Shown piece after piece: positions 1 to 57,072 of a DNA stretch of 57,072 bases (positions are counted from its first letter, which is position 1; each line of letters starts with the position of its first letter). The stretch is from Acidobacteriota bacterium (lineage in GTDB: Bacteria > Acidobacteriota > Vicinamibacteria > Vicinamibacterales > UBA2999): NCBI GenBank assembly GCA_030650395.1, contig JAUSDY010000158.1, positions 1-57,072 of the forward strand, given 5' to 3'. The position numbers and the translations under genes were made by a program. A model generated the notes under the pieces. The model ran no database searches. It was not told the origin of the DNA and saw only the letters and a program-made list of their open reading frames with translations.

Positions 1-81
1 GACGGCCGCGAAGCGGTGCAATTCCTCGTCAAGATCAAAGAGTTCATCGAAGACCCGGCCTGGATGCTCCTGGAAAGCTGA
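1..81 (+). CDS. C-terminal end of an unidentified protein
   Basis: An open frame runs from the window edge to a TGA at 79-81 and gives 26 residues ending in WMLLES. The start lies outside the window. The downstream kinase-like gene begins six bases later on the same strand, so the two are probably co-transcribed. The fragment is too short to assign a family. Because the next genes include a DUF4956 protein and a CotH kinase, a VTC-type polyphosphate polymerase would be a natural guess for this position, but nothing in these 26 residues confirms it. Confidence 0.6.
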   Translation, partial: DGREAVQFLVKIKEFIEDPAWMLLES

Positions 82-87
82 CGGGGC

Positions 88-846
88 ATGGCACGGACCT
101 CAACGGCCCGGAACCTGCGGCGGCTGATCGCCGAGCGCGACGAGTCGCGCGGGCTGCTCATCGCCTTCGAAGGCCCCGACGGGTCGGGCAAGACCACACA
201 GCGCAAGCTCCTCAAGACCTGGCTCGAGAGCCGCGGCAACACGGTGGTGTCAACACGGTGGGCCTCGTCGGCACTCGTCAAACCGCTGTTGAAGGTCAGA
301 AAGCGCATCCGCACCCTTTCGACCGAAGAGTACTCGCTGCTCCACGCCGTCGATTTTCGCCACCGTCTCGAAACGTCGATCCTGCCCGCGCTATGGGAGG
401 GCAAGACGGTGCTGGCCGACCGCTACCTGTTCACCGCGCTCGCGCACGACGCGGCCAGAGGCCTCGATCTCGACTGGCTGCTCCACGCCTATTCGCCGCT
501 GCTCTGGCCGGACCTGGTCATCTACTTCTCGATGACGGCGGAAGATTCGAGCCGGCGCGTCGCGTCCGCCCGGGCGCCGCGCTTCTACGAGGCCGGCCAG
601 GACGTGACGGGCCTCGAGGATCCACTCGCCAGTTACGGCCGCTTCGTCGATCGCGTGGTCACCGAGTACGAGAACCTGGCCCTGATCTTCAAGTTCGTCA
701 CGGTCGATGCCGGCGACGCGGTCTACCGCCAGCACACCCAGGTGCGCGAGCTGGTCGAGAGCACCGAGAAGCGCCCCTGGCCTGCGTTCAGCAGAGAAGC
801 AGTCGAAGAATGGCTGAAAAAGTCTTCCCGCGCGGCCACCTCGTAA
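88..846 (+). CDS. thymidylate kinase-like P-loop kinase
   Basis: A 252-residue protein of the dTMP kinase fold. The Walker A loop GPDGSGKTT lies near residues 29-37, and a DRY motif (LADRYLFTALAHD) near 110 matches the family DRY/DRW segment that contacts nucleotide. The usual job of the family is phosphorylation of dTMP to dTDP. It is longer than typical Tmk (about 210 residues) and the lid region is not canonical. It starts six bases after the upstream stop and overlaps the next, related gene by 37 bases, so this looks like a tandem-duplicated pair. Given the convergent CotH/DUF4956/porin operon, a role in another phosphoryl transfer (PPK2 polyphosphate kinases share this fold) is possible; that is inference. 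Confidence 0.75.
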   Translation: MARTSTARNLRRLIAERDESRGLLIAFEGPDGSGKTTQRKLLKTWLESRGNTVVSTRWASSALVKPLLKVRKRIRTLSTEEYSLLHAVDFRHRLETSILPALWEGKTVLADRYLFTALAHDAARGLDLDWLLHAYSPLLWPDLVIYFSMTAEDSSRRVASARAPRFYEAGQDVTGLEDPLASYGRFVDRVVTEYENLALIFKFVTVDAGDAVYRQHTQVRELVESTEKRPWPAFSREAVEEWLKKSSRAATS

Positions 847-1478
847 CCGTCGACGGCTCCCGCGGCAAGGACGTCTCGAGCGCGGCCGAGGCGCTCGCCA
901 GGCGCTTGCGTCGCCGCGGCGTCGAGTGCGTCATCAGCCGCTGGGATGCATCGGGCCTGTTCGGCGAGCTGGCCCAGGCCGGGCGGCCCGGCCGGCACGT
1001 TTCCCCCCGCACGCTGTCGCTCGTCTACGCGGCCGATCTCGCGTTCCGCCTCCGATGGGAGATTCGGACCACGATCGAAACCGGCGGCGTCGTGATCGCG
1101 GCGCCATATGTCGAAACCGCCGTCGCGTTTGGCTCCGCGTGTGGCCTGCCCGCGAACTGGCTGCGGGAGCTGCTGCGGTTCGCGCCGGCGCCCAACCTGC
1201 GCGGCATCGTGCGCGAACGCAAGAGTGATAGCGGCTGGAAGGCGCGGCTCGATCGCGGTTATGGCGAATACAGCGCGGCGCTGTTCGAAGAAGGGACGGC
1301 CGACTTCAAGTCAAAACGGACCCGCCACGCCATGATCGAGGCACTCGGCGCCGATCACGGCCGCAAGGTGTTTCAGTTGTCTGGCAAGGGGATCGAACAG
1401 GCCGCCAAGGCGGTTATTGGCAGCCGGCCGGCAGCGTCGTCCCCGTCTGCTTCGCGACGTCACAACGAACGACAGTGA
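810..1478 (+). CDS. degenerate thymidylate kinase-like paralogue
   Basis: A 222-residue protein read from the ATG at 810, overlapping the previous gene by 37 bases in another frame. The N-terminus (HLVTVDGSRGKDVSSAAEAL) follows the same layout as the P-loop start of its neighbour, but GKT/S is replaced by GKD, so the Walker A loop looks broken. The following arginine-rich helix, the segment FRLRWEIRTTIETGGVVIAAPY (matching the neighbour's HRLETSILPALWEGKTVLADRY) and the overall spacing keep the similarity. It may be a catalytically dead partner of the upstream kinase. Its last 65 bases overlap the convergent CotH gene. The start was chosen because the longer frame upstream lies inside the kinase gene. 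Confidence 0.6.
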   Translation: MAEKVFPRGHLVTVDGSRGKDVSSAAEALARRLRRRGVECVISRWDASGLFGELAQAGRPGRHVSPRTLSLVYAADLAFRLRWEIRTTIETGGVVIAAPYVETAVAFGSACGLPANWLRELLRFAPAPNLRGIVRERKSDSGWKARLDRGYGEYSAALFEEGTADFKSKRTRHAMIEALGADHGRKVFQLSGKGIEQAAKAVIGSRPAASSPSASRRHNERQ

Positions 1479-2649
1479 TTCGTGCTGCGGGGAATGCCAG
1501 CATCGCGTCACGCGCTGTGGCGTGGTCGCTGTTCGAGTAGGGCTTCTTCGTGTCGCTCTCCATGGCGTTGGCGATCATCGCGAACTGCCGCTGCATTTCC
1601 TGCTGCAGCCAGTCGCTCGCCGAGGTCGCCGCTTCCAACAGCACGTTGTAGTACTGGGCCTGGAAGGCCGGCACCTCCAGCGTCTTCCTCGTAAGCACGT
1701 TGTCGCCCAGGCGGGTGTTAAACAGAAACTGCGGCGACAAAAACGCGTTGTCTTCGTCCCACGCGATGAACACGTGGCTGGTGCTGTCTTCCAGCCGGTA
1801 GAAGTAGAAGTTGTTCATCCCGTCGTAGCCGTTGAACCCGTCGTCTTGCGCGATGAAGTTCTGGGCCGCGATATAGCGCACGAACCCGGGCAGGTCGAGC
1901 TTCGGGCCGACCGTCTGCTCGAAGCTTGCCGCCGGCGTGTTGTTGACCAGCCGCACCAGTTCTTCGATCGGCCCCCAGATGGTCGTGTCGCTCTTGGTCT
2001 CGTTGGTCTTGATGTCGAAGCGCGCCTTGTAAACGTCGAGGCCGGAGCCTTGGTACTCGAACCGCCAGGCATTCTCCTGGATGTAGTTGTATTCGAACAG
2101 GAAGCCGTCGTTCAGCACGTTGTCGCCGATGCTGCCGAAGACCCGGCCCATCATCGTCTTGTCCACCGACTCGACCAGGCCGTACAGGCCTTCGTATCTG
2201 CCATTCACGAAGAGCTGCGTGTGTGTTTCGCGCGGCACCGGAATGCCGAGGCGGGCAAAGAACCGCATCGCGACGGTTTCCTTGATTCCCGAATGATCCT
2301 GCGTGAGGTTGTCGAGCACGAACGACTTGAGGCCGAGAAAGGTCTGCTTGTCGGAATAGCGATCGATGTCGACGCGAAGGCCCGGCTTGGTGCCGCTGCG
2401 CGAGCCAAGCCCGCGCGAGCGGATGCCGACGTTGGGGGCCGTCTGGCCGTTCCACACCACATCGGCCGGGTAATAGGTGTTCTCCTGGAACGCGGCTTTC
2501 AGCTTGGCCCAGTCCTGGTCGTTGAGCCAGAGCTCGATCCGCTGGATGGCGTTCGGGTTGAAGAAGTCGTCCGACGACTGTGCCGCGGCGCGACCCGTGA
2601 AAATCAGCACCAGCAGCACGCCGAATCCGGCCCGACGCAAGATCGTCAT
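1414..2649 (-). CDS. exported CotH-family protein kinase
   Basis: 411 residues with a signal peptide (about 1-23, ending AAAQ). Family features visible: an N-terminal beta domain with the segment RIELWLNDQDWAKL, IRSRGLGSRSGTKPG, a phosphate-binding-like basic region, NNFYFYRLED and then AWDEDNAF, which matches the metal-binding Asp motif of CotH kinases. CotH enzymes are atypical secreted kinases that phosphorylate proteins. Here it is last in a minus-strand operon, 17 bases after the porin. In other bacteria CotH genes are often found with VTC-domain polyphosphate polymerases and DUF4956 proteins; the latter is present at 4860-5999. Its 3' end overlaps the convergent kinase-like gene by 65 bases. 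Confidence 0.8.
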   Translation of the reverse strand: MTILRRAGFGVLLVLIFTGRAAAQSSDDFFNPNAIQRIELWLNDQDWAKLKAAFQENTYYPADVVWNGQTAPNVGIRSRGLGSRSGTKPGLRVDIDRYSDKQTFLGLKSFVLDNLTQDHSGIKETVAMRFFARLGIPVPRETHTQLFVNGRYEGLYGLVESVDKTMMGRVFGSIGDNVLNDGFLFEYNYIQENAWRFEYQGSGLDVYKARFDIKTNETKSDTTIWGPIEELVRLVNNTPAASFEQTVGPKLDLPGFVRYIAAQNFIAQDDGFNGYDGMNNFYFYRLEDSTSHVFIAWDEDNAFLSPQFLFNTRLGDNVLTRKTLEVPAFQAQYYNVLLEAATSASDWLQQEMQRQFAMIANAMESDTKKPYSNSDHATARDAMLAFPAARITVVRCDVAKQTGTTLPAGCQ

Positions 2650-2666
2650 ATCCTCATCCTGCCTGC

Positions 2667-3935
2667 TTAGAAGACGACTTGCAACCTGATCAGTCCCGAC
2701 CAGAACTTGTCGGTGCCCGGGTCGGGCGTGCGCGCCGGGTCGTCAAATGTCTCGTGAACCGCGTTGGTGATGACCCGCGCCCAGCGGTTCAGCATCCAGT
2801 TCACGCCGAAAGTCCACACCCGATCGCTGTTGCTCACCAGGTGCTCCGAGCGCGGATTGGTGAACGCGGTGCCGGTCTTGGACGCGCTGCCGAATTCGAG
2901 CTGATCGTAGCGGGCGCCAATCTCGATCGCGCCGATTCCGCCCTGGAACAACGGCTTCTTCGGGTTGATGTTGTCGTCCTTGTCTTCGCCGGTGATGAAC
3001 CACGTTCCACTCGCATACCAGCCGGTGCCGACAAAGTCCGACAGGTCCTGGTTGCGGTTGCTTTGCCCGATGCGTTCTTCGCGCGACTGCATCCACTCCG
3101 CCTTGAAGCCGGTAGGCCCAGGTGTCCAGTCGAACTGCGCTCCAAACCGTTGGCGGCGGCCCTTGGTGTACACCGGCTCGAAGAAGTCCTCCGTGCCATA
3201 GATTGACTGCCCGCGCAGGCTGTTGAGTCCTTCGGGAATCGCAGCGCTCGTGTAGGCGATGCCGAACCGCATGCTTTTCAGGTTATCGGCCACTGGCAGC
3301 GGCTTCATTACGTTGGCGGTGATGCGGCCCGCGTACGAGGGTCCCACGCCTTTCAGATCCTCGCCTTCTTCGACAAACTGCGGCTCTTTCAACTCACCGT
3401 TGTCGCCGTCGTCATCGAACACGCCGAATTCGTAGGTCAGGTCGTTGCCGGAGATCTCACCGTAAACCATCACGCCGCGATCGCGGCCTGGCGAGATGAT
3501 CTGCGAGGCCAGACTTCGATACGCAAAGTCGACGTCGGTCGCGCCGGTGTTCTGCTCGAGGCCGAAGGGCATTTTGAACCGCCCGGCCTTGACCCTGAGC
3601 TCGTCGAATGTCGACCAGTTCAGGTAGACATCCTTCCAGTCGCCGAAGCCGCTATCCCCGGTGTCGATAGCGCGCTCGATCTCGAAGTCGAAGTGCTTGG
3701 TGAGGTCACCCTTCAACGCGACACGGGCCGTGCGGAAATCGAAGGTGTCTTCGTCGATTTGCGGATCGAACTTCCGCCAGTCGAACTGCACCTTGGCGCG
3801 TAAGTCGACCTTGACGTCCTCGCCGAACACGATAGACGGGCGATCGTCCCACACCAGGCCGCGCCTTTTTTGTGCGAACGCCGGCCCGGCGCAAGCCAGC
3901 ACGACAACGAGGGCCGCCGACACGGATGTCTTCAT
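2667..3935 (-). CDS. phosphate-selective porin (OprO/OprP family)
   Basis: 422 residues with a signal peptide (cut after AFA near residue 20). The sequence alternates as expected for a beta barrel and has the family hallmarks DLRAKVQFDWRKFD, FDFRTARVALKGDLTKHFDFEIE, LRVKAGRFKMPFGLEQN near the first third and a C-terminal strand ending RLQVVF with a terminal Phe for outer-membrane sorting. OprP takes up phosphate and OprO longer polyphosphates across the outer membrane. The start at 3935 was chosen because it gives the signal peptide directly and forms an ATGA overlap with the PLD gene stop; a longer frame upstream lies inside that gene. Fits a phosphate-related operon. Confidence 0.85.
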   Translation of the reverse strand: MKTSVSAALVVVLACAGPAFAQKRRGLVWDDRPSIVFGEDVKVDLRAKVQFDWRKFDPQIDEDTFDFRTARVALKGDLTKHFDFEIERAIDTGDSGFGDWKDVYLNWSTFDELRVKAGRFKMPFGLEQNTGATDVDFAYRSLASQIISPGRDRGVMVYGEISGNDLTYEFGVFDDDGDNGELKEPQFVEEGEDLKGVGPSYAGRITANVMKPLPVADNLKSMRFGIAYTSAAIPEGLNSLRGQSIYGTEDFFEPVYTKGRRQRFGAQFDWTPGPTGFKAEWMQSREERIGQSNRNQDLSDFVGTGWYASGTWFITGEDKDDNINPKKPLFQGGIGAIEIGARYDQLEFGSASKTGTAFTNPRSEHLVSNSDRVWTFGVNWMLNRWARVITNAVHETFDDPARTPDPGTDKFWSGLIRLQVVF

Positions 3936-4915
3936 GCGATGCGATCTCCCGGCAGCAGCGACGCGGCCGCTCCCGCCTTGGTGCTCATTTGGTGAAAAGC
4001 CATGTTGAGCCGTTTGACCAGCGCCGGCTCGTGAATCACCACCGACACTTCCCTGCGGAAATCGAGGCTGAGGGTCGACAGCGCCGTGCTGCCGAGGATG
4101 GCGCGCGTCTCGTCGATGATCATCATCTTGCCGTGCGGCTCGACATCCATCGGGTGCTTGCCGAGCACCGACACGGTGATGCCTTCCTTGCGCCGTTCCT
4201 TCAGGAGCGCGACCAGGTCGGGATCCGACAGCTTGTGATCGAGAATGCGGATGCTGCGCTTGGCCCCGGCGATCAGGCCGCGGATTTCCGATCGCGATCG
4301 TTCGGGACCGATGATCAGGCGCCGGCTGATCGGCCGGCGCGAGGGCAGCGGCTTGCCGGCCGCGTCGGCGCGAAACAGCGTCAGAAGGCCTTTCACGACC
4401 GAGGGGTCCTGAGTCACAAGCACGGCGTCCCACGTCCGCGAGAAACATTTGCGAGTCGGGTTGAGCGTGGTCACGATCGCGGTCGACTCGTCGGCGACGA
4501 GGTACTTCGCGTGATACTTGACGACGGGGTCGGCGTAACGCGTGACGACCGCGCCCATCTCTTCGAGGGCGCCCCACAGTTTCTTGAGGCGCTTCTTCCC
4601 GCCCTTGGCGCGCTTGGTCAGGATCGCCTCGACCTCGCAGCCGCGCTCGAGCGCGTTGGCGAGCGCATCGAGCACGGTGAAATCGTCACAGCGAAACAGC
4701 GACAGCACGAGCCGGCGCTTCGCCGATCCAATCACGCCAAGCAGGGCTTCTCGTCGTTCGGCCGGTTCGAGCACCAGTTTTTCCTTGACCGGCGCCGCGG
4801 CCACCTTTCGGGGCTTCCGCGTTCTGGCCGCCGCCTTCGGCCCCTCGGGCTCCGGCGGACTATCCTCGCTTGGGGGACGACCAAGAGACATTCTTGATGC
4901 CTTTCTTGCCATCAC
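3932..4915 (-). CDS. phospholipase D-like protein with two HKD motifs
   Basis: 327 residues with two PLD half-sites: H135-K137-D142 (YHAKYLVAD) followed by N152, and H261-K263-D268 (PHGKMMIID) followed by GS at 275-276. Two such motifs form one active site in phospholipase D, cardiolipin synthases and some nucleases. No transmembrane segment or signal peptide is seen; the first 45 residues are basic, proline- and alanine-rich. It sits inside the operon, overlapping the STAS-DUF4956 gene by 56 bases and the porin start by four (ATGA). Substrate is not evident; a phosphodiester-cleaving or transphosphatidylation role is expected from the family. Confidence 0.85.
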   Translation of the reverse strand: MMARKASRMSLGRPPSEDSPPEPEGPKAAARTRKPRKVAAAPVKEKLVLEPAERREALLGVIGSAKRRLVLSLFRCDDFTVLDALANALERGCEVEAILTKRAKGGKKRLKKLWGALEEMGAVVTRYADPVVKYHAKYLVADESTAIVTTLNPTRKCFSRTWDAVLVTQDPSVVKGLLTLFRADAAGKPLPSRRPISRRLIIGPERSRSEIRGLIAGAKRSIRILDHKLSDPDLVALLKERRKEGITVSVLGKHPMDVEPHGKMMIIDETRAILGSTALSTLSLDFRREVSVVIHEPALVKRLNMAFHQMSTKAGAAASLLPGDRIA

Positions 4916-5999
4916 CCATCAGCTGCGCGCTGAGGTCCTCGAGCGAATCGGTGGGCTTGAGCGTGGTCAGGTACTTCACCGTGGCCTCGTCTCCCTGCGA
5001 CACTTCGCGGGGTTCGAAGAGCACGCCGTTCACCGCAAACACATGCAACACGTGCGCCGTCGGGAACTCCCGCTCTTCAGCGATGATCTCGACGAGCATG
5101 GTGCGCGGCCGCTCCGAGCTGAACATGTTGAGGATGGGAATCATCGCGCACAGGAACACCGTGCCGAGGCCGGCGACCGCGAGCGCCCCCAGGCCCGCCG
5201 CCATGCCCAAGCCCATCAGCAGGAAGAGGATCGTGATGTCGCGCGCGTCTTCGACCGGTGTGCGAAAGCGGATGATGCTCGCCGCGCCGGCGATGCCGAA
5301 GGCGCGCGCCAGGTTGCCGCCGATGATGATCATCATCATGGCCCCTGAGACGCAGAGCAGCACCTGCGCCTGATCCATGGTCGGGTTTGGTTGCCGTTCG
5401 CTGCGGTACTGGCGGTGCACGACCGTGACGAGCATGCCGATCAAGGCGGCGGTGATCAGCTTGACGAGTTCGAAGAGCGGATGATGCGACAAGACGTAGC
5501 CGTCGCCGCCGGAAACGGCGGCGGTGCCGGATGGTGGAAACGGCGCCGCGGGCGGAGCGGCACCTTCGAGCCCGAGATTCGGCCAGGTCATGCCGACGCC
5601 AACCAGCGCGAGGCCGACCAAGCCGACGGCGAGGCCGGCGACAACGCGGTCCCACGGGATCGTGCGGGTCTTCGCTTCGACGAGCGAGTCGACCACTTCG
5701 AGCACGCGTGTGAGCAGCGACAGCTCGAGCGTTTCAAGCACGCGCGGGTTCGGCGACACCAGCGTGAAGCGCCGGTTCAGGCGTTGCGCCGTGGTGTGGC
5801 CACGCACCAGGGCGCGAATGCCGGCGCTGTCGATCGTCGGCACGCCGCGCAGGTCGATCACCAGGTGCTCCTGGCCCGACTTGAAGACCTCCTGAATGCG
5901 GCGTTCGAATTCTTCGGCCGGGCCGCCCGCCACCAGGGGTTCCTGGGGTGAGAGCAACAGTCGATCGGCCTTCGTGGTTTTCGCTGTAGCAGTAGCCAT
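4860..5999 (-). CDS. STAS domain fused to DUF4956 membrane protein
   Basis: 379 residues. Residues about 15-115 form a STAS domain (HLVIDLRGVPTIDSAGIRALV carries the DSAG motif of anti-sigma antagonists and transporters). Then come a membrane segment near 120-145, a proline-rich linker, and a DUF4956 region with about four more segments, including GGNLARAFGIAGAASIIRFRT and ITILFLLMGLGMAAGLG, which are typical of the family. DUF4956 proteins are commonly encoded beside VTC-domain polyphosphate polymerases and CotH. Function is unknown. It is first in the operon with PLD, porin and CotH. The start at 5999 was chosen because it begins the STAS domain cleanly; longer frames cross the divergent promoter. 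Confidence 0.85.
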   Translation of the reverse strand: MATATAKTTKADRLLLSPQEPLVAGGPAEEFERRIQEVFKSGQEHLVIDLRGVPTIDSAGIRALVRGHTTAQRLNRRFTLVSPNPRVLETLELSLLTRVLEVVDSLVEAKTRTIPWDRVVAGLAVGLVGLALVGVGMTWPNLGLEGAAPPAAPFPPSGTAAVSGGDGYVLSHHPLFELVKLITAALIGMLVTVVHRQYRSERQPNPTMDQAQVLLCVSGAMMMIIIGGNLARAFGIAGAASIIRFRTPVEDARDITILFLLMGLGMAAGLGALAVAGLGTVFLCAMIPILNMFSSERPRTMLVEIIAEEREFPTAHVLHVFAVNGVLFEPREVSQGDEATVKYLTTLKPTDSLEDLSAQLMGDGKKGIKNVSWSSPKRG

Positions 6000-6038
6000 A
6001 ACGACCCGGCCCTGCCGGGGTGGCCGAACGGTACCACG

Positions 6039-6044
6039 TATAAT
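6039..6044 (+). promoter_or_regulatory. TATAAT -10 element before the metallophosphoesterase
   Basis: A consensus TATAAT sits 18 bases before the ATG at 6063, in the 63-base gap between divergent genes. No clear -35 at 17 bases was found. The predicted 5' leader would be about a dozen bases. Confidence 0.5.
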
Positions 6045-6062
6045 AAAGCTGGGTAAAGGCAG

Positions 6063-6992
6063 ATGGCTTTCCACCGACGCGCGGCCGGAACATTGCGCCT
6101 GGCGGCCTCGGTGGCAACGCTGGGGTTTGTGCTTGCCTGTTCGAGCTCTCCGGCCGGGCCAAGTCCCGGCGGTGGCACCCCTCCCACAACCGGCAACAAT
6201 CCGCTGACAGGTCAAACGGTCGTGGCCCTCGGCGTCGGCGACATCGGCATGTGCAATCAGCCGGCTGTCGCGCAGACCGCGCGGCTGGTCGCTGGTCTCG
6301 AAGGCATGCTGCTTCTGGCCGGCGACATCGCATATCTGCACGGATCGGCCGCGGATTTCCGCAACTGCTTCAACCCGGAATGGGGCCGCTTCAGGTCTCG
6401 CTGGCACCCGGTGCCCGGCAATCACGAATATGAGACTCCCGGAGCCGCCGCGTACTTCGACTACTTCGGCGAGGCGGCCGGCGTGGATCGCGCCGGTTAC
6501 TACTCCTTCATGGCGGGCGACTGGCTGATCCTGATGCTCAACTCGAATATCCCGGCGGGCCGCAACTCGGCCCAGTGGGAATTCGTGCGTGCCGAGCTCA
6601 ACGCGCAGCGGACGCCCTGCACCCTGGCGGTGTGGCATCACCCGCTCTTCACTTCGGGACCGAATGGCCCCAACGCGTTCATGCGCGACATGTGGGCGCT
6701 GCTCGAAACCGCGAAGGTCGAGCTGATTCTGAACGGCCACGACCATCTCTACGAGCGCTTCGCGCGGCAGATGTCGGACGGCCGGCCAGACCCGGCGCTC
6801 GGCATCCGTCAGTTGACGGCGGGTACTGGCGGCGCCGAGCTGTACCCGTTCGTCCGCACCGCGCCAAATTCCGAAAGACAGGTCATGGAATTTGGAGTCG
6901 TGCGCCTAACGCTCCGGCCCGCTCAAGTCGATTGGGAGTTTCTCAACGTGAGCGGCAACGCGGTCGACCGCGGACTCGATACCTGCAGATAG
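6063..6992 (+). CDS. lipoprotein metallophosphoesterase (purple acid phosphatase-like)
   Basis: 309 residues. The N-terminus is a lipoprotein signal with lipobox VLAC (Cys26), so the protein is probably membrane-anchored outside the cytoplasm. Metal-binding motifs of the calcineurin-like family appear in order: GVGDIG (about 58), LAGDIAY (about 87), GNHE (about 120), WHHPL (about 195) and NGHDH (about 225). Such enzymes remove phosphate from esters or anhydrides. It is divergent from the DUF4956 operon, 63 bases away, which supports a shared phosphate theme. An 8-base repeat array starts right after its stop. Confidence 0.85.
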   Translation: MAFHRRAAGTLRLAASVATLGFVLACSSSPAGPSPGGGTPPTTGNNPLTGQTVVALGVGDIGMCNQPAVAQTARLVAGLEGMLLLAGDIAYLHGSAADFRNCFNPEWGRFRSRWHPVPGNHEYETPGAAAYFDYFGEAAGVDRAGYYSFMAGDWLILMLNSNIPAGRNSAQWEFVRAELNAQRTPCTLAVWHHPLFTSGPNGPNAFMRDMWALLETAKVELILNGHDHLYERFARQMSDGRPDPALGIRQLTAGTGGAELYPFVRTAPNSERQVMEFGVVRLTLRPAQVDWEFLNVSGNAVDRGLDTCR

Positions 6993-6995
6993 AGC

Positions 6996-7070
6996 GGGCT
7001 TGAGGGCTTGAGGGCTCGAGGGCTTGAACAAGTCCCCAAGTCCCCAAGTCCTCAAGTCCTCAAGTCCTCA
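6996..7070. repeat. 8-mer repeat array with inverted halves
   Basis: Directly after the stop at 6992 come three to four copies of CTTGAGGG (6999-7028), then five copies of CAAGTCCY (7029-7068). The two halves are near reverse complements, so the transcript can fold into a long hairpin. It probably ends the upstream transcript, although there is no U-tract. Confidence 0.8.
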
Positions 7071-7084
7071 GTTACCATATCGCC

Positions 7085-7909
7085 ATGAGCATCCGATCAC
7101 TTTGCGTCCTCCTACTGGTTGTGGCGGCTTTCGGCATGTCCACCTACGCGCAGCAACCGGCGAAGCCGGCGCCAACGCCCGTTCCCCCACCGGCAGACGT
7201 CGCGAAGCCGCCTGCAGATGCGACCAAGACCGCGTCGGGCTTGAGCTTCAAAGTGCTGCAGCCAGGGAAGGGCACGGCCAAACCAGGCCCCACCGATTTG
7301 GTGACCGTGCACTACACGGGGTGGACGACGGACGGCAAGATGTTCGACAGCTCGCACGCCCGCAACGCCCCCAGCACGTTCCCGGTCAACCGCGTCATCA
7401 AGGGCTGGGGGGAAGGCGTCCAGCTGATGGTCGCCGGAGAAAAGCGCCGTTTCTGGATCCCGCAGGAGCTCGCTTATAGCGGTCAGCCAGGGCGTCCGGC
7501 CGGGATGTTGGTATTCGACGTCGAGATGCTCGAGGTCGTCCCCTCGCCACGGACCCCGCCAACAGATGTCGCCGCGCCGCCGGCCGACGCGCTCAATCAC
7601 CGCTCCGGAATCTCCTACAAGGTGCTGCGCCCCGGCACGGGCGCGACCCACCCCACGAAAGGCAGCACGGTGACGGTGCATTACACGGGCTGGACCATTA
7701 ACGGAGAAATGTTCGACAGTTCTGTCGAGCGCGGCCAACCGGCGTCGTTCGGCTTGAGCGACGTGATCGAAGGATGGACCGAAGGCGTCCAGTTGATGGT
7801 TGTAGGCGAGAAAACACGCTTCTGGATCCCGGAGCGGCTCGCTTACAAGGGCGAACGGCCGCCGCGGGGCATGCTCGTGTTCGACGTGGAGCTGCTGAAC
7901 ATCCGATAA
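7085..7909 (+). CDS. exported double-domain FKBP-type peptidyl-prolyl isomerase
   Basis: 274 residues with a signal peptide (about 1-22, ending TYAQ), a proline-rich linker, and two FKBP domains at about 50-155 and 170-274. Each has VTVHYTGW, MFDSS, a GW(G/T)EGVQLM turn and RFWIP(Q/E)xLAY, the conserved ligand pocket of FKBPs. These catalyse cis-trans isomerisation of Xaa-Pro bonds and help fold envelope proteins. The two domains are about 50 percent alike by eye, so an internal duplication is likely. A TACCAT hexamer at 7073-7078 lies six bases before the ATG, which hints at a leaderless transcript. Confidence 0.9.
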   Translation: MSIRSLCVLLLVVAAFGMSTYAQQPAKPAPTPVPPPADVAKPPADATKTASGLSFKVLQPGKGTAKPGPTDLVTVHYTGWTTDGKMFDSSHARNAPSTFPVNRVIKGWGEGVQLMVAGEKRRFWIPQELAYSGQPGRPAGMLVFDVEMLEVVPSPRTPPTDVAAPPADALNHRSGISYKVLRPGTGATHPTKGSTVTVHYTGWTINGEMFDSSVERGQPASFGLSDVIEGWTEGVQLMVVGEKTRFWIPERLAYKGERPPRGMLVFDVELLNIR

Positions 7910-7916
7910 CGGTGTT

Positions 7917-8150
7917 CCAGATCCAGAATCTGGCGTCTAAACGGAACAACATCACACTAAATAACTATATTTAAGTGCTTTAAGTCTATTACTATTGCAC
8001 TTAATCGCATGTCTATGTTCTGTTATTGGACGTGACAGTCTTTTTGTCCTATATTGTCTGTTAATAGTTGTTCGTATTGAATGACCCTAAATACCTATAG
8101 AACCTTTAATTGATATGACTTTGTATGACATTAAATTCAATTAAAGACAT
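7917..8150. other. AT-rich intergenic island
   Basis: About 230 bases of conspicuously AT-rich sequence in a GC-rich window. It begins with a small hairpin (CCAGAT/ATCTGG at about 7918-7934) and holds a perfect 8-base inverted repeat TTAAGTGC (7971-7978) / GCACTTAA (7997-8004). No open frame, DnaA box series or RNA gene could be recognised. It could be a foreign fragment or a curved regulatory region. Confidence 0.6.
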
Positions 8151-8375
8151 TTGGCGCGTCTATTGCTCTGCTGTTGGCGTCATGGTGTATTCGTTCAGAT
8201 TCCCAGGGACCGCACGAAGGCGGTTTGGGGCCGTCGATCCGTAACAACGCTCGCCTTACTGGCGTTAATCGTTACTTGGGCTGCTCCCGCCGATGCGCAG
8301 AAACGCTGGCGGGGTCGAACTTCACGCTTCGAGAGCTGCGTCTGGAAGACGCCGCCTCGTTGCTCTCGATGCTGA
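8151..8375 (+). pseudogene. possible remnant of an exported protein (signal peptide only)
   Basis: One frame encodes RRSVTTLALLALIVTWAAPADAQ at about 8235-8297, a good Sec signal peptide with an AxA cleavage site, followed by a few residues and then loss of any recognisable sequence. The GNAT domain starts immediately downstream in a different frame. This looks like the truncated 5' end of a secreted-protein gene joined to the GNAT. It may be chance. Confidence 0.25.
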
Positions 8376-8860
8376 CGACCGAGGAAGTCTCGCGCTTCAT
8401 CTCGCCGCCGCCGACCACGGTTGAGGGCTTCGAAAAGTTCATCCAGTGGGCGCAGCAGGAGCGCGCCGCCGGCAACTACGCGTGCTACGCCGTCGTCCCG
8501 AACGGGCTCGACACCGCCATCGGCATCTTCCAGGTCCGCACCCTCGAACCCGGCTTCGGGATGGCCGAGTGGGGCTTTGCACTCGGCTCGCAGTTCTGGG
8601 GCACGAACCTCTTCGCCGAAGGCGCGCGGTTGATTTTGGGCTTTACCTTCGACACCATCGGCGTCCGCCGCCTCGAAGCGCGCGCCGCGATCGCCAACGC
8701 GCGCGGAAACGGCGCGTTGCGAAAGATTGGCGCGGTTCAGGAAGGCGTGCTGCGCCGGTCATTCTTGCGTAACGGCGTCCATCACGACCAGATGCTGTGG
8801 TCGATTCTCGCCGAAGACTGGACCGAGCAGCTCTCGCGCCAGGGTACCGTCACGCACTAG
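8174..8860 (+). CDS. GNAT-family N-acetyltransferase (RimJ/RimL type)
   Basis: The conserved part begins near 8311 with FTLRELRLEDAASLLSML and runs to the end. Signs of the family are AIGIFQVR (beta strand), GMAEWGFALGSQFWGTNLFAEGARLILGFTFDTIGVRRLEARAAIANARGNGALRKIGAVQEG, which covers acetyl-CoA binding and the RimJ-type end, split here only for description. These enzymes acetylate protein N-termini or small amines. The first 45 residues of the longest frame look non-coding, so the true start is uncertain (TTG codons at 8174 and further down). The gene follows the AT-rich island and a signal-peptide remnant, which suggests a recombination junction. Confidence 0.75.
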   Translation: MASWCIRSDSQGPHEGGLGPSIRNNARLTGVNRYLGCSRRCAETLAGSNFTLRELRLEDAASLLSMLTTEEVSRFISPPPTTVEGFEKFIQWAQQERAAGNYACYAVVPNGLDTAIGIFQVRTLEPGFGMAEWGFALGSQFWGTNLFAEGARLILGFTFDTIGVRRLEARAAIANARGNGALRKIGAVQEGVLRRSFLRNGVHHDQMLWSILAEDWTEQLSRQGTVTH

Positions 8861-8864
8861 TCCT

Positions 8865-8884
8865 CGCGGGACTGAAGTCCCGCG
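8865..8884. repeat. dispersed palindrome (CGCGGGAC/GTCCCGCG)
   Basis: A perfect 8-base stem with a TGAA loop, five bases after the GNAT stop. It has the form of small dispersed palindromes seen elsewhere in this window. Confidence 0.7.
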
Positions 8885-8903
8885 CTACGTTGGCGTCACC
8901 GTA

Positions 8904-8944
8904 AGGCCCGCGACATTTCCAGGGGTGTCCGGGCCTCTTTTTTT
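8904..8944 (+). terminator. intrinsic terminator after the GNAT gene
   Basis: Stem AGGCCCG (8904-8910) pairs with CGGGCCT (8930-8936), extended inside by GACA/TGTC, and is followed by seven T at 8938-8944. It is the clearest U-tract terminator in the window. Confidence 0.85.
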
Positions 8945-8984
8945 GTCCGCCTCCGCCGCGGAGGAATGCAGCGCGGCTACGGCG

Positions 8985-9068
8985 AGACCCCGCCATAGCT
9001 CGCGAAGGATTCGAGGCGAGCGAAGGCGGGGCCGGCGCCCGCAGGGATTCGATTCGAGCGAAGGCGGG
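8985..9068. repeat. CCCGCC...GGCGGG dispersed repeats
   Basis: ACCCCGCCATAGCTCGCGA, a matching GCGAGCGAAGGCGGGG and then a second partial unit (TTCGAGCGAAGGCGGGTT) lie between the GNAT terminator and the rluA-type gene. Similar CCCGCC/GGCGGG pairs occur at 30574-30600 and, in another form, at 47829-47888. No gene is seen in 8945-9090. Confidence 0.55.
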
Positions 9069-9090
9069 TTCACACTTACACTGGAGCGTC

Positions 9091-10149
9091 GTGTCCTCCC
9101 CCGCCTGGCGCACCCTCGCCCTTGACCGCGGCGACCACGGCGTCCGCATCGATCGCGTGCTGCTTCGGCACCTGCGCGACGAGCGTGTGTCGCGCAACCA
9201 GATCCAGAATTGGATCGAAGCAGGCGGCGTGCTCGTGAACGGCGCACCGGCCCCCCGCGCCGCCTGGCGGGTCCAGGCCGGCGATGCCGTTGCCGTCCGC
9301 TTCGACCCCCGCCCGCCGAAATCACGGCCGGCGGCCGAATCGATCCCTCTCGACGCGCTGTACGAAGACGCCGACCTGCTGGCGATCAACAAGCCGCCGG
9401 GGCTCGTGGTGCATCCGTCGTACAAGAACGCGGGCGGCACGCTGATGAACGGCGTGTTGGCGCTCGCGCGGGACTGGCCGGCGGGTTCCAAGCCGGCGTT
9501 GCTGGGGCGGCTCGACAAGCACACGTCGGGTGTTGTGCTGATCACCAAGAGCGGTCACGTCCACGCGGCTCTTCAGCGCGCGATGGATGCGCGGCAAGTC
9601 GACAAGGATTACCTCGCGGTGGTGTGGGGAAAGCCTTCGCCCGCCAGGGGCAGCATCGACCTCGCGCTCGATCGAGATCCGTGGGATCGTCGCCGCATCA
9701 CCGTGACCGATCGCGGCGGCCAGCCGTCGGTGACGCGCTACGAGCGAATCGCGACTGCAATGCGTGGGACTGCAATGCGTGGGGACAAACCTTCAGGTTT
9801 GTCCTTCTCACTCGTGCGCCTGCGGCTCATCACCGGACGCACGCACCAGATTCGCGTCCACCTCGCGGCGAAGGGCTGGCCCATCGTCGGCGATGCCGTT
9901 TACGGGCGAAAGGCGACGCGCATCGCCGCCTCCGACACCGCCGAGATCGCGCGGGCGTTTTCCCGTCAAGCGTTGCATGCTTGGCGGCTGGCATTCCGGC
10001 ACCCCGTGAGCGGCAAGGAGTTGTCGATCGTGGCACCGCTCCCGGAGGATATGGGAGAGCTGGCCAGAGCGCTCGGTTTGCCGGTTGATATAATCGCGCA
10101 TCCTCCGGACAAACCTGAAGGTTTGTCCCCACGCAAAACTGGCCAATGA
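9091..10149 (+). CDS. RluA/RluD-family pseudouridine synthase
   Basis: 352 residues from a GTG start. An S4 RNA-binding domain covers about 15-75, followed by the catalytic domain: LLAINKPPGLVVHPS at about 96-110, GRLDKHTSG at 139-147 with the nucleophile Asp142, and GRTHQIRVHL at about 249-258. The family isomerises uridines in 23S rRNA or tRNA. Residues about 223-240 and the last dozen residues are encoded by palindromic repeats (see separate entries), so the gene has taken up repeats without losing frame. It overlaps the next gene by four bases (ATGA). Confidence 0.9.
   Translation: MSSPAWRTLALDRGDHGVRIDRVLLRHLRDERVSRNQIQNWIEAGGVLVNGAPAPRAAWRVQAGDAVAVRFDPRPPKSRPAAESIPLDALYEDADLLAINKPPGLVVHPSYKNAGGTLMNGVLALARDWPAGSKPALLGRLDKHTSGVVLITKSGHVHAALQRAMDARQVDKDYLAVVWGKPSPARGSIDLALDRDPWDRRRITVTDRGGQPSVTRYERIATAMRGTAMRGDKPSGLSFSLVRLRLITGRTHQIRVHLAAKGWPIVGDAVYGRKATRIAASDTAEIARAFSRQALHAWRLAFRHPVSGKELSIVAPLPEDMGELARALGLPVDIIAHPPDKPEGLSPRKTGQ
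9753..9804. repeat. in-frame tandem repeat plus palindrome inside the pseudouridine synthase gene
   Basis: Two copies of a 15-mer (GACTGCAATGCGTGG, 9753-9767 and 9768-9782) run into a palindrome with arms GGACAAACC and GGTTTGTCC around TTCA (9783-9804). It adds about 17 residues (AMRGTAMRGDKPSGLS) between conserved strands of the enzyme. Confidence 0.9.
10107..10134. repeat. inverted copy of the GGACAAACC palindrome
   Basis: Arms GGACAAACC and GGTTTGTCC around TGAA, followed by CCACGC. This is the exact reverse complement of 9777-9804. It encodes the C-terminal residues DKPEGLSPR of the pseudouridine synthase and may also act as a hairpin before the next gene. Confidence 0.9.
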
Positions 10150-11204
10150 CCTCTGCGGCAGTCACACGCGTCCGCGCCGCGTTGGCCAGGCAGCCGCGCA
10201 TTCCGCTCGCCGTCCTGCCGACGCCCATTTACGACGCCACGCGCCTGCGCGACGCGCTCGGCGGTCCCGCCAGGTGCCCGCGCGTGCTCATCAAGCGCGA
10301 CGACCTGACCGCGCTCGGGCTTGGCGGCAACAAGGCGCGCAAGCTGGAGTATCTCGTCGCCGATGCGCAGTCACAGGGGGCCGCGACGCTCATCACAACG
10401 GGCGCCGTGCAATCCAACCATGCGCGCATGACCGCGGCAGCTGCGTGCGTGGCGGGCATGCGATGCGTGCTGGTGCTCACGACCACCGTCGACGAGCCGG
10501 CGATGGCGGGTAACCTCCTGCTCGATCGGCTCTACGGTGCCAGCGTGCGGCTCGTACCGTCGGTGGATCCGATGCTCGCCGTCGGGCAGGATGAAGCCGT
10601 GGTTGCCGAGGTCGTCGCCGACGAAGAAGCGGCGGGTCGACGCCCGTACGTGATCCCAATCGGCGGCTCGAGCGGCATCGGCGTGTTCGGCTACGTGGGC
10701 GGAACGGCGGAGCTCGTCGAGCAACTCGATGCGATGGGTGTATCGCCAACGCGGTTGTATTTCGCCAGCGGCTCGCGCGGCACCCAGGCAGGGCTTACGC
10801 TGGGCGCGAAGTTATGCGGGGCATCGTACGAAGTGACCGGCATCGCGGTCAGCGCCGGTGAGCCCGAGAAGATCGAGCGCGCGAAGCGGATCGCCAATGA
10901 CGCGGCAACACGCCTCGGACTGACCGAACGGGTCGACTTGCCAGATCTCGTGACCGATCAGGGTTTCATCGGGGAGGGCTACGGCATTCCGACCGATGCA
11001 GGGCTAGAAGCCATCCGCGTGCTGGCGCGGACCGAGGCGATCCTGCTGGACCCGTGTTACACGTCGAAGGGCATGGCCGCGCTCATCCAGCACGTGCGAG
11101 CCGGCAAGCTTTCGCCCGCAGAGACGGTCGTCTTCCTGCACACCGGCGGCATGCCGGCGTTGTTCACTGAGAGTTTTGCGAAGGCGTTTACGCAGCAGTC
11201 CTGA
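10146..11204 (+). CDS. PLP-dependent D-cysteine desulfhydrase / ACC deaminase-like enzyme
   Basis: 352 residues of the fold-type II PLP family. Seen: LPTPIYDATRLRDAL, LIKRDDLTALGLGGNKARKLEYL with the PLP-binding Lys in GGNKARK (about residue 61), TGAVQSNHARMTAAAA, and a glycine-rich phosphate loop GSRGTQAG near 220. This combination is shared by D-cysteine desulfhydrase (DcyD) and 1-aminocyclopropane-1-carboxylate deaminase; sequence alone does not separate them here. It would be cytoplasmic. It is translationally coupled to the pseudouridine synthase by an ATGA overlap; there is no obvious functional link. Confidence 0.85.
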   Translation: MTSAAVTRVRAALARQPRIPLAVLPTPIYDATRLRDALGGPARCPRVLIKRDDLTALGLGGNKARKLEYLVADAQSQGAATLITTGAVQSNHARMTAAAACVAGMRCVLVLTTTVDEPAMAGNLLLDRLYGASVRLVPSVDPMLAVGQDEAVVAEVVADEEAAGRRPYVIPIGGSSGIGVFGYVGGTAELVEQLDAMGVSPTRLYFASGSRGTQAGLTLGAKLCGASYEVTGIAVSAGEPEKIERAKRIANDAATRLGLTERVDLPDLVTDQGFIGEGYGIPTDAGLEAIRVLARTEAILLDPCYTSKGMAALIQHVRAGKLSPAETVVFLHTGGMPALFTESFAKAFTQQS

Positions 11205-11214
11205 GGGCGCTGAG

Positions 11215-11439
11215 CTATTTGACCCACGCCGCCGATACGCCGGTGACGTCGGCGGCAGTAGTCGGGTCGGCCGCGAGATCCGCGTTGGTCAGCACCTTCG
11301 CCCTGGCCGCGGCTTTCACCGCGGCCCGCCGCGCTTCTTCCTGTCGAGCGACGTCGCCCAGCGATTGGGCCGACGCAGACGAAGCGATCACCACGAGCGC
11401 GCCAACAATAACGGTCCGGGCGATGACAGGCAAACTCAT
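11215..11439 (-). CDS. small exported protein at the end of the pilin operon
   Basis: 74 residues: signal peptide (about 1-24, ending ASAQ) then SLGDVARQEEARRAAVKAAARAK and a short tail. The QSLGDVARQEE start resembles the mature N-terminus of many secreted acidobacterial proteins, but there is no known domain. The ATG at 11439 was chosen because it forms an ATGA overlap with the pilX stop; an ATG nine bases upstream is also possible. Translational coupling suggests it works with the minor pilins. It ends 10 bases from the convergent PLP enzyme. Confidence 0.6.
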   Translation of the reverse strand: MSLPVIARTVIVGALVVIASSASAQSLGDVARQEEARRAAVKAAARAKVLTNADLAADPTTAADVTGVSAAWVK

Positions 11440-12833
11440 TCGATCCATCCTGAAACGGCGTTCACGTATGTCGTCACACCGGGGGTGTATATGGGCGTAT
11501 TGATCGGGTCGAAGGAGCCGTTGTATTCGATCTCACTACCTGAGAGGGTGTTGGTCGTCACCAGATTGGACAGGATTCCGGTCGTCACGTTCTGGACGAT
11601 GATCTGGCCCTGCAGTGTCGGGTTCCCGGAAATGTGCAACTGCTCGCGCACCATGCATTTTCCTTCCACAGAGTTCGGGGCATTGACATCCACCGCGCCG
11701 CCGATCTTCAGGTCGCCGTTGGTCACGAACTGCAGGAGGCTGGCGTTATTAGTTGTGTCTGGCGTCAAGAACGGGCGCCCGGTCACGGAGATCGATCCCG
11801 TGGCAATGATGGACAGGGCCTTGGGGCTGGCGTTCGAGCCCGGACTGCCCGAAATCGACACGGTGCCATTGACATAGAAGGTGCCGTCCGGCGCCGTGTT
11901 TCCCGAGATACTCCACTCGCCGCCTGAAAAAGTCCATCCATTGCATATCGCGCCGCAAGGCAGACCGCCCGCGGATCCGATGGTCATGGTGCCATCCGCG
12001 TTCAGAAAGAAATCCGCCTGGGCCATATAGTCGGCGGCATTGACGGTGGGCACGTTGATGGTGGGCGCGCCACCGGTCTGCGTGCCAACCGCGATGCCTG
12101 GATCGGCGGTCAATGTACCGACGGCCGTGAGGTCTCCCTGAACGTTGCCTGTACTGCCAGTCACGACGATGCTGCCGTTGGAATGGACGTTGCCTGCGAG
12201 GCCGTGAATATTGAAATTACCGTCCATCGCAAAGTCGCCGTTCATCAGAATCGCGGGGTTCGAGTACGATGGCGTCGTCGTGCCCGGGCTCGTGCTGTCG
12301 ACGGATTCGAGCAGTCTCGCCACCCGCACCAAGGTCCCGCTCGGCCCGAAGCCGGTGGCGCGGATCACTAGACGATCGTTGATATTGTTTGTCGAGACGC
12401 CGTCTTCGCCCATTTGCGCCAATTGGGCGGAAGTGAGCGGGGTCGTGTAAAGCGCATTGTTGTCGTCGTCAAGAATCTCGACGGTGTAGGAGTATTGAGC
12501 GGTCACGCCGATGGTCTCGGGCCAGGAGACGAAGGTGGCCATGACATAGCCCATGTTGCCGTCGTCCGCGGTCCCCGCAACACCGTCGGCACCATAGAGC
12601 CAGTTTTCGCCGTTGTTGGCCGGGTTGACGATAGCGGTGACAGCCCGGTTCAGCCCGGCCTCGGCCGCGGCGCGGGCACCCGCATAAACCATCTCGTTTG
12701 TGGACATGGCCACTTCGATCTGGCTGTTGAGGGCCATGCCGGTGGCAAGACCCGACATCACGGCCAGCAGCAGCAGGACGACGATCAGCGCCACGCCTTG
12801 CTCCGACTCGCGATTCAGCGGCGACGTACTCAT
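11436..12833 (-). CDS. PilX-like pilus assembly protein
   Basis: 465 residues. The N-terminus (EQGVALIVVLLLLAVMSGLATGMALNSQIEV, described here in parts) has the PilX_N pattern: a short basic leader, then a hydrophobic helix, then an AAAEAGLNRA segment. After about residue 170 the protein is rich in Gly, Asn, Ser and Thr with short repeats such as FNIHGLAGNVHSNGSI and GTVSISGSPGSN, which looks like a beta-helix. It would belong to the tip of type IV pili or a pseudopilus. ATGA overlaps join it to pilW before and the small exported gene after. Confidence 0.8.
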   Translation of the reverse strand: MSTSPLNRESEQGVALIVVLLLLAVMSGLATGMALNSQIEVAMSTNEMVYAGARAAAEAGLNRAVTAIVNPANNGENWLYGADGVAGTADDGNMGYVMATFVSWPETIGVTAQYSYTVEILDDDNNALYTTPLTSAQLAQMGEDGVSTNNINDRLVIRATGFGPSGTLVRVARLLESVDSTSPGTTTPSYSNPAILMNGDFAMDGNFNIHGLAGNVHSNGSIVVTGSTGNVQGDLTAVGTLTADPGIAVGTQTGGAPTINVPTVNAADYMAQADFFLNADGTMTIGSAGGLPCGAICNGWTFSGGEWSISGNTAPDGTFYVNGTVSISGSPGSNASPKALSIIATGSISVTGRPFLTPDTTNNASLLQFVTNGDLKIGGAVDVNAPNSVEGKCMVREQLHISGNPTLQGQIIVQNVTTGILSNLVTTNTLSGSEIEYNGSFDPINTPIYTPGVTTYVNAVSGWIE

Positions 12834-13537
12834 AAAGCCCTCACTCTCACTTCTGACGTGATGACCCTCGTCACCGGCTGGCCGGTGGCGGGATCCAAAG
12901 TCCGTGTGCGGATCGTGATGTGCGTTTCGACGTACCTGACGTTGGCGGGATTCGTCACCGCGGTATTCATGACGTTATGCAACGAGTCGCGATAGACGAA
13001 GCGGAGATCCTGAATCACCGCGTCGGTGCGGATCGACGCCACGGGCGCGAGGTTGTTGTCGAAAAACACGATCGCGTCGTTGGCGGGGTCGTAGGAAATC
13101 GTGACGTCTTCGTTGGCCTGGTCGCACGAGCCGGCGGCGACGCCGCCGACGATTCCGTCCGGAGGATTGGCGTCGGTCTGCAGACGGATGTCGTTATCGA
13201 TGCCGTCGGCGTCGGGATCGAAGCGGATCGCCAAAACGGCGAGAGGCACCGGGCCCGGCGCGCCCGGGCAACTTGTGGTCGCGACGCTGAAGGGGTTGTT
13301 GCCCGAGCTGCGAATCAGCTTGCCGATCCATTCGAGGGCGTAGCGGCCTTCCTGTTCCGCGGCCGCCGCTTCGACCTGACGCCGGTAACCGGTTTGAACC
13401 TGCCCGGTGAGCGCCACGGCGCCGCCGAGGACGAGCGTCGACACCAGCGTCGCCACCAGTAATTCGGCGAGGGTGAAGCCACGTTCGCCGTTCGCGCCAG
13501 TTTCGCGTCGTTGCACGGAAGTCATCCTCATATTCAT
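12830..13537 (-). CDS. PilW-like minor pilin
   Basis: 235 residues with a class III prepilin leader: RG|FTLAELLVATLVS, where PilD would cut after Gly and methylate Phe, followed by the hydrophobic stalk helix. The rest (GRYALEWIGKLIRSSGNNPF, then a beta-rich head) resembles PilW. It joins its neighbours by ATGA at both ends, so the operon is tightly coupled. Minor pilins prime assembly of type IV pili. Confidence 0.8.
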   Translation of the reverse strand: MNMRMTSVQRRETGANGERGFTLAELLVATLVSTLVLGGAVALTGQVQTGYRRQVEAAAAEQEGRYALEWIGKLIRSSGNNPFSVATTSCPGAPGPVPLAVLAIRFDPDADGIDNDIRLQTDANPPDGIVGGVAAGSCDQANEDVTISYDPANDAIVFFDNNLAPVASIRTDAVIQDLRFVYRDSLHNVMNTAVTNPANVRYVETHITIRTRTLDPATGQPVTRVITSEVRVRAL

Positions 13538-13995
13538 ATTCGCCGGATGATCGAAATCATTTCGAAGGAACTGTTGACCCGGGCGTCGGTGTTCGTCGGG
13601 ATCACCCGAATGGTGATTTGCCGCAAGTTCGCGTTGCCGTCGGGCCCCGCCTCGACCAGCCAGCGGCGCGTATAGCCCGGTACGTCGGTGTCGAAGTGAT
13701 TGGCCACGTTTGCGGTCAGCGAGCCGCCGATTTGGATCGTCAACGCGGTGTCGAAGTTCAAAGAATTGAGCTGGTCGAGCTTATCCGTCGTCAGGCGCAC
13801 GGCTTGAGTTTCGTTGCGGCCGAGTTGCTGCATGCGCAGGCTGACCGCCAACAGCTCGGCGAGCGACACCAGGCCGATGGTCAGGATCACCATCGCCACC
13901 ATCGCCTCGACGAGCGTAAAGCCACGCTCGTCAGAAGGCTGAGAAGGTGATTTGACCGGTCGCACTGACGGTGAGTGTTCGTGAACGTGTGCCAT
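13534..13995 (-). CDS. PilV-like minor pilin
   Basis: 153 residues. The prepilin motif ERG|FTLVEAMVAMVILTIGL is preceded by a 24-residue leader if the ATG at 13995 is used; a GTG within the overlap would give a shorter leader. The stalk helix runs into SLAELLAVSLRMQQL, as in PilV/PilI. It overlaps fimT by up to 65 bases and pilW by four. Expected to sit in the tip complex of type IV pili. Confidence 0.8.
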   Translation of the reverse strand: MAHVHEHSPSVRPVKSPSQPSDERGFTLVEAMVAMVILTIGLVSLAELLAVSLRMQQLGRNETQAVRLTTDKLDQLNSLNFDTALTIQIGGSLTANVANHFDTDVPGYTRRWLVEAGPDGNANLRQITIRVIPTNTDARVNSSFEMISIIRRI

Positions 13996-14422
13996 AAGTC
14001 ACTGTAATGGTCTGAGGAATAACTCCGGCTGACGTGAAGATGCCGCGGCCGCTGACCGTGAGCGTGTTGACGACACCGAAGCTGACCAAGGGCGGCATCG
14101 CAAAGACGCCGCTGTCGTACTGCTGGGTCGCATTGCAGCGATCAACCGCGTCGTCGATCGCCGGGTTACCGGTGACGACCAAGACACGAAATTGGCCGAC
14201 CGCCGGGCAGTCGAACCTGACACGGAAAAGCGTGTTCCGGCTGATCGCCTTCAGCCTGGCCTGCCGAATCTGCGAGCCAATGGTTTCGGAAGCCGTCCAA
14301 ACCGAGTTACGCGCAGACGATTCGATGAACACCGGGACGGCGACCGCGGCGAGAATGCCGGCGATGACCAAAGAGATCATCAACTCGATCAGCGTAAAAC
14401 CCCGATTGGAGCGCATGCCCAT
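13931..14422 (-). CDS. FimT/GspH-like minor pilin
   Basis: 163 residues from ATG 14422 (or 161 from ATG 14416). The leader MGMRSNRG|FTLIELMISLVIAGILA is a model prepilin site with Glu at +5. The head (SARNSVWTASETIGSQIRQARLKAISRN) matches FimT/GspH. First gene of the minor pilin operon. A longer frame to 14536 adds 38 residues without pilin character, so the short leader was preferred. Confidence 0.85.
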   Translation of the reverse strand: MGMRSNRGFTLIELMISLVIAGILAAVAVPVFIESSARNSVWTASETIGSQIRQARLKAISRNTLFRVRFDCPAVGQFRVLVVTGNPAIDDAVDRCNATQQYDSGVFAMPPLVSFGVVNTLTVSGRGIFTSAGVIPQTITVTYGTRSRTLTVSATGQITFSAF

Positions 14423-14538
14423 GAGATAGCAAGAGCCAGACCAGCGGTCAGCCCCCCGGTTAAGTGATTGAGCGGGCCGGTCTTGACCCTTGTCTGCCTC
14501 ATCGCGTGGGGTCCTGTTTGTGCCGGGGTGGGACATTT

Positions 14539-14556
14539 GATTACGAAATCGTAATC
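14539..14556. promoter_or_regulatory. perfect inverted repeat, candidate operator
   Basis: GATTACGA and TCGTAATC are separated by two bases, in the 249-base gap between fimT and the divergent DUF5916 gene. An AT-rich perfect 8+8 dyad in a GC-rich intergenic region is a good transcription-factor site. Which of the two genes it controls cannot be told. Confidence 0.5.
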
Positions 14557-14655
14557 ATCGTTATGACTCTAAAGAGCTTCGGCCCCCAAACCCATAAAAA
14601 CGCAGCCTCTCGAGCATAGAATCGCCCGGTTCGCCCGCAGCACGCATGGCGCCCT

Positions 14656-14661
14656 TATAAT
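14656..14661 (+). promoter_or_regulatory. TATAAT -10 element, decides the DUF5916 start
   Basis: TATAAT ends 10 bases before the ATG at 14672. An in-frame ATG at 14660 lies inside this hexamer and so cannot be the start if the promoter is real. Transcription would begin at or next to 14672, giving a leaderless mRNA. Confidence 0.6.
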
Positions 14662-14671
14662 GAGCGACCCC

Positions 14672-16945
14672 ATGCGGTCGATCGGCGCTGCTGTCTTCGT
14701 TTGTCTCTTCCTGAGGGCGCCCCTGTTCGGCCAGGCGATCAACTCGGTCTCCTCCGAGACAATGGTGCGCGAGCCGGATGGACGGGCCACCGTTCGCACG
14801 ATTCGGCTGCCGTCGCCGATGCAGTTCGATGGGCGGCTCGACGAATCGTTCTACCGCGATACCAAACCGTTCGGCGATTTCATCCAGCAGGAACCGCACG
14901 ACGGTCAGCCGGCCACCGAGAAGACCGAGGCGTGGGTGTTTTTCGACGATAACAACGTCTATGTCGCGGTGCGGTTGTGGGAAACCGACTCGAAACAGCG
15001 CGTGATGAGCGACATGCGTCGCGACTCGTTCAATCTGTATAACAACGATCACATCGCGGTCATCTTCGACACCTTCAACGATCACCGCAATGGCTTCGGC
15101 TTTTCGTCCAACGCGCAGGGCGGCATTTTCGACTGGCAGATCACCAACGAGCAGCCCAGCCCGAATTGGAACGGTCTGTGGGAGTCGCGCACGGCGGAGT
15201 TCGACGGCGGCTGGAGCGTGGAGTTCCGCATCCCGTTCAGGTCGATCCGCTTTCAAGAGGGCGGCGATACCTGGGGGATCAACTTCCGCCGGATGGTCCG
15301 ATGGAAGAACGAAGTCTCGTACCTTTCTCCGGTGCCGCTGTCGTGGGGCCGGCGCGGACTCTACAAGCTGTCGTCGGCGGGCGCTCTGGTCGGCGTCGAA
15401 GTGCCGAAGAAGCTCAGGAACATCGACATCAAGCCCTACGCCCTCGGATCGACGACGACCAACACCCGATCAATACCGGCGCTCGATAACGACGGCAACG
15501 CCGAGTTCGGGGTCGATGCCAAATGGGGCATCACCCAAACGTTCGTTACGGATTTCACCTACAACACCGACTTCGCGCAAGTCGAGGACGACGAAGCGCA
15601 GGTCAACCTCACCCGTTTTTCCGTGCTCTTTCCCGAGAAGCGGGACTTCTTTCTCGAGGGCCAGGACGTCTTCAACTTCGGAGGATCGGGCGCCAATCAG
15701 GGTGGCGGCGGCATTGGCCCACAGGCCATCCAGGGCGGCGGTGGCGGAGGCGGCGGTAACAACGTGACGCCGATTGTTTTTTTCAGCCGGCGGATCGGCC
15801 TGCAAAACGGCGTCGTCGTGCCAATCCTCGGCGGCGCACGGTTGATTGGCCGCGGCGGCGGCTATCAGGTCGGCGCTCTTCATATGCGCAGCGATGACAA
15901 CGCCGCTGCGCTCGCCGCGGCCACCGATTTTTCGGTGATTCGAATCAATCGCGACGTCCTCAGCCGCAGCCGCGTCGGCGTGATCGCCACCCGGCGAGGC
16001 CCTCGACTGAACGGTAGCGGTGAGAACTACGCCTATGGAGTCGACACGCAGATCAATCCCCGCACCGAGTTGCAGCTCAACGGGTATTGGGCTGCGACAG
16101 CCGATGCGGCGGGTGCGGCTGCTTCCGCGCAGCAAAGTTACCGGGGGCAGTTCAATTGGAATGCCGATAAGACCGGCTTGCAGCTGGACCACCTGTTTGT
16201 CGGCAAGGACTTCAATCCCGAAATCGGCTTCCTGCGGCGGGCGGCGTTTCGCCGGACGTATGGCAGCACGAGATACAGCCCCAGGCCGGCGTGGCAGGGT
16301 GTCCGGAAAATCTACTATGAGGCCAGCCTCGATTACCTCGAAGATCCAGGCGGCCGGCCGGAGTCGCGCGAAGCGCAGGGCGCGTTCCGGATGGAGATGA
16401 ACAGCAGCGATCAGGTGGCGTTCGAGTACTCACGGCAGTTCGAATCACTGAGCGCAATCTTCGCCGTCACGCCCGGCGTCAACGTTCCGCCCGGCGCCTA
16501 TGACTTTTCGCAGGGCAAGTTCCTGTTCACGACAGCGGCGACGCGCCCGGTGTCGGGCACGATGATTCTGACTCGCGGAGGTTTTTACGGGGGCACTCTG
16601 AGCGAATGGAGCTGGCGGGGCCGGGTCGAGCTCGGGTCCCGGTTTCAGGTCGAGCCGACGGTGTCGTTAAATCACTTCAAGACGCTGTGGGGCGACGGCG
16701 ACTCCAACATCATCAGTTCCCGATTTACCTACACGCTGACGCCGCGGATGTTTGCATCGGCGCTGGTGCAATACCAGTCGGCGGCTGATGCGGTGAGCAC
16801 GAATGCGAGGTTCCGTTGGGAGTACCAGCCAGGCAGCGAGCTGTTTGTCGTCTACAGCGACGGCCGGAACACGATCGGGCCGGGGGTACCTGTGCTCGAC
16901 AACAGGAGCCTGGTCGTCAAGCTCACCAAGCTATTCCGATTCTGA
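14672..16945 (+). CDS. DUF5916 outer-membrane protein with CBM9-like domain
   Basis: 757 residues with a signal peptide (about 1-22). Residues about 40-230 resemble a carbohydrate-binding family 9-like fold: IRLPSPMQFDGRLDESFY, AWVFFDDNNVYVAVRLWE, WSVEFRIPFRSIRF. The rest is the DUF5916 beta-barrel part (FPEKRDFFLEGQDVFNFG, then repeated amphipathic strands) ending in KLFRF with a terminal Phe. A Gly-rich loop lies at about residues 345-365. Ligand and function are unknown; these proteins are common in Acidobacteriota and Bacteroidota. Start chosen from the signal peptide and the promoter position. Confidence 0.85.
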   Translation: MRSIGAAVFVCLFLRAPLFGQAINSVSSETMVREPDGRATVRTIRLPSPMQFDGRLDESFYRDTKPFGDFIQQEPHDGQPATEKTEAWVFFDDNNVYVAVRLWETDSKQRVMSDMRRDSFNLYNNDHIAVIFDTFNDHRNGFGFSSNAQGGIFDWQITNEQPSPNWNGLWESRTAEFDGGWSVEFRIPFRSIRFQEGGDTWGINFRRMVRWKNEVSYLSPVPLSWGRRGLYKLSSAGALVGVEVPKKLRNIDIKPYALGSTTTNTRSIPALDNDGNAEFGVDAKWGITQTFVTDFTYNTDFAQVEDDEAQVNLTRFSVLFPEKRDFFLEGQDVFNFGGSGANQGGGGIGPQAIQGGGGGGGGNNVTPIVFFSRRIGLQNGVVVPILGGARLIGRGGGYQVGALHMRSDDNAAALAAATDFSVIRINRDVLSRSRVGVIATRRGPRLNGSGENYAYGVDTQINPRTELQLNGYWAATADAAGAAASAQQSYRGQFNWNADKTGLQLDHLFVGKDFNPEIGFLRRAAFRRTYGSTRYSPRPAWQGVRKIYYEASLDYLEDPGGRPESREAQGAFRMEMNSSDQVAFEYSRQFESLSAIFAVTPGVNVPPGAYDFSQGKFLFTTAATRPVSGTMILTRGGFYGGTLSEWSWRGRVELGSRFQVEPTVSLNHFKTLWGDGDSNIISSRFTYTLTPRMFASALVQYQSAADAVSTNARFRWEYQPGSELFVVYSDGRNTIGPGVPVLDNRSLVVKLTKLFRF

Positions 16946-16978
16946 CTACTTGCCAGTAGACTCGCCGCGGCACCACCG

Positions 16979-18340
16979 ATGGCGGATTCACCAGATCCCA
17001 CGCGCACCGTATCTGATACTCCTACGATGGCGACCGACGCCTCGGTGGCGCCGTTTCTGGGCACGGGAACAGCGCTCGGCGGCTACCGGATCCAAGGGCT
17101 GATCGCCGTCGGCGGCATGGCCACCGTGTATCGCGCGCTCGACGAGCGGCTTGGACGCGTGGTGGCCCTGAAAGTGTTGCGGGGTGGCGACTCCGACGCG
17201 CGCGAACGCTTTCTCCGCGAGGTGCGTGTCGTAGCGGGGCTTCAGCACGCCAATATCGTGATGCTGTACGGCGCCGGCGAGGAGGGCGATACGACGTGGG
17301 CCGCCATGGAGTTGCTGCCTCACTCGCTGTCGCACGAATTGCATCAGAAGGGGCGTTTTTCCGCCGCCGATACGTGTGCGGCGGGCCGCGATGCCTGCCT
17401 GGGACTCGAGGCGGCGGCCAAGCGCGGCATCGTGCATCGCGACGTCAAGCCGTCGAACCTGCTGCGCGATCAGTCCGGCTCGGTCAAAGTCGCTGACTTC
17501 GGCCTGGCCAAGGATCTCTCTCTCGATCTTCACCTGACGACACCCGGAGTCATACTCGGGACGCCGCTCTATTCGAGTCCGGAACAGGCGCTCGGCAAAG
17601 CCGTCGGGGTGCAGTCGGACCTCTACTCGCTGGGCGCGACGCTCTATCACCTGGTCGCAGGCCACCCGCCGTTCCAATCGTCGAACGCGCTCGATACGCT
17701 GGTGCGCCACGCGGTCGAAGCACCGCCACCGTTGCCGACAGACGTGCCCGCGGCACTCGCCCGATTGATCCTCGGTCTATTGGCGAAGGAGCCACGGCAA
17801 CGGCCGTCGACATATGCGGCCGTCATCGCGTCGCTCGACGGGTGCCTCGATCCGGTTTCCGAGGAGCCACAGCCGGCGCCGGCAGAGCCGAGCGCGTACG
17901 AACGAGGCGACGGCATGTCGGCCTCGCTGCTCGGCGCGGCCCGGGCGGCGGTTGAGATGGGACGAAGCGAGCGCGCGCGCACGTTGCTCGAACCCATCGT
18001 GCAGAAGCGCTCGCCCGGATGGGTTTCCGCCGCGTTCCTTCTGGCGTCCTCACTCGAAGGGTCCAAGCGCCTTGCAGACGCGGGGCTATTACTGGAACAA
18101 GTCGCGGCCGACGCGACGCATACCGACGATCGCGCGCTCGCCCTGTGGACGCTGGGCCGCCTCGCTGAACAGGAGTCGACGGCGGCGCTCGCTCGAGCTG
18201 TCGGCATCTACGAACGGATCGCCGAGGTCTCGTCGACGCGGTTTCCACGGGCCCTGCTCGAAGCGCGAATCGAACGGCTCACCAAGCGGCAACGTCAGGA
18301 TCGATCGTCAGCGGGCGATCGGGACCCGCACTCATCATGA
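16979..18340 (+). CDS. cytoplasmic Ser/Thr protein kinase with helical-repeat tail
   Basis: 453 residues. Kinase domain about 36-290: glycine loop AVGGMATVY (43-51), ATP-anchoring Lys65 in VALKVL, catalytic HRDVKPSN (152-159), DFG (172-174) and APE-like SPEQ. The C-terminal 150 residues are alanine-rich helices of TPR type (SERARTLLEPIVQKRS, LADAGLLLEQVAADA). There is no transmembrane segment, so it is not a membrane receptor kinase. The stop overlaps the ABC ATPase start (ATGA), so the two are made together; the kinase may control this exporter. Confidence 0.9.
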   Translation: MADSPDPTRTVSDTPTMATDASVAPFLGTGTALGGYRIQGLIAVGGMATVYRALDERLGRVVALKVLRGGDSDARERFLREVRVVAGLQHANIVMLYGAGEEGDTTWAAMELLPHSLSHELHQKGRFSAADTCAAGRDACLGLEAAAKRGIVHRDVKPSNLLRDQSGSVKVADFGLAKDLSLDLHLTTPGVILGTPLYSSPEQALGKAVGVQSDLYSLGATLYHLVAGHPPFQSSNALDTLVRHAVEAPPPLPTDVPAALARLILGLLAKEPRQRPSTYAAVIASLDGCLDPVSEEPQPAPAEPSAYERGDGMSASLLGAARAAVEMGRSERARTLLEPIVQKRSPGWVSAAFLLASSLEGSKRLADAGLLLEQVAADATHTDDRALALWTLGRLAEQESTAALARAVGIYERIAEVSSTRFPRALLEARIERLTKRQRQDRSSAGDRDPHSS

Positions 18341-19266
18341 TCGAATGCCACGACCTCACCCATCGCTATTCGCCAAGCGAAACGGCGCTCGACGGCCTCA
18401 CCCTCACGGTTCCCAAGGGCGAATGCTTCGGGCTGATCGGCGCCAACGGCGCCGGCAAGACAACGACGCTGAAGATTCTGTCGACACTGCTGGTGCCGTC
18501 ATCCGGGACGGCGCGGATCGCGGGACACGATGTCGTGACCGACTACCTCGCCGTGCGCAAGGCCATCGGCTACATGCCGGAGGCGCCGCCGGTGTTCGCC
18601 GAATTCAAGGTGGGCGACTTCCTGGCATATGCGGCGGCGATGTACGGGCTGCGGGGTGAGGAGCGCACGCGACGAGTCGATTCGGTGATCGCGCTGACCG
18701 ATCTTGGCGGCAAACGCGACGCTTGGTGCTCGGCGTTGTCGCAGGGCATGCGGCAGAGGCTGTTCCTGGCGCGCGCGCTCGTGCACGATCCGCCCGTCTT
18801 GCTGCTGGACGAGCCGACCTCGGGCCTCGACCCGGCCGCGCGCGTGGAATTCCGCCACATCATGCGCGAGCTCATCGCCGCGGGAAAAACGATTCTCGTG
18901 TCGTCGCACATCCTGCCCGAGCTCTCGCAATTCTGCACGTCGGTCGGGATCGTCGAGCGAGGCAAGCTCGTCATCTCAGGGACCGTGGACGAAGTGCTCA
19001 AGTCCGTGCGGGGTCCGCAGGAAATCGAGATCGAGGTCAGCGGCGACGCCTCGATGATCGCCGCCGTGCTGCGCAGCTTCACGGGCGTCGGCAAGGTGCA
19101 GGTCAAAGGGGCGACAGCGGTTGTCGAATTCACCGGCGTCCGCGATCGGCAGGCGGCATTGCTCAAAGCGCTGGTCGATGCCGGCGTGCCGGTGGTGTCG
19201 TTCGGCGAGCGCAGGGCGACGCTCGAGCAGATCTTCATGACAGTGGCAGCGTTCGAAACGTCGTGA
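18337..19266 (+). CDS. ABC transporter ATP-binding protein
   Basis: 309 residues: Walker A GANGAGKTT (about 34-42), Q-loop in YMPEAPPVFAEF, signature LSQGMRQRL (about 130), Walker B LLLDEPTSGLDP (about 150) and the switch His in VSSHIL. The last 90 residues form a DUF4162-like C-terminal domain as in ABC-2 exporters. It drives the membrane protein encoded 10 bases downstream and is coupled to the kinase gene upstream. Confidence 0.95.
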   Translation: MIECHDLTHRYSPSETALDGLTLTVPKGECFGLIGANGAGKTTTLKILSTLLVPSSGTARIAGHDVVTDYLAVRKAIGYMPEAPPVFAEFKVGDFLAYAAAMYGLRGEERTRRVDSVIALTDLGGKRDAWCSALSQGMRQRLFLARALVHDPPVLLLDEPTSGLDPAARVEFRHIMRELIAAGKTILVSSHILPELSQFCTSVGIVERGKLVISGTVDEVLKSVRGPQEIEIEVSGDASMIAAVLRSFTGVGKVQVKGATAVVEFTGVRDRQAALLKALVDAGVPVVSFGERRATLEQIFMTVAAFETS

Positions 19267-19276
19267 GGCCTCACTG

Positions 19277-21004
19277 ATGCCGGCCTGGCTGAGTGATCCG
19301 ATCGTCCGTTTCTCGCTGCGGCATTCGGTCGCGTGGATGCGCCTTGTCCCAATCATCCCGGTCATTCTCGTCGAGGCCAGCCGGCGTGCCGACGGACGGC
19401 TGGCAAGGCTTGGCCTTTTCGCCTTGTGTTGTGCGGCGCCACAGGCGGCCGCGCACCTGTTGGAGATGGAGCACGACGGGCGGCTCGACCAGATGCGGCT
19501 CGCCGGCCGGAGGCCGGTAACTATCGCCACTATCTCTTTGGCCGCCATGGCGGGGCCGTGGCTGCTGGCGGGAATCGTCCTTATTGGGTGGTCGATGCTG
19601 TCCGGCGCGGCGACGTGGCGCACCTTACTCGCGGTCTTGGCACTCGCCGGAAGCGCCACCATGCTCGCCGCGTTCAGCACCACGGTGACGTTCGCCCGCG
19701 AGCGCATCGATCCGCGTATCGGTGTCGTCGGGCTGGGCGCGGTCACTATCGTGATCGCGATTGGCGGTGCGGAGGCGTTGAAATCGGCCGATCGTTGGAC
19801 GCTGCTGTTTGCACTGGCCCTGATCGTGGAAACGATCGTGATTGGCCTGTGCATGCGCAATCTCCCACATCGAATCGCTCACGCACCAATCCATACTGCC
19901 GGCGCGTCAAGACTTCAGGTGCCCTTTCGTCAATGGCTGCTGCGGTGGCCAGGGGTATATCGCGGATCTTCGCTGAGCTCCAGCGGCCTGGTGTTGTTTG
20001 CGTTGTTCGCGCCGATGGCGGCTCTGGTGCGGATCATCGCTCCCGAGGGCAGCAGGCAGTTCGAAACCGCCGGGCTGTTCGTGCCGCCACTTGCGATCGG
20101 ATTGATCGCGATCTCGCTGATCTGCCGCGAAGACGCCGTCTCGGGCCGGCTTGACATGGTGCGTCAATCAGCCACACGTATCGCTGTGACGGCATTTCAG
20201 ATGTTGCTGGGGCTGTGGCTGCCGTTTGTGCTGGCGGCGGTCGGCGTGGTGTTGGTGGCTCAGGTCTTCGTCGGGGTCAGCCTCAGAAGCATCCAATTCG
20301 CGCTGTTGTTCCTGATTTTTTTGGCGCCGATTCCGTTAGTGGAAGGATGGAGCCGCTTGTGGCCTTTGATGTTATTGGGACCATTTGCTGTCGCTGCAGG
20401 CGCTTTGATTCTGGTCGGGGCCTGGCCGGGCGTCGTCGCGCTCTCGGCGCTCTTCTGGGTGGCGGCGGGACGCATCCTTTATCACCCGGACAAAGCCACG
20501 CTGCGCGGATGGCACGGTGTCGCCGCGACCAGCGCGCTGTGCCTGGCGCCTTTTGTTCAGGTTCAGGTGCAGATGAGGGAGGAAGGGCTGATCGCGTTCG
20601 CCATCGCAACAACTTTGCTGGCCGCATCGCCCATCTTGATCCGCCCCGGCTCTGGGCGCCGATTGGATCGCTGGGGACAACCCATTGCGATGTTTGTCAC
20701 GGTGTGGCTCGGCGCCAGTTGGCATCTCGCCGAGTCGAGTTTCGTTGCGGTCTCGGTCGCGGCGGTCTGGTATGCGGCGTATCGCATCCGCCAATGGGAC
20801 CCGTCTCGCCCAACCGCGCAGGCCATAACCCGCATCGTCGTACTGTTAGTGATGGGACAGTTTCTGGATACGCCGCCCTCCATGGTGACCAACGGACAAT
20901 TCGCCGTTGCCGCGGTTGCCATCGCCGTGGGCGTCGAGGTGGGGTTCCGGATCGCCACCATGATCGCGCGGAGACGGAAGCTGATTTTTACTCTTCCCGC
21001 ATAG
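19277..21004 (+). CDS. ABC-2-type exporter membrane subunit
   Basis: 575 residues with roughly 12-14 hydrophobic segments (for example WLLAGIVLIGWSMLSGAA, LWLPFVLAAVGVVLVAQVFVGV, FAVAAGALILVGAWPGVVAL). No known motif beyond membrane segments. Position directly after the ATPase gene supports its role as permease; substrate unknown. About twice the usual ABC-2 permease size, so it may be two fused halves. The last 17 bases overlap the convergent pruA gene. Confidence 0.7.
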   Translation: MPAWLSDPIVRFSLRHSVAWMRLVPIIPVILVEASRRADGRLARLGLFALCCAAPQAAAHLLEMEHDGRLDQMRLAGRRPVTIATISLAAMAGPWLLAGIVLIGWSMLSGAATWRTLLAVLALAGSATMLAAFSTTVTFARERIDPRIGVVGLGAVTIVIAIGGAEALKSADRWTLLFALALIVETIVIGLCMRNLPHRIAHAPIHTAGASRLQVPFRQWLLRWPGVYRGSSLSSSGLVLFALFAPMAALVRIIAPEGSRQFETAGLFVPPLAIGLIAISLICREDAVSGRLDMVRQSATRIAVTAFQMLLGLWLPFVLAAVGVVLVAQVFVGVSLRSIQFALLFLIFLAPIPLVEGWSRLWPLMLLGPFAVAAGALILVGAWPGVVALSALFWVAAGRILYHPDKATLRGWHGVAATSALCLAPFVQVQVQMREEGLIAFAIATTLLAASPILIRPGSGRRLDRWGQPIAMFVTVWLGASWHLAESSFVAVSVAAVWYAAYRIRQWDPSRPTAQAITRIVVLLVMGQFLDTPPSMVTNGQFAVAAVAIAVGVEVGFRIATMIARRRKLIFTLPA

Positions 21005-22622
21005 ACGGATAGGTATATTCTGTCGGCGGCGCAAGATTTTCCTTCACCGTCCTCGCGCTGACCCAGCGCACCAGGTTCATCTTCGATCCGGCCTTGTCGT
21101 TGGTGCCCGACGCGCGCGCACCGCCGAACGGCTGCGCACCCACAACGGCGCCCGTCGGCTTATCGTTAATGTAGAAGTTACCCGCCGCGTTTCTCAACGC
21201 CGCCGACGCTTCGCGAATGGCCGCGCGGTCGCGCGCAAACACCGCTCCCGTTAACGCGTAGGGAGAGGTCTGGTCCACGATCTTCAGCGTCTCGGCCCAC
21301 TTCGCATCGTCGTAGACATACACCGTCAGCACCGGACCGAAGATCTCTTCGCACATCAAGCGGTACGACGGGTCGCTTGATTCGACCAGCGTGGGCTCGA
21401 TGAAATAGCCCTCGTCGCCCTTGCAGCCGCCGCCTTGCAGGACCTTGGCGTTCTTCTTCGCATCGTCGATGTATCCGCAGATTTTGTCGAACGCCTTCTT
21501 GTCGATGACGGCGCCCATGAAATTGCGGAAGTCCCGCACGTCGCCCATCTTGATCTCTTTCATCATCGCCACCATGCGATCGCGGATGTCGGGCCAGCGG
21601 GACCTGGGCACGTACAGGCGGCTGGCCGCCGAACACTTCTGTCCCTGGTACTCGAACGCGCCTCGCACCGCCCCGACGGCCACTTCCTGAGGATCGGCCG
21701 ACGCGTGCACGACGATGAAGTCCTTGCCGCCGGTTTCGCCGACCAGCCGGGGATAGCCGCGATACTTACCGAGGTTCTGCCCGATCCGCTGCCACATGCC
21801 GTTGAACACGGCGGTGCTGCCGGTGAAATGCACGCCCGCGAGATCCGGATGATCGATTAAGACATTCGAGATCTGCGCCGCGTCGCCGGGTACGAAATTG
21901 ATCACGCCGGGAGGAAGGCCTGCCGTCTCGAGCAGCTTCATCACGTAGTACGCGCTCATCATGGCGCTGCTGGCGGGCTTCCAAATCACGGTGTTGCCCA
22001 TCAAGGCCGGCGCGCCCGCGAGGTTGCCGCCGATGGCCGTGAAGTTGAACGGCGAGACCGCGTAGACGAACCCCTCGAGCGGCCGGTAGTCCATCTGGTT
22101 CCAGACGGCGTGCGTGCTGTCGGGCTGCTCCGACAATAGGTCTTGTGCAAAGGCGACGTTGAAACGCCAGAAATCAACGAGCTCGGAGGCGGCATCGATT
22201 TCGGCCTGGTACGCGGTCTTCGACTGGCCGAGCATCGTCGCGGCCACGATGGTCGAGCGCCACGTGGTCGTGAGCAGCTCGGCGGCCTTCAGGAACACCG
22301 CCGCGCGATCGTCAAAACTCCAGCTCGACCACTCGCGGCGAGCCTCGAGTGCCGCGTCGACGGCCTGACGCACCTGATCCGGGCTGGCCTTGTGAAAGTT
22401 GCCGAGCGCTTGACCGTGCTTATGAGGCATCACCGCGCGGTCGGTTGCACCGCCCTTGATCTCTTTGCCTCCAATCACGACCGGGATCTCGATCGTCTCA
22501 GCGGCCATCTGCGCCAGCCGGGCCTTCAGCTCCGCGCGCGACGGCGTGCCGGGCGCGTAGGTCAGGTTCGGATCGTTTTCGGGGCGCGGGACGTTACGGC
22601 GGCCGGCGAATGTGTCAGACAT
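20988..22622 (-). CDS. pruA: 1-pyrroline-5-carboxylate dehydrogenase
   Basis: 544 residues of the aldehyde dehydrogenase superfamily. It oxidises glutamate-gamma-semialdehyde to glutamate with NAD, the second step of proline breakdown. Seen: SPFNFTAIGGNLAGAPALMGN, the NAD-binding FTGST, catalytic Glu in GETGGKD and catalytic Cys in YQGQKCSAASR, and the C-terminal GTNDKAGSKMNLVRWVSART that marks this enzyme. The length and these segments match the stand-alone P5CDH type (as in eukaryotes) rather than the bifunctional PutA. A TAGAAT hexamer eight bases before the ATG suggests a leaderless mRNA. Confidence 0.92.
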   Translation of the reverse strand: MSDTFAGRRNVPRPENDPNLTYAPGTPSRAELKARLAQMAAETIEIPVVIGGKEIKGGATDRAVMPHKHGQALGNFHKASPDQVRQAVDAALEARREWSSWSFDDRAAVFLKAAELLTTTWRSTIVAATMLGQSKTAYQAEIDAASELVDFWRFNVAFAQDLLSEQPDSTHAVWNQMDYRPLEGFVYAVSPFNFTAIGGNLAGAPALMGNTVIWKPASSAMMSAYYVMKLLETAGLPPGVINFVPGDAAQISNVLIDHPDLAGVHFTGSTAVFNGMWQRIGQNLGKYRGYPRLVGETGGKDFIVVHASADPQEVAVGAVRGAFEYQGQKCSAASRLYVPRSRWPDIRDRMVAMMKEIKMGDVRDFRNFMGAVIDKKAFDKICGYIDDAKKNAKVLQGGGCKGDEGYFIEPTLVESSDPSYRLMCEEIFGPVLTVYVYDDAKWAETLKIVDQTSPYALTGAVFARDRAAIREASAALRNAAGNFYINDKPTGAVVGAQPFGGARASGTNDKAGSKMNLVRWVSARTVKENLAPPTEYTYPSMREE

Positions 22623-22630
22623 GAACGACC

Positions 22631-22675
22631 ATTCTATGCCTACTGCCTTTTGCCTTTTGCCTTCAGCATTACAAT
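22631..22675. promoter_or_regulatory. divergent promoters flanking a 7-mer array
   Basis: TAGAAT on the minus strand (22636-22631) lies eight bases before the pruA ATG, and TACAAT on the plus strand (22670-22675) lies six bases before the GTG of the sensor kinase. Between them are four 7-mers of the GCCTTTT type (22638-22665). Both transcripts would be leaderless. Confidence 0.5.
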
Positions 22676-22681
22676 TCGCCC

Positions 22682-24997
22682 GTGGTTCATCCCGTGCGCC
22701 TCGGGCTGTCGCTGTTACTCCTGATCCTGGCGCCGGGGCACGCCTCCTCGCAAACCTCGAGTCCCTCCACCGGGCTGGTGTACGGCGGCGACCGCGAGTT
22801 CCCTCCGTACGAGTACCTCGACGAAAACGGCGATGCTCAGGGGTTCAACATCCACCTCGTGCGCGCGCTCGCGCGCGAAGCAGGCATGGCGATCGAGATC
22901 CGGCTGGGCCCGCGTGAAGAGCGCATGTCCGAGTTCGACGAGGGCAAGACGGACGTGATGTTCCTGTCGTTCTCCGATGACCGCGCCAAGCGTTACCAGT
23001 TGCTCGACCAGACCTGGACGCTCGCGCAAGTCGTCATGATGCGCCAGGGACTGCCCCGGTATCCGGAAGGCCTCAACGACCTCTGGGGGTTCCGGATCGC
23101 CGTGGACGAGAATTCGATCAACCACATCCTGCTCGCGTCGCTGCCGGAAGCGCGGCGGCCGACGCTGACCGTCGTGCCCACGCGCGGCGACGCCATCGGC
23201 GCGTTCGAGCGCGGGCAGGTGGACGGCGTGGCGGGCAACCACCTGACGATGCGTTTTCTGATGGGCCAGTTGGCGGCGGACGCGATCGAAGTGCCGCTGA
23301 TTTCACGGCCGTACCACATGGCGGTGTTGCCCGGCCGCGAACACGTCGTCGCGCCGCTGCGCGCCGCGCTCGATCGCCTCAAGGCCACCGGCGAGTTCGA
23401 TCGGCTGGTCGAGCAGCACCTGACCAATCCGGTTCGCCGCTCGTGGATCGAGCGCTACGCGGCCGCGCTCAGCGTCGCCGGCGGTTTCATGGTGCTGCTG
23501 TTTGTGGGCGGGACGGCGTGGAACCGCTCGCTGCAGCAGCAGGTGCGCGCCCGGACCAAGGCCGTCGAGCGCACCGAGCGCAGATATCGCGACCTGGTCG
23601 ACAACGCCAACGACATGATCTACCGGACCGACCCGTTCGGCCGGTTCACGTTTGTCAATCCGGTGGCGACCCGCATCCTGGGCTACGAGGAGGCGGAGCT
23701 GCTCACGATGAAGTACTTCGAGCTGATGCGGCCCGACTGGGTGCGGCGCGCCATGGGTTTCTACGAACAGTCGGCGAAGGCGCGGGAGTCGACCTACCTC
23801 GAGTTCCCGGTCCGCAAGAAAGACGGCACCGAAATCTGGGTTGGCCAGCAGGTGCGGCCGATCATCACGGGCGAGCGCATCGAAGGCTTCCAGGGGATGG
23901 CCCGCGATATCACCGAGCGCGTGAGCGCGCAGGCGGAGCTGCGGTCGGAACGCGACTTCGTCTCGGCCATCCTGGAGACGGCGCCGAGCCTCGTGATGGT
24001 GCTCGATTCAAAGGGCTGCGTGGTGCGCTTCAACCGCGCCTGCGAAGCGCTCTCCGGCATGTCGCTGGAAGAAGTGCAGGGCCTGGCGATCTGGGAGCTG
24101 CCGTTCCTGCTCGACGAGCAGCGCGGCGAAATTCAAAGGGGCATCCCACGGCTGCTGGAATCGAGCGTGCCGGTGACGCTCGATCGGACGTGGATTGGCG
24201 CGAGCGGCGGGCGCCACGTCATCGCGTGGACGGTGATGTCGCTGCGCGACCCGGTCGGCGCCACCAGGTTCCTGGTCGGGATTGGGTCGGACGTGACCAT
24301 GGCGCGCGAGCTGGAGCGGCTCAAGTCGCAGTTCGTGTCGATGGTCAGCCACGAGCTGCGCACGCCGCTGACGTCGATTCGCGCGTCGATGCAGCTGCTG
24401 ATCGCCGAGTCGATGACCGGCAACGACGATGCCGATCAGCTCGTCCGCGTGGCGCTCTCGAACGCCGATCGCCTGATCCGCATCGTCAACGACATTCTCG
24501 ACATGTCGAAGATCGAGGCGGGCGAGATGATGGTGACGCCACGGCCGATCAAGCTCGGGCCGATCATCGAAGATTCCATCCGCTCGATCGACGCGCTGGC
24601 GCGGGATGCCGGCGTCACCATCGTCAACCCCGCGATCGATCTGCCCGACGTGATGGCCGATCCGGATCGCACGATCCAAGTGCTGGTGAACCTGCTGTCA
24701 AACGCCGTCAAGCATGCACCGGCCGGCAGCACCGTGGAGGTGACCGCCGATCGCGAAGGGCCGCTGGTGGCGGTGGCGGTCCGCGACCATGGTCCCGGCA
24801 TCCCGGCGCACAAGGTGGATTTCATCTTCGAGCCGTTCACCCAGCTCGACGGCAGTGACACACGCCGCATCGCCGGCACCGGCCTGACGATCGCGCGCGC
24901 CCTGGCGGAAAAACAGGGCGGCACCATTCGCGTCTCATCGCGCGAGGGTCAAGGGGCGACGTTTACGATGACGTTGCCGATTGCGAATAACCAATAA
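22682..24997 (+). CDS. sensor histidine kinase with periplasmic solute-binding and two PAS domains
   Basis: 771 residues from a GTG. Order: signal peptide (1-24); family-3 solute-binding domain (about 30-255; PPYEYLDENGDAQGFNIHLV is the usual opening); transmembrane segment (about 265-285); coiled linker; PAS (about 300-415); PAS (about 425-540); HisKA with SHELRTPLTSI, His about 554; HATPase with N box NLLSNAVKHAP and GTGLTIARAL. It should sense a small periplasmic ligand such as an amino acid and pass phosphate to an unlinked response regulator; none is next to it. The stop codon (24995-24997) lies inside a repeat array, which also encodes the last residues ANNQ. Confidence 0.92.
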   Translation: MVHPVRLGLSLLLLILAPGHASSQTSSPSTGLVYGGDREFPPYEYLDENGDAQGFNIHLVRALAREAGMAIEIRLGPREERMSEFDEGKTDVMFLSFSDDRAKRYQLLDQTWTLAQVVMMRQGLPRYPEGLNDLWGFRIAVDENSINHILLASLPEARRPTLTVVPTRGDAIGAFERGQVDGVAGNHLTMRFLMGQLAADAIEVPLISRPYHMAVLPGREHVVAPLRAALDRLKATGEFDRLVEQHLTNPVRRSWIERYAAALSVAGGFMVLLFVGGTAWNRSLQQQVRARTKAVERTERRYRDLVDNANDMIYRTDPFGRFTFVNPVATRILGYEEAELLTMKYFELMRPDWVRRAMGFYEQSAKARESTYLEFPVRKKDGTEIWVGQQVRPIITGERIEGFQGMARDITERVSAQAELRSERDFVSAILETAPSLVMVLDSKGCVVRFNRACEALSGMSLEEVQGLAIWELPFLLDEQRGEIQRGIPRLLESSVPVTLDRTWIGASGGRHVIAWTVMSLRDPVGATRFLVGIGSDVTMARELERLKSQFVSMVSHELRTPLTSIRASMQLLIAESMTGNDDADQLVRVALSNADRLIRIVNDILDMSKIEAGEMMVTPRPIKLGPIIEDSIRSIDALARDAGVTIVNPAIDLPDVMADPDRTIQVLVNLLSNAVKHAPAGSTVEVTADREGPLVAVAVRDHGPGIPAHKVDFIFEPFTQLDGSDTRRIAGTGLTIARALAEKQGGTIRVSSREGQGATFTMTLPIANNQ

Positions 24998-25030
24998 CCA
25001 ATTACCAATTACCAATTACCAAGAACCAAG
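24986..25030. repeat. CCAATTA 7-mer array (left arm)
   Basis: About six units of ACCAATA/ACCAATT type start inside the last codons of the kinase gene. The array is the reverse complement of the one at 25571-25600; together they bracket the four-helix-bundle gene. Confidence 0.85.
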
Positions 25031-25042
25031 CTGCCGGCACGA

Positions 25043-25444
25043 CTAAGCTTTGTCGTCGCGATTCCCTTTCTTGTCGTTCTCCACTGTGTTCTTGACAATC
25101 GTCGTCAGGATCGCCTTCAGCTCAGACGACTCGCTCACTAGGTGGGAGACGCTCTTATAGCCGGCGAGCTTGGTTTCTACCATCACTCTCAGCCAATAGT
25201 TGGCTTCCCTCATCTCTCGGAGACCACCTCTCGTCAGCGACAAGAAGTGCGCACGGCTACCCCCTGCTGCGGCCTCTTCGAGGTGTGCCCCGCTGGACGT
25301 CGCAGCTGATATGAGCTGCGACCAGATTCGCAGACTCGGGGTATCGAGATGTGATTTGGGAAACGCGCTTACGGTGGCGCACGCGAAGAGGAAGACTCGG
25401 TCCTTGATGTCGTAGGGTTTGGGCTTGTCGTCCATGCCGACCAA
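25043..25444 (-). CDS. four-helix bundle protein (23S rRNA intervening-sequence protein family)
   Basis: 133 residues. The pattern YDIKDRVFLFACATVSAF, IWSQLISAATSSGAHLEEAAAGGSRAHFLSLTRGGLREMREANYWL (read in parts) is that of the IVP/four-helix-bundle family, also related to the Avd proteins of diversity-generating retroelements. Function is unknown; the family often sits inside 23S rRNA intervening sequences, but no rRNA is present here. Start at 25444 or 25435 (both ATG). The gene and about 150 bases of upstream sequence lie between inverted 7-mer arrays, and base composition is a little lower in GC than the neighbours. Confidence 0.8.
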   Translation of the reverse strand: MVGMDDKPKPYDIKDRVFLFACATVSAFPKSHLDTPSLRIWSQLISAATSSGAHLEEAAAGGSRAHFLSLTRGGLREMREANYWLRVMVETKLAGYKSVSHLVSESSELKAILTTIVKNTVENDKKGNRDDKA

Positions 25445-25570
25445 CGTGCATGGAGCGTTCCAGACACGTTCTGGCCTGAAATTGAATTCCAGCGGTTCGA
25501 GGATGGCAGTTTCTGACGCAATCGCGGGCGCGCGATGCGGCTAAAGTTGCGCGCGACGTCCCTGCAGTTT

Positions 25571-25600
25571 GGTTATTCGTAATTGGTTATTGGTTATTGG
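25571..25600. repeat. GGTTATT 7-mer array (right arm)
   Basis: Units GGTTATT, CGTAATT, GGTTATT, GGTTATT run up to the stop codon of the MATE gene (25601-25603). They are the reverse complement of the array at 24986-25030. Confidence 0.85.
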
Positions 25601-27001
25601 CTAGTGAGCCACGCTGATCGTCCGCCACTTTCCTTGGCGAAAGCGGGCGACGGTGAGGACACAGCGGGTCAAGTGCCCGAGCACGATCGCCAGCCAGATG
25701 TCGGCGGGTTGCAGCGGGCGCATTCCCTGGATGATCGTGCACATGCCGATCGGCACGGCGACTTGCGATGCCAGCGTGATGAAGAGCGGGCTGCGGGTGT
25801 CGCCGGTGCCCTGTAATCCGCCCGTGTAGGTCAGCGCAAGCGTGATGAAGAAGCCGGACACCGCGAGGTACTGCAGCAGCTGTTGACCGATGATGGCGAC
25901 GTCGCCCTCGGTCGCGCCGAACGCGCCAAGCAGGACGCGTGGGAACGCCACGAAGGCGAGGCCGACGCCGGCCGCCACCGCCAAGCCGATCCGGGAGGCG
26001 GTGTGCACCCCTTGCATGGCGCGTTCAGGGTGTCCGGCGCCGAGGTTCTGGCCGGCAATGGTGGCCGCCGCCCCCATCAATCCGACCGAAGTCCATGTGA
26101 TCAACGAAAACAGCTCGGTGTAGCCGATCACGTAGGCCGCCTGGGCATCGGCGCTTTGCTGCAACGACCCGATGAAGCGCAACAGCATGACGCCGGCCAC
26201 GTTCATCGCAATGCCCTGGACGCCAGTCGGCAGCCCAAACCGGAACAGCGAGCGGATGATCGTCCAGTCGGGACGCCAATCCATGTGCCGTGACACCTTG
26301 AACACGAGGTGGCCACTGAACAACTGGTAGAGCGCGTAGGCGCTGACAGTGCTCGAGGCGATTACGGTGCCGAGCGCCGAACCCGCAGTGCCCAGAGCGG
26401 GAATCGGCCCAAGCCCACGGATCAGGACGATGTTCAGCACCACGTTCAGCACGGTCATCGTGACGCCGAGGCGAAGCGGCGTTCGCGCATCACCGGCCGC
26501 GCGCAACGCCGAGGTCAGCATGAAGAACAACAGCATGCCGATGCTGAACGCAAAGTTGATGCGAAGGAAGGGCAAGGCCAGCGCCTGCACCTCGCCCGAG
26601 GCGTTGACAAGATCGAGCAGGTAGGGCGCGGCGAAATAGCCGACCGGGCCCATCACCGCGTACATCGCGATCGCGGTGAGCAGCGCCTGTTGAACGGTAC
26701 GATTGACCTTCTCGACATCGCCGGCGCCGACGTAACGGGCCACCAGCACGGCTTGCCCCGTGAACAACGAGGCGATGAAGACGATGACGACGAGGAAAAT
26801 TTGCCAGCTGACGCCAATGGCCGCGTTGCCCGTGGATCCGATCAAGTTGCCGACCATGATGTGATCGACGACGCCCTGCAAGCCGGCGATCACGTTTTGC
26901 AACATGGTCGGCCACGCCAGCCTCCAGACGGCGGGACCGAGGGGGCCTTCGATGAGGGACCGATCGAACGGAGAAGCTTTCTTTGGAAGGACCTCGGACA
27001 A
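25601..27001 (-). CDS. MATE-family multidrug/Na+ antiporter
   Basis: 466 residues with 12 hydrophobic segments in two similar halves, as in MATE exporters. Typical segments: WPTMLQNVIAGLQGVVDHIMVGNLIG at the start and GLPTGVQGIAMNVAGVMLLRFIG opening the second half. It would export cationic drugs or other compounds using Na+ or H+. Start is TTG at 27001; a minus-strand TAGAAT at 27016-27011 lies nine bases before it. It ends in a 7-mer array and lies 18 bases downstream of parE, so read-through from parE is possible. Confidence 0.9.
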   Translation of the reverse strand: MSEVLPKKASPFDRSLIEGPLGPAVWRLAWPTMLQNVIAGLQGVVDHIMVGNLIGSTGNAAIGVSWQIFLVVIVFIASLFTGQAVLVARYVGAGDVEKVNRTVQQALLTAIAMYAVMGPVGYFAAPYLLDLVNASGEVQALALPFLRINFAFSIGMLLFFMLTSALRAAGDARTPLRLGVTMTVLNVVLNIVLIRGLGPIPALGTAGSALGTVIASSTVSAYALYQLFSGHLVFKVSRHMDWRPDWTIIRSLFRFGLPTGVQGIAMNVAGVMLLRFIGSLQQSADAQAAYVIGYTELFSLITWTSVGLMGAAATIAGQNLGAGHPERAMQGVHTASRIGLAVAAGVGLAFVAFPRVLLGAFGATEGDVAIIGQQLLQYLAVSGFFITLALTYTGGLQGTGDTRSPLFITLASQVAVPIGMCTIIQGMRPLQPADIWLAIVLGHLTRCVLTVARFRQGKWRTISVAH

Positions 27002-27019
27002 ACGGCTTAAATTCTACTT

Positions 27020-28924
27020 CTAAACATCGAGCTCGACGGCGTCTTCGGCCCTGTCCATGATGAAGCGGAACCGCGCCGATGCGTCCTTCCCCATCAGCTC
27101 GTTGATCACACGATCGGTCACAAGCTGGTCGGCGATTTCAACCTTCAACAAGCGCCGGGTGCGCGGGTTGAGCGTGGTTTCCCACAGCACCTTCGGCATC
27201 ATCTCGCCCAAGCCCTTGAAGCGGGTGATCTCCGGATTGGCGCGGCCGGATTTCTGCTTGATGATCTGCGCCTTTTGCGCCTCGTCCAGGGCCCAGAACG
27301 TTTCCTTGCCGATGTCGATGCGGTACAGCGGCGGCTGCGCGAGGTAGACGCGTCCGGCCATCATCAGTTGCGGCAGGTGCCGATAGATGAACGTCAGCAG
27401 CAGCGTCGCGATGTGGTGGCCGTCGGAATCGGCGTCGGCGAGGATGATCATCTTGCCGTAGCGCATGCGATTGAGGTCGAAGTTCTTCCCCACCCCGCAG
27501 CCGAGCGCCGTGACGAGGTCGGCGAGCTCCTTGTTCTCGAGGACCTTTGCCGTCGACACGCCTTCGGTGTTGAGCACCTTGCCTCGCAGCGGAAGAATCG
27601 CCTGGCGTGCGCGATCGCGGCCCTGCTTGGCTGAGCCGCCGGCGGAATCGCCTTCGACGACGAACAGCTCGCTCGTGATCGATCCGGGATTGGTGCAGTC
27701 GGCGAGCTTGCCGGGCAGGTTCACGCGCCCGGCGGTTGGCCCTTTGCGCACGACCTCGGCAGACGCGGCGCGGCTCGCTTCACGCGCCCGGGCCGACAGG
27801 ATGATGCGCGCGACGATCGATTCGGCAATCGACTGGTTGTTGTTCAACCAGTGTTCGAGGCCCGGCCGCACCAGCCCGTCAACCGCGGACATCACCTCAG
27901 GATTGTTCAAGCGATCCTTGGTCTGACCCTGGAACTGCGGCTCCTGGATGAAGATCGAGAGGATGCCGGTGAGGCCTTCGCGAATGTCTTCGGCGCTGAG
28001 CGTCACGCCCTTCGGCGACAGGTTGTGCGTCTCGATGTAGTTGCGCACCGCCTTGCCCAGCCCGGCGCGAAAGCCGTTCTCGTGTGTGCCGCCGGAGCCG
28101 GTTGGGATGCCGTTGACGTAACTGCGCAGGTTCTCGTCGGTCGCCTCGGTCCATTGCAGGACCAGCTCGATCTTGGCGCCGTTGTCTTTCTCGAGGGTGA
28201 ACGGGGCGTCGTGCACGGGCTTGGCGCCTCGCACGGCGACGATCTTCTTGAGGTAGTCGACCAGCCCTTCCTCGTGCTGGAAGACATCCTTCTGCCCGGT
28301 GGTGTCGTCGTCGAACGTCACCTTGACGCCGCGATGAAGGTAACTGGCGACCTCGAGGCGCTCGCGGATCAACTGCGGCTCGAACTCGACCTTCGGAAAG
28401 ATCTGCGGGTCGGGCTTGAAATACACGGTGGTGCCGCTGCCGCGCGCGGCACCCACTTTCTTCAAGCTGCCCGCGGGCTTGCCCTGCTTGAAGGTCATCT
28501 CGTACTGATGGCCATCGCGCCTGACGGTGGCCACCAGCTCGCGTGACAGCGCGTTGACGACGCTGGCGCCCACGCCGTGGAGGCCGCCGGCCGTCTGGTA
28601 GTTGCCGGCCTCGAACTTTCCTCCGGCATGCAGCACGGTGAAGATCACCTCGAGCGCGCTCTTCTTCGTTTTGGGATGGATGTCGATCGGAATGCCGCGG
28701 CCATCGTCTTCGATGGTGATCGACGAGCCGTCCTGATGCAGGGTGACGCGGATGTTCGAGGCGTAGCCGTTCATCGCCTCGTCGATCGAGTTGTCGAGCG
28801 TTTCCCAGACGAGGTGATGGAGGCCCGAGCTGCCGACGCCGCCGATGTACATGCCGGGGCGCTTGCGAACCGGCTCGAGCCCCTCGAGGACGGTAATGTC
28901 TTTCGCGGTGTATGAAGTTGCCAC
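27020..28924 (-). CDS. parE: DNA topoisomerase IV subunit B (or gyrase B)
   Basis: 634 residues from a GTG. GHKL ATPase domain: EPVRKRPGMYIGG, DNSIDEA, DDGRGIP, GLHGVGASVVNALS. Transducer about 230-400. TOPRIM: FVVEGDSAGGSAKQGRD (about 425) and ILADADSDGHHI (about 505). End: KGLGEMMPKVLWETT. The length and lack of the GyrB insertion fit ParE; the subunit A partner at 39485-41911 is in the same window but not adjacent. The complex unlinks and relaxes DNA using ATP. The ParE/GyrB choice should be treated as probable. Confidence 0.85.
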   Translation of the reverse strand: MATSYTAKDITVLEGLEPVRKRPGMYIGGVGSSGLHHLVWETLDNSIDEAMNGYASNIRVTLHQDGSSITIEDDGRGIPIDIHPKTKKSALEVIFTVLHAGGKFEAGNYQTAGGLHGVGASVVNALSRELVATVRRDGHQYEMTFKQGKPAGSLKKVGAARGSGTTVYFKPDPQIFPKVEFEPQLIRERLEVASYLHRGVKVTFDDDTTGQKDVFQHEEGLVDYLKKIVAVRGAKPVHDAPFTLEKDNGAKIELVLQWTEATDENLRSYVNGIPTGSGGTHENGFRAGLGKAVRNYIETHNLSPKGVTLSAEDIREGLTGILSIFIQEPQFQGQTKDRLNNPEVMSAVDGLVRPGLEHWLNNNQSIAESIVARIILSARAREASRAASAEVVRKGPTAGRVNLPGKLADCTNPGSITSELFVVEGDSAGGSAKQGRDRARQAILPLRGKVLNTEGVSTAKVLENKELADLVTALGCGVGKNFDLNRMRYGKMIILADADSDGHHIATLLLTFIYRHLPQLMMAGRVYLAQPPLYRIDIGKETFWALDEAQKAQIIKQKSGRANPEITRFKGLGEMMPKVLWETTLNPRTRRLLKVEIADQLVTDRVINELMGKDASARFRFIMDRAEDAVELDV

Positions 28925-28934
28925 GCGAGGCTTG

Positions 28935-28940
28935 ATTATA
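28935..28940 (-). promoter_or_regulatory. TATAAT -10 element of parE
   Basis: Consensus TATAAT on the minus strand ends 10 bases before the GTG at 28924, giving a leader of a few bases at most. Confidence 0.55.
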
Positions 28941-28942
28941 TA

Positions 28943-29015
28943 CAGGGTCAGGGCTCAGGGATCAGCGTGATCGCCGATCCCCGAGTCGCTGATCCCTGAT
29001 CCCTGATCTCTGACT
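28943..29015. repeat. 7-mer array with inverted halves after the NYN gene
   Basis: Four 7-mers of CCTGATC type (28988-29015) face a segment CAGGGCTCAGGGATCAGCG (about 28949-28967). The halves are complementary, so the RNA after the NYN stop can form a long stem. The stop codon is at the array edge. The parE promoter lies next to it. Confidence 0.8.
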
Positions 29016-30505
29016 TACGAAACGACCGCCGTTTTCCGTTTTCGCGGCGCAGGCTTTTTCTTCTCGCCGGTCGCCGCGGTCTTTCGCGCGCGAGCGGCGC
29101 GTTTCGGCTTGGCCGCGTCGGCGGCGACGCCAAGCTCTTCGGCAACGGCGATCGGATCGGCGACAACGGCGGGCAACGGCTCGACCAGTTCGGCCGGATC
29201 AACCGCACCGGCCGGCGGCTGCGGATTGTTCACGACGAGGCCCCAGCCGTGCGGCACCGATGCTCGCGAGGAGGTCGCGCCATTCGCAAACACGCGCAAC
29301 CCGCCCTGGCGATCACGCTCGAGCCGCAGGATGCCGTCTTTCTGGCAGGCGCGCATCAGGTCGGCAATCGAACCGTAGCGGCGTTCTTCGAAGTCCGGCT
29401 GTGCGGTCTTGAGGAACTGCTTGAACTGACGCGGATACATCGGCCAGCGTGGCGGTGTCGTAGTCTCGCCGAGAACGCGGCGAACGAGCGCGACACCCTC
29501 GCCAAGCGAAGCCGCATCGGCCGCGGCGGGCCGCGGCGCTTCTTCGTCCGAGGGCTCATGGCCGTTTGACGTGGCCGCTTCCGGGCCCTGGAACAACTCG
29601 CGAGCGGCCTTACGTCCGGCTTCGCGCGCGCTCAAAACAGGCTCCGTGGGGCCGGAGCCCGGAGCCCGGCCTGCCCTGAGCGAAGTCGAAGGGTGCCCGG
29701 AGCCCGGATCAGGTTCGACGGCTTCAGCCGGCGTGGTGCCGTCGCTCAACTCCACCAGCGTGCTGCGGCCCTGATGCTTCAGCGCCACCAAACCGTGCTG
29801 TGCGAGCTTGTCGGCAAAATCGCGGAAGCTGCTGACGCCGTAGTCGCGTTCGGAAAACGACGAGTCGAGCTGCAACAGCGTGCTCTTGAGCAAGCCGAGC
29901 TGCGGCGAGACCTCGCGGTCGGCCAGTACTTTCAACGCGCGCTTGACGAGCGGTACCGCCTGTTCGATGGGCTGCGTGCTGCTCGAGCGCGGGCGCTCGC
30001 CCCGCTCCTGCTTCGGGCTGGAGCGACGATCGCGCTCGGGCACGATGTTCTCGTAGGCGATGAACTCGGTGCAGTTTTTCTGCATCACCTGGCTGGTGAA
30101 GGCGCGCCCGCCCACCACGAACACCTTGCGGTCGTACTGCTTGAGCTTCTCAACCAGCGTGATGAAGTCGCTGTCGCCGCCGACGATCACGAAGGCGTTG
30201 ATGTGCGAGTGGGTAAAGGCCATCTCGAGCGCGTCGAGCGCGAGGTTGATGTCGGCGCCGTTCTTGTCGCCGCCCGGCGTCATCACGCGCTGCACGAGAC
30301 GCACGGCATGCTGCGCCATGGCGCGGCCGTGGTCGCCCGACCGTTTCCAGTCGCCGTAGGCGACCTTGGTAATCACCTCGCCGCGTTCCTTGATGGCTTC
30401 GAGCACCGCGCCGATGTCGAAGGCGAGGCCGAGGGTGGTCTTCACGCCGATTTCGACGTTGTCGAAGTCAATGAAAACGGCAATCTTGAGTTTCTGATCT
30501 GACAT
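29015..30505 (-). CDS. NYN-domain ribonuclease-like protein with OST-HTH (LOTUS) domains
   Basis: 496 residues. NYN/PIN-like domain about 1-155: AVFIDFDNVE, GADINLALDALEMA and VGGDSDFITLVEKL carry the acidic metal-binding residues. Two OST-HTH/LOTUS-type winged helices follow (about 185-260 and 345-410; SERDYGVSSFRDFADKL and ERRYGSIADLMRACQK). The last 35 residues are Lys/Arg/Ala-rich, like histone H1 tails, and may bind nucleic acid. The family is thought to cleave RNA. Residues about 270-285 (HPSTSLRAGRAPGSG) are encoded by a dispersed repeat inserted in frame. Confidence 0.85.
   Translation of the reverse strand: MSDQKLKIAVFIDFDNVEIGVKTTLGLAFDIGAVLEAIKERGEVITKVAYGDWKRSGDHGRAMAQHAVRLVQRVMTPGGDKNGADINLALDALEMAFTHSHINAFVIVGGDSDFITLVEKLKQYDRKVFVVGGRAFTSQVMQKNCTEFIAYENIVPERDRRSSPKQERGERPRSSSTQPIEQAVPLVKRALKVLADREVSPQLGLLKSTLLQLDSSFSERDYGVSSFRDFADKLAQHGLVALKHQGRSTLVELSDGTTPAEAVEPDPGSGHPSTSLRAGRAPGSGPTEPVLSAREAGRKAARELFQGPEAATSNGHEPSDEEAPRPAAADAASLGEGVALVRRVLGETTTPPRWPMYPRQFKQFLKTAQPDFEERRYGSIADLMRACQKDGILRLERDRQGGLRVFANGATSSRASVPHGWGLVVNNPQPPAGAVDPAELVEPLPAVVADPIAVAEELGVAADAAKPKRAARARKTAATGEKKKPAPRKRKTAVVS
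29674..29693. repeat. CCCTGAGC...GTCGAAGGG element inside the NYN gene
   Basis: The 20-base element CCCTGAGCGAAGTCGAAGGG lies in a linker of the NYN gene and is read in frame as PSTSLRAG. Related copies are at 48475-48516 and 53613-53641. GGAGCCCGG units flank it on both sides. Confidence 0.9.
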
Positions 30506-30573
30506 GTGGCTTTCTTGGGCTTTCTTCTGTCGAGCTTGCTTGCCGAGGCTTGGTCTGAGGGAATCGAGGCATG

Positions 30574-30600
30574 CCCGCCGTTAACCTCGGAGAAGGCGGG
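30574..30600. repeat. CCCGCC...GGCGGG dispersed repeat
   Basis: CCCGCCGTTAACCTCGG then AGAAGGCGGG between the divergent NYN and TPR genes. Resembles the repeats at 8985-9068. The rest of this 166-base gap shows a TTATAC hexamer (about 30624) as the possible promoter of the TPR gene. Confidence 0.5.
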
Positions 30601-30671
30601 TACGCGGGTAAGTGTCTCTGACATTATACGCGCGGCACGGTGGTTGCAGAACTGATGACAGGAGTGCCCCT

Positions 30672-31292
30672 ATGAAGACAATTTGCAGCGGAAACAGGAC
30701 GATTCTGGCCTTGGCGGCGGTATTTGCCGTGTCAAATCTGCTCGCCACCTCAGCATTCGCAGGGGGTCAAAGGCCGGAAGTGCAGCGCCTGTTCCAGTCG
30801 GGCGCCTACGACGAAGCGGTGCAGGCGGCACAAAACGGCGACCCGGCCTCGATATACGTCGCGGCCCAGGCAATGGTGAAAGCCGAACAGGTCGACCGCG
30901 CCCGCGAGCAGTTCTCGCGCCTGCGCACCAACGACAACCCCGCGTGGCAGCTGATCGCGCAATCTGGCGAAGCGCTCGTAGGCAGTGACAGCGGCCGCGC
31001 GGTGACGCTGGCGCGCCAGGCGGTTGAAGCGGCCGGCGACAATCCGTTCGCGTTCTATCAACTCGGCCTCGCGGCGGTCAAGGCCAACGACTGGGGTACC
31101 GCGGCGTCCGCCCTGTCTCGTGCAGCGGAGCTCAAGCCCGACTTCGCGTACGCGCATTACTACGCCGCGTTGTCGTATCAGCGTGCCCGGCAGTTGCCGA
31201 AGGCGGCCGAACACTTCGACGCATTCCTCCGCCTCGCCCCGGACGCTCCGGAGCGGCAGGCCGTGCAAGCAATTATGCGGACGCTCAAATGA
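30672..31292 (+). CDS. exported TPR-repeat protein
   Basis: 206 residues. A signal peptide (about 1-30, ending SAFA) is followed by four or more TPR-like helix pairs (AVQAAQNGDPASIYVAAQAM; PFAFYQLGLAAVKANDWGTAASALSRAAELKPD; FAYAHYYAALSYQRARQLPKAAEHFDAFLRL, read in parts). TPR repeats bind other proteins. The ATG at 30672 was chosen because it has a Shine-Dalgarno (ACAGGAG, about nine bases upstream) and begins the signal peptide. It converges on the TamB-Omp85 gene, so a role in the periplasm is likely, but no partner is known. Confidence 0.8.
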   Translation: MKTICSGNRTILALAAVFAVSNLLATSAFAGGQRPEVQRLFQSGAYDEAVQAAQNGDPASIYVAAQAMVKAEQVDRAREQFSRLRTNDNPAWQLIAQSGEALVGSDSGRAVTLARQAVEAAGDNPFAFYQLGLAAVKANDWGTAASALSRAAELKPDFAYAHYYAALSYQRARQLPKAAEHFDAFLRLAPDAPERQAVQAIMRTLK

Positions 31293-31405
31293 GTTCAGAG
31301 TGCAGAGTTAGGAGTTAAGAACGGCGTGTTGTTGACTCTACACTCTTAACTCTTAACTCTTAACTCTTAACTCTTAACTCTTAACTCTTAACTCTGAACT
31401 CTAGA
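31291..31405. repeat. CTCTTAA 7-mer array with inverted arm between convergent genes
   Basis: Seven perfect copies of CTCTTAA (31343-31391), then CTCTGAA and CTCTAG, which holds the stop of the minus-strand gene. On the other side GAGTTCAGAGTGCAGAGTTA (31291 onward) is complementary to them and begins inside the TPR gene stop. The whole can fold as a two-way terminator. Confidence 0.9.
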
Positions 31406-34400
31406 AGATGTGACCGAATCCGAAGTGCCAGCGCATGCTGGTGCTTCGGGTCGTCGACAACGCCGTTCTGGGAATTCCGATGTCGGCCCTGAACATTCCC
31501 AGCGGCGTGTCGAACCGCAAGCCGATTCCGTAACCAACGTTCAGATCGCGCCACGAAAACGATTCGCCTTTGCCGAAGATGTGGCCGGCATCGACGAACC
31601 CGACGCCGTGCACCCACCGGTAAATCGGGAACCGTGCCTCCTGGTTCAGGATCACCAGCGTCTCGCCGCCTTTCGGGATGCCCGACGCATCGCGAGGACC
31701 CAGGCTGTCTTCGCCGTAGCCGCGCACCGTCGTCGCGCCGCCGGCGCGGAAGGCATCGCTCGCCAGCAAATCGTCGGGGCCGAACACAAAACCGGTCTGC
31801 ACCCGCGATGCCAGCACGAAGCGCGAGCCCAGCGGCACGAAGGTGTGTTGCTGGAAGAGCAGCTTGCGATTCCTGACGTCGGAGCCCAGCCACAGTCCTG
31901 AGTGGTCCCACGAAATCGCGGTGAACGTTCCCTTGCGCGCGCTCAGCGGATCGTCGCGGCGATCGAACAGCGCCGCACCGCTCAGCCTGGCGAGGTTGAC
32001 CACGAAGTCGAGCGGAAACGGATCGCTTGGCGCCGGTGCGGGGTCGAATGTCCGGTTCCGCTCGAAACGATAGCCATAGACGACCTGGATGCCGCCGAAG
32101 CGCCAGCGCTGATCCGCGCTCACGCCCTGGCGGTTGGTGAGCGCCACGATGTCGAGGCCCTCCGCGTCTCTTATGCGAGCGTGCGAGTAAAACCCATACA
32201 GGCTCGATCGCGCGCGCCAGCCAAACAGCCGTGACGTCGCCAGGAACACGGTGGCGTCTTGCTGCTCGCGCTCGTATTGGCCGAACAGGCCCAGCGTGAG
32301 CGCCCGGCCCAACAGGTTGGGGTTCTTGATTTCCGCAACCAGCCCGAGATTGCGCGAGCTGGTGAACTCTTCGATGTCGGCCTTTCGCTCGCTTTCCAGT
32401 TGCGTGCCGTAACGCAACGACCAGGCGGGATACTCGACCACGCTGACTTGCGCCTTGACGGGCTGGACGCCATCAACGACTTCGCCCATCGGCACAGCCT
32501 GGATGTCGACCTGGCGGAATACGTTGGTGTCGTAGAGGCGCTTGCGAGCCCGCGCCCATTCGTCGAGATCGGCCGGCTTGCCAAGCTCGAAATGAAGCGC
32601 CTGGCTGATCACCTTGTCGCTAGTGATCTCGGTTCCGGTCGTGACCACTTCCCGGAGTACCTGTTGCGGCCCCTCGGTCACCTCGAACACCAGCGTGACC
32701 GTGTTGTCGTCGGCGACCTTGGTCTGGATTTCGACCTCCGCGGTATTGAAGCCTTCGGTGCGGTAGTGCTGCTCGATTCGACGGCGGGCCTCGTTAACCT
32801 CGGTGTTGATGAAGGGCGTAGGAGTTTCGACCGCCGCCGCTTTTTGCACGGCCGCCAGCCGCGCGTCGGGAACACCGGCCCAGCTCAGGTTCATGATCTG
32901 CGCGCGAGGCCCTTCGACGATGGTCACGGGCAGGACGCCGGTGTCGCCGTCGATGTCGAGCGGCCCGGCCGTGATCTGCGCCTTGAGAAAGCCCTGCTCG
33001 TTGTACAAGGTCTGCAGCTCCCGCTCGAGCACGGTGCGATCGAGCCAGGCTTCCACGTCAATCCCCGATGTGATCACTTCGTTCTGCAGGTCCTTGGCGT
33101 CGATGCCTTCGTTGCCGGTGAATCGAATCTCGCGGCCGGCCACCGATGCGCCGGGCGTGATGTCGATGCGCACCCGCTTGCTGTCGGGCGTGGGGCGATC
33201 GATGGTGCCGACGACGATGCTGGCCAGCTCGTTCTGGGTGACCAGGTAGCGGCGCACGCGGCCGGTCAGGTCTTCGATCAGGAACTGATCGAACGTGTTG
33301 CGGTGCCACGCCTCTCGCAGCGCCTCGATCTCGCTGTCGGGCAGGGTGGCGCCGTTGATCGCCAGGATGGTCCGCGGACCGCGTTCGACGCGGTACTCGA
33401 TCGCCACGGTGTTGGCCTCGGCATCTTCGATTCGCCTGGTCCGGATCCGCTCCTCGAGGAAGCCCTGATCGTGAAACGCCTCGCTGACGCGGTCGATGTC
33501 GCGCTGCAACACCAGGAAGTCGAATTGGTCGCCGGGTTCGAGCTTTAGCTGTGCCCGTACTTCCTGCTCGAGGGCGGGCTCGACGCCCTCGAACCGGATC
33601 TCGCTCACGGCAGGCCGCACGCGGCGCTCGATCGGCCGGGTGCCGGTGCCCGAGCCCAGGGTCACCTGGTGGCGGATGCCCAGGCTCACCGTCGCGTTGT
33701 CGCGCGAAAGAGCGCGCACTTCGACGTTATGTTTCGCTAGATAGCTAATGATGAAGGTCGTCTTGCCGCTCTCGCGCAGATTTTGCGAAATGGTGACCTC
33801 GACCTGGTCGCTCAGGCGTTTGCCGATCGTCAACCGCGTTGTCGGGTCGGTCTGGTTGCTGCCGCCGATCAGCGTGGGGTCTTCCTGATAGTCGCGGAAG
33901 TCGCGATCCGTGTAATCGCCGCGCTCGACCCTGAACGCGTCCAGGCCGATGGCGCGTCCGGTGACGCCGAGCAGGTCGGCCGAGAGCAAGGTCAGCGCCG
34001 TCTCGGCGTTAGGGTCGCCGACAATCATCGAGGCGATCTCGCCCGGCGTCATCGACCCGGCCTGCGTAGTGAGGTCAAGTTGCGGGCGCTCCAACGAGCC
34101 GGTCAGCGTCATCGTCACATCGTTCGAGTTAATCCGCGCTTCGGCGGCGATGTTGAACTCGGGATGGATGTGGCGGAGGTCGGTGAACGAGATGTCGCCG
34201 CGGGTGATCCGGAAGGTCCGCCCGGCGAGAAATATCTCGCCGCCCTCCCTCAGGGTGATGCGGCCATCCACGCCGGGCTCGGCGACCGTGCCGACCACTC
34301 GGAGGTCGGCGCCGGCTTCGAGGCGGCCGTAGTTGTTGTCGACGAGCATGTCCTCGGTCGTCGTCACCGCGAGGTTGAGGCGGAGGCGATCGAGGTACGG

Positions 34401-37400
34401 GCGCTCCGCCGTGGCCGACACAGGCAGGGTGGCGCGGCGCGCCAGCGACGCGATGGTGATGGTCTCGGTGTAGGCGCTCTGGGCAATGCGGATGTCGCCG
34501 GTCAGTGACGGGGCCTTGGGGTCGGGACGGAAGATGACGAGGGCATCGACCTCGCTGCGAAGCCCCTTCAGCAGCTCGATGGCGACGCCTTGCGCCTGGA
34601 TGTTGAGCGCGCCGCCGGTGATCGCAAGTCCCTCGACCTGCAAGGCGCCGTCGAGCGCGATATTGCCGCCGTTGGCGGAGCCGCGAAGGTTCTCGATCAA
34701 CAGCGTCTGGCCCGACATCGTGATCGGGCCCGTCAGTTCCGACAGCACCAGGCGCGGTTCGGCGATGGCGATCTCGGCGTCGTCGAGGGCGATCTGGCCG
34801 CCGAACGCGGGTTTCGACAAGACGCCGCCAATGCGCGCGTCGACGTTGGCGCTGCCGTCGAAGCCGACACTGCTCACGAAGGCCGACAACACCCGGAGGT
34901 CGACCAGGCCCTTGACCGACAGATCGAGCGGCGGATCGGTGGCGGCAAAGCCCACCGAGCCCGAGAGCGTCAGCGGATTGCTCGCCACCGACCACACCAC
35001 GTCGGTTGCGGTGACGGTGCCCTTCGCGAACTGGAACCGCGACGGCCGTTGTTGGGCGACGGGAATTCCCGAGAACGTGAACTTGGCGTCGTCCACGGTC
35101 AACTCACCGTCGATGGCGGCAAGCTCCAAGGTCGGCAGCTTCGCGCGGGCGCTGGCGGAAAAGTCGCCGACCACGCCGCCGGATGCGACGTTGCCGGTGA
35201 TCCGCGACACGGTCAGCGATTCGCCGTTGAGGGCGGCGTCGACGGTCAAGTTGCGGATCGCCGCCGGTCCTGCGCCCCAGGTGAACGTGCCGTTCTTGAG
35301 CGCGAGCGTGCCGACGGTGCCGGCGCGGTTGCCGGTGGATTCGAGCCGTACCGACAGCGGTCCGGTGCCGTCGAACGTCGCTGGCACGCCGAACGCTTTT
35401 CCGAGCCGGATCGCGTCCTGGAACTCGCCATCGAAGGTGCCGCGAAACTTTCTGTCGAGGCGCGTGGTCCACTCACCCGATGCCGCCAGGCGCCCCGCGC
35501 CGACGCGCATGTTCAGATCCTGGAGCGTGACATCGCTGCCGTGCAGCGAGACGCGCGCCGGCGTCATGAGGCTGACCGGAATGCCGCCGATGGCGGCGTC
35601 GAGCGCCTGCAGATCGAACACCGCGACGCGGTTGCGATCGTCGGCCAGGCGGCCCGATGCGGTGACGTTGCCCGACACGAACCCGAAGATCTCGCCTGGG
35701 ATCGCATTGGTGAGCGTTGCCAGCCTCGCGATCTCGAGGCGGTCGAGCACGGCGGTGGCCTTGTAGTCGTAGGGCGACGCCGTGGCGACCTGGGCATCCA
35801 CGTTTGCGCCAAGCGACGGCAGGCGCGCGGCGATGCGGGCGTAGTCGCCGAGCAGATCGACGGTGAGCTCGCCCGCGCCGATCAGCGCGCCCGCGGTGCC
35901 GCCGGTGAGCGCGAAATCAATCTTGGCCTGGCCGCCCGGCTTCGCCGTCGTGCCCGCCCCTGCGAACAGCAGCGAGAACAGCGCCTGCGTGTCGTTCGGT
36001 TGCAGCACGGTGCCACGCCATGACAGCCGATCGCCTTTGAAGCGCGCGTCGTACGCCCCGGTTTCCCAGGCGTAGCGGACGCGGCCATCGAGGTACCCGG
36101 CCCCCTGCGTCAGCGCCAGCGACGTGACGTCGATCGCCTCCCCCGTCACCATCGCCTTGGCGGTGACGCGATCGATCGGCTGGCCCGCCCAGGTCAGCGA
36201 CGATCCGGTGATGATGGTATCGAGCGTGTAAACGTCGAACGTGCCACCGAGCGTGGCGGTGGCGCGTATCGGGCCGGCGACGCGCCATGCCTCGGGCACG
36301 TCGCCCTGCAGCTCTTCGGCGTGCGGAGCATCCACCGTAAAACCGCCGGTCCAGGTACGGTTCGTGACGTCGGCGACAGCGTTGCCGGTAATCGATGAAG
36401 AGCCCTGGCGAAGGTCGATCGCGGTGATGTCGGCGCGGCGCATGTCGGCCACGACGTGGGCCGAAGCCTGCACGCGGCCGATCAGCGGCAGGTCGACCGC
36501 GTCGCCTTGCAGCTGCGTTTCGATCTCAGGCAGCCGGTACGAACCACCTAACGTCATCGGAAGGTCAACCGCGCCGTGCACCTCGGCGGCGATCTCCGGC
36601 ACCGGGAAGCCCAGCGTGGCGAGGCTCGCCGCGGCCGTCGCGACATCGCTGACACGCGCATGCGCGGGCCCTCCCATCGTCGACAGCAGCGCCGTCTTAC
36701 GATTGATCCGTCCCGACATCCGGCCTTCGAAATCAAAGCCGGGCAGGCGATGGTTGTGGTCGAACCGATAATCGTCGCCAACGATCGTGGCGCGCACGGT
36801 CCCGGTCATCGGCACCACATTCCGGCCGCCGCGGCCCGACGAGCGATTGGTGATCTCGAAGCGGCGCGGCTCGCCGAACTCGAACGTGCCCGAGCCGTCG
36901 AATGACGCGCCGATGGCTTGCGGCTCGACATCGGCCATCCGTAACGCGGCTTGCGCGTCGACGCCCTTCCACTCCGCGCTTGCCGTGCTGGGCGGCGTCT
37001 TGCCCCACGGCACCTTGAACGCGGCGCGGATCTCGCCGCCGCTTTGCGGAATCAGGGTCATGTCGGTACCGGTCGTCGCGTCCAGCGTCACCTTCACCGG
37101 TCCAACCATGCCGAGGTTGCGCTCGCGCCCAACCGACAAGTCGTTGCTCGTGGTGGCCAGCGTGAGCGTGTAACCGCGGAGCGGGCCGGTGAGCGTGCCG
37201 TCGATCGCGACGGTGCCGCCGACCGGTACCGGCGGCGGCGGGATCCAGTTCATCGCATGTTCGAGATCCACCACGCCCTTCATCGCCAGGTCGAAGTACG
37301 GCGAATCGAGCACGCGGTTAATCGGGCCGCTGATGAACGCGTTGATCTCGCTCGAGACCAGGCGCGCATCCTTCAACGACACGTTCGAGCCGTCGAAGGT

Positions 37401-38021
37401 CATCACCGTGTCGATCGGCGCGAGCGTCATGGTGCGCTGCTTGATGCGCACGGCGGTTTCGCCGCGAATGGCGAACGACCCCTCCGAGCCAAGCACCGTC
37501 TTCAACAACTCGGATTCGATGCGGGGCAGCTGGATGCTCCAGTCGCGCATCGTGTCCTCGTACTGCACGTCGAGCCCGAGTAGCGTCAGGCCGTGCACGG
37601 TGAGCCGGCGCGGTGTCTCCGGTGTGGGCGCGTTCGACGAGGGCGGAAGGTTCACGACATCGTTGGCGTCGCGATAGATGTCGACGAGGCCGCCTTCGAT
37701 CATGAGGTGATCGATCTCGAAGCGCCGGCGGTAGATCACCCAGGGCAGCTTGACCTCGATGCGCTGCGCGATCAGAAAGGGGCGGTCCTCATGCCCCTTT
37801 GCCGCGAGGCGCACGCCGCGGAGCGTAATTCTCCGGGTGATCGCGTTATAGCGAAGGTCGTCCGCCTTGAGTGCGAGGTTGTAGCGGGTGACGAAATCGG
37901 ACGCCCATGTCAGGGCCCGGCCGCGGGCCCACGGGGTGTGAACGGCCAGAAGGATGACCAAGGTGAGCCCGACGGCCAATGCCGCCAGCACGATCAGCCC
38001 CCGCCTCGCCCAAACCCTCAC
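31401..38021 (-). CDS. giant TamB-Omp85 fusion (inner-membrane anchor, beta-helix, five POTRA, barrel)
   Basis: 2206 residues from a GTG. Residues about 8-30 form a membrane anchor. Residues about 30-1465 are TamB/AsmA-like repeated beta-strand sequence (DUF490), ending with hallmarks RITLREGGEIFLAGRTF, GDISFTDLRHIHPEFNI, GSMTPGEIASMIVGDP and DPTTRLTIGKRLSDQVEV. Then five POTRA-like units start near 1470, 1555, 1630, 1710 and 1790, each ending in a VERGP/TPGA/VEGP/TEGP/VEYP-type turn. From about 1870 an Omp85 barrel follows, with GGATTVRGYGEDSLGP (the VRGF/Y loop) and a final FGFGHIF. In well-known bacteria TamA and TamB are separate proteins acting in outer-membrane protein or lipid transport. 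Here one chain would span inner to outer membrane. Confidence 0.92.
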   Translation of the reverse strand: MRVWARRGLIVLAALAVGLTLVILLAVHTPWARGRALTWASDFVTRYNLALKADDLRYNAITRRITLRGVRLAAKGHEDRPFLIAQRIEVKLPWVIYRRRFEIDHLMIEGGLVDIYRDANDVVNLPPSSNAPTPETPRRLTVHGLTLLGLDVQYEDTMRDWSIQLPRIESELLKTVLGSEGSFAIRGETAVRIKQRTMTLAPIDTVMTFDGSNVSLKDARLVSSEINAFISGPINRVLDSPYFDLAMKGVVDLEHAMNWIPPPPVPVGGTVAIDGTLTGPLRGYTLTLATTSNDLSVGRERNLGMVGPVKVTLDATTGTDMTLIPQSGGEIRAAFKVPWGKTPPSTASAEWKGVDAQAALRMADVEPQAIGASFDGSGTFEFGEPRRFEITNRSSGRGGRNVVPMTGTVRATIVGDDYRFDHNHRLPGFDFEGRMSGRINRKTALLSTMGGPAHARVSDVATAAASLATLGFPVPEIAAEVHGAVDLPMTLGGSYRLPEIETQLQGDAVDLPLIGRVQASAHVVADMRRADITAIDLRQGSSSITGNAVADVTNRTWTGGFTVDAPHAEELQGDVPEAWRVAGPIRATATLGGTFDVYTLDTIITGSSLTWAGQPIDRVTAKAMVTGEAIDVTSLALTQGAGYLDGRVRYAWETGAYDARFKGDRLSWRGTVLQPNDTQALFSLLFAGAGTTAKPGGQAKIDFALTGGTAGALIGAGELTVDLLGDYARIAARLPSLGANVDAQVATASPYDYKATAVLDRLEIARLATLTNAIPGEIFGFVSGNVTASGRLADDRNRVAVFDLQALDAAIGGIPVSLMTPARVSLHGSDVTLQDLNMRVGAGRLAASGEWTTRLDRKFRGTFDGEFQDAIRLGKAFGVPATFDGTGPLSVRLESTGNRAGTVGTLALKNGTFTWGAGPAAIRNLTVDAALNGESLTVSRITGNVASGGVVGDFSASARAKLPTLELAAIDGELTVDDAKFTFSGIPVAQQRPSRFQFAKGTVTATDVVWSVASNPLTLSGSVGFAATDPPLDLSVKGLVDLRVLSAFVSSVGFDGSANVDARIGGVLSKPAFGGQIALDDAEIAIAEPRLVLSELTGPITMSGQTLLIENLRGSANGGNIALDGALQVEGLAITGGALNIQAQGVAIELLKGLRSEVDALVIFRPDPKAPSLTGDIRIAQSAYTETITIASLARRATLPVSATAERPYLDRLRLNLAVTTTEDMLVDNNYGRLEAGADLRVVGTVAEPGVDGRITLREGGEIFLAGRTFRITRGDISFTDLRHIHPEFNIAAEARINSNDVTMTLTGSLERPQLDLTTQAGSMTPGEIASMIVGDPNAETALTLLSADLLGVTGRAIGLDAFRVERGDYTDRDFRDYQEDPTLIGGSNQTDPTTRLTIGKRLSDQVEVTISQNLRESGKTTFIISYLAKHNVEVRALSRDNATVSLGIRHQVTLGSGTGTRPIERRVRPAVSEIRFEGVEPALEQEVRAQLKLEPGDQFDFLVLQRDIDRVSEAFHDQGFLEERIRTRRIEDAEANTVAIEYRVERGPRTILAINGATLPDSEIEALREAWHRNTFDQFLIEDLTGRVRRYLVTQNELASIVVGTIDRPTPDSKRVRIDITPGASVAGREIRFTGNEGIDAKDLQNEVITSGIDVEAWLDRTVLERELQTLYNEQGFLKAQITAGPLDIDGDTGVLPVTIVEGPRAQIMNLSWAGVPDARLAAVQKAAAVETPTPFINTEVNEARRRIEQHYRTEGFNTAEVEIQTKVADDNTVTLVFEVTEGPQQVLREVVTTGTEITSDKVISQALHFELGKPADLDEWARARKRLYDTNVFRQVDIQAVPMGEVVDGVQPVKAQVSVVEYPAWSLRYGTQLESERKADIEEFTSSRNLGLVAEIKNPNLLGRALTLGLFGQYEREQQDATVFLATSRLFGWRARSSLYGFYSHARIRDAEGLDIVALTNRQGVSADQRWRFGGIQVVYGYRFERNRTFDPAPAPSDPFPLDFVVNLARLSGAALFDRRDDPLSARKGTFTAISWDHSGLWLGSDVRNRKLLFQQHTFVPLGSRFVLASRVQTGFVFGPDDLLASDAFRAGGATTVRGYGEDSLGPRDASGIPKGGETLVILNQEARFPIYRWVHGVGFVDAGHIFGKGESFSWRDLNVGYGIGLRFDTPLGMFRADIGIPRTALSTTRSTSMRWHFGFGHIF

Positions 38022-38148
38022 TCCTCGATCTTAGTGGAGACGCGTGTTTGCAAGCCCATCCGCCCGCTCCGTTGTCGCGGCCGCCCCGTATCCATGATTT
38101 CCCTGAGGTTTGCAAGTGAGGTACCATTCGCCAGTGGAGGATCAGCTC

Positions 38149-38700
38149 ATGCGTATGAAGTCATGGCTCAAGATCGGCCTCGGCGCCGCTCTGAGTCTGG
38201 TGGCGAGTACGACCGGTATGGCACAAGCACCCGCAGTGGAATTGAAGATTGGTGATGTGGCCCCCGCGTTCTCGGCGCCCGGATCGGACGGCAAGACGCA
38301 CACCCTTGCGGAGTCGAAGAGCAAGCAGGCGGTGGTGCTGGCGTGGTTCCCGAAAGCCTTTACCGGTGGTTGAACGGCCGAATGCAAGTCGCTCCGTGAG
38401 AGCGGCGATCTCATCCGTCAATACAACGTCGCGTACTACATGATCAGCGTCGACACACCCGAGGACAACAAGAAGTTCGCCGAGATGCACGAAGCGGACT
38501 ATCCCATCCTCAGCGACGTCTCGAAAGAAATCGCCAACAAGTACGGCGTGCTCGGGCCGTCGGGCCTGGCGCGGCGATGGACGTTCTACATCGCACCAGA
38601 CGGAAAGATCCTCCACATCGACAACGCGGTGAAGCCCGCGTCGTCTGGACCCGACATGGTGGCCAAGCTGGCCGAGTTGAATATCGCCAAGCGTAGGTAG
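38149..38700 (+). CDS. periplasmic peroxiredoxin with selenocysteine (TGA at 38371-38373)
   Basis: 183 residues if TGA at codon 75 is read as selenocysteine. Signal peptide about 1-24 (ends MAQA). The AhpC/TSA (BCP-like) fold is intact on both sides of the TGA: ELKIGDVAPAFSAPGSDG, VVLAWFPKAFTGG-Sec-TAECKSLRE, VAYYMISVDTPEDNKKFA, YGVLGPSGLARRWTFYIAPDG. Sec75 is exactly where the peroxidatic Cys (TPxC) belongs; Cys79 could resolve it. A hairpin at 38388-38406 fits a bacterial SECIS. GGAGG at 38136-38140 is eight bases from the ATG at 38149 and sets the start. It reduces peroxides in the envelope. It is divergent from the TamB-Omp85 gene and convergent with a second selenoprotein gene. Confidence 0.88.
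38388..38406 (+). promoter_or_regulatory. SECIS-like hairpin of the peroxiredoxin gene
   Basis: Stem GTCGCTC/GAGCGGC (seven pairs, one G-U) with loop CGTGA. The loop begins 21 bases after the TGA and has the GU that SelB recognises in bacterial SECIS loops. Confidence 0.7.
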
Positions 38701-38704
38701 CCAG

Positions 38705-38847
38705 GGTTCTTCACGAAGGTTCTTGACGGGGGTTCCGCACGAGGGTTCTTCACGAGGGTTCCGCACGAAGGTTCCGCACGAAGGTTCCTTACGGTGGTTC
38801 TAAGAACCTCCGTAAAGAACCTCCGTGAGGAACTACCGTGAGGAACC
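38705..38847. repeat. 13-mer tandem array with central palindrome between the two selenoprotein genes
   Basis: Seven exact-length 13-mers of GGTTCYKCACGAA type (38705-38795) run into the palindrome GGTTCTAAGAACC (38796-38808), then about three units in the opposite direction. The transcript of either strand can form one very long hairpin. The stop of the minus-strand gene (38833-38835) is inside the array, which also encodes its last few residues. Confidence 0.9.
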
Positions 38848-39444
38848 ATCGTGGGGAACATATCCAAAGTTGGCCAGACGTTCTCCCGAAACGGCGTACG
38901 CCGCCGCCGGCATGTCGCGCACCCCCGTGGCGTCAATCCATTTGTTGTAGAAGTTGAAAAGCGCGCACACGGTGATGGCGTCGTACAGCGCCTCCTCGCT
39001 CCAGCCCGCCGCCTTCGCCGCGTCGATGTCTTCCTTGCGCAGCCGGCTGGACTCGCCGTTCACTTTTTCGATGAATTCAAACAGCGCCTTCTCTCGATCG
39101 GGAATGGCAGCGGTTCGGTAATCCTGCAACACCGCGTCAACCAGTGACCGATTGCCCAGCAACGACGCCGCGACCGCGGCGTGCGAGCCAATTCAAAACG
39201 GACAGTCGTTACGCCTCGAGGTGAAGGCGGCAATGAGCTCGCGCAGGCCCGCCGGCAGCGGTGACGGGCCGCGCATCACGCCTTGCGTAAACTTCGACAG
39301 AAATTCAGTCCGGTCGGGCTTGTAGGCGAAGAGGTGCATGATCTGCGGAACCGGCTGGCCGGCCGCGCGCAGCCCGCCGATCATCCTGGTATACGGGCCG
39401 CCGGGGTCAGCCTGCTCGATTTCCGTGAGAAACATCGGGTCCAT
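38833..39444 (-). CDS. AhpD-like/CMD-family selenoprotein with CxxU motif (TGA at 39195-39193)
   Basis: 203 residues if TGA at codon 84 is read as selenocysteine. The family is carboxymuconolactone decarboxylase / AhpD-like, peroxidase-related subgroup. The active-site segment reads RRNDCPF-Sec-IGSHAAVAASL, so the usual CxxC...H becomes Cys81-x-x-Sec84 with His88. The part after TGA continues the fold without a gap (EKALFEFIEKVNGESSRLRKEDI, AITVCALFNFYNKWIDATGV in parts). A SECIS-like hairpin lies 18 bases after the TGA. GGAG lies six bases before the ATG. AhpD proteins use the redox pair to recycle or act as peroxidases. It follows parC by 40 bases on the same strand. Confidence 0.9.
39165..39182 (-). 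promoter_or_regulatory. SECIS-like hairpin of the AhpD-like gene
   Basis: In minus-strand RNA, ACGCCGC and GCGGCGT form a perfect seven-pair stem with loop GGUC. The loop begins 18 bases after the UGA and holds the GU expected in bacterial SECIS elements. Confidence 0.7.
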
Positions 39445-39484
39445 ACAGGGCTCCTTCAGAACGGGCTCAATTACCCGCGTGTGC

Positions 39485-41911
39485 CTACGACTGGCCGTCG
39501 AGGCTCGGCAGCACGACTTCGCCGGGCACCACGCGGATGAACTGGCCGCGCTGCATCAGCTCGCGGCCCTTGCCGCCACGGCCGACGACCTCGTACTTCG
39601 TCGTGCTAATCGTCTGCTCGGCCCCGCGCGAGGTTTCCACTGTCAGCAGATCGCGATCGCCGCTCGAGACGATCGCGCCGATCACCTTGTCGTCGGGGAA
39701 GTCGATCTTGATCAGGATCACGCCGCGGCCCGGGCCGGACAGAAAATTTACTTCCTCAGCCGGCGTCAGCATGGCGCGGGCCGCAGCGGTTGCGGCAATG
39801 ATGGTTTCTTCACCGGTCGTAATCGAGACATTCACCACTTCCGCACCTTCGGCGGTGCGCGCGTAGCGGCGCCCCGAACGGGTGCTCACCTCGACGAAGC
39901 CTTGCAGTGAGAAGCGCAGGGCGTAGCCGTCACTGGTCATCGCGACCGCATGGACCGGCGGCACGTCGCCCTCTTTCTTCGCCTCGATCTTCTTCGCGAT
40001 ACGCGGGTCGAGGCTGAAGGCGGCGACGACCCGCTCGCCGTCCTTGAACTTGAACAACTTCTGCACCGGCTCGCCATAGCCGGTCGAAGCCGGGACGTCG
40101 ACAATGCGGCTGGTATAGGCGACGCCGAAGTTGGTGAAGAACACCATCGTGGCGCGCGTGCTGCCGGCGATGGCCGACAGCACCGCATCGCCTTCGCGCA
40201 GGCGCGTCGTCGAAAGGTCCTTCACTTCCTTCTGCCGCTTCACCCACCCGTCGCGCGAGACGATGACCACGTTGTCTTCCTCGACGATGAAGGCGTCGGC
40301 GGAGTATTCGACCTCTTCGGCTTCTTCGATGATCGAGCGGCGCGGATCGGTCTTGGGATTGCCGTACTTCGCCTGGATCTCTTCGAGCTCCTGGCGCACC
40401 AGCTTCCAGCGGCCCTCTTCGTCTTTGAGCAGCGTGCCGATCTGCTTCGCGCGCTTCCGCTTCTCGCCGAGCTCGGTCTGGATCACCAGGATCTCGAGGC
40501 GGGCGAGGCGGTACAGCTTGAGCTCGAGAATCGCGTCGGTCTGCTCGGCGTCGAGCGAGAACCGCGTCATGATCTTTTCAGCCGAGTCGGCCTTGCCGTC
40601 CGACTTGCGGATGATCTTGATGATCTCGTCGAGCGCGTCGAAGACCTTCTCGAAGCCCTCGAGAATATGGATACGCCGCTGCAGCTGCTCGCTCTCGTGC
40701 TCGAGCCGGTTGGTCACCACTTCGAGGCGGAAGTGGAGGAAGTGCCAGAGCATCTGCTTGAGGTCGAGGCGCTCGGGGCGGCCGGCCTCGGCGTTCTCGG
40801 TCGGCACCAGGCAGGTCATGTTCACCGCAAACGTGGTCTGCAGCGACGTGTGCTTGAACAAGTACGCCATCACGAGGTTGTCGTCAGCCCCCGGCTTCAG
40901 CTCCAGCTCGATCCGCACATCGTCTGTCGAGACGTCTCTGACGTCGACGAGATGAGGCATCTTGCGGCTGAGGACCACGTCGCCGATCTGCTCGACGAGC
41001 TGCGACTTGTTCACGGCGTAGGGAATGCTGGTGATGTAGAGCTTTTTGTCCGAACGCGACGACGCGCCGACTTCCCACGTGGAGCGCAGCCGGATCGAAC
41101 CGGAGCCAGTCCGGTAGATCTCCTTGAGCTCGTCCGGGGAGTTGAGGATGTGGCCGCCGGTTGGAAAGTCGGGACCCTTGACCCACCGGCATAACTGCAA
41201 GGTTGTGAGGTCGGGGTTGTCGAGCAGCTTGAGCAGCGCCGCGCAAATCTCGTGGAGGTTATGGGGCGGGATGTTGGTCGCCATGCCCACCGCAATGCCG
41301 GTACTGCCGTTGATCAGGAGGTTGGGCAGGCGCGACGGCAGCACGATGGGCTCGCTCTTGGTGCCGTCGTAGCTTGGCCGGAACGGCACCGTCTCCTGCT
41401 CGATTTCCTGCAGCACTTCGTCGGCGATCCGCGCGAGGCGGCACTCGGTGTAGCGCATCGCCGCGGCGCCGTCGCCGTCGAGTGATCCGAAGTTGCCCGA
41501 GCCGTCGACCAGCGGGTAGCGCAGCGAGAACGACTGCGCCATGCGCACGAGCGTCTCGTAGATGGCGCTGTCGCCGTGCGGGTGAAAGTTGCCCATCACG
41601 TCGCCGACGACTTTGGCGCACTTGCGATGCTTCGCGTCTGCGGTCAGGTTCTGCTGCCACATCGTGAACAGGATGCGGCGCTGAACGGGCTTGAGGCCGT
41701 CGCGCACATCAGGCAGCGCGCGCGAGGTGATCACCGACAGCGCGTAATTGAGATAGCGCGACTGCGCCGCTTCGTGCAGCGACACGTTGGAGGTGCCGTC
41801 GCCGCCGATCGGCGTAAACGACCGGCCGCCCGGCGGTGGTGGCGGGCCGCTGCTAAGGTCGTCGTTGTCGGGTAGATCGAAAAGCGAGGGCTCGGATCTG
41901 CGTTTCGCCAC
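39485..41911 (-). CDS. parC: DNA topoisomerase IV subunit A (or gyrase A)
   Basis: 808 residues from a GTG. Winged-helix/tower part: [61 protein letters not shown] and the catalytic Tyr in MRYTECRL (about residue 153), which forms the phosphotyrosine link to DNA. A long coiled coil (about 370-500) and a C-terminal beta-pinwheel (about 530-800) follow. A GyrA-box-like GRGGKG appears only in the last blade. Forms the A2B2 enzyme with the subunit B gene at 27020-28924. The assignment as ParC rather than GyrA is probable, not certain. Confidence 0.85.
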
Positions 41912-41944
41912 TGTGAACTGTTAACTTTAGCTTCTAAACTGACA

Positions 41945-41979
41945 CTTCCAACTTCCAACTTCCAACTTTCAACTTCAAT
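41945..41979. repeat. CTTCCAA 7-mer array
   Basis: Three perfect CTTCCAA units and two variants. The stop codon of the minus-strand FAD oxidase (41977-41975) lies in the last unit. No clear inverted arm; a short hairpin (TTTAG/CTAAA) lies beyond it towards parC. Confidence 0.85.
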
Positions 41980-43333
41980 CGGGGATCAGTTTACCCGGAT
42001 TCATCAGGTTCGCAGGGTCCAGCGCCCGCTTGATCGCGCGCATGACGTCCAGTGATTCGCCATGCTCGGCCTTCAAGTACTTCAACTTACCGACGCCGAC
42101 GCCGTGCTCGCCACTGCAGGTACCGCCGAACTTGAGCGAGCGCTCGATCAAGCGCTCGTTCAAATGGGAGATCTGCTCGAACTCGTTCTTGTCGTCGGGG
42201 TCGAGCATGAAGATCAAGTGGAAGTTGCCGTCGCCGGCGTGGCCGACAAGCGGCGCCACGACTCCGGCCTCGCGCAAATCCGCCTGCGTTTCGAGGATGC
42301 ACTCTGCCAGATGCGAGATCGGCACGCAGATGTCCGTCGTCCAGGCGCGAGCACCCGGCCGCGACGCAACGGTGGCGTAATAGGCGTTGTGCCGCGCCTG
42401 CCACAACGTGGCGCGGTCTTCGAGCGTCGACGCCCACTGAAAGCCTTTGGCGCCCTGCTCCCTCGCGATTTCTTCGACGGCCTTGATCTGCTCGTCGACC
42501 ATCACGTCGCTGATGCCGTGAAACTCGAAGAAGAGTGTCGGCGCGATCGGATAGCTGGTCTTCGAATAGGCGTTCACGACCCGCAACTGCGCTTCATCAA
42601 CGATTTCGATGCGCGCCACCGGAATTCCCAGCTGGATGGTCTGGATCACCGTGGCGGCGGCGCCTGCCATCGACTCGAACGGGCAAACGGCCGCTCGCAC
42701 CGCCTCGGGGCGGCCATACAAGCGGAGCGTAAGCTCGGTGATCACGCCGAGCGTGCCTTCCGAGCCGACGAACAACCGCGTCAGGTCGTAGCCGGACGAC
42801 GACTTACGGGCGCGGCCGCCGGTGTGGATGATGCGGCCATCGGCCAGAACGGCCGTGAGGCCGAGCACGTTGTCGCGCATGGTGCCGTAGCGGACCGCGG
42901 TGGTGCCGGAGGCGCGGGTGGCGGCCATGCCGCCCAGCGTCGCGTCGGCGCCCGGATCGATCGGGAACATCAAGCCGGTGTTCTTGAGGTGCGCATCAAG
43001 TTTGAGGCGAGTCAGTCCCGCCTCAACCGTAATATCGAGGTCGTCGGGGCTGAGACGCACGACCTTCGTCATTCGCGTCAGGTCGATCGACACGCCGCCG
43101 TGAATGGCGTTGACGTGTCCTTCGAGCGAGCTGCCCATGCCGAACGGCACGATCGGCTTGCCATGCTGCGCGCACAACTTGACGATCGCGCTCACCTCGC
43201 CGGTCGACGTCGGAAACACGACGTACTCGGGCAGCCCGGCCGCATGCCACGACTCACCGTGGCTGTGATGTTCGCGCACGGACGCGGACGTCGAGACGCG
43301 GTCGCCAAGCAGGCTTTTCAGATCGTCGATCAC
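41975..43333 (-). CDS. FAD-linked oxidase (GlcD / D-lactate dehydrogenase family)
   Basis: 452 residues from a GTG. FAD-binding PCMH domain about 35-210: PIVPFGMGSSLEGHV, MFPIDPGADATLGGMAATRASGTTAVRYGTM and GSEGTLGVITELTLRL. The C-terminal FAD-oxidase domain ends with VGHAGDGNFH, GTCSGEHGVGVGKLKYL and DPANLMNPGKLIP. Enzymes of this group oxidise D-2-hydroxy acids such as glycolate or D-lactate and pass electrons to a carrier. There are no glcE/glcF neighbours, so a D-lactate dehydrogenase role is more likely. TATAAT lies six bases before the start. Confidence 0.88.
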   Translation of the reverse strand: MIDDLKSLLGDRVSTSASVREHHSHGESWHAAGLPEYVVFPTSTGEVSAIVKLCAQHGKPIVPFGMGSSLEGHVNAIHGGVSIDLTRMTKVVRLSPDDLDITVEAGLTRLKLDAHLKNTGLMFPIDPGADATLGGMAATRASGTTAVRYGTMRDNVLGLTAVLADGRIIHTGGRARKSSSGYDLTRLFVGSEGTLGVITELTLRLYGRPEAVRAAVCPFESMAGAAATVIQTIQLGIPVARIEIVDEAQLRVVNAYSKTSYPIAPTLFFEFHGISDVMVDEQIKAVEEIAREQGAKGFQWASTLEDRATLWQARHNAYYATVASRPGARAWTTDICVPISHLAECILETQADLREAGVVAPLVGHAGDGNFHLIFMLDPDDKNEFEQISHLNERLIERSLKFGGTCSGEHGVGVGKLKYLKAEHGESLDVMRAIKRALDPANLMNPGKLIPD

Positions 43334-43339
43334 TGCGGC

Positions 43340-43345
43340 ATTATA
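43340..43345 (-). promoter_or_regulatory. TATAAT -10 element of the FAD oxidase
   Basis: Consensus TATAAT on the minus strand with only six bases to the GTG at 43333, so the mRNA should be leaderless. The 17-base gap to the divergent DUF2461 gene leaves no room for a longer leader. Confidence 0.6.
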
Positions 43346-43350
43346 GAGGT

Positions 43351-44052
43351 CTGTTTACTCCAAAGACGCTGTCATTCCTTCGTTCGCTCAAGCGCAACAA
43401 CAAGCGGGAATGGTTCCACGCCCGGCGGGATCAATACGACACCCACGTCCGCGCTCCCATGCTCGCCATCATCGAACAACTGGCGGTCGACATGCCATCG
43501 TTCGCGCCCGAGCTGCTCGCCGATCCGAAGGTGTCGCTGTTTCGCCCGTTCCGCGACACCCGGTTCAGCGAGGACAAGACGCCGCTCAAGACCAACGTCG
43601 CGGCCACGTTTCCCAACCGCACGCTCGGGCGAATGAACGGCGCCAGCTTCTACTTCGAAGTCGGTTCCAGTTATGTCTGGATCGGCGGCGGGTTGTGGCG
43701 GCCCGACACATCGCAGCTTCAACTGGTCCGCGAGCACATCGTGGCGAATCACCGGCAGCTGGATGCGATCGTGACGTCAACGGCCTTCAAGAAGCTTGGC
43801 GGCCTGCAGGGCGACAGGCTGACGCGCGTGCCGAGAGGGTTCGACAAGGAGCACAAGGCCGCTTCGTACCTGCAGTATCGCCAGTTCATGGGTTTTCGCG
43901 AGGAGCCCGGCACGTATGCGACTTCCAAGGATTTCTACAGGAACCTGGTGGGGACGATGAGGACGATCGCGCCGCTGGTGAGGTTCCTGAATGAGCCGCT
44001 GGCCGGCGCGCAAACGGTGTCGCGAAAGGCGCATATTCTGGGCGAGGATTAG
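43351..44052 (+). CDS. DUF2461 family protein
   Basis: 233 residues if started at CTG 43351, giving FTPKTLSFLRSLKRNNKREWFHARRD, the family's usual opening (LxxLxxNNxREWFxxxK). Later segments RFSEDKTPLKTNVAA and GSSYVWIGGGLWRPD are also typical. There is no ATG or GTG at the right place; the first ATG (43459) would remove the conserved N-terminus. So either CTG is used or the start has been damaged. Function of DUF2461 is unknown. The start abuts the promoter of the divergent FAD oxidase. Confidence 0.75.
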   Translation: MFTPKTLSFLRSLKRNNKREWFHARRDQYDTHVRAPMLAIIEQLAVDMPSFAPELLADPKVSLFRPFRDTRFSEDKTPLKTNVAATFPNRTLGRMNGASFYFEVGSSYVWIGGGLWRPDTSQLQLVREHIVANHRQLDAIVTSTAFKKLGGLQGDRLTRVPRGFDKEHKAASYLQYRQFMGFREEPGTYATSKDFYRNLVGTMRTIAPLVRFLNEPLAGAQTVSRKAHILGED

Positions 44053-44064
44053 CGCAAGGCGCGC

Positions 44065-44547
44065 ATGAGCAAGACGTCCCTCGTCGAAGCGGTCAAGCAT
44101 TTCGATCTCGAGTCTCTCGTCCCACCTGGGGCGATCGCGCCGCAGGCGGCCGTCAGCTGCGCTTGGCCAAGTGGCTGGTGAGCGAAGGCTTCGATCCCAA
44201 GGTGATCCACATGACCAAGCCGGGAGAAGACGGCGAGGCCAATCCGACGCCGCTGTCACTGGTGTTCATCGCGATCGCGCGCGCGCAGAACAATGCCCTT
44301 CCGGCTCGGCGCGGATCCGAACATTTCGGATAACCGCGGCGACATCATTCTGCACCTGGCGCTCGACAGGGGCTTCGACATCAGCTTCTTCAAGCTGTTG
44401 TTGCGGCACGGCGCCGATCCAGATCGGCCCGGCAAGGACGGGCGCACGGTGAGGGAGATCGCGTCGCGCAAAAAAGACAAACATTACATCAACGATCAAC
44501 GGGCGCTGATCTCGCGTCTCGCCCATTGCTATTGTAGCTATATGTAG
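44065..44547 (+). pseudogene. frameshifted ankyrin-repeat gene
   Basis: Three pieces in three frames: MSKTSLVEAVKHFDLESLV (from 44065), then LRLAKWLVSEGFDPKVIHMTK and PTPLSLVFIAIARAQNNA, then LGADPNISDNRGDIILHLALDRGFDI, LLLRHGADPDRPGKDGRTV. The last part is clearly ankyrin-type. At least two frameshifts are needed to join them, one near 44130 and one near 44305. It may be a true pseudogene or a sequencing problem. It lies just upstream of the toxin-antitoxin pair. Confidence 0.65.
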
Positions 44548-44554
44548 CTACAAT
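44526..44554 (+). promoter_or_regulatory. promoter and operator of the Phd/VapC-type pair
   Basis: A perfect inverted repeat ATTGTAGCTA (44531-44540) / TAGCTACAAT (44545-44554) with a four-base centre. TTGCTA (44526-44531) and TACAAT (44549-44554) are 17 bases apart and serve as -35 and -10. The antitoxin probably binds the repeat and represses its own operon. Confidence 0.75.
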
Positions 44555-44561
44555 GTCGCAC

Positions 44562-44855
44562 ATGACGGCGGTGGGCATTCGCGAACTCAAAAACAACCTC
44601 AGCCAGTATGTTCGTCGCATTGAAAAAGGCGAGAAGTTCGCCATCACCGCTCACGGTCGAGTCGTCGCGGAGCTCGGGCCGGCTGGAAGAGGGCGTCGCC
44701 GGAAGGCGACGAGCCGCTACGAGGAGCTCGTCGCCGCGGGGGTCATCCGGCCCGCCTTGGAAGAGGGGGATCCCATCCCGGACGACGGGATGCGGATCTG
44801 TCTACCTGCGGGAACTGTTCAGGAATTGATCGATTGGGGCCGTGGCGAAGACTAA
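44562..44855 (+). CDS. Phd/YefM-family antitoxin
   Basis: 97 residues. TAVGIRELKNNLSQYVRRIEKGEKFAITAHGRVVAEL (read in parts) is the DNA-binding domain of Phd/YefM antitoxins; the C-terminal part (GMRICLPAGTVQELIDWGRGED) would wrap the toxin. The ATG at 44562 was chosen because the earlier ATG at 44553 lies inside the operator and -10 element. Transcription would start at about the ATG, so the mRNA is leaderless. Overlaps the toxin gene by 14 bases. Confidence 0.85.
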   Translation: MTAVGIRELKNNLSQYVRRIEKGEKFAITAHGRVVAELGPAGRGRRRKATSRYEELVAAGVIRPALEEGDPIPDDGMRICLPAGTVQELIDWGRGED

Positions 44856-45294
44856 GCGTCCTGACCCGGCTGGTGGCGTGGCCTTCCGCTACATAGAGAC
44901 GAGCGCGCTGCTGGCGGCGAGGATTGAGAATGATGCCGCGGCGCGTGAGGCTATCCGAGGCGAGGGGCATCGATTTGCATCGGCGTTGACGATCGCAGAG
45001 GCGATGCGCACGATCGCGATTGCACACACGCGAGGCCGGCTCTCGCCGGTCGAGTATCGTGCTACGGTCCGATGGATTCAAAGATTCGCGAATCGCTGTG
45101 AAATCGTTGCGATCGGCGACGAGGTGATCGAGAGGGTTGGAAGGTTGTTTCCGGTCGAGCCCATTCGCACGCTTGACGCGATCCATCTGGCGACTGCGGA
45201 ACTTGTCGGAGACTCGCCAGCCCTTACATCAATCGTTACCCGAGACGCCAGAATCCGTCAGAACGCGATCGCAATGGGCTTTACGGTCGAATAG
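44842..45294 (+). CDS. VapC-type PIN-domain toxin
   Basis: 150 residues from a GTG inside the antitoxin gene. PIN motifs: YIETSALL (Glu19 where Asp is usual), TIAEAMRTI (Glu), TLDAIHLATA (Asp) and VTRDARIRQNA (Asp), which together hold Mg2+. VapC toxins are ribonucleases that cut tRNA or rRNA when the antitoxin is degraded. The Asp-to-Glu change in the first site may weaken catalysis. Pairing with the Phd-like gene, overlap and shared promoter support the call. Confidence 0.85.
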   Translation: MAKTKRPDPAGGVAFRYIETSALLAARIENDAAAREAIRGEGHRFASALTIAEAMRTIAIAHTRGRLSPVEYRATVRWIQRFANRCEIVAIGDEVIERVGRLFPVEPIRTLDAIHLATAELVGDSPALTSIVTRDARIRQNAIAMGFTVE

Positions 45295-45295
45295 T

Positions 45296-45469
45296 TCATC
45301 GTCGCGGCTGACGAACGACGGGCAGCACGGCCCCCTCGGGCGGTTCTTCGTTTGGTCCGTAGATGCGCACGCGTCGTTCGTTGCGCGCCCACCATTGAGG
45401 CCAACGCTTTGGCTGTGCCAGATAAGCCTCGATGCTCGGCGCGAATACCGCGACGAGAAGGCCGGTCAT
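45296..45469 (-). CDS. possible small protein, unknown
   Basis: 57 codons from an ATG: MTGLLVAVFAPSIEAYL, then QPKRWPQWWARNERRVRIYG and a Pro-rich tail. The composition (four Trp, many Arg) looks protein-like and it fills part of the 258-base gap between vapC and the APC permease. No family recognised; it may be a remnant. Confidence 0.3.
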   Translation of the reverse strand: MTGLLVAVFAPSIEAYLAQPKRWPQWWARNERRVRIYGPNEEPPEGAVLPVVRQPRR

Positions 45470-45552
45470 TCTCGACGATTAGACTCCGATTCCTGGCTTT
45501 CGGCCTAGACCTGCACTCTTGTTTCCACGATTAAGCAGCCCGTTGTAGTCCT

Positions 45553-46866
45553 TCAGTGTTTCTGTGTTTCCGTGTTTCCGTGTGATGTATTGATTGCGAT
45601 CAGGAACAGCACGCCGCCGGCGACCAGTGCAAGGGCGCCGGCAGTCAGCTGAGCGTTCGACGCCCCCCTGAGAATCGCGAGCGCGACGACCATCGCGAGG
45701 ACGGGCACGACCGGACCGCCCGGCACGGTGAACTGCGCGGGGCCGACGTCGCCCGACGGCACGCGCTTGCGTAGCACCAGCGTCGAGGCGCACACCGCCA
45801 GATACATCACCAGCCGCGCAATCGCGCTGACGGCGGCCAGCGCCACGAACGAGCCGGTGAGTGCCAGCGTCAGCGCCACGACCGCGGTGAACAGGATGGC
45901 ATTCGACGGCGTGTGGTAGCGCGGGTGCACGCGGGCGAACCAACGCGGCAAATCGCCGTTTTCCGCCAGCGCGAAGATGGTGCGCGATCCGTTCAGGATC
46001 TGCCCCATGTTGTTCCCGGTCATCGAGATCGCGGCGCCGGCCGAGATCACGAGCGCGCCGGTGGCGCCGAGAAAGATCGCCGCGCCATCGGCGAGCGGTG
46101 TCTTCGATGCGGCGAGATCGGGTACTACTCCGGTGGCGACCAGCGACGTCAGCGACATCACGAGCGTGACGACGATCAGCGTGGCGACGAACGCAAACGG
46201 CACGTCCCGGCGCGGGTTGGCGGCTTCTCCGGCGAGCACGCCGGTCACTTCGTAACCGCCGTACGCGAAGATCAACAGGATGGCCGCGCTCGACACCTGT
46301 TGGCGCGTCACCGCCGGCATGGTGCTGAAGTGCGACGGATCGATGAACCAGATCCCCGCAATGATAAACAGCGCGAGCGGCGCCAGCTTGCCGATCGTCA
46401 GCGCGTTGACCACCCACGACGACTGCTTGATGCCGACCAGGTTGATCACCGTCAGCGCGATCGTCAGGCCCGCAATCAGCGCCATCCGCGGGGCGCCGAG
46501 GGCCAGCGCCGGCCAGTAGAACGCCAACGCAAGCGCGAGGCCGTTGGCGACCGATGCCTGGCTGGTGACTCGGGTGAACCACATCATCCAGCCGACTTCA
46601 AACCCGACAAAGCGGCCGAATGCGGCGCGCGCGGGCAGATAGGGCCCGCCGGTCTTTTCGAAGCGGCTGCCAACCTCCGCGAAGCAGAGCGCGATCGACA
46701 GCGACAGCAAGCCGACGGCGAGAAACGCCACCGGCCCCCACGGTCCGATCAGCCTCGCCACGTCGCCCGGCAGCAGGAAAATAGCGCCGCCAATCACCTG
46801 GTTGACGCCAATGGCGGTGAGGTCCCAGCGGCCGAGCGCGCGTTTGAGCGTGGGGGTGTCAGCCAC
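45553..46866 (-). CDS. APC-family amino acid permease
   Basis: 437 residues from a GTG, with 12 hydrophobic segments. The opening GRWDLTAIGVNQVIGGAIFLLPGDVA is the APC signature (GxGIxxG-like loop in TM1), and FAYGGYEVTGVLAGEAANPRRDVPFA is the typical TM6-7 region. Imports amino acids or related amines by proton or sodium coupling. The last residues (SHGNTETQKH) are encoded by an 8-mer array that holds the stop codon, so the C-terminus has been replaced or extended by the repeat. Overlaps the upstream OB/receiver gene by eight bases. Confidence 0.88.
   Translation of the reverse strand: MADTPTLKRALGRWDLTAIGVNQVIGGAIFLLPGDVARLIGPWGPVAFLAVGLLSLSIALCFAEVGSRFEKTGGPYLPARAAFGRFVGFEVGWMMWFTRVTSQASVANGLALALAFYWPALALGAPRMALIAGLTIALTVINLVGIKQSSWVVNALTIGKLAPLALFIIAGIWFIDPSHFSTMPAVTRQQVSSAAILLIFAYGGYEVTGVLAGEAANPRRDVPFAFVATLIVVTLVMSLTSLVATGVVPDLAASKTPLADGAAIFLGATGALVISAGAAISMTGNNMGQILNGSRTIFALAENGDLPRWFARVHPRYHTPSNAILFTAVVALTLALTGSFVALAAVSAIARLVMYLAVCASTLVLRKRVPSGDVGPAQFTVPGGPVVPVLAMVVALAILRGASNAQLTAGALALVAGGVLFLIAINTSHGNTETQKH
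45554..45585. repeat. CCGTGTTT 8-mer array
   Basis: Four 8-mers (CAGTGTTT, CTGTGTTT, CCGTGTTT, CCGTGTGA). They form the end of the APC permease gene and contain its stop codon. Confidence 0.85.
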
Positions 46867-47818
46867 GCTCGTCCCCCTGCAGCTTGCCGGCGATGAGCTC
46901 CTTGATGCGGGTGGCGAGCGTGTCGGCGGTGAACGGCTTCATCAGCAAGTTGGTCACTCCCGTGGGATTCAGTCCCACACCGGAACGTTCCGGGTGGCCC
47001 GAGATGAAGAGGATCTTCACGCCGGGCTGAATTTTCTCCACCGCCTTCGCCAGGTCGGCGCCGTTCATGCGCGGCATCACCACATCGGTGACGATCACAT
47101 CGACGCGATCCTTGTGGACCGTGAACATCTCGAGAGCGGCGCGGCCGTCTTCAGCTGCAATCACGGTGAAGCCGCGGCGTCCCAGCTCGGTCGACACCAG
47201 CCGGCGCACTCGCCGCTCGAGCGAGTGATCCTCGGCGAGCGCGTGCGACAGCACGCCCTGCACCGACACCACCGAATCGACCACGGCGCGCGCGCTCGAT
47301 CCCGATGGTCCCAGGATCGTGAACACTCCTTCCGGAGTGCGAATGGTGATCTCGGCACCCGACCCGCGTGATTCGACGCGCCTCACCACGCCACGCGCGC
47401 TCACCAGGCGGGCGTCGAGAGAAGCGAGCGAGGCCGCCGACGCGGCGATGGGTTGCGGATCCGGCGGCTCGGCGTTGCCGGCGATGTCGAGGACCGCCCC
47501 GGCAATCGTTGGACCTCGCCGCGACATCACGACTTGTCCCGTGACCTCCACTACCTGTCCGGGCGCCAGGTTCAGAGGTGTCTGCGCGGTGACGAACAGG
47601 CCCGCGGTGCCGTCTTGAACGAACGTCAGGTTCCTGAGGCGATCGCGCACGGTGACGGTGCCGCGGATGCGCACCGGCGCTTTCGACGGCGTCCACGACG
47701 CCATGTTGCGAACGGTGGCGATCGGCACGATCGCGGGACGTTGTTGTGCCGCCGCGATGAGCGGAAGCACCGCGACGAGCGCGATGAGCCCCGCGCGGAA
47801 ACCCGCGGAGGCTGGCAC
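46859..47818 (-). CDS. chimera of an exported OB-fold sensor domain and a response-regulator receiver
   Basis: 319 residues from GTG 47818, which starts a signal peptide (PASAGFRAGLIALVAVLPLIAAAQ, in parts). About 35-200 is an OB-fold domain (VRIRGTVTVRDRLRNLTFVQDGTAGLFV) as found in the periplasmic part of some acidobacterial sensor kinases. From about 200 a receiver domain begins: VIVTDVVMPRMNG (phospho-Asp), LFISGH, LLMKPF. The first strand with its acidic pair is missing, and there is no membrane helix or kinase core between the halves. It looks like a hybrid histidine kinase with an in-frame internal deletion. The longer frame to 47911 runs into repeats. Confidence 0.7.
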   Translation of the reverse strand: MPASAGFRAGLIALVAVLPLIAAAQQRPAIVPIATVRNMASWTPSKAPVRIRGTVTVRDRLRNLTFVQDGTAGLFVTAQTPLNLAPGQVVEVTGQVVMSRRGPTIAGAVLDIAGNAEPPDPQPIAASAASLASLDARLVSARGVVRRVESRGSGAEITIRTPEGVFTILGPSGSSARAVVDSVVSVQGVLSHALAEDHSLERRVRRLVSTELGRRGFTVIAAEDGRAALEMFTVHKDRVDVIVTDVVMPRMNGADLAKAVEKIQPGVKILFISGHPERSGVGLNPTGVTNLLMKPFTADTLATRIKELIAGKLQGDERG

Positions 47819-47828
47819 GCCGCGATAG

Positions 47829-47888
47829 CCTGTCCGCCGGCTTGTCCGCCGTAGCTGTTGCGGAGGCGGAAGCCTTGGCGGAGGCGGA
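47829..47888. repeat. TGTCCGCC / GGCGGA dispersed repeats
   Basis: TGTCCGCCGGCT and TGTCCGCCGTAGCT are followed by GCGGAGGCGGAAGCC and GGCGGAGGCGGAT. The block lies between the divergent chimera and Rieske genes. Related to the blocks at 8945-9068. Confidence 0.6.
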
Positions 47889-47940
47889 TGATGGTGGCTG
47901 CGGGGTCGCACGTCTTAGAAGAGGAGCCGGAAGGCGGTTG

Positions 47941-47946
47941 TATCAT
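47941..47946 (+). promoter_or_regulatory. TATCAT -10-like element of the Rieske gene
   Basis: TATCAT lies nine bases before the ATG at 47956, so the mRNA would be leaderless. No strong -35 was seen. Confidence 0.4.
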
Positions 47947-47955
47947 GAATCCGCC

Positions 47956-49188
47956 ATGGGCACTACCGCCGCGAGGACCTTGCGAACCACGCTGCCGGCG
48001 CGGGCGTACACCGACCCGGCCTGGTTCGAACGCGAAATGGAGGCCGTGTTCGCGCGGATGTGGCTGGCCGCGGGGCGCGACGGCGAGCTCCAGGCTCCGG
48101 GCGCGTTCGTCCGTCGCGATGTCGCCGGCGCGAGCGTGTTGATCGTGCGCGCCGACGACCGGGCCCCCAGCGCGGCAACCGCGCTGGGGTGGGACAACCG
48201 GGCCCCCAGCGCGGCAGCCGCGCTGGCGTGGAACGGTTCGTTGCTCGCGTTCCACAACGTCTGCCGGCATCGGGGCACGCGGTTGTGCATCGAGGAGCAC
48301 GGCAGGTTTCAGGGACGCATCCAGTGCCCGTATCACGCCTGGACCTACGGCCTCGACGGCCGCCTGCTCGCCGCGCCGCAGATGGACGAGGTCGCAGACT
48401 TCGACCGCGCCGACTATCCGCTTCGACCGGTGGCGTGCGAGAGCTGGGACGGCCACATCTTCATCAACCTGTCGCCCCTCGACAGGCTCGGGGCGACCCT
48501 GAGCACAGTCGAAGGGTCGGACGCTCCCGATCCGCTCTCCTCCCAGATTGGCGACTTGCGCGCGCGGTTCGCGCCGTGGCGGATGGACGAGCTGCGGATG
48601 GTGCGGCGGATCGAATACGACATCGCCACCAACTGGAAGCTCGTGGTGCAGAACTACAACGAATGCCTGCATTGCCCGGTGATCCATCCGCTGCTGAACC
48701 GGATGCACCATTACCTCGCCGCCGAGAACGTGCCGACGACCGAGACCTATTGCGGCGGCGCGATGGGCTTCAAGCAAGGCGTCGAGACGCTCAGCGCCGA
48801 CGGCAAGCGGCGGCGCGCGGTGCTGCCCGGGTTGGGCGAGCGCGAGCGCGCCGTCGTGAATTACTTCGCCATCTATCCGAACTTCCTGCTGACGCTGCAT
48901 CCCGATTACATGATGACGATCACGATCTGGCCGGTGGATCCCGGGCACACGCGGCTCGTCGCCGAATGGCACTTTCATCCCGACGAGATCGCGAAGCCCG
49001 ATTTCATTTTCGAGGACGCGATCGAGTTCTGGGACCGGACCAACCGGGAAGACTGGGCGATCTCGGAGCAGTCGTACCTCGGGATCAGCTCACGCGGCTA
49101 TCAGCCGGGGCCGTACTCGGAGCGCGAGAAGCAGTTGTGGGAGTTTGATCAGTTCGTACTGTCACGGGTTGAGGGCTTGGGGACTTGA
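47956..49188 (+). CDS. Rieske non-haem iron oxygenase, alpha subunit-like
   Basis: 410 residues. Rieske centre: CRH (about 102-104) and CPYH (about 123-126) bind [2Fe-2S]. Mononuclear iron site: NYNECLHCPVIHP (about 234-246) with His-His and a later Asp. Such oxygenases hydroxylate or demethylate aromatic or quaternary ammonium compounds; the length and NECLHCP motif fit the choline/carnitine-monooxygenase-like subgroup as well as ring hydroxylases. No reductase gene is adjacent. The gene carries two in-frame repeat insertions (residues about 68-93 and 174-188) and its last residues and stop lie in an 8-mer array. Confidence 0.88.
   Translation: MGTTAARTLRTTLPARAYTDPAWFEREMEAVFARMWLAAGRDGELQAPGAFVRRDVAGASVLIVRADDRAPSAATALGWDNRAPSAAAALAWNGSLLAFHNVCRHRGTRLCIEEHGRFQGRIQCPYHAWTYGLDGRLLAAPQMDEVADFDRADYPLRPVACESWDGHIFINLSPLDRLGATLSTVEGSDAPDPLSSQIGDLRARFAPWRMDELRMVRRIEYDIATNWKLVVQNYNECLHCPVIHPLLNRMHHYLAAENVPTTETYCGGAMGFKQGVETLSADGKRRRAVLPGLGERERAVVNYFAIYPNFLLTLHPDYMMTITIWPVDPGHTRLVAEWHFHPDEIAKPDFIFEDAIEFWDRTNREDWAISEQSYLGISSRGYQPGPYSEREKQLWEFDQFVLSRVEGLGT
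48158..48235. repeat. in-frame duplicated 39-mer with strong hairpins in the Rieske gene
   Basis: Two 39-base units, each starting ACCGGGCCCCCAGCGCGG. The first forms CCCAGCGCGG/CCGCGCTGGG with a CAA loop (48166-48188). They encode RAPSAATALGWDN and RAPSAAAALAWN just before the Rieske Cys-His motif. Confidence 0.9.
48475..48516. repeat. CCCTGAGC...GTCGAAGGG element in the Rieske gene
   Basis: CCCCTCGACAGGCTCGGGG followed by CCCTGAGCACAGTCGAAGGG. Read in frame as PLDRLGATLSTVEGS. Same family as 29674-29693 and 53613-53641. Confidence 0.9.
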
Positions 49189-49218
49189 GGGCTTGAGGGC
49201 TTGAGGGCTTGAGGGCTT
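49171..49218. repeat. GAGGGCTT 8-mer array between convergent genes
   Basis: Six 8-mers (five GAGGGCTT, one GGGGACTT). They include the Rieske stop codon (49186-49188) and end four bases before the stop of the nitrilase-family gene. The unit is the same as in the array at 6996-7070. No inverted arm here. Confidence 0.9.
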
Positions 49219-49222
49219 GGGC

Positions 49223-50044
49223 CTACTTTCCGATCCAGTCCGCGTACAGGTCGGGCCGGCGGTGCTTCAGAAATAACCGTCGTGCGTTTGAGCTGGCCGC
49301 CGACGCGAGATCGAGATCCGCGTAGAGGATGGCGTCCTCGCTCTTCGCCGCGCGCGCGAGCACCTCGCCGTCGGGACCGCAGACGAACGACTCGCCCGCG
49401 AAATCCAGGCAGTCTTCCTTGCCGACGCGGTTGCACAGCGCCGTGAAATAACCGTTCTGGAAGGCCGCGACCCGCATCTCGGCTTCGTACAAACCTTCGG
49501 GCCATTCATCGACCGCTCCGGCCTGCGGCACGATCACCAGGTCGGCACCCTTCACCGCCAGCGCGCGCATGTATTCGGGAAAGTGGCGGTCGTAGCAAAT
49601 TGCGACACCGATGTTACCGACCTTGGTCTTGAAGACGGCTGCGCCTTTATCGCCCGGGGTGTAATACCCCTGCTCGTGAAAGCACGGGTAGTCGGTGATG
49701 TGGATCATGCGGGTCACGCCCAACAGCGTGCCATCCGCGTCGATCACCGGCGAGCTGTCGAAGGTCTTGTGCCCGTCACGTTCGTACAGGTTGATCACCA
49801 CCACCATGCCGAGGTCGCGGGCTTTCTGTTGAAACGCCTTCACCGTCGGACCGTCCAGCGGCTCCGCCAGCTCGCGGAAGCCGAGCTCGGCGGGGCGCTG
49901 CGGATAGAACCACTCGAAGGCGAGCTCGGCGAAGCAGGCCAGGTGCGCGCCGTTTCGGGCGGCGGTCTCGAGCGCGGCCAGGCCGCGGGACACGTTCGAG
50001 GATTTGTCTTTGGTGGCGTGCTGTTGGATCAACGCAATCTTCAT
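49223..50044 (-). CDS. carbon-nitrogen hydrolase (nitrilase superfamily), AguB-like
   Basis: 273 residues. Catalytic Glu40 (CFAELAF) and Cys150 (VAICYDRHFPEY) of the Glu-Lys-Cys triad are present, and YYTPGDKGAAVF plus NRVGKEDCLDFAGES fit N-carbamoylputrescine amidase-like enzymes. The Lys segment, usually YRKMHIPD, reads TRMIHITD, so the catalytic Lys seems to be Met113. Either the alignment slips and Arg112 takes over, or the enzyme is altered. Expected reaction: hydrolysis of a carbamoyl or amide bond of a linear substrate. It is convergent with the Rieske gene across the 8-mer array. Confidence 0.8.
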   Translation of the reverse strand: MKIALIQQHATKDKSSNVSRGLAALETAARNGAHLACFAELAFEWFYPQRPAELGFRELAEPLDGPTVKAFQQKARDLGMVVVINLYERDGHKTFDSSPVIDADGTLLGVTRMIHITDYPCFHEQGYYTPGDKGAAVFKTKVGNIGVAICYDRHFPEYMRALAVKGADLVIVPQAGAVDEWPEGLYEAEMRVAAFQNGYFTALCNRVGKEDCLDFAGESFVCGPDGEVLARAAKSEDAILYADLDLASAASSNARRLFLKHRRPDLYADWIGK

Positions 50045-50065
50045 CGCGTCAGCTTAACCCCAGTT

Positions 50066-50318
50066 TCACAGGAGGATAGGGGGCGGCTTCTTCGGTGCAG
50101 CCGCGAGGTTCCACTGCAGTGGGCCGAGGCTACCGATCCGTGTCCATGGGACCACTACTGCGGGGTGCTTCGCAAAGACGATGAACGACGCCTCATCGTC
50201 CGGGGCGAGGCCCTTGACGACCTCCTGGCCCGCCGGGAATGGTGACCAATTCGACCGCGGACTTGAACGTCGGCTGTTGCGCGCGCAACGATTCAAGCGC
50301 CAACGCGAGAATGACCAT
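50066..50318 (-). pseudogene. remnant of an exported von Willebrand factor A-type gene
   Basis: MVILALALESLRAQQPTFKSAVELVTIP is a signal peptide and mature start as in acidobacterial VWA proteins, but the frame then fails. In another frame FPAGQEVVKGLAPDDEASFIVFAKHPAVVVPW continues as a fragment of such a domain, ending at TGA 50068-50066. Most of the gene is missing. This and the 18-mer array account for the 399-base gap between the nitrilase and FAH-like genes. Confidence 0.5.
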
Positions 50319-50333
50319 CGTTATCCGGAATCG

Positions 50334-50405
50334 CGACAAGAAGTGCCCTCCCGACAAGAAGTGCCCTCCCGACAGGAGTTTCCCTCCCGACAAGAGTTGT
50401 CCTGC
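50334..50405. repeat. 18-mer tandem repeat (four units)
   Basis: Four direct units of CGACAAGAAGTGCCCTCC type, the first two identical. They lie between the VWA remnant and the promoter of the FAH-like gene. Unlike the other arrays this one lies in a 5' region and has no inverted half. Confidence 0.9.
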
Positions 50406-50416
50406 CGTCCGCGAAG

Positions 50417-50437
50417 TATTATGACCCGGTGATGGAG
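50417..50437 (+). promoter_or_regulatory. TATTAT -10 and Shine-Dalgarno of the FAH-like gene
   Basis: TATTAT at 50417-50422 and GGAG at 50434-50437, six bases before the ATG at 50444. This selects ATG 50444 over GTG 50429 and ATG 50432. Confidence 0.5.
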
Positions 50438-50443
50438 GCAGCG

Positions 50444-51505
50444 ATGAAGACAGTACACGGAGCGCTTGTGGCGGCGGGACTCGCCGCGATTATCGGGATG
50501 GCCCATACGGGCGCGCAGACGGCTGAGCCGTACAAGCTGGGCATGTTCCAGCAGGGCGGGCGATCGTTTGTCGGCATGGTGATCCGGAAAGACACGCTGG
50601 TCGTCGACCTGTCGCGCGCGAATGTCGGCGCGCCGGCCACGCTAAAACAGCTAATCGCGCAGTGGGACATAAACACGGGCACCAGGCTCGCGCTGCTCGC
50701 CGCCACGTCCGCGTTGAAGGCGCCGGCTTTCTCGATGAAGGTGTCTGAGGTCAAGACGCTGCCGCCGATTCCGGATCCGGCGGTGTTGCTGAATGCGGCG
50801 GTCAATTACAGCGAGCACGGCATCGAGATGACCGGCGTCGCCACCTCCGCCGCGAGCGCCGACAAGGTTGACCCGAAGGTGGCAATGGGCATTCCCGCAT
50901 ATTGGAACCGCAAGCCCGGCGATCCGCGGCACAACCCCTATTACTTCCTGAAGGCGCCGACCTCGATTACCGGCAACGGCGATCCGATCATGCTGCCGCC
51001 CGGCCGCACGCAGATCGACTGGGAGTGCGAGCTCAACATCGTGATCGGCAAGACCGCCAAGCGGGTCAAGGCCGAGAACGCCGCCGAGTACATCTTCGGC
51101 TACACGCTCGATAACGACGTCTCGGATCGCGGCGGCCGCGCCGACGGGCGGCACGGCTCCGACTGGATGCTCGGCAAGAGCCACGACACCTTCTTTCCGA
51201 TGGGCCCCTACATCGTGCCGCGGCAGTTCGTGCCCAACCCGCAGAAGCTGGCGATCAAGTTCTCGTTGAGCGGCAAGGTGATGCAGGACTCGAACACCGA
51301 TCGAATGACGCACAACGTCTACGAGCTGGTCGAGTTTGCGTCGCACATGCTGACGCTCAAGCCAGGCGACATGATCTCGTCGGGCAGCCCGGCGGGCGTC
51401 GGCACCGCGCGCGGCACGCCGATCTATTTCAAGGACGGCGACACCTCGAGCTGCACCATCGAGTCGATCGGCACGCTCGAAAACCCCGTGCGGGCGGAGA
51501 AATAG
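50444..51505 (+). CDS. exported fumarylacetoacetate hydrolase-family protein
   Basis: 353 residues. The C-terminal 230 residues are the FAH fold: NYSEHGIEM, DWECELNIVIGK (Glu-x-Glu metal ligands), GYTLDNDVSDRG (Asp ligand), GKSHDTFFPMGPYIV and SSGSPAGVGTARG. Family members cleave or hydrate beta-diketo acids in the cytoplasm. Here a signal peptide (about 1-26; HGALVAAGLAAIIGMAHTGAQ) precedes the fold, so the protein should be outside the cytoplasm, which is unusual. First gene of a cluster with a small membrane protein and an M28 peptidase. Confidence 0.85.
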   Translation: MKTVHGALVAAGLAAIIGMAHTGAQTAEPYKLGMFQQGGRSFVGMVIRKDTLVVDLSRANVGAPATLKQLIAQWDINTGTRLALLAATSALKAPAFSMKVSEVKTLPPIPDPAVLLNAAVNYSEHGIEMTGVATSAASADKVDPKVAMGIPAYWNRKPGDPRHNPYYFLKAPTSITGNGDPIMLPPGRTQIDWECELNIVIGKTAKRVKAENAAEYIFGYTLDNDVSDRGGRADGRHGSDWMLGKSHDTFFPMGPYIVPRQFVPNPQKLAIKFSLSGKVMQDSNTDRMTHNVYELVEFASHMLTLKPGDMISSGSPAGVGTARGTPIYFKDGDTSSCTIESIGTLENPVRAEK

Positions 51506-51868
51506 ATGCCGGGCACAACGCGGCTATTTGGCCTGATCCTAATCGTCCTCGGGATCGCGAGCTACATCATGACGGGGCGCGCCAGCGTCACCGCCCTGAT
51601 CCCGGCGCTGTTTGGCGCCATCCTCGTCGTGTGCGCGCTCGTGGCGAGGAATGAGAACGCGCGAAAGCATGCGATGCATGCTGCCGTCGCGATCGCGCTG
51701 ATTGGCGCGATCGCCTCACTGGCACGCGCGGTGCCGGCCGTGATGAACGGCGATGCCACGAGGCCCGCCGTGCTCGCGCAGCTGGCGATGGCGGTGCTGT
51801 TGCTGGTTTACGTTGCGCTGGGGGTGCAGTCGTTCATTGCCGCTCGGAAAGCGCGGACGGGCAGGTAG
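51506..51868 (+). CDS. small four-segment membrane protein
   Basis: 120 residues with four hydrophobic helices (LFGLILIVLGIASYIM; VTALIPALFGAILVVCALV; AVAIALIGAIASLARAV; LAMAVLLLVYVALGVQSFI). No known family. The ATG directly follows the stop of the FAH-like gene and the next gene starts three bases after its own stop, so the three genes are one operon. Confidence 0.75.
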   Translation: MPGTTRLFGLILIVLGIASYIMTGRASVTALIPALFGAILVVCALVARNENARKHAMHAAVAIALIGAIASLARAVPAVMNGDATRPAVLAQLAMAVLLLVYVALGVQSFIAARKARTGR

Positions 51869-51871
51869 GCT

Positions 51872-54028
51872 TTGAGGGCGGCGATCGTGCCGGCGCTGGC
51901 GCTCGTCGCCCTGGTCAGCCCGGCACAATCGCGCCTCACTCCGGCGCGGGAGATCGAGCAGCGCTTCCTGGACGGGGTCTCGACCGAGTCGATCAGCACG
52001 ATCCATCGGCAGGTCACCGAGCATCCGCACATCGCCGGTTCCGCACGCTCGATGGCGGTGGCGGAGCGCGTGCGGCGTGCGCTCGACGCCGCCGGATTAC
52101 AAACCGAAGTGCGCGACTACCTGGTGCACCTGTCGACTCCACGTTCGGTGAAGGTCGACATCGTGGCGCCGGTCGCGCTGTCGCTGGCGGTTCGCGAGCC
52201 CGCCAGTCCAAGCGACCCTGACAGCGCGCACCCCGATCTGGGCCCGGCGTTTGTCGCCTACTCTGCATCGGGCACCGTTACGGCGCCTGTGGTGTACGTC
52301 AACTATGGGTTGCCGCCCGACTACGCCCGCCTCGCCGCGGCCGGCGTGGACGTGCGCGGCAAGATCGCGATCGCCCGCTACGCGCGCAGCCATCGCGCCG
52401 TGAAGCTGCACACCGCGGAACAGGCCGGCGCGGCCGGCATCATCATCTATTCGGATCCGGCAGACGATGGCTTTGCGCGAGGGCTGACGTGGCCGGACGG
52501 ACCCTGGCGCGCGGACTTTCAATCGCAGAGCGGCAACGGCAAGTACAGCTGGTTCTGGCACGGCGATCCACTGACCCCTGGCGTTGGCGCCACACCAGGC
52601 GCGACCGCCCTCGATCCGGCTACGGCGCCCACGCTGCCGAAAATTCCTGCGGTCGTACTGTCGTGGAAAGAAGCCTCGAAGATCCTGTCGCAGCTCGCCG
52701 GCCCGGCGGCGCCGTCAGGTTCCGGGTTCCAGGGTGCATTGCCTTTTACCTATCGTCTCGGCCCCGGCCCGGTGACCGTGCGTCTCGATGTTCAGATGGA
52801 CGCAAGCCGCCGTCCGATCCGCAACGTGATCGGCAAGATCGCCGGACGCGATCCCGGCCGCTGGATCGTGCTGGGCACGCATCACGATGCGTGGAGTTTC
52901 GGCGGGATGGATCCCGGGACAGGCCTCGCCGCTGTGTTCGAAACCGCGCGCGGGCTCGCGGCCCTGGCGCGCTCGGGCTGGACGCCGGAGCGTTCCATCG
53001 TCTTCGCCTTCTGGGATGCGGAAGAGTTCGGGCTGATTGGCTCGACCGAATATGCCGAGGCGATGCAGGCCGAGCTGCGCGAGAAGGCGATCGTCTACAT
53101 CAACACCGACCTGTCGATGCGCGGGCGCTTCGACGGCGGCGGTACTCCGTCGCTGCGCGACTTCCTCGTGCAGGTGACGAGAGATGTGCCGCACTTTGAT
53201 GGCGGCGGTTCGGTCTACGACCGTTGGCGAAGCGAGGAATGGCAACGCCAGCCGGCCGAGCGGCGCCGGCGCGGCGCGGACGGGTTCGAAGTGGAGCTGG
53301 CGGCGCTTGGTAGCGGCGCGGACTTCGTGGCGTTCCAGGATTTCCTGGGGCTGCCCACGCTGCAGATGGAGTTCGACTTCGAGGGCAGTTACGGCCCGTA
53401 CCATTCCAACTACGACACCCGGCGGTACGTGGAGCGGCACACCGACCCGGGCTTCCGCGTGGGACAGACCCTGTCCCGCGTGCTCGGCCTCGCCGTGCTT
53501 CGTCTGGCGTCAGCGGACCTGCTGCCCTTCCGTTACTCGCACTACGCGCGAAAGATGGCGGAGTTCATCGACGGCGCTGCCGCGTGGGCGGTGGACGACA
53601 TCGGGCGGCCTGCCCTGAGCGCTGGTGCCCCTGTCGAAGGGCGGGTGGCGATCGATCTCGCCGCGGCACGAGGCCTGGCCACGCGCGCGGTGGCTAGTGC
53701 TGCCGCGCTTGAAGCGCAGATCGATCGACTGGCCGGCGGCGGCACGATCGGCGGGGCCGCTGAGCGACCGCTCAACGACGCGCTGGTACGGCTCGAGCAG
53801 CAACTGCTCGACGAGTCGGAGCCGGCGGCGACGCGCTGGTATCGGCATGTCATCTACGGGTGGAATATCTATTCGCTGTACGAGGGCCAGCCCTTGCCCG
53901 GGCTGGCCGAGGCGATCCGCGTCGGCGACGCAGCAGCGGTTGCCCGCGAGACGTCGCGCCTCGAGGGCGCGCTGTCGCGTTTCAACGCCGGCCTCGAGCA
54001 GGCGACCCGTCTCGCAAGCGCCCGGTAG
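51872..54028 (+). CDS. exported M28-family zinc peptidase (glutamate carboxypeptidase II-like)
   Basis: 718 residues from a TTG at 51872 (GTG 51887 is an alternative). Signal peptide about 1-20, PA domain about 125-235, M28 catalytic domain about 320-560, transferrin-receptor-like dimer domain at the end. All five zinc ligands are seen: THHDAW (His), MDPGTG (Asp), DAEEFG (Glu, with the general base Glu), INTDLS (Asp) and YHSNYDT (His). Expected to release C-terminal acidic or other residues from peptides in the periplasm. Part of the dimer domain (about 580-590) is encoded by a dispersed repeat. Confidence 0.92.
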   Translation: MRAAIVPALALVALVSPAQSRLTPAREIEQRFLDGVSTESISTIHRQVTEHPHIAGSARSMAVAERVRRALDAAGLQTEVRDYLVHLSTPRSVKVDIVAPVALSLAVREPASPSDPDSAHPDLGPAFVAYSASGTVTAPVVYVNYGLPPDYARLAAAGVDVRGKIAIARYARSHRAVKLHTAEQAGAAGIIIYSDPADDGFARGLTWPDGPWRADFQSQSGNGKYSWFWHGDPLTPGVGATPGATALDPATAPTLPKIPAVVLSWKEASKILSQLAGPAAPSGSGFQGALPFTYRLGPGPVTVRLDVQMDASRRPIRNVIGKIAGRDPGRWIVLGTHHDAWSFGGMDPGTGLAAVFETARGLAALARSGWTPERSIVFAFWDAEEFGLIGSTEYAEAMQAELREKAIVYINTDLSMRGRFDGGGTPSLRDFLVQVTRDVPHFDGGGSVYDRWRSEEWQRQPAERRRRGADGFEVELAALGSGADFVAFQDFLGLPTLQMEFDFEGSYGPYHSNYDTRRYVERHTDPGFRVGQTLSRVLGLAVLRLASADLLPFRYSHYARKMAEFIDGAAAWAVDDIGRPALSAGAPVEGRVAIDLAAARGLATRAVASAAALEAQIDRLAGGGTIGGAAERPLNDALVRLEQQLLDESEPAATRWYRHVIYGWNIYSLYEGQPLPGLAEAIRVGDAAAVARETSRLEGALSRFNAGLEQATRLASAR
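53613..53641. repeat. CCCTGAGC...GTCGAAGGG element in the peptidase gene
   Basis: CCCTGAGCGCTGGTGCCCCT then GTCGAAGGG, read in frame as ALSAGAPVEG. A diverged member of the family at 29674-29693. Confidence 0.8.
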
Positions 54029-54040
54029 CTGATACTGCGA

Positions 54041-54084
54041 AGGGGTCAGACCCCTCGGCACTTCTTGCTCGGGGTCAGACCCCT
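54041..54084. terminator. two GGGGTCAGACCCC palindromes between convergent genes
   Basis: AGGGGTCAGACCCCT (54041-54055) and GGGGTCAGACCCC (54071-54083). They fill the 54-base gap between the M28 peptidase and GcvT-like genes and overlap the latter's stop codon. Likely a two-way terminator; no U-tract. Confidence 0.55.
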
Positions 54085-55270
54085 ACGCAGTCTTGCGAGC
54101 GGGATTGAAAAACGGCGTCGGGACGACGGTGGCGCCGGCGCGATGGCGGACCGCCTCGACGGTCGTCTCGATTTCGAGACGCGTGCCGATGACGAAATGC
54201 GGCGAGTCGATCGTCGCCAGCGCGATCAGCTTCTTCAGCGTCGTCGACCACGTCGTCGAGGTCGCGCGGCCGACCTGCGACCCGCCCTTGTAGACCGGCA
54301 CCGCCACTCGTGAAGTGCCGGCAGGCGCGGTTGGCGGAAGGCCGACGCCTTCGTACAGCTTCTCGACGTCCATCCAGTCGATCTCGAGGCCGACGATCTG
54401 CCTGGCGTGCCCGCGCAGGCGCTCGTCGGTCAACGCCGCCCGTCCGACGAAGGGACCCTTCTTGAAATCGACCAGGCGTGCCATCCCCAGCTCGAATGGC
54501 GAGTACTTCTGCGACTCGATGAGCGCCTTGCGGCTGCTCTGGAAATCGACGTCGATCAGCAACAGCCCCGCTTCGATGCGGGCGATGTCGAGCGCCAGCA
54601 TTCCCGTCGGATGCAGATCGAAGGCGCGGCCGGCGCCGGCGATCGCATCCCAGACTTGCAAGGCGGCGTCCCACGGCATCCAGATCTCGTAGCCGAGATC
54701 GCCGGTGTATCCCGTCCGCGAGATGTCGACCGGCACGCCGGCGATGGATCCACTGGTTGCGCGAAAGTACTTGAGCGAATCCAGATCGGCCGTCGCGACG
54801 CTGCGCAACAACCGGCCCGACGTCGGTCCTTGCAGGGCGAGGGCTGCAACGGTTTCCGAAATGTCCTCGATCTCGACTTTCAAACCCGACGCGTTCCCGG
54901 TCAGCCAGCGCAGGTTGGGATGCGCGGCGGTCCATCGGTACGCCTGCTCCGCCACGCGTGTCACCGTCCCATCGTCGATGACCTTGCCTTCGTCATCGCA
55001 CCACGGCGTGTAGTAGACCTGCGCCACCTTCATCTTCGATGCGTCCCGGGTGATCAGACGGTTGACGAGACGCGTCGCATCGGATCCGGTCACGCGGTAC
55101 TTGAAGAGCGGCGAGATATCGATCAACGCGCAGGCGTTGCGGATGGCGTTGTATTCGTGCTCGTAGTGGGTCTCGTACGCGCTGACGGCGTAGTAGCCGG
55201 CCCAGTCGCGATAGCTGAGGCTTTCGCACAGCTCGAGGGTGCGAGCGTGGAAGGCGGAACCAACAGGCAC
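54083..55270 (-). CDS. GcvT-like aminomethyltransferase (folate-binding)
   Basis: 395 residues from GTG 55270. GcvT fold: YETHYEHEYNAIRNACALIDISPLFKYRVTGSDA, LVNRLITRD, LALQGPTSGRLL, ISRTGYTGDLGYEIW, GMLALDIARIEAGLLL and a C-terminal barrel domain with VGLEIDWM and VGRATSTTWSTTLKK. The family transfers a methylene from an amine to tetrahydrofolate. No gcvH or gcvP is nearby, so a demethylase-type role with the adjacent flavin oxidoreductases is possible. Start chosen because it lies six bases after a TATACT element. Confidence 0.85.
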   Translation of the reverse strand: MPVGSAFHARTLELCESLSYRDWAGYYAVSAYETHYEHEYNAIRNACALIDISPLFKYRVTGSDATRLVNRLITRDASKMKVAQVYYTPWCDDEGKVIDDGTVTRVAEQAYRWTAAHPNLRWLTGNASGLKVEIEDISETVAALALQGPTSGRLLRSVATADLDSLKYFRATSGSIAGVPVDISRTGYTGDLGYEIWMPWDAALQVWDAIAGAGRAFDLHPTGMLALDIARIEAGLLLIDVDFQSSRKALIESQKYSPFELGMARLVDFKKGPFVGRAALTDERLRGHARQIVGLEIDWMDVEKLYEGVGLPPTAPAGTSRVAVPVYKGGSQVGRATSTTWSTTLKKLIALATIDSPHFVIGTRLEIETTVEAVRHRAGATVVPTPFFNPARKTA

Positions 55271-55271
55271 G

Positions 55272-55289
55272 CCGAAAGTATACTTTCGG
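55272..55289. promoter_or_regulatory. perfect 18-base palindrome with -10 elements on both strands
   Basis: CCGAAAGTA/TACTTTCGG. It contains TATACT on each strand. On the minus strand this lies six bases before the GcvT-like GTG. On the plus strand it is about 55 bases before the FAD oxidoreductase. It could be both a promoter and an operator. Confidence 0.6.
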
Positions 55290-55292
55290 GCG

Positions 55293-55311
55293 GGCCCTGC
55301 GGAGCAGGGCC
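55293..55311. repeat. hairpin GGCCCTGC/GCAGGGCC
   Basis: A perfect eight-base stem with a GGA loop in the 5' leader of the FAD oxidoreductase. Role unknown; it may be another dispersed palindrome. Confidence 0.6.
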
Positions 55312-55339
55312 GCCGAGTGGAGCGAGGCAAAACAACACT

Positions 55340-56917
55340 GTGAAGTACGACGCGATTGTGATCGGCGGCGGGCACAACGGCCTCACGTGCGCGGCGTATC
55401 TGGCGCGCGCGGGCCGCAAGGTCCTCGTGCTCGAGCGCCGTCATGTCCTGGGCGGCGCCGCCGTGACCGAAGAGGTCTTCCCCGGTTTCAAGTTCTCGGT
55501 GTGCTCGTACGTCGTCTCACTGCTGCGTCCCGAGATCATTCGCGAGCTCGATCTCCCCCGCCACGGCATGGAGCTGCTGCCGCTCGACGGCACGCTCACG
55601 CCGATGCCAAACGGCGATCACTTGTGGCGCATGAACGACCACGACAAGACCCGCCGCGAGATCGCGCGGCATTCGCGTGTCGATGCCGAAGCCTACGACG
55701 AGTACGGCAAGGCCATGGTCGAAATGGGACGCTTCGCCAAGCCGATCATGTCGATGCTGCCGCCCGACCCGACGTCGCTCGATCCGCGCGGCCTGATCGA
55801 GCTGCTGGGCATGGGCATGCGCTTCCGCGGCATGCGCTCTCACGATCGCGTCAACCAGGTGCAGCTGCTCACCATGAGCGCGGTCGACTTTCTCGATCAG
55901 TGGTTCGAAACCGACGTGCTGAAGGCGACGATGTCGGCCTCCGGGATCATCGGTACCTTTCTCGGCGTGCGCTCGCCGGGTACGGCCTATGTGCTGCTGC
56001 ATCACTACATGGGCGAGATCGACGGCGCCTTTCGATCGTGGGGGCTGTCGCGCGGCGGGACGGGAGCGGTGTCGAACGCCATTGCCGCCGCGGCGCGCGA
56101 GTTCGGCGCGGAGATTCGCACCGAGGCGCCGGTCACGCGCATCCTGTCGAAGAACGGCCGTGCCACCGGCGTCGTTCTCGGCAACGGCGACGAGCTCGAC
56201 GCGAACGTCGTGGTGTCGAGCGTCGATCCGAACCTTACCTTCTTGAAGTTCATGGACGAAGGCGACCTGCCCGCCGACTTCGTCGAGGGCGTGCGCCGCT
56301 ACAAGTACAGGGGCTCGTCGGGAAAGGTCAATCTCGCACTCGACGGCCTTCCCAACTTCACGTGCATGCCGGGTCCGGGACCGCACCTGCGAGGTGCGAT
56401 TTCGATTTCACCCAGCATCGACTACATGGAACAGGCGTACGACGATGCAAAGTATGGGAGGTTTTCGCGGCGTCCGTACATCGACATGGTGATTCCGTCG
56501 CTGACCGATCCATCGGTGGCGCCGCCGGGCAAGCACGTGATGTCGTGCTTCGTGCAGTACGCGCCCTATCATCTGCGCGACGGCGTGTGGGACGACCAAC
56601 AGCGCGACGCGTTCGGCGACGCGGTGATCGACACGATTGCCGAGTATGCGCCGAACATCAAAGACATCATCCTGCACCGGCAGGTGCTGACGCCGCTCGA
56701 CATCGAGCGCGACTTCGGGCTCACCGAAGGAAACATCTTTCAGGGCGAGCTCACGCTGGAGCAACTGTTCTTCCTCCGGCCGGTGCCGGGTTGGGCGCAG
56801 TACTCGACGCCGGTCGAACGGCTGTACATGTGTGGGTCCGCCACGCATCCGGGTGGTGGAATTATGGGCGCTCCCGGCCGTAATGCGGCGACACAGATCC
56901 TAAAGGCGGGCCGCTGA
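55340..56917 (+). CDS. phytoene desaturase-like FAD-dependent oxidoreductase (PYROXD2-like)
   Basis: 525 residues from a GTG. Rossmann dinucleotide motif at the start: KYDAIVIGGGHNGLTCAAYLARAGRKVLVLERR (in parts), then GGAAVTEEVFPGFKFSVCSYV. The centre has SRGGTGAVSNAIAAAAREFGAEI, and the end is LYMCGSATHPGGGIMGAPGRNAA, the FAD-binding C-terminal motif of CrtI/PYROXD2 proteins. Substrate unknown; probably a polyprenoid-like or amine substrate. Cytoplasmic. A second homologue follows 28 bases downstream, and a GcvT-like gene is divergent. Confidence 0.88.
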   Translation: MKYDAIVIGGGHNGLTCAAYLARAGRKVLVLERRHVLGGAAVTEEVFPGFKFSVCSYVVSLLRPEIIRELDLPRHGMELLPLDGTLTPMPNGDHLWRMNDHDKTRREIARHSRVDAEAYDEYGKAMVEMGRFAKPIMSMLPPDPTSLDPRGLIELLGMGMRFRGMRSHDRVNQVQLLTMSAVDFLDQWFETDVLKATMSASGIIGTFLGVRSPGTAYVLLHHYMGEIDGAFRSWGLSRGGTGAVSNAIAAAAREFGAEIRTEAPVTRILSKNGRATGVVLGNGDELDANVVVSSVDPNLTFLKFMDEGDLPADFVEGVRRYKYRGSSGKVNLALDGLPNFTCMPGPGPHLRGAISISPSIDYMEQAYDDAKYGRFSRRPYIDMVIPSLTDPSVAPPGKHVMSCFVQYAPYHLRDGVWDDQQRDAFGDAVIDTIAEYAPNIKDIILHRQVLTPLDIERDFGLTEGNIFQGELTLEQLFFLRPVPGWAQYSTPVERLYMCGSATHPGGGIMGAPGRNAATQILKAGR

Positions 56918-56945
56918 TGACGCCGAAGCCACACCAGGGCCACAG

Positions 56946-57072
56946 ATGACGCAGATGACGCAGAATTCTTCTGCACGCTGTGACGCGGTGGTTATTGGCG
57001 GCGGGGTGAATGGTCTGACGTGCGCGGCGCTGATGGCCAAGGCCGGCGTGCGGACGGTGCTCGTCGAGCAGC
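56946..57072 (+). CDS. second phytoene desaturase-like oxidoreductase (3' truncated by window)
   Basis: 42 residues are visible from ATG 56946 (or 56955): a short Thr/Gln leader then CDAVVIGGGVNGLTCAALMAKAGVRTVLVEQ, the same nucleotide-binding start as the previous gene. Probably a paralogue in the same operon. The start region contains a 9-base direct repeat (CAGATGACG twice). Confidence 0.8.
   Translation, partial: MTQMTQNSSARCDAVVIGGGVNGLTCAALMAKAGVRTVLVEQ

Follow-up and report, generated by a model that had tools for sequence, protein, structure and literature searches.

A TamB-Omp85 fusion encoded in one open reading frame and kept widely in Acidobacteriota

In a genome of the Acidobacteriota, a TAM-type TamB and an Omp85 protein, elsewhere separate partners, are encoded as one chain, and this fusion is real and widely kept in the phylum. 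The gene lies in a window of 57,072 nucleotides, the whole stretch of DNA that was analyzed (contig JAUSDY010000158.1 of assembly GCA_030650395.1), where it occupies a single minus-strand frame at 31401-38021 that opens with GTG, encodes 2206 amino acids and contains no internal stop. The initial annotation had described an uninterrupted TamB-Omp85 frame of this length, and our analysis bore this out: the minus-strand frame was stop-free, with no missed stop/start pair. We consider it probable that the product acts as a covalently locked TAM, in which a helix would serve as anchor, a groove would accept phospholipid and a tether would lead to the chain's own Omp85, operating beside BamA and an unfused pair.

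Domain content and predicted structure of the fused protein

The gene, its parts and a neighboring gene are as follows.

31401-38021, minus strand: whole fused gene (2206 amino acids plus stop)
37941-38021, minus strand: N-terminal hydrophobic helix, residues 1-27, presumed inner-membrane anchor (model, hydropathy)
34065-37940, minus strand: TamB/AsmA-like extended beta groove with amphipathic strands, residues 28-1319 (Pfam, model, hydropathy)
33657-34064, minus strand: C-terminal domain of TamB, with helices, OMP-like strands and RHQVTL at its end, residues 1320-1455 (model, alignment)
33612-33656, minus strand: linker from TamB to POTRA1, residues 1456-1470 (low model confidence; least conserved sequence, narrow length range)
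33378-33611, minus strand: POTRA1, residues ~1471-1548 (Pfam, model)
33147-33377, minus strand: POTRA2, residues ~1549-1625 (model)
32907-33146, minus strand: POTRA3, residues ~1626-1705 (model)
32670-32906, minus strand: POTRA4, residues ~1706-1784 (model)
32427-32669, minus strand: POTRA5, residues ~1785-1865 (model)
31404-32426, minus strand: 16-stranded Omp85 barrel, residues ~1866-2206, with VRGY and terminal Phe (Pfam, model, structure match)
30672-31292, plus strand: gene for a TPR protein whose start resembles a signal peptide, convergent with the fusion and kept beside it within the order Vicinamibacterales (profile, loci comparison)

Pfam searches of the fused protein identified TamB/DUF490 (PF04357) at residues 1111-1442 (E 2e-30, 106.8 bits against a cut-off of 22.4), POTRA (PF07244, E 1.7e-27) and, at residues 1902-2206, Omp85 (PF01103, E 1.3e-37), the last two likewise over their cut-offs, and both TVRGY and a C-terminal F were present. 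The DUF490/TamB hallmarks and the complete barrel with VRGY and terminal Phe, as first annotated, were thus confirmed by Pfam, the sequence itself and the structural model, and Pfam and the model also place the protein in the Omp85 superfamily by its POTRA repeats and barrel. The proposed count of five POTRAs was recovered as five units in the AlphaFold2 model (residues ~1471-1865), whereas Pfam alone passed four individual stretches. By NCBIfam cut-offs, the fused protein is none of the BamA, TamA and TamB equivalogs: it scored 201.2 bits against the BamA model TIGR03303 (cut-off 297.15), 74.9 bits against the TamA model NF047950 (cut-off 625; five POTRAs in the structural model instead of three) and 38.4 bits against the TamB model NF047952 (cut-off 825), to which the genome's unfused TamB scored 34.2.

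The chain was modeled by AlphaFold2 in two pieces, which overlap only at residues 1100-1140, with alignments of relatives. The piece covering residues 1100-2206 (36 alignment rows; pLDDT 76.7, pTM 0.64) revealed the helices and strands of the TamB C-terminal domain, a low-confidence linker at ~1456-1470, five POTRAs and 16 barrel strands, and the domain order proposed around the DUF490-POTRA junction was accordingly recovered. It matched TamA (8us1) with Z 21.4 and rmsd 7.6 over 511 aligned residues, covering POTRA3-5 and the barrel, and the full five-POTRA BamA (9mge_A) with Z 19.9 and rmsd 15.4 over 684 aligned residues. The piece covering residues 1-1140 (34 alignment rows; pLDDT 88.3, pTM 0.53) had helices at 2-27 and 30-45 and beyond them nearly all strands. 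Its top Foldseek match was ApoB100 (E 9e-9), a weak one, and TamB was absent from the best 50 Foldseek matches listed. Further structure matches were weak too, namely the LPD-3 complex (Z 8.8), Vps13 (Z 7.1) and the TamB of TamAB (9xdc_B; Z 7.6, rmsd 4.9, 177 aligned), and many porin-like barrels scored alike (Z 7-9). Across 67 strands of the TamB part, the two faces differed in hydropathy by 2.61 on average, compared to 1.53 after shuffling, and none of 500 shuffles reached as high a value.

The passages of Heinz 2015 (PMC4494059) that define the TamB family name an inner-membrane signal-anchor, a beta-helix, a conserved domain architecture and an OMP-mimicking C-terminal region. Beta-helical structure was predicted for residues 1-1140, and OMP-like strands, internal in this protein, were recognized at 1396-1455 in a by-eye comparison with E. 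coli TamB and unfused TamB ends. At the N terminus, the most hydrophobic 19-mer of the fused protein had a mean hydropathy of 3.08, and a 19-mer of at least 2.19 lay near the N terminus of 32 of 34 fusions (L060 and L076 were lower). An AxA triplet usable by signal peptidase followed the hydrophobic stretch in 16 of the 34, but not in the window's protein. The anchor of the fused chain is thus likely, though not certainly, uncleaved.

Conservation, gene neighborhood and phylogeny

Full-length, one-frame fusions were present in seven of eight congeners, and in the eighth (G006) the gene was cut by a contig edge; close relatives thus encode one gene here and not two. Matches to the fused protein occurred in all of the 60 nearest genomes, in some of them to unfused genes only. 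By hand count, 43 of the 60 carry the fusion, 32 as frames longer than 2000 amino acids and 11 as frames that fall short of this but nonetheless span the junction, mostly at a contig edge. It was not seen in the remaining 17, among them G024, where a contig edge leaves just the barrel end visible, and the single-contig, 100% complete genomes G038 and G050. Fusion status was judged from matches crossing the junction, as listed open-frame lengths are partly unreliable: in G003 and G058, where listed frames of 2375 and 2411 amino acids had made a second, independent fusion of the pair a candidate, the loci revealed frames of 1376 and 1420 amino acids with the Omp85 in another frame, and this candidate was rejected.

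A contig scan with two peptide patterns, which missed the fusions of many other Acidobacteriota families, yielded 42 loci. Forty of these (L044-L083) are fusion relatives, and in all 40 the junction lies in one open frame; 33 frames are free of contig-edge cuts and measure 2158-2452 amino acids, and seven are cut. The two remaining loci (L084 and L085) match the Omp85 end only. All relatives are labeled Acidobacteriota except for two labeled Acidimicrobiia and one labeled Cyanobacteria, which are probably mislabeled bins. In a draw of 396 Acidobacteriota genomes, 225 matched the profile at 1e-60. With the best two candidates per genome scored and the listed matches counted by hand, so that the counts are lower bounds, a single match ran from the TamB part through the barrel end in at least 79 genomes from at least 29 family codes (about a fifth of the draw), and partial matches crossed the junction in at least seven more; listed rows that did not cross it mostly match the Omp85 part alone. 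Ten loci from other families (L131-L140), read directly, are single frames of 1926-2450 amino acids with both domains in each, and two of them (L135 and L136) stand outside the 79 counted genomes; among the directly read loci, two are on contigs of 5.99 and 4.11 Mb. Two fused genes were seen in each of three genomes: G404 (L148, L102), G028 (L146, L029) and G007 (L147, L020).

These results bear on the possibility that an assembly or sequencing error, such as a frameshift, had joined two genes. The scan relatives with one-frame junctions (40/40), the junction-crossing matches in at least 79 of 396 genomes and the directly read frames together refute such an origin, whose probability we regard as negligible. 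Because no fusion was seen in 17 of the 60 nearest genomes and it was counted in about a fifth of the 396, as a lower bound, not every member of the phylum needs it.

In 35 of the 40 scan loci, the TPR gene and the fusion converge tail-to-tail, the TPR gene being 6-172 bases from the fusion end, and two (L061 and L082) of the five loci without a visible TPR gene end too early to show one. Among the 60 relatives, TPR matches below 1e-25 were found in 37 of 43 fusion genomes versus 2 of 17 others (Fisher 1.1e-7, ignoring kinship), and one of these two is G024, with a fusion end beside its TPR gene. Of 21 further fused loci, most of which had little flank, 2 had a TPR profile match next to them (L102 within the order, L131 outside it), whereas none of 11 loci with the two-gene pair did, most likewise with little flank. 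We can only guess that the TPR protein is an accessory that docks on the POTRAs.

Several other features surround the gene. Gyrase/topoisomerase IV B-type and A-type genes flank the fusion (27023-28924 and 39488-41911, both minus strand), and in some of the scan loci topoisomerase genes are again found nearby (flanks of at most 7 kb). A peroxiredoxin-like gene (38155-38700, plus strand) has a single in-frame TGA where the active-site residue is expected (FPKAFTGG-TGA-TAECKS), which likely encodes selenocysteine. Next to it, an AhpD-like gene (38833-39444, minus strand; assigned to its family by eye), in which an in-frame TGA occupies the second-Cys position (CPF-TGA), likely specifies a second selenoprotein. 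One tRNA-Sec match in the genome exceeded the Rfam cut-off (65.9 versus 47 bits), as did matches in 5 of 14 control genomes; within the window, no Rfam family was over its cut-off. Arrays of a 13-base repeat (periods 13, 26 and 39) lie between both likely selenoprotein genes (38703-38859), and heptamer tandem repeats lie near gene ends at 31335-31402, 24986-25029, 25569-25600 and 41944-41976. One of them, an ACTCTTA array of 8.7 copies, extends into the fusion gene's stop codon.

Trees of the two halves, as proposed at the outset, were built with the window's protein and 14 of 35 scan fusions (set A2); L103, L104, L111, L113 and L115, which comprise duplicates, near relatives and a fragment, were excluded. 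In the Omp85 tree (50 rows), 31 of 35 fusions form one group (support 100/99), the two-gene pairs form two groups, the position of the fused rows L132, L133, L134 and L140 is not settled, and E. coli BamA groups with the BamAs of the window genome (97/100) and not with the fusions. In the TamB tree (46 rows), ten pairs (of 11 pair rows, L130 having no TamB in its stretch) form one group (94/94), which the same four fused rows adjoin (94/98); the remaining fusions fall into several groups whose branching order lacks resolution, and it is the Omp85 tree alone that unites the 31. Very long branches lead to E. coli TamA and TamB (3.91 and 4.22), whose placement is unreliable. A single fused clade was not rejected (p-AU 0.251 and 0.495). 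In these trees the two-gene pairs are separate from the main fused lineage, which speaks against their being a two-gene version of the same gene, but the four divergent fused rows adjoin them in the TamB tree. With these four rows near the pairs, and the other 31 forming a single group in just one of the two trees, fusion may have happened more than once.

Coexisting unfused systems and the TamB-POTRA1 junction

The genome that carries the window (5.41 Mb, 180 contigs, 98.4% complete) yielded seven Omp85 hits and two TamB hits. The search for separate bamA and tamB genes suggested by the initial annotation located both BamA-type genes and a two-gene TamB-Omp85 pair. Contigs C124 and C51 encode BamA-type proteins above the TIGR03303 cut-off, with 472.6 and 299.7 bits, the latter from a gene cut by the contig start, downstream of which Skp was matched weakly (28.1 bits against a cut-off of 237). 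On contig C30, a TamB of 1376 amino acids precedes a separate Omp85, so that the gene order mirrors the domain order of the fusion. By hand count, each of the 60 nearest genomes has a TamB match that lies apart from any fused frame, several of the frames being short. In most loci read, the stretch that unfused Omp85s share with the fusion was preceded by extra POTRA-like profile matches. Acidobacteria were reported to encode BamA a second time, in some cases with seven POTRAs, and to have TamB and BamA in an operon (Heinz 2015, PMC4494059, in the sections covered), which fits both the extra matches and the unfused pair. Fusion wording does not occur in the main text of that paper, where we saw no fusion described. 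The BamA genes and the unfused pair rule out the fusion as the cell's sole BamA/TamB; judged from sequence, it is an additional TAM-type paralogue beside them.

The coexisting genes also bear on a function mainly in OMP assembly, in which the chain would insert a subset of OMPs, the groove would shield their beta strands and lipid transport would be minor. The BamA-like set of five POTRAs and the TIGR03303 score (201.2 bits, though below the cut-off) are in line with such a role, as is the OMP assembly by TAM reported in vitro (PMC11341756, in the part covered). However, two BamA-type genes over the TIGR03303 cut-off are already present in the same genome, and the fused Omp85 falls below both the BamA and the TamA cut-offs. 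We therefore regard a specialized OMP-assembly role as somewhat unlikely and continue to favor a covalently locked TAM.

The fusions share a short linker between TamB and POTRA1, with a length of 12-28 residues (median 16) in 60 of 61 fusion rows (L133 was skipped, and the TamB end was extrapolated from the profile in a few divergent rows). Its sequence is the least conserved element measured (majority identity 0.38, others 0.46-0.72), and R, A, P and G are often present. In contrast, the terminal strands of TamB are kept, with a majority identity of 0.57-0.72: R1450 and H1451 each occur in 34 of 36 fusions, and position 1455 is F in 26 and L in 6, the window's protein being among the latter. 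This genome's unfused TamB ends in ...RKRHAF-stop, and E. coli TamB in ...YQFEF-stop. Because the terminal strands are kept and unfused TamBs stop there, the fusion point can be placed just past the old TamB C terminus, ahead of POTRA1. The joint of TamB to POTRA1 had been expected near residue 1465, in agreement with the linker at ~1456-1470.

A cut in this linker would turn the fusion into a merely translational one, with a single pre-protein being processed in the periplasm into a two-protein TAM with matched amounts of both parts. Low model confidence and low conservation of the linker, as well as its frequent R, A, P and G residues, would be compatible with a cleavage site. Its narrow length range in 60 fusions and the lack of a conserved motif in linker columns past the first Gly residues (alignment of 36 fusions) point the other way, and we consider cleavage unlikely.

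The kept terminal strands raise a further question. In E. coli, the last strand of TamB (residues 1251-1259) was reported to form a hybrid barrel by pairing with beta-1 of TamA (PMC12800296, in the part covered), and for Borrelia, BamA completed by TamB strands has been modeled (PMC13382580, likewise in part). By analogy, the last TamB strand of the fusion might permanently complete the barrel of its own Omp85, and the chain would then be a structural tether instead of an active insertase. Retention of the pairing strand in the fusions and the two cited systems speak for this arrangement. The hybrid-barrel model would, however, put the last strand at the gate, whereas in the fusion ~16 residues tie it to POTRA1, at the far end of the POTRA arm, and such a short linker may not reach. 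A permanent intramolecular hybrid barrel thus seems to us rather improbable.

Proposed mode of action and relation to known TAM systems

In the covalently locked TAM that we favor, the N-terminal helix would anchor the chain in the inner membrane, and ~1300 residues of TamB-type beta groove would span the periplasm, forming a hydrophobic trough whose cargo would most likely be phospholipid moving outward. The groove would end in an intact TamB C-terminal domain, which a tether of ~15 residues would connect to POTRA1 in the Omp85 part of the same chain; the tether would stand in for the diffusible TamB-POTRA contact of an ordinary TAM and fix the stoichiometry at 1:1. At the outer membrane, the last strands of TamB and the lateral gate of the Omp85 would serve for delivery, in the manner of E. 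coli TamAB. For this, the last TamB strand would have to sit at the gate while ~16 residues hold it at the far end of the five-POTRA arm, a geometry that one chain may not allow. OMP insertion is a possible second activity of the fused chain.

The TAM of Proteobacteria, as represented by E. coli TamAB (PDB 9xdc, 9xdd), resembles the fusion in its N-terminal membrane helix followed by the TamB groove, its OMP-like C-terminal strands and its Omp85 barrel. It differs in being encoded by two genes in the order tamA-tamB, as opposed to one chain in the order TamB-Omp85, and TamA has three POTRAs where the model of the fusion has five. As far as the covered parts of the respective reports go, E. coli TamAB carries phospholipid outward (PMC12800296), removal of TamA POTRA1 abolishes TamB binding (PMC4525385) and TAM assembles OMPs in vitro (PMC11341756). 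Borrelia also combines TamB with a BamA-type Omp85, and contact between TamB and the POTRAs was reported (PMC13382580, PMC11361582, in part). There, the proteins are encoded separately and the partner is BamA, whereas the Omp85 of the fusion is an extra paralogue beside BamA. Omp85-WD40 proteins have been remarked on as reminiscent of a BamA-BamB fusion, and in the search results and passages of open-access papers covered, we found no report of a TamB-Omp85 fusion.

In chloroplasts, TIC236 and TOC75 form a comparable system, a TamB-type bridge docking on an Omp85 protein, with two proteins versus one chain here. If the fusion spans both membranes as predicted, it would be, to our knowledge, a rare case of a single chain residing in two membranes. 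There is a nearly even chance that it represents a family, widespread in the phylum, of uncleaved single chains held in the inner membrane by a helix at one end and in the outer membrane by a beta-barrel at the other, which would serve as a conduit for lipid, and perhaps OMPs, in parallel to the unfused TAM and BAM, with the TPR protein as partner in some lineages.

The fusion touches on three questions of TAM biology: where the TamB C terminus is located, in which stoichiometry TamB stands to Omp85 and whether lipid passes from the groove to the outer membrane. Encoded as one chain and kept through deep divergence, it would fix a 1:1 TamB-Omp85 geometry, with the TamB end within ~12-28 residues of POTRA1. 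This constraint at the junction is directly comparable with the hybrid-barrel structure, and the fusion offers a one-gene system for reconstitution.
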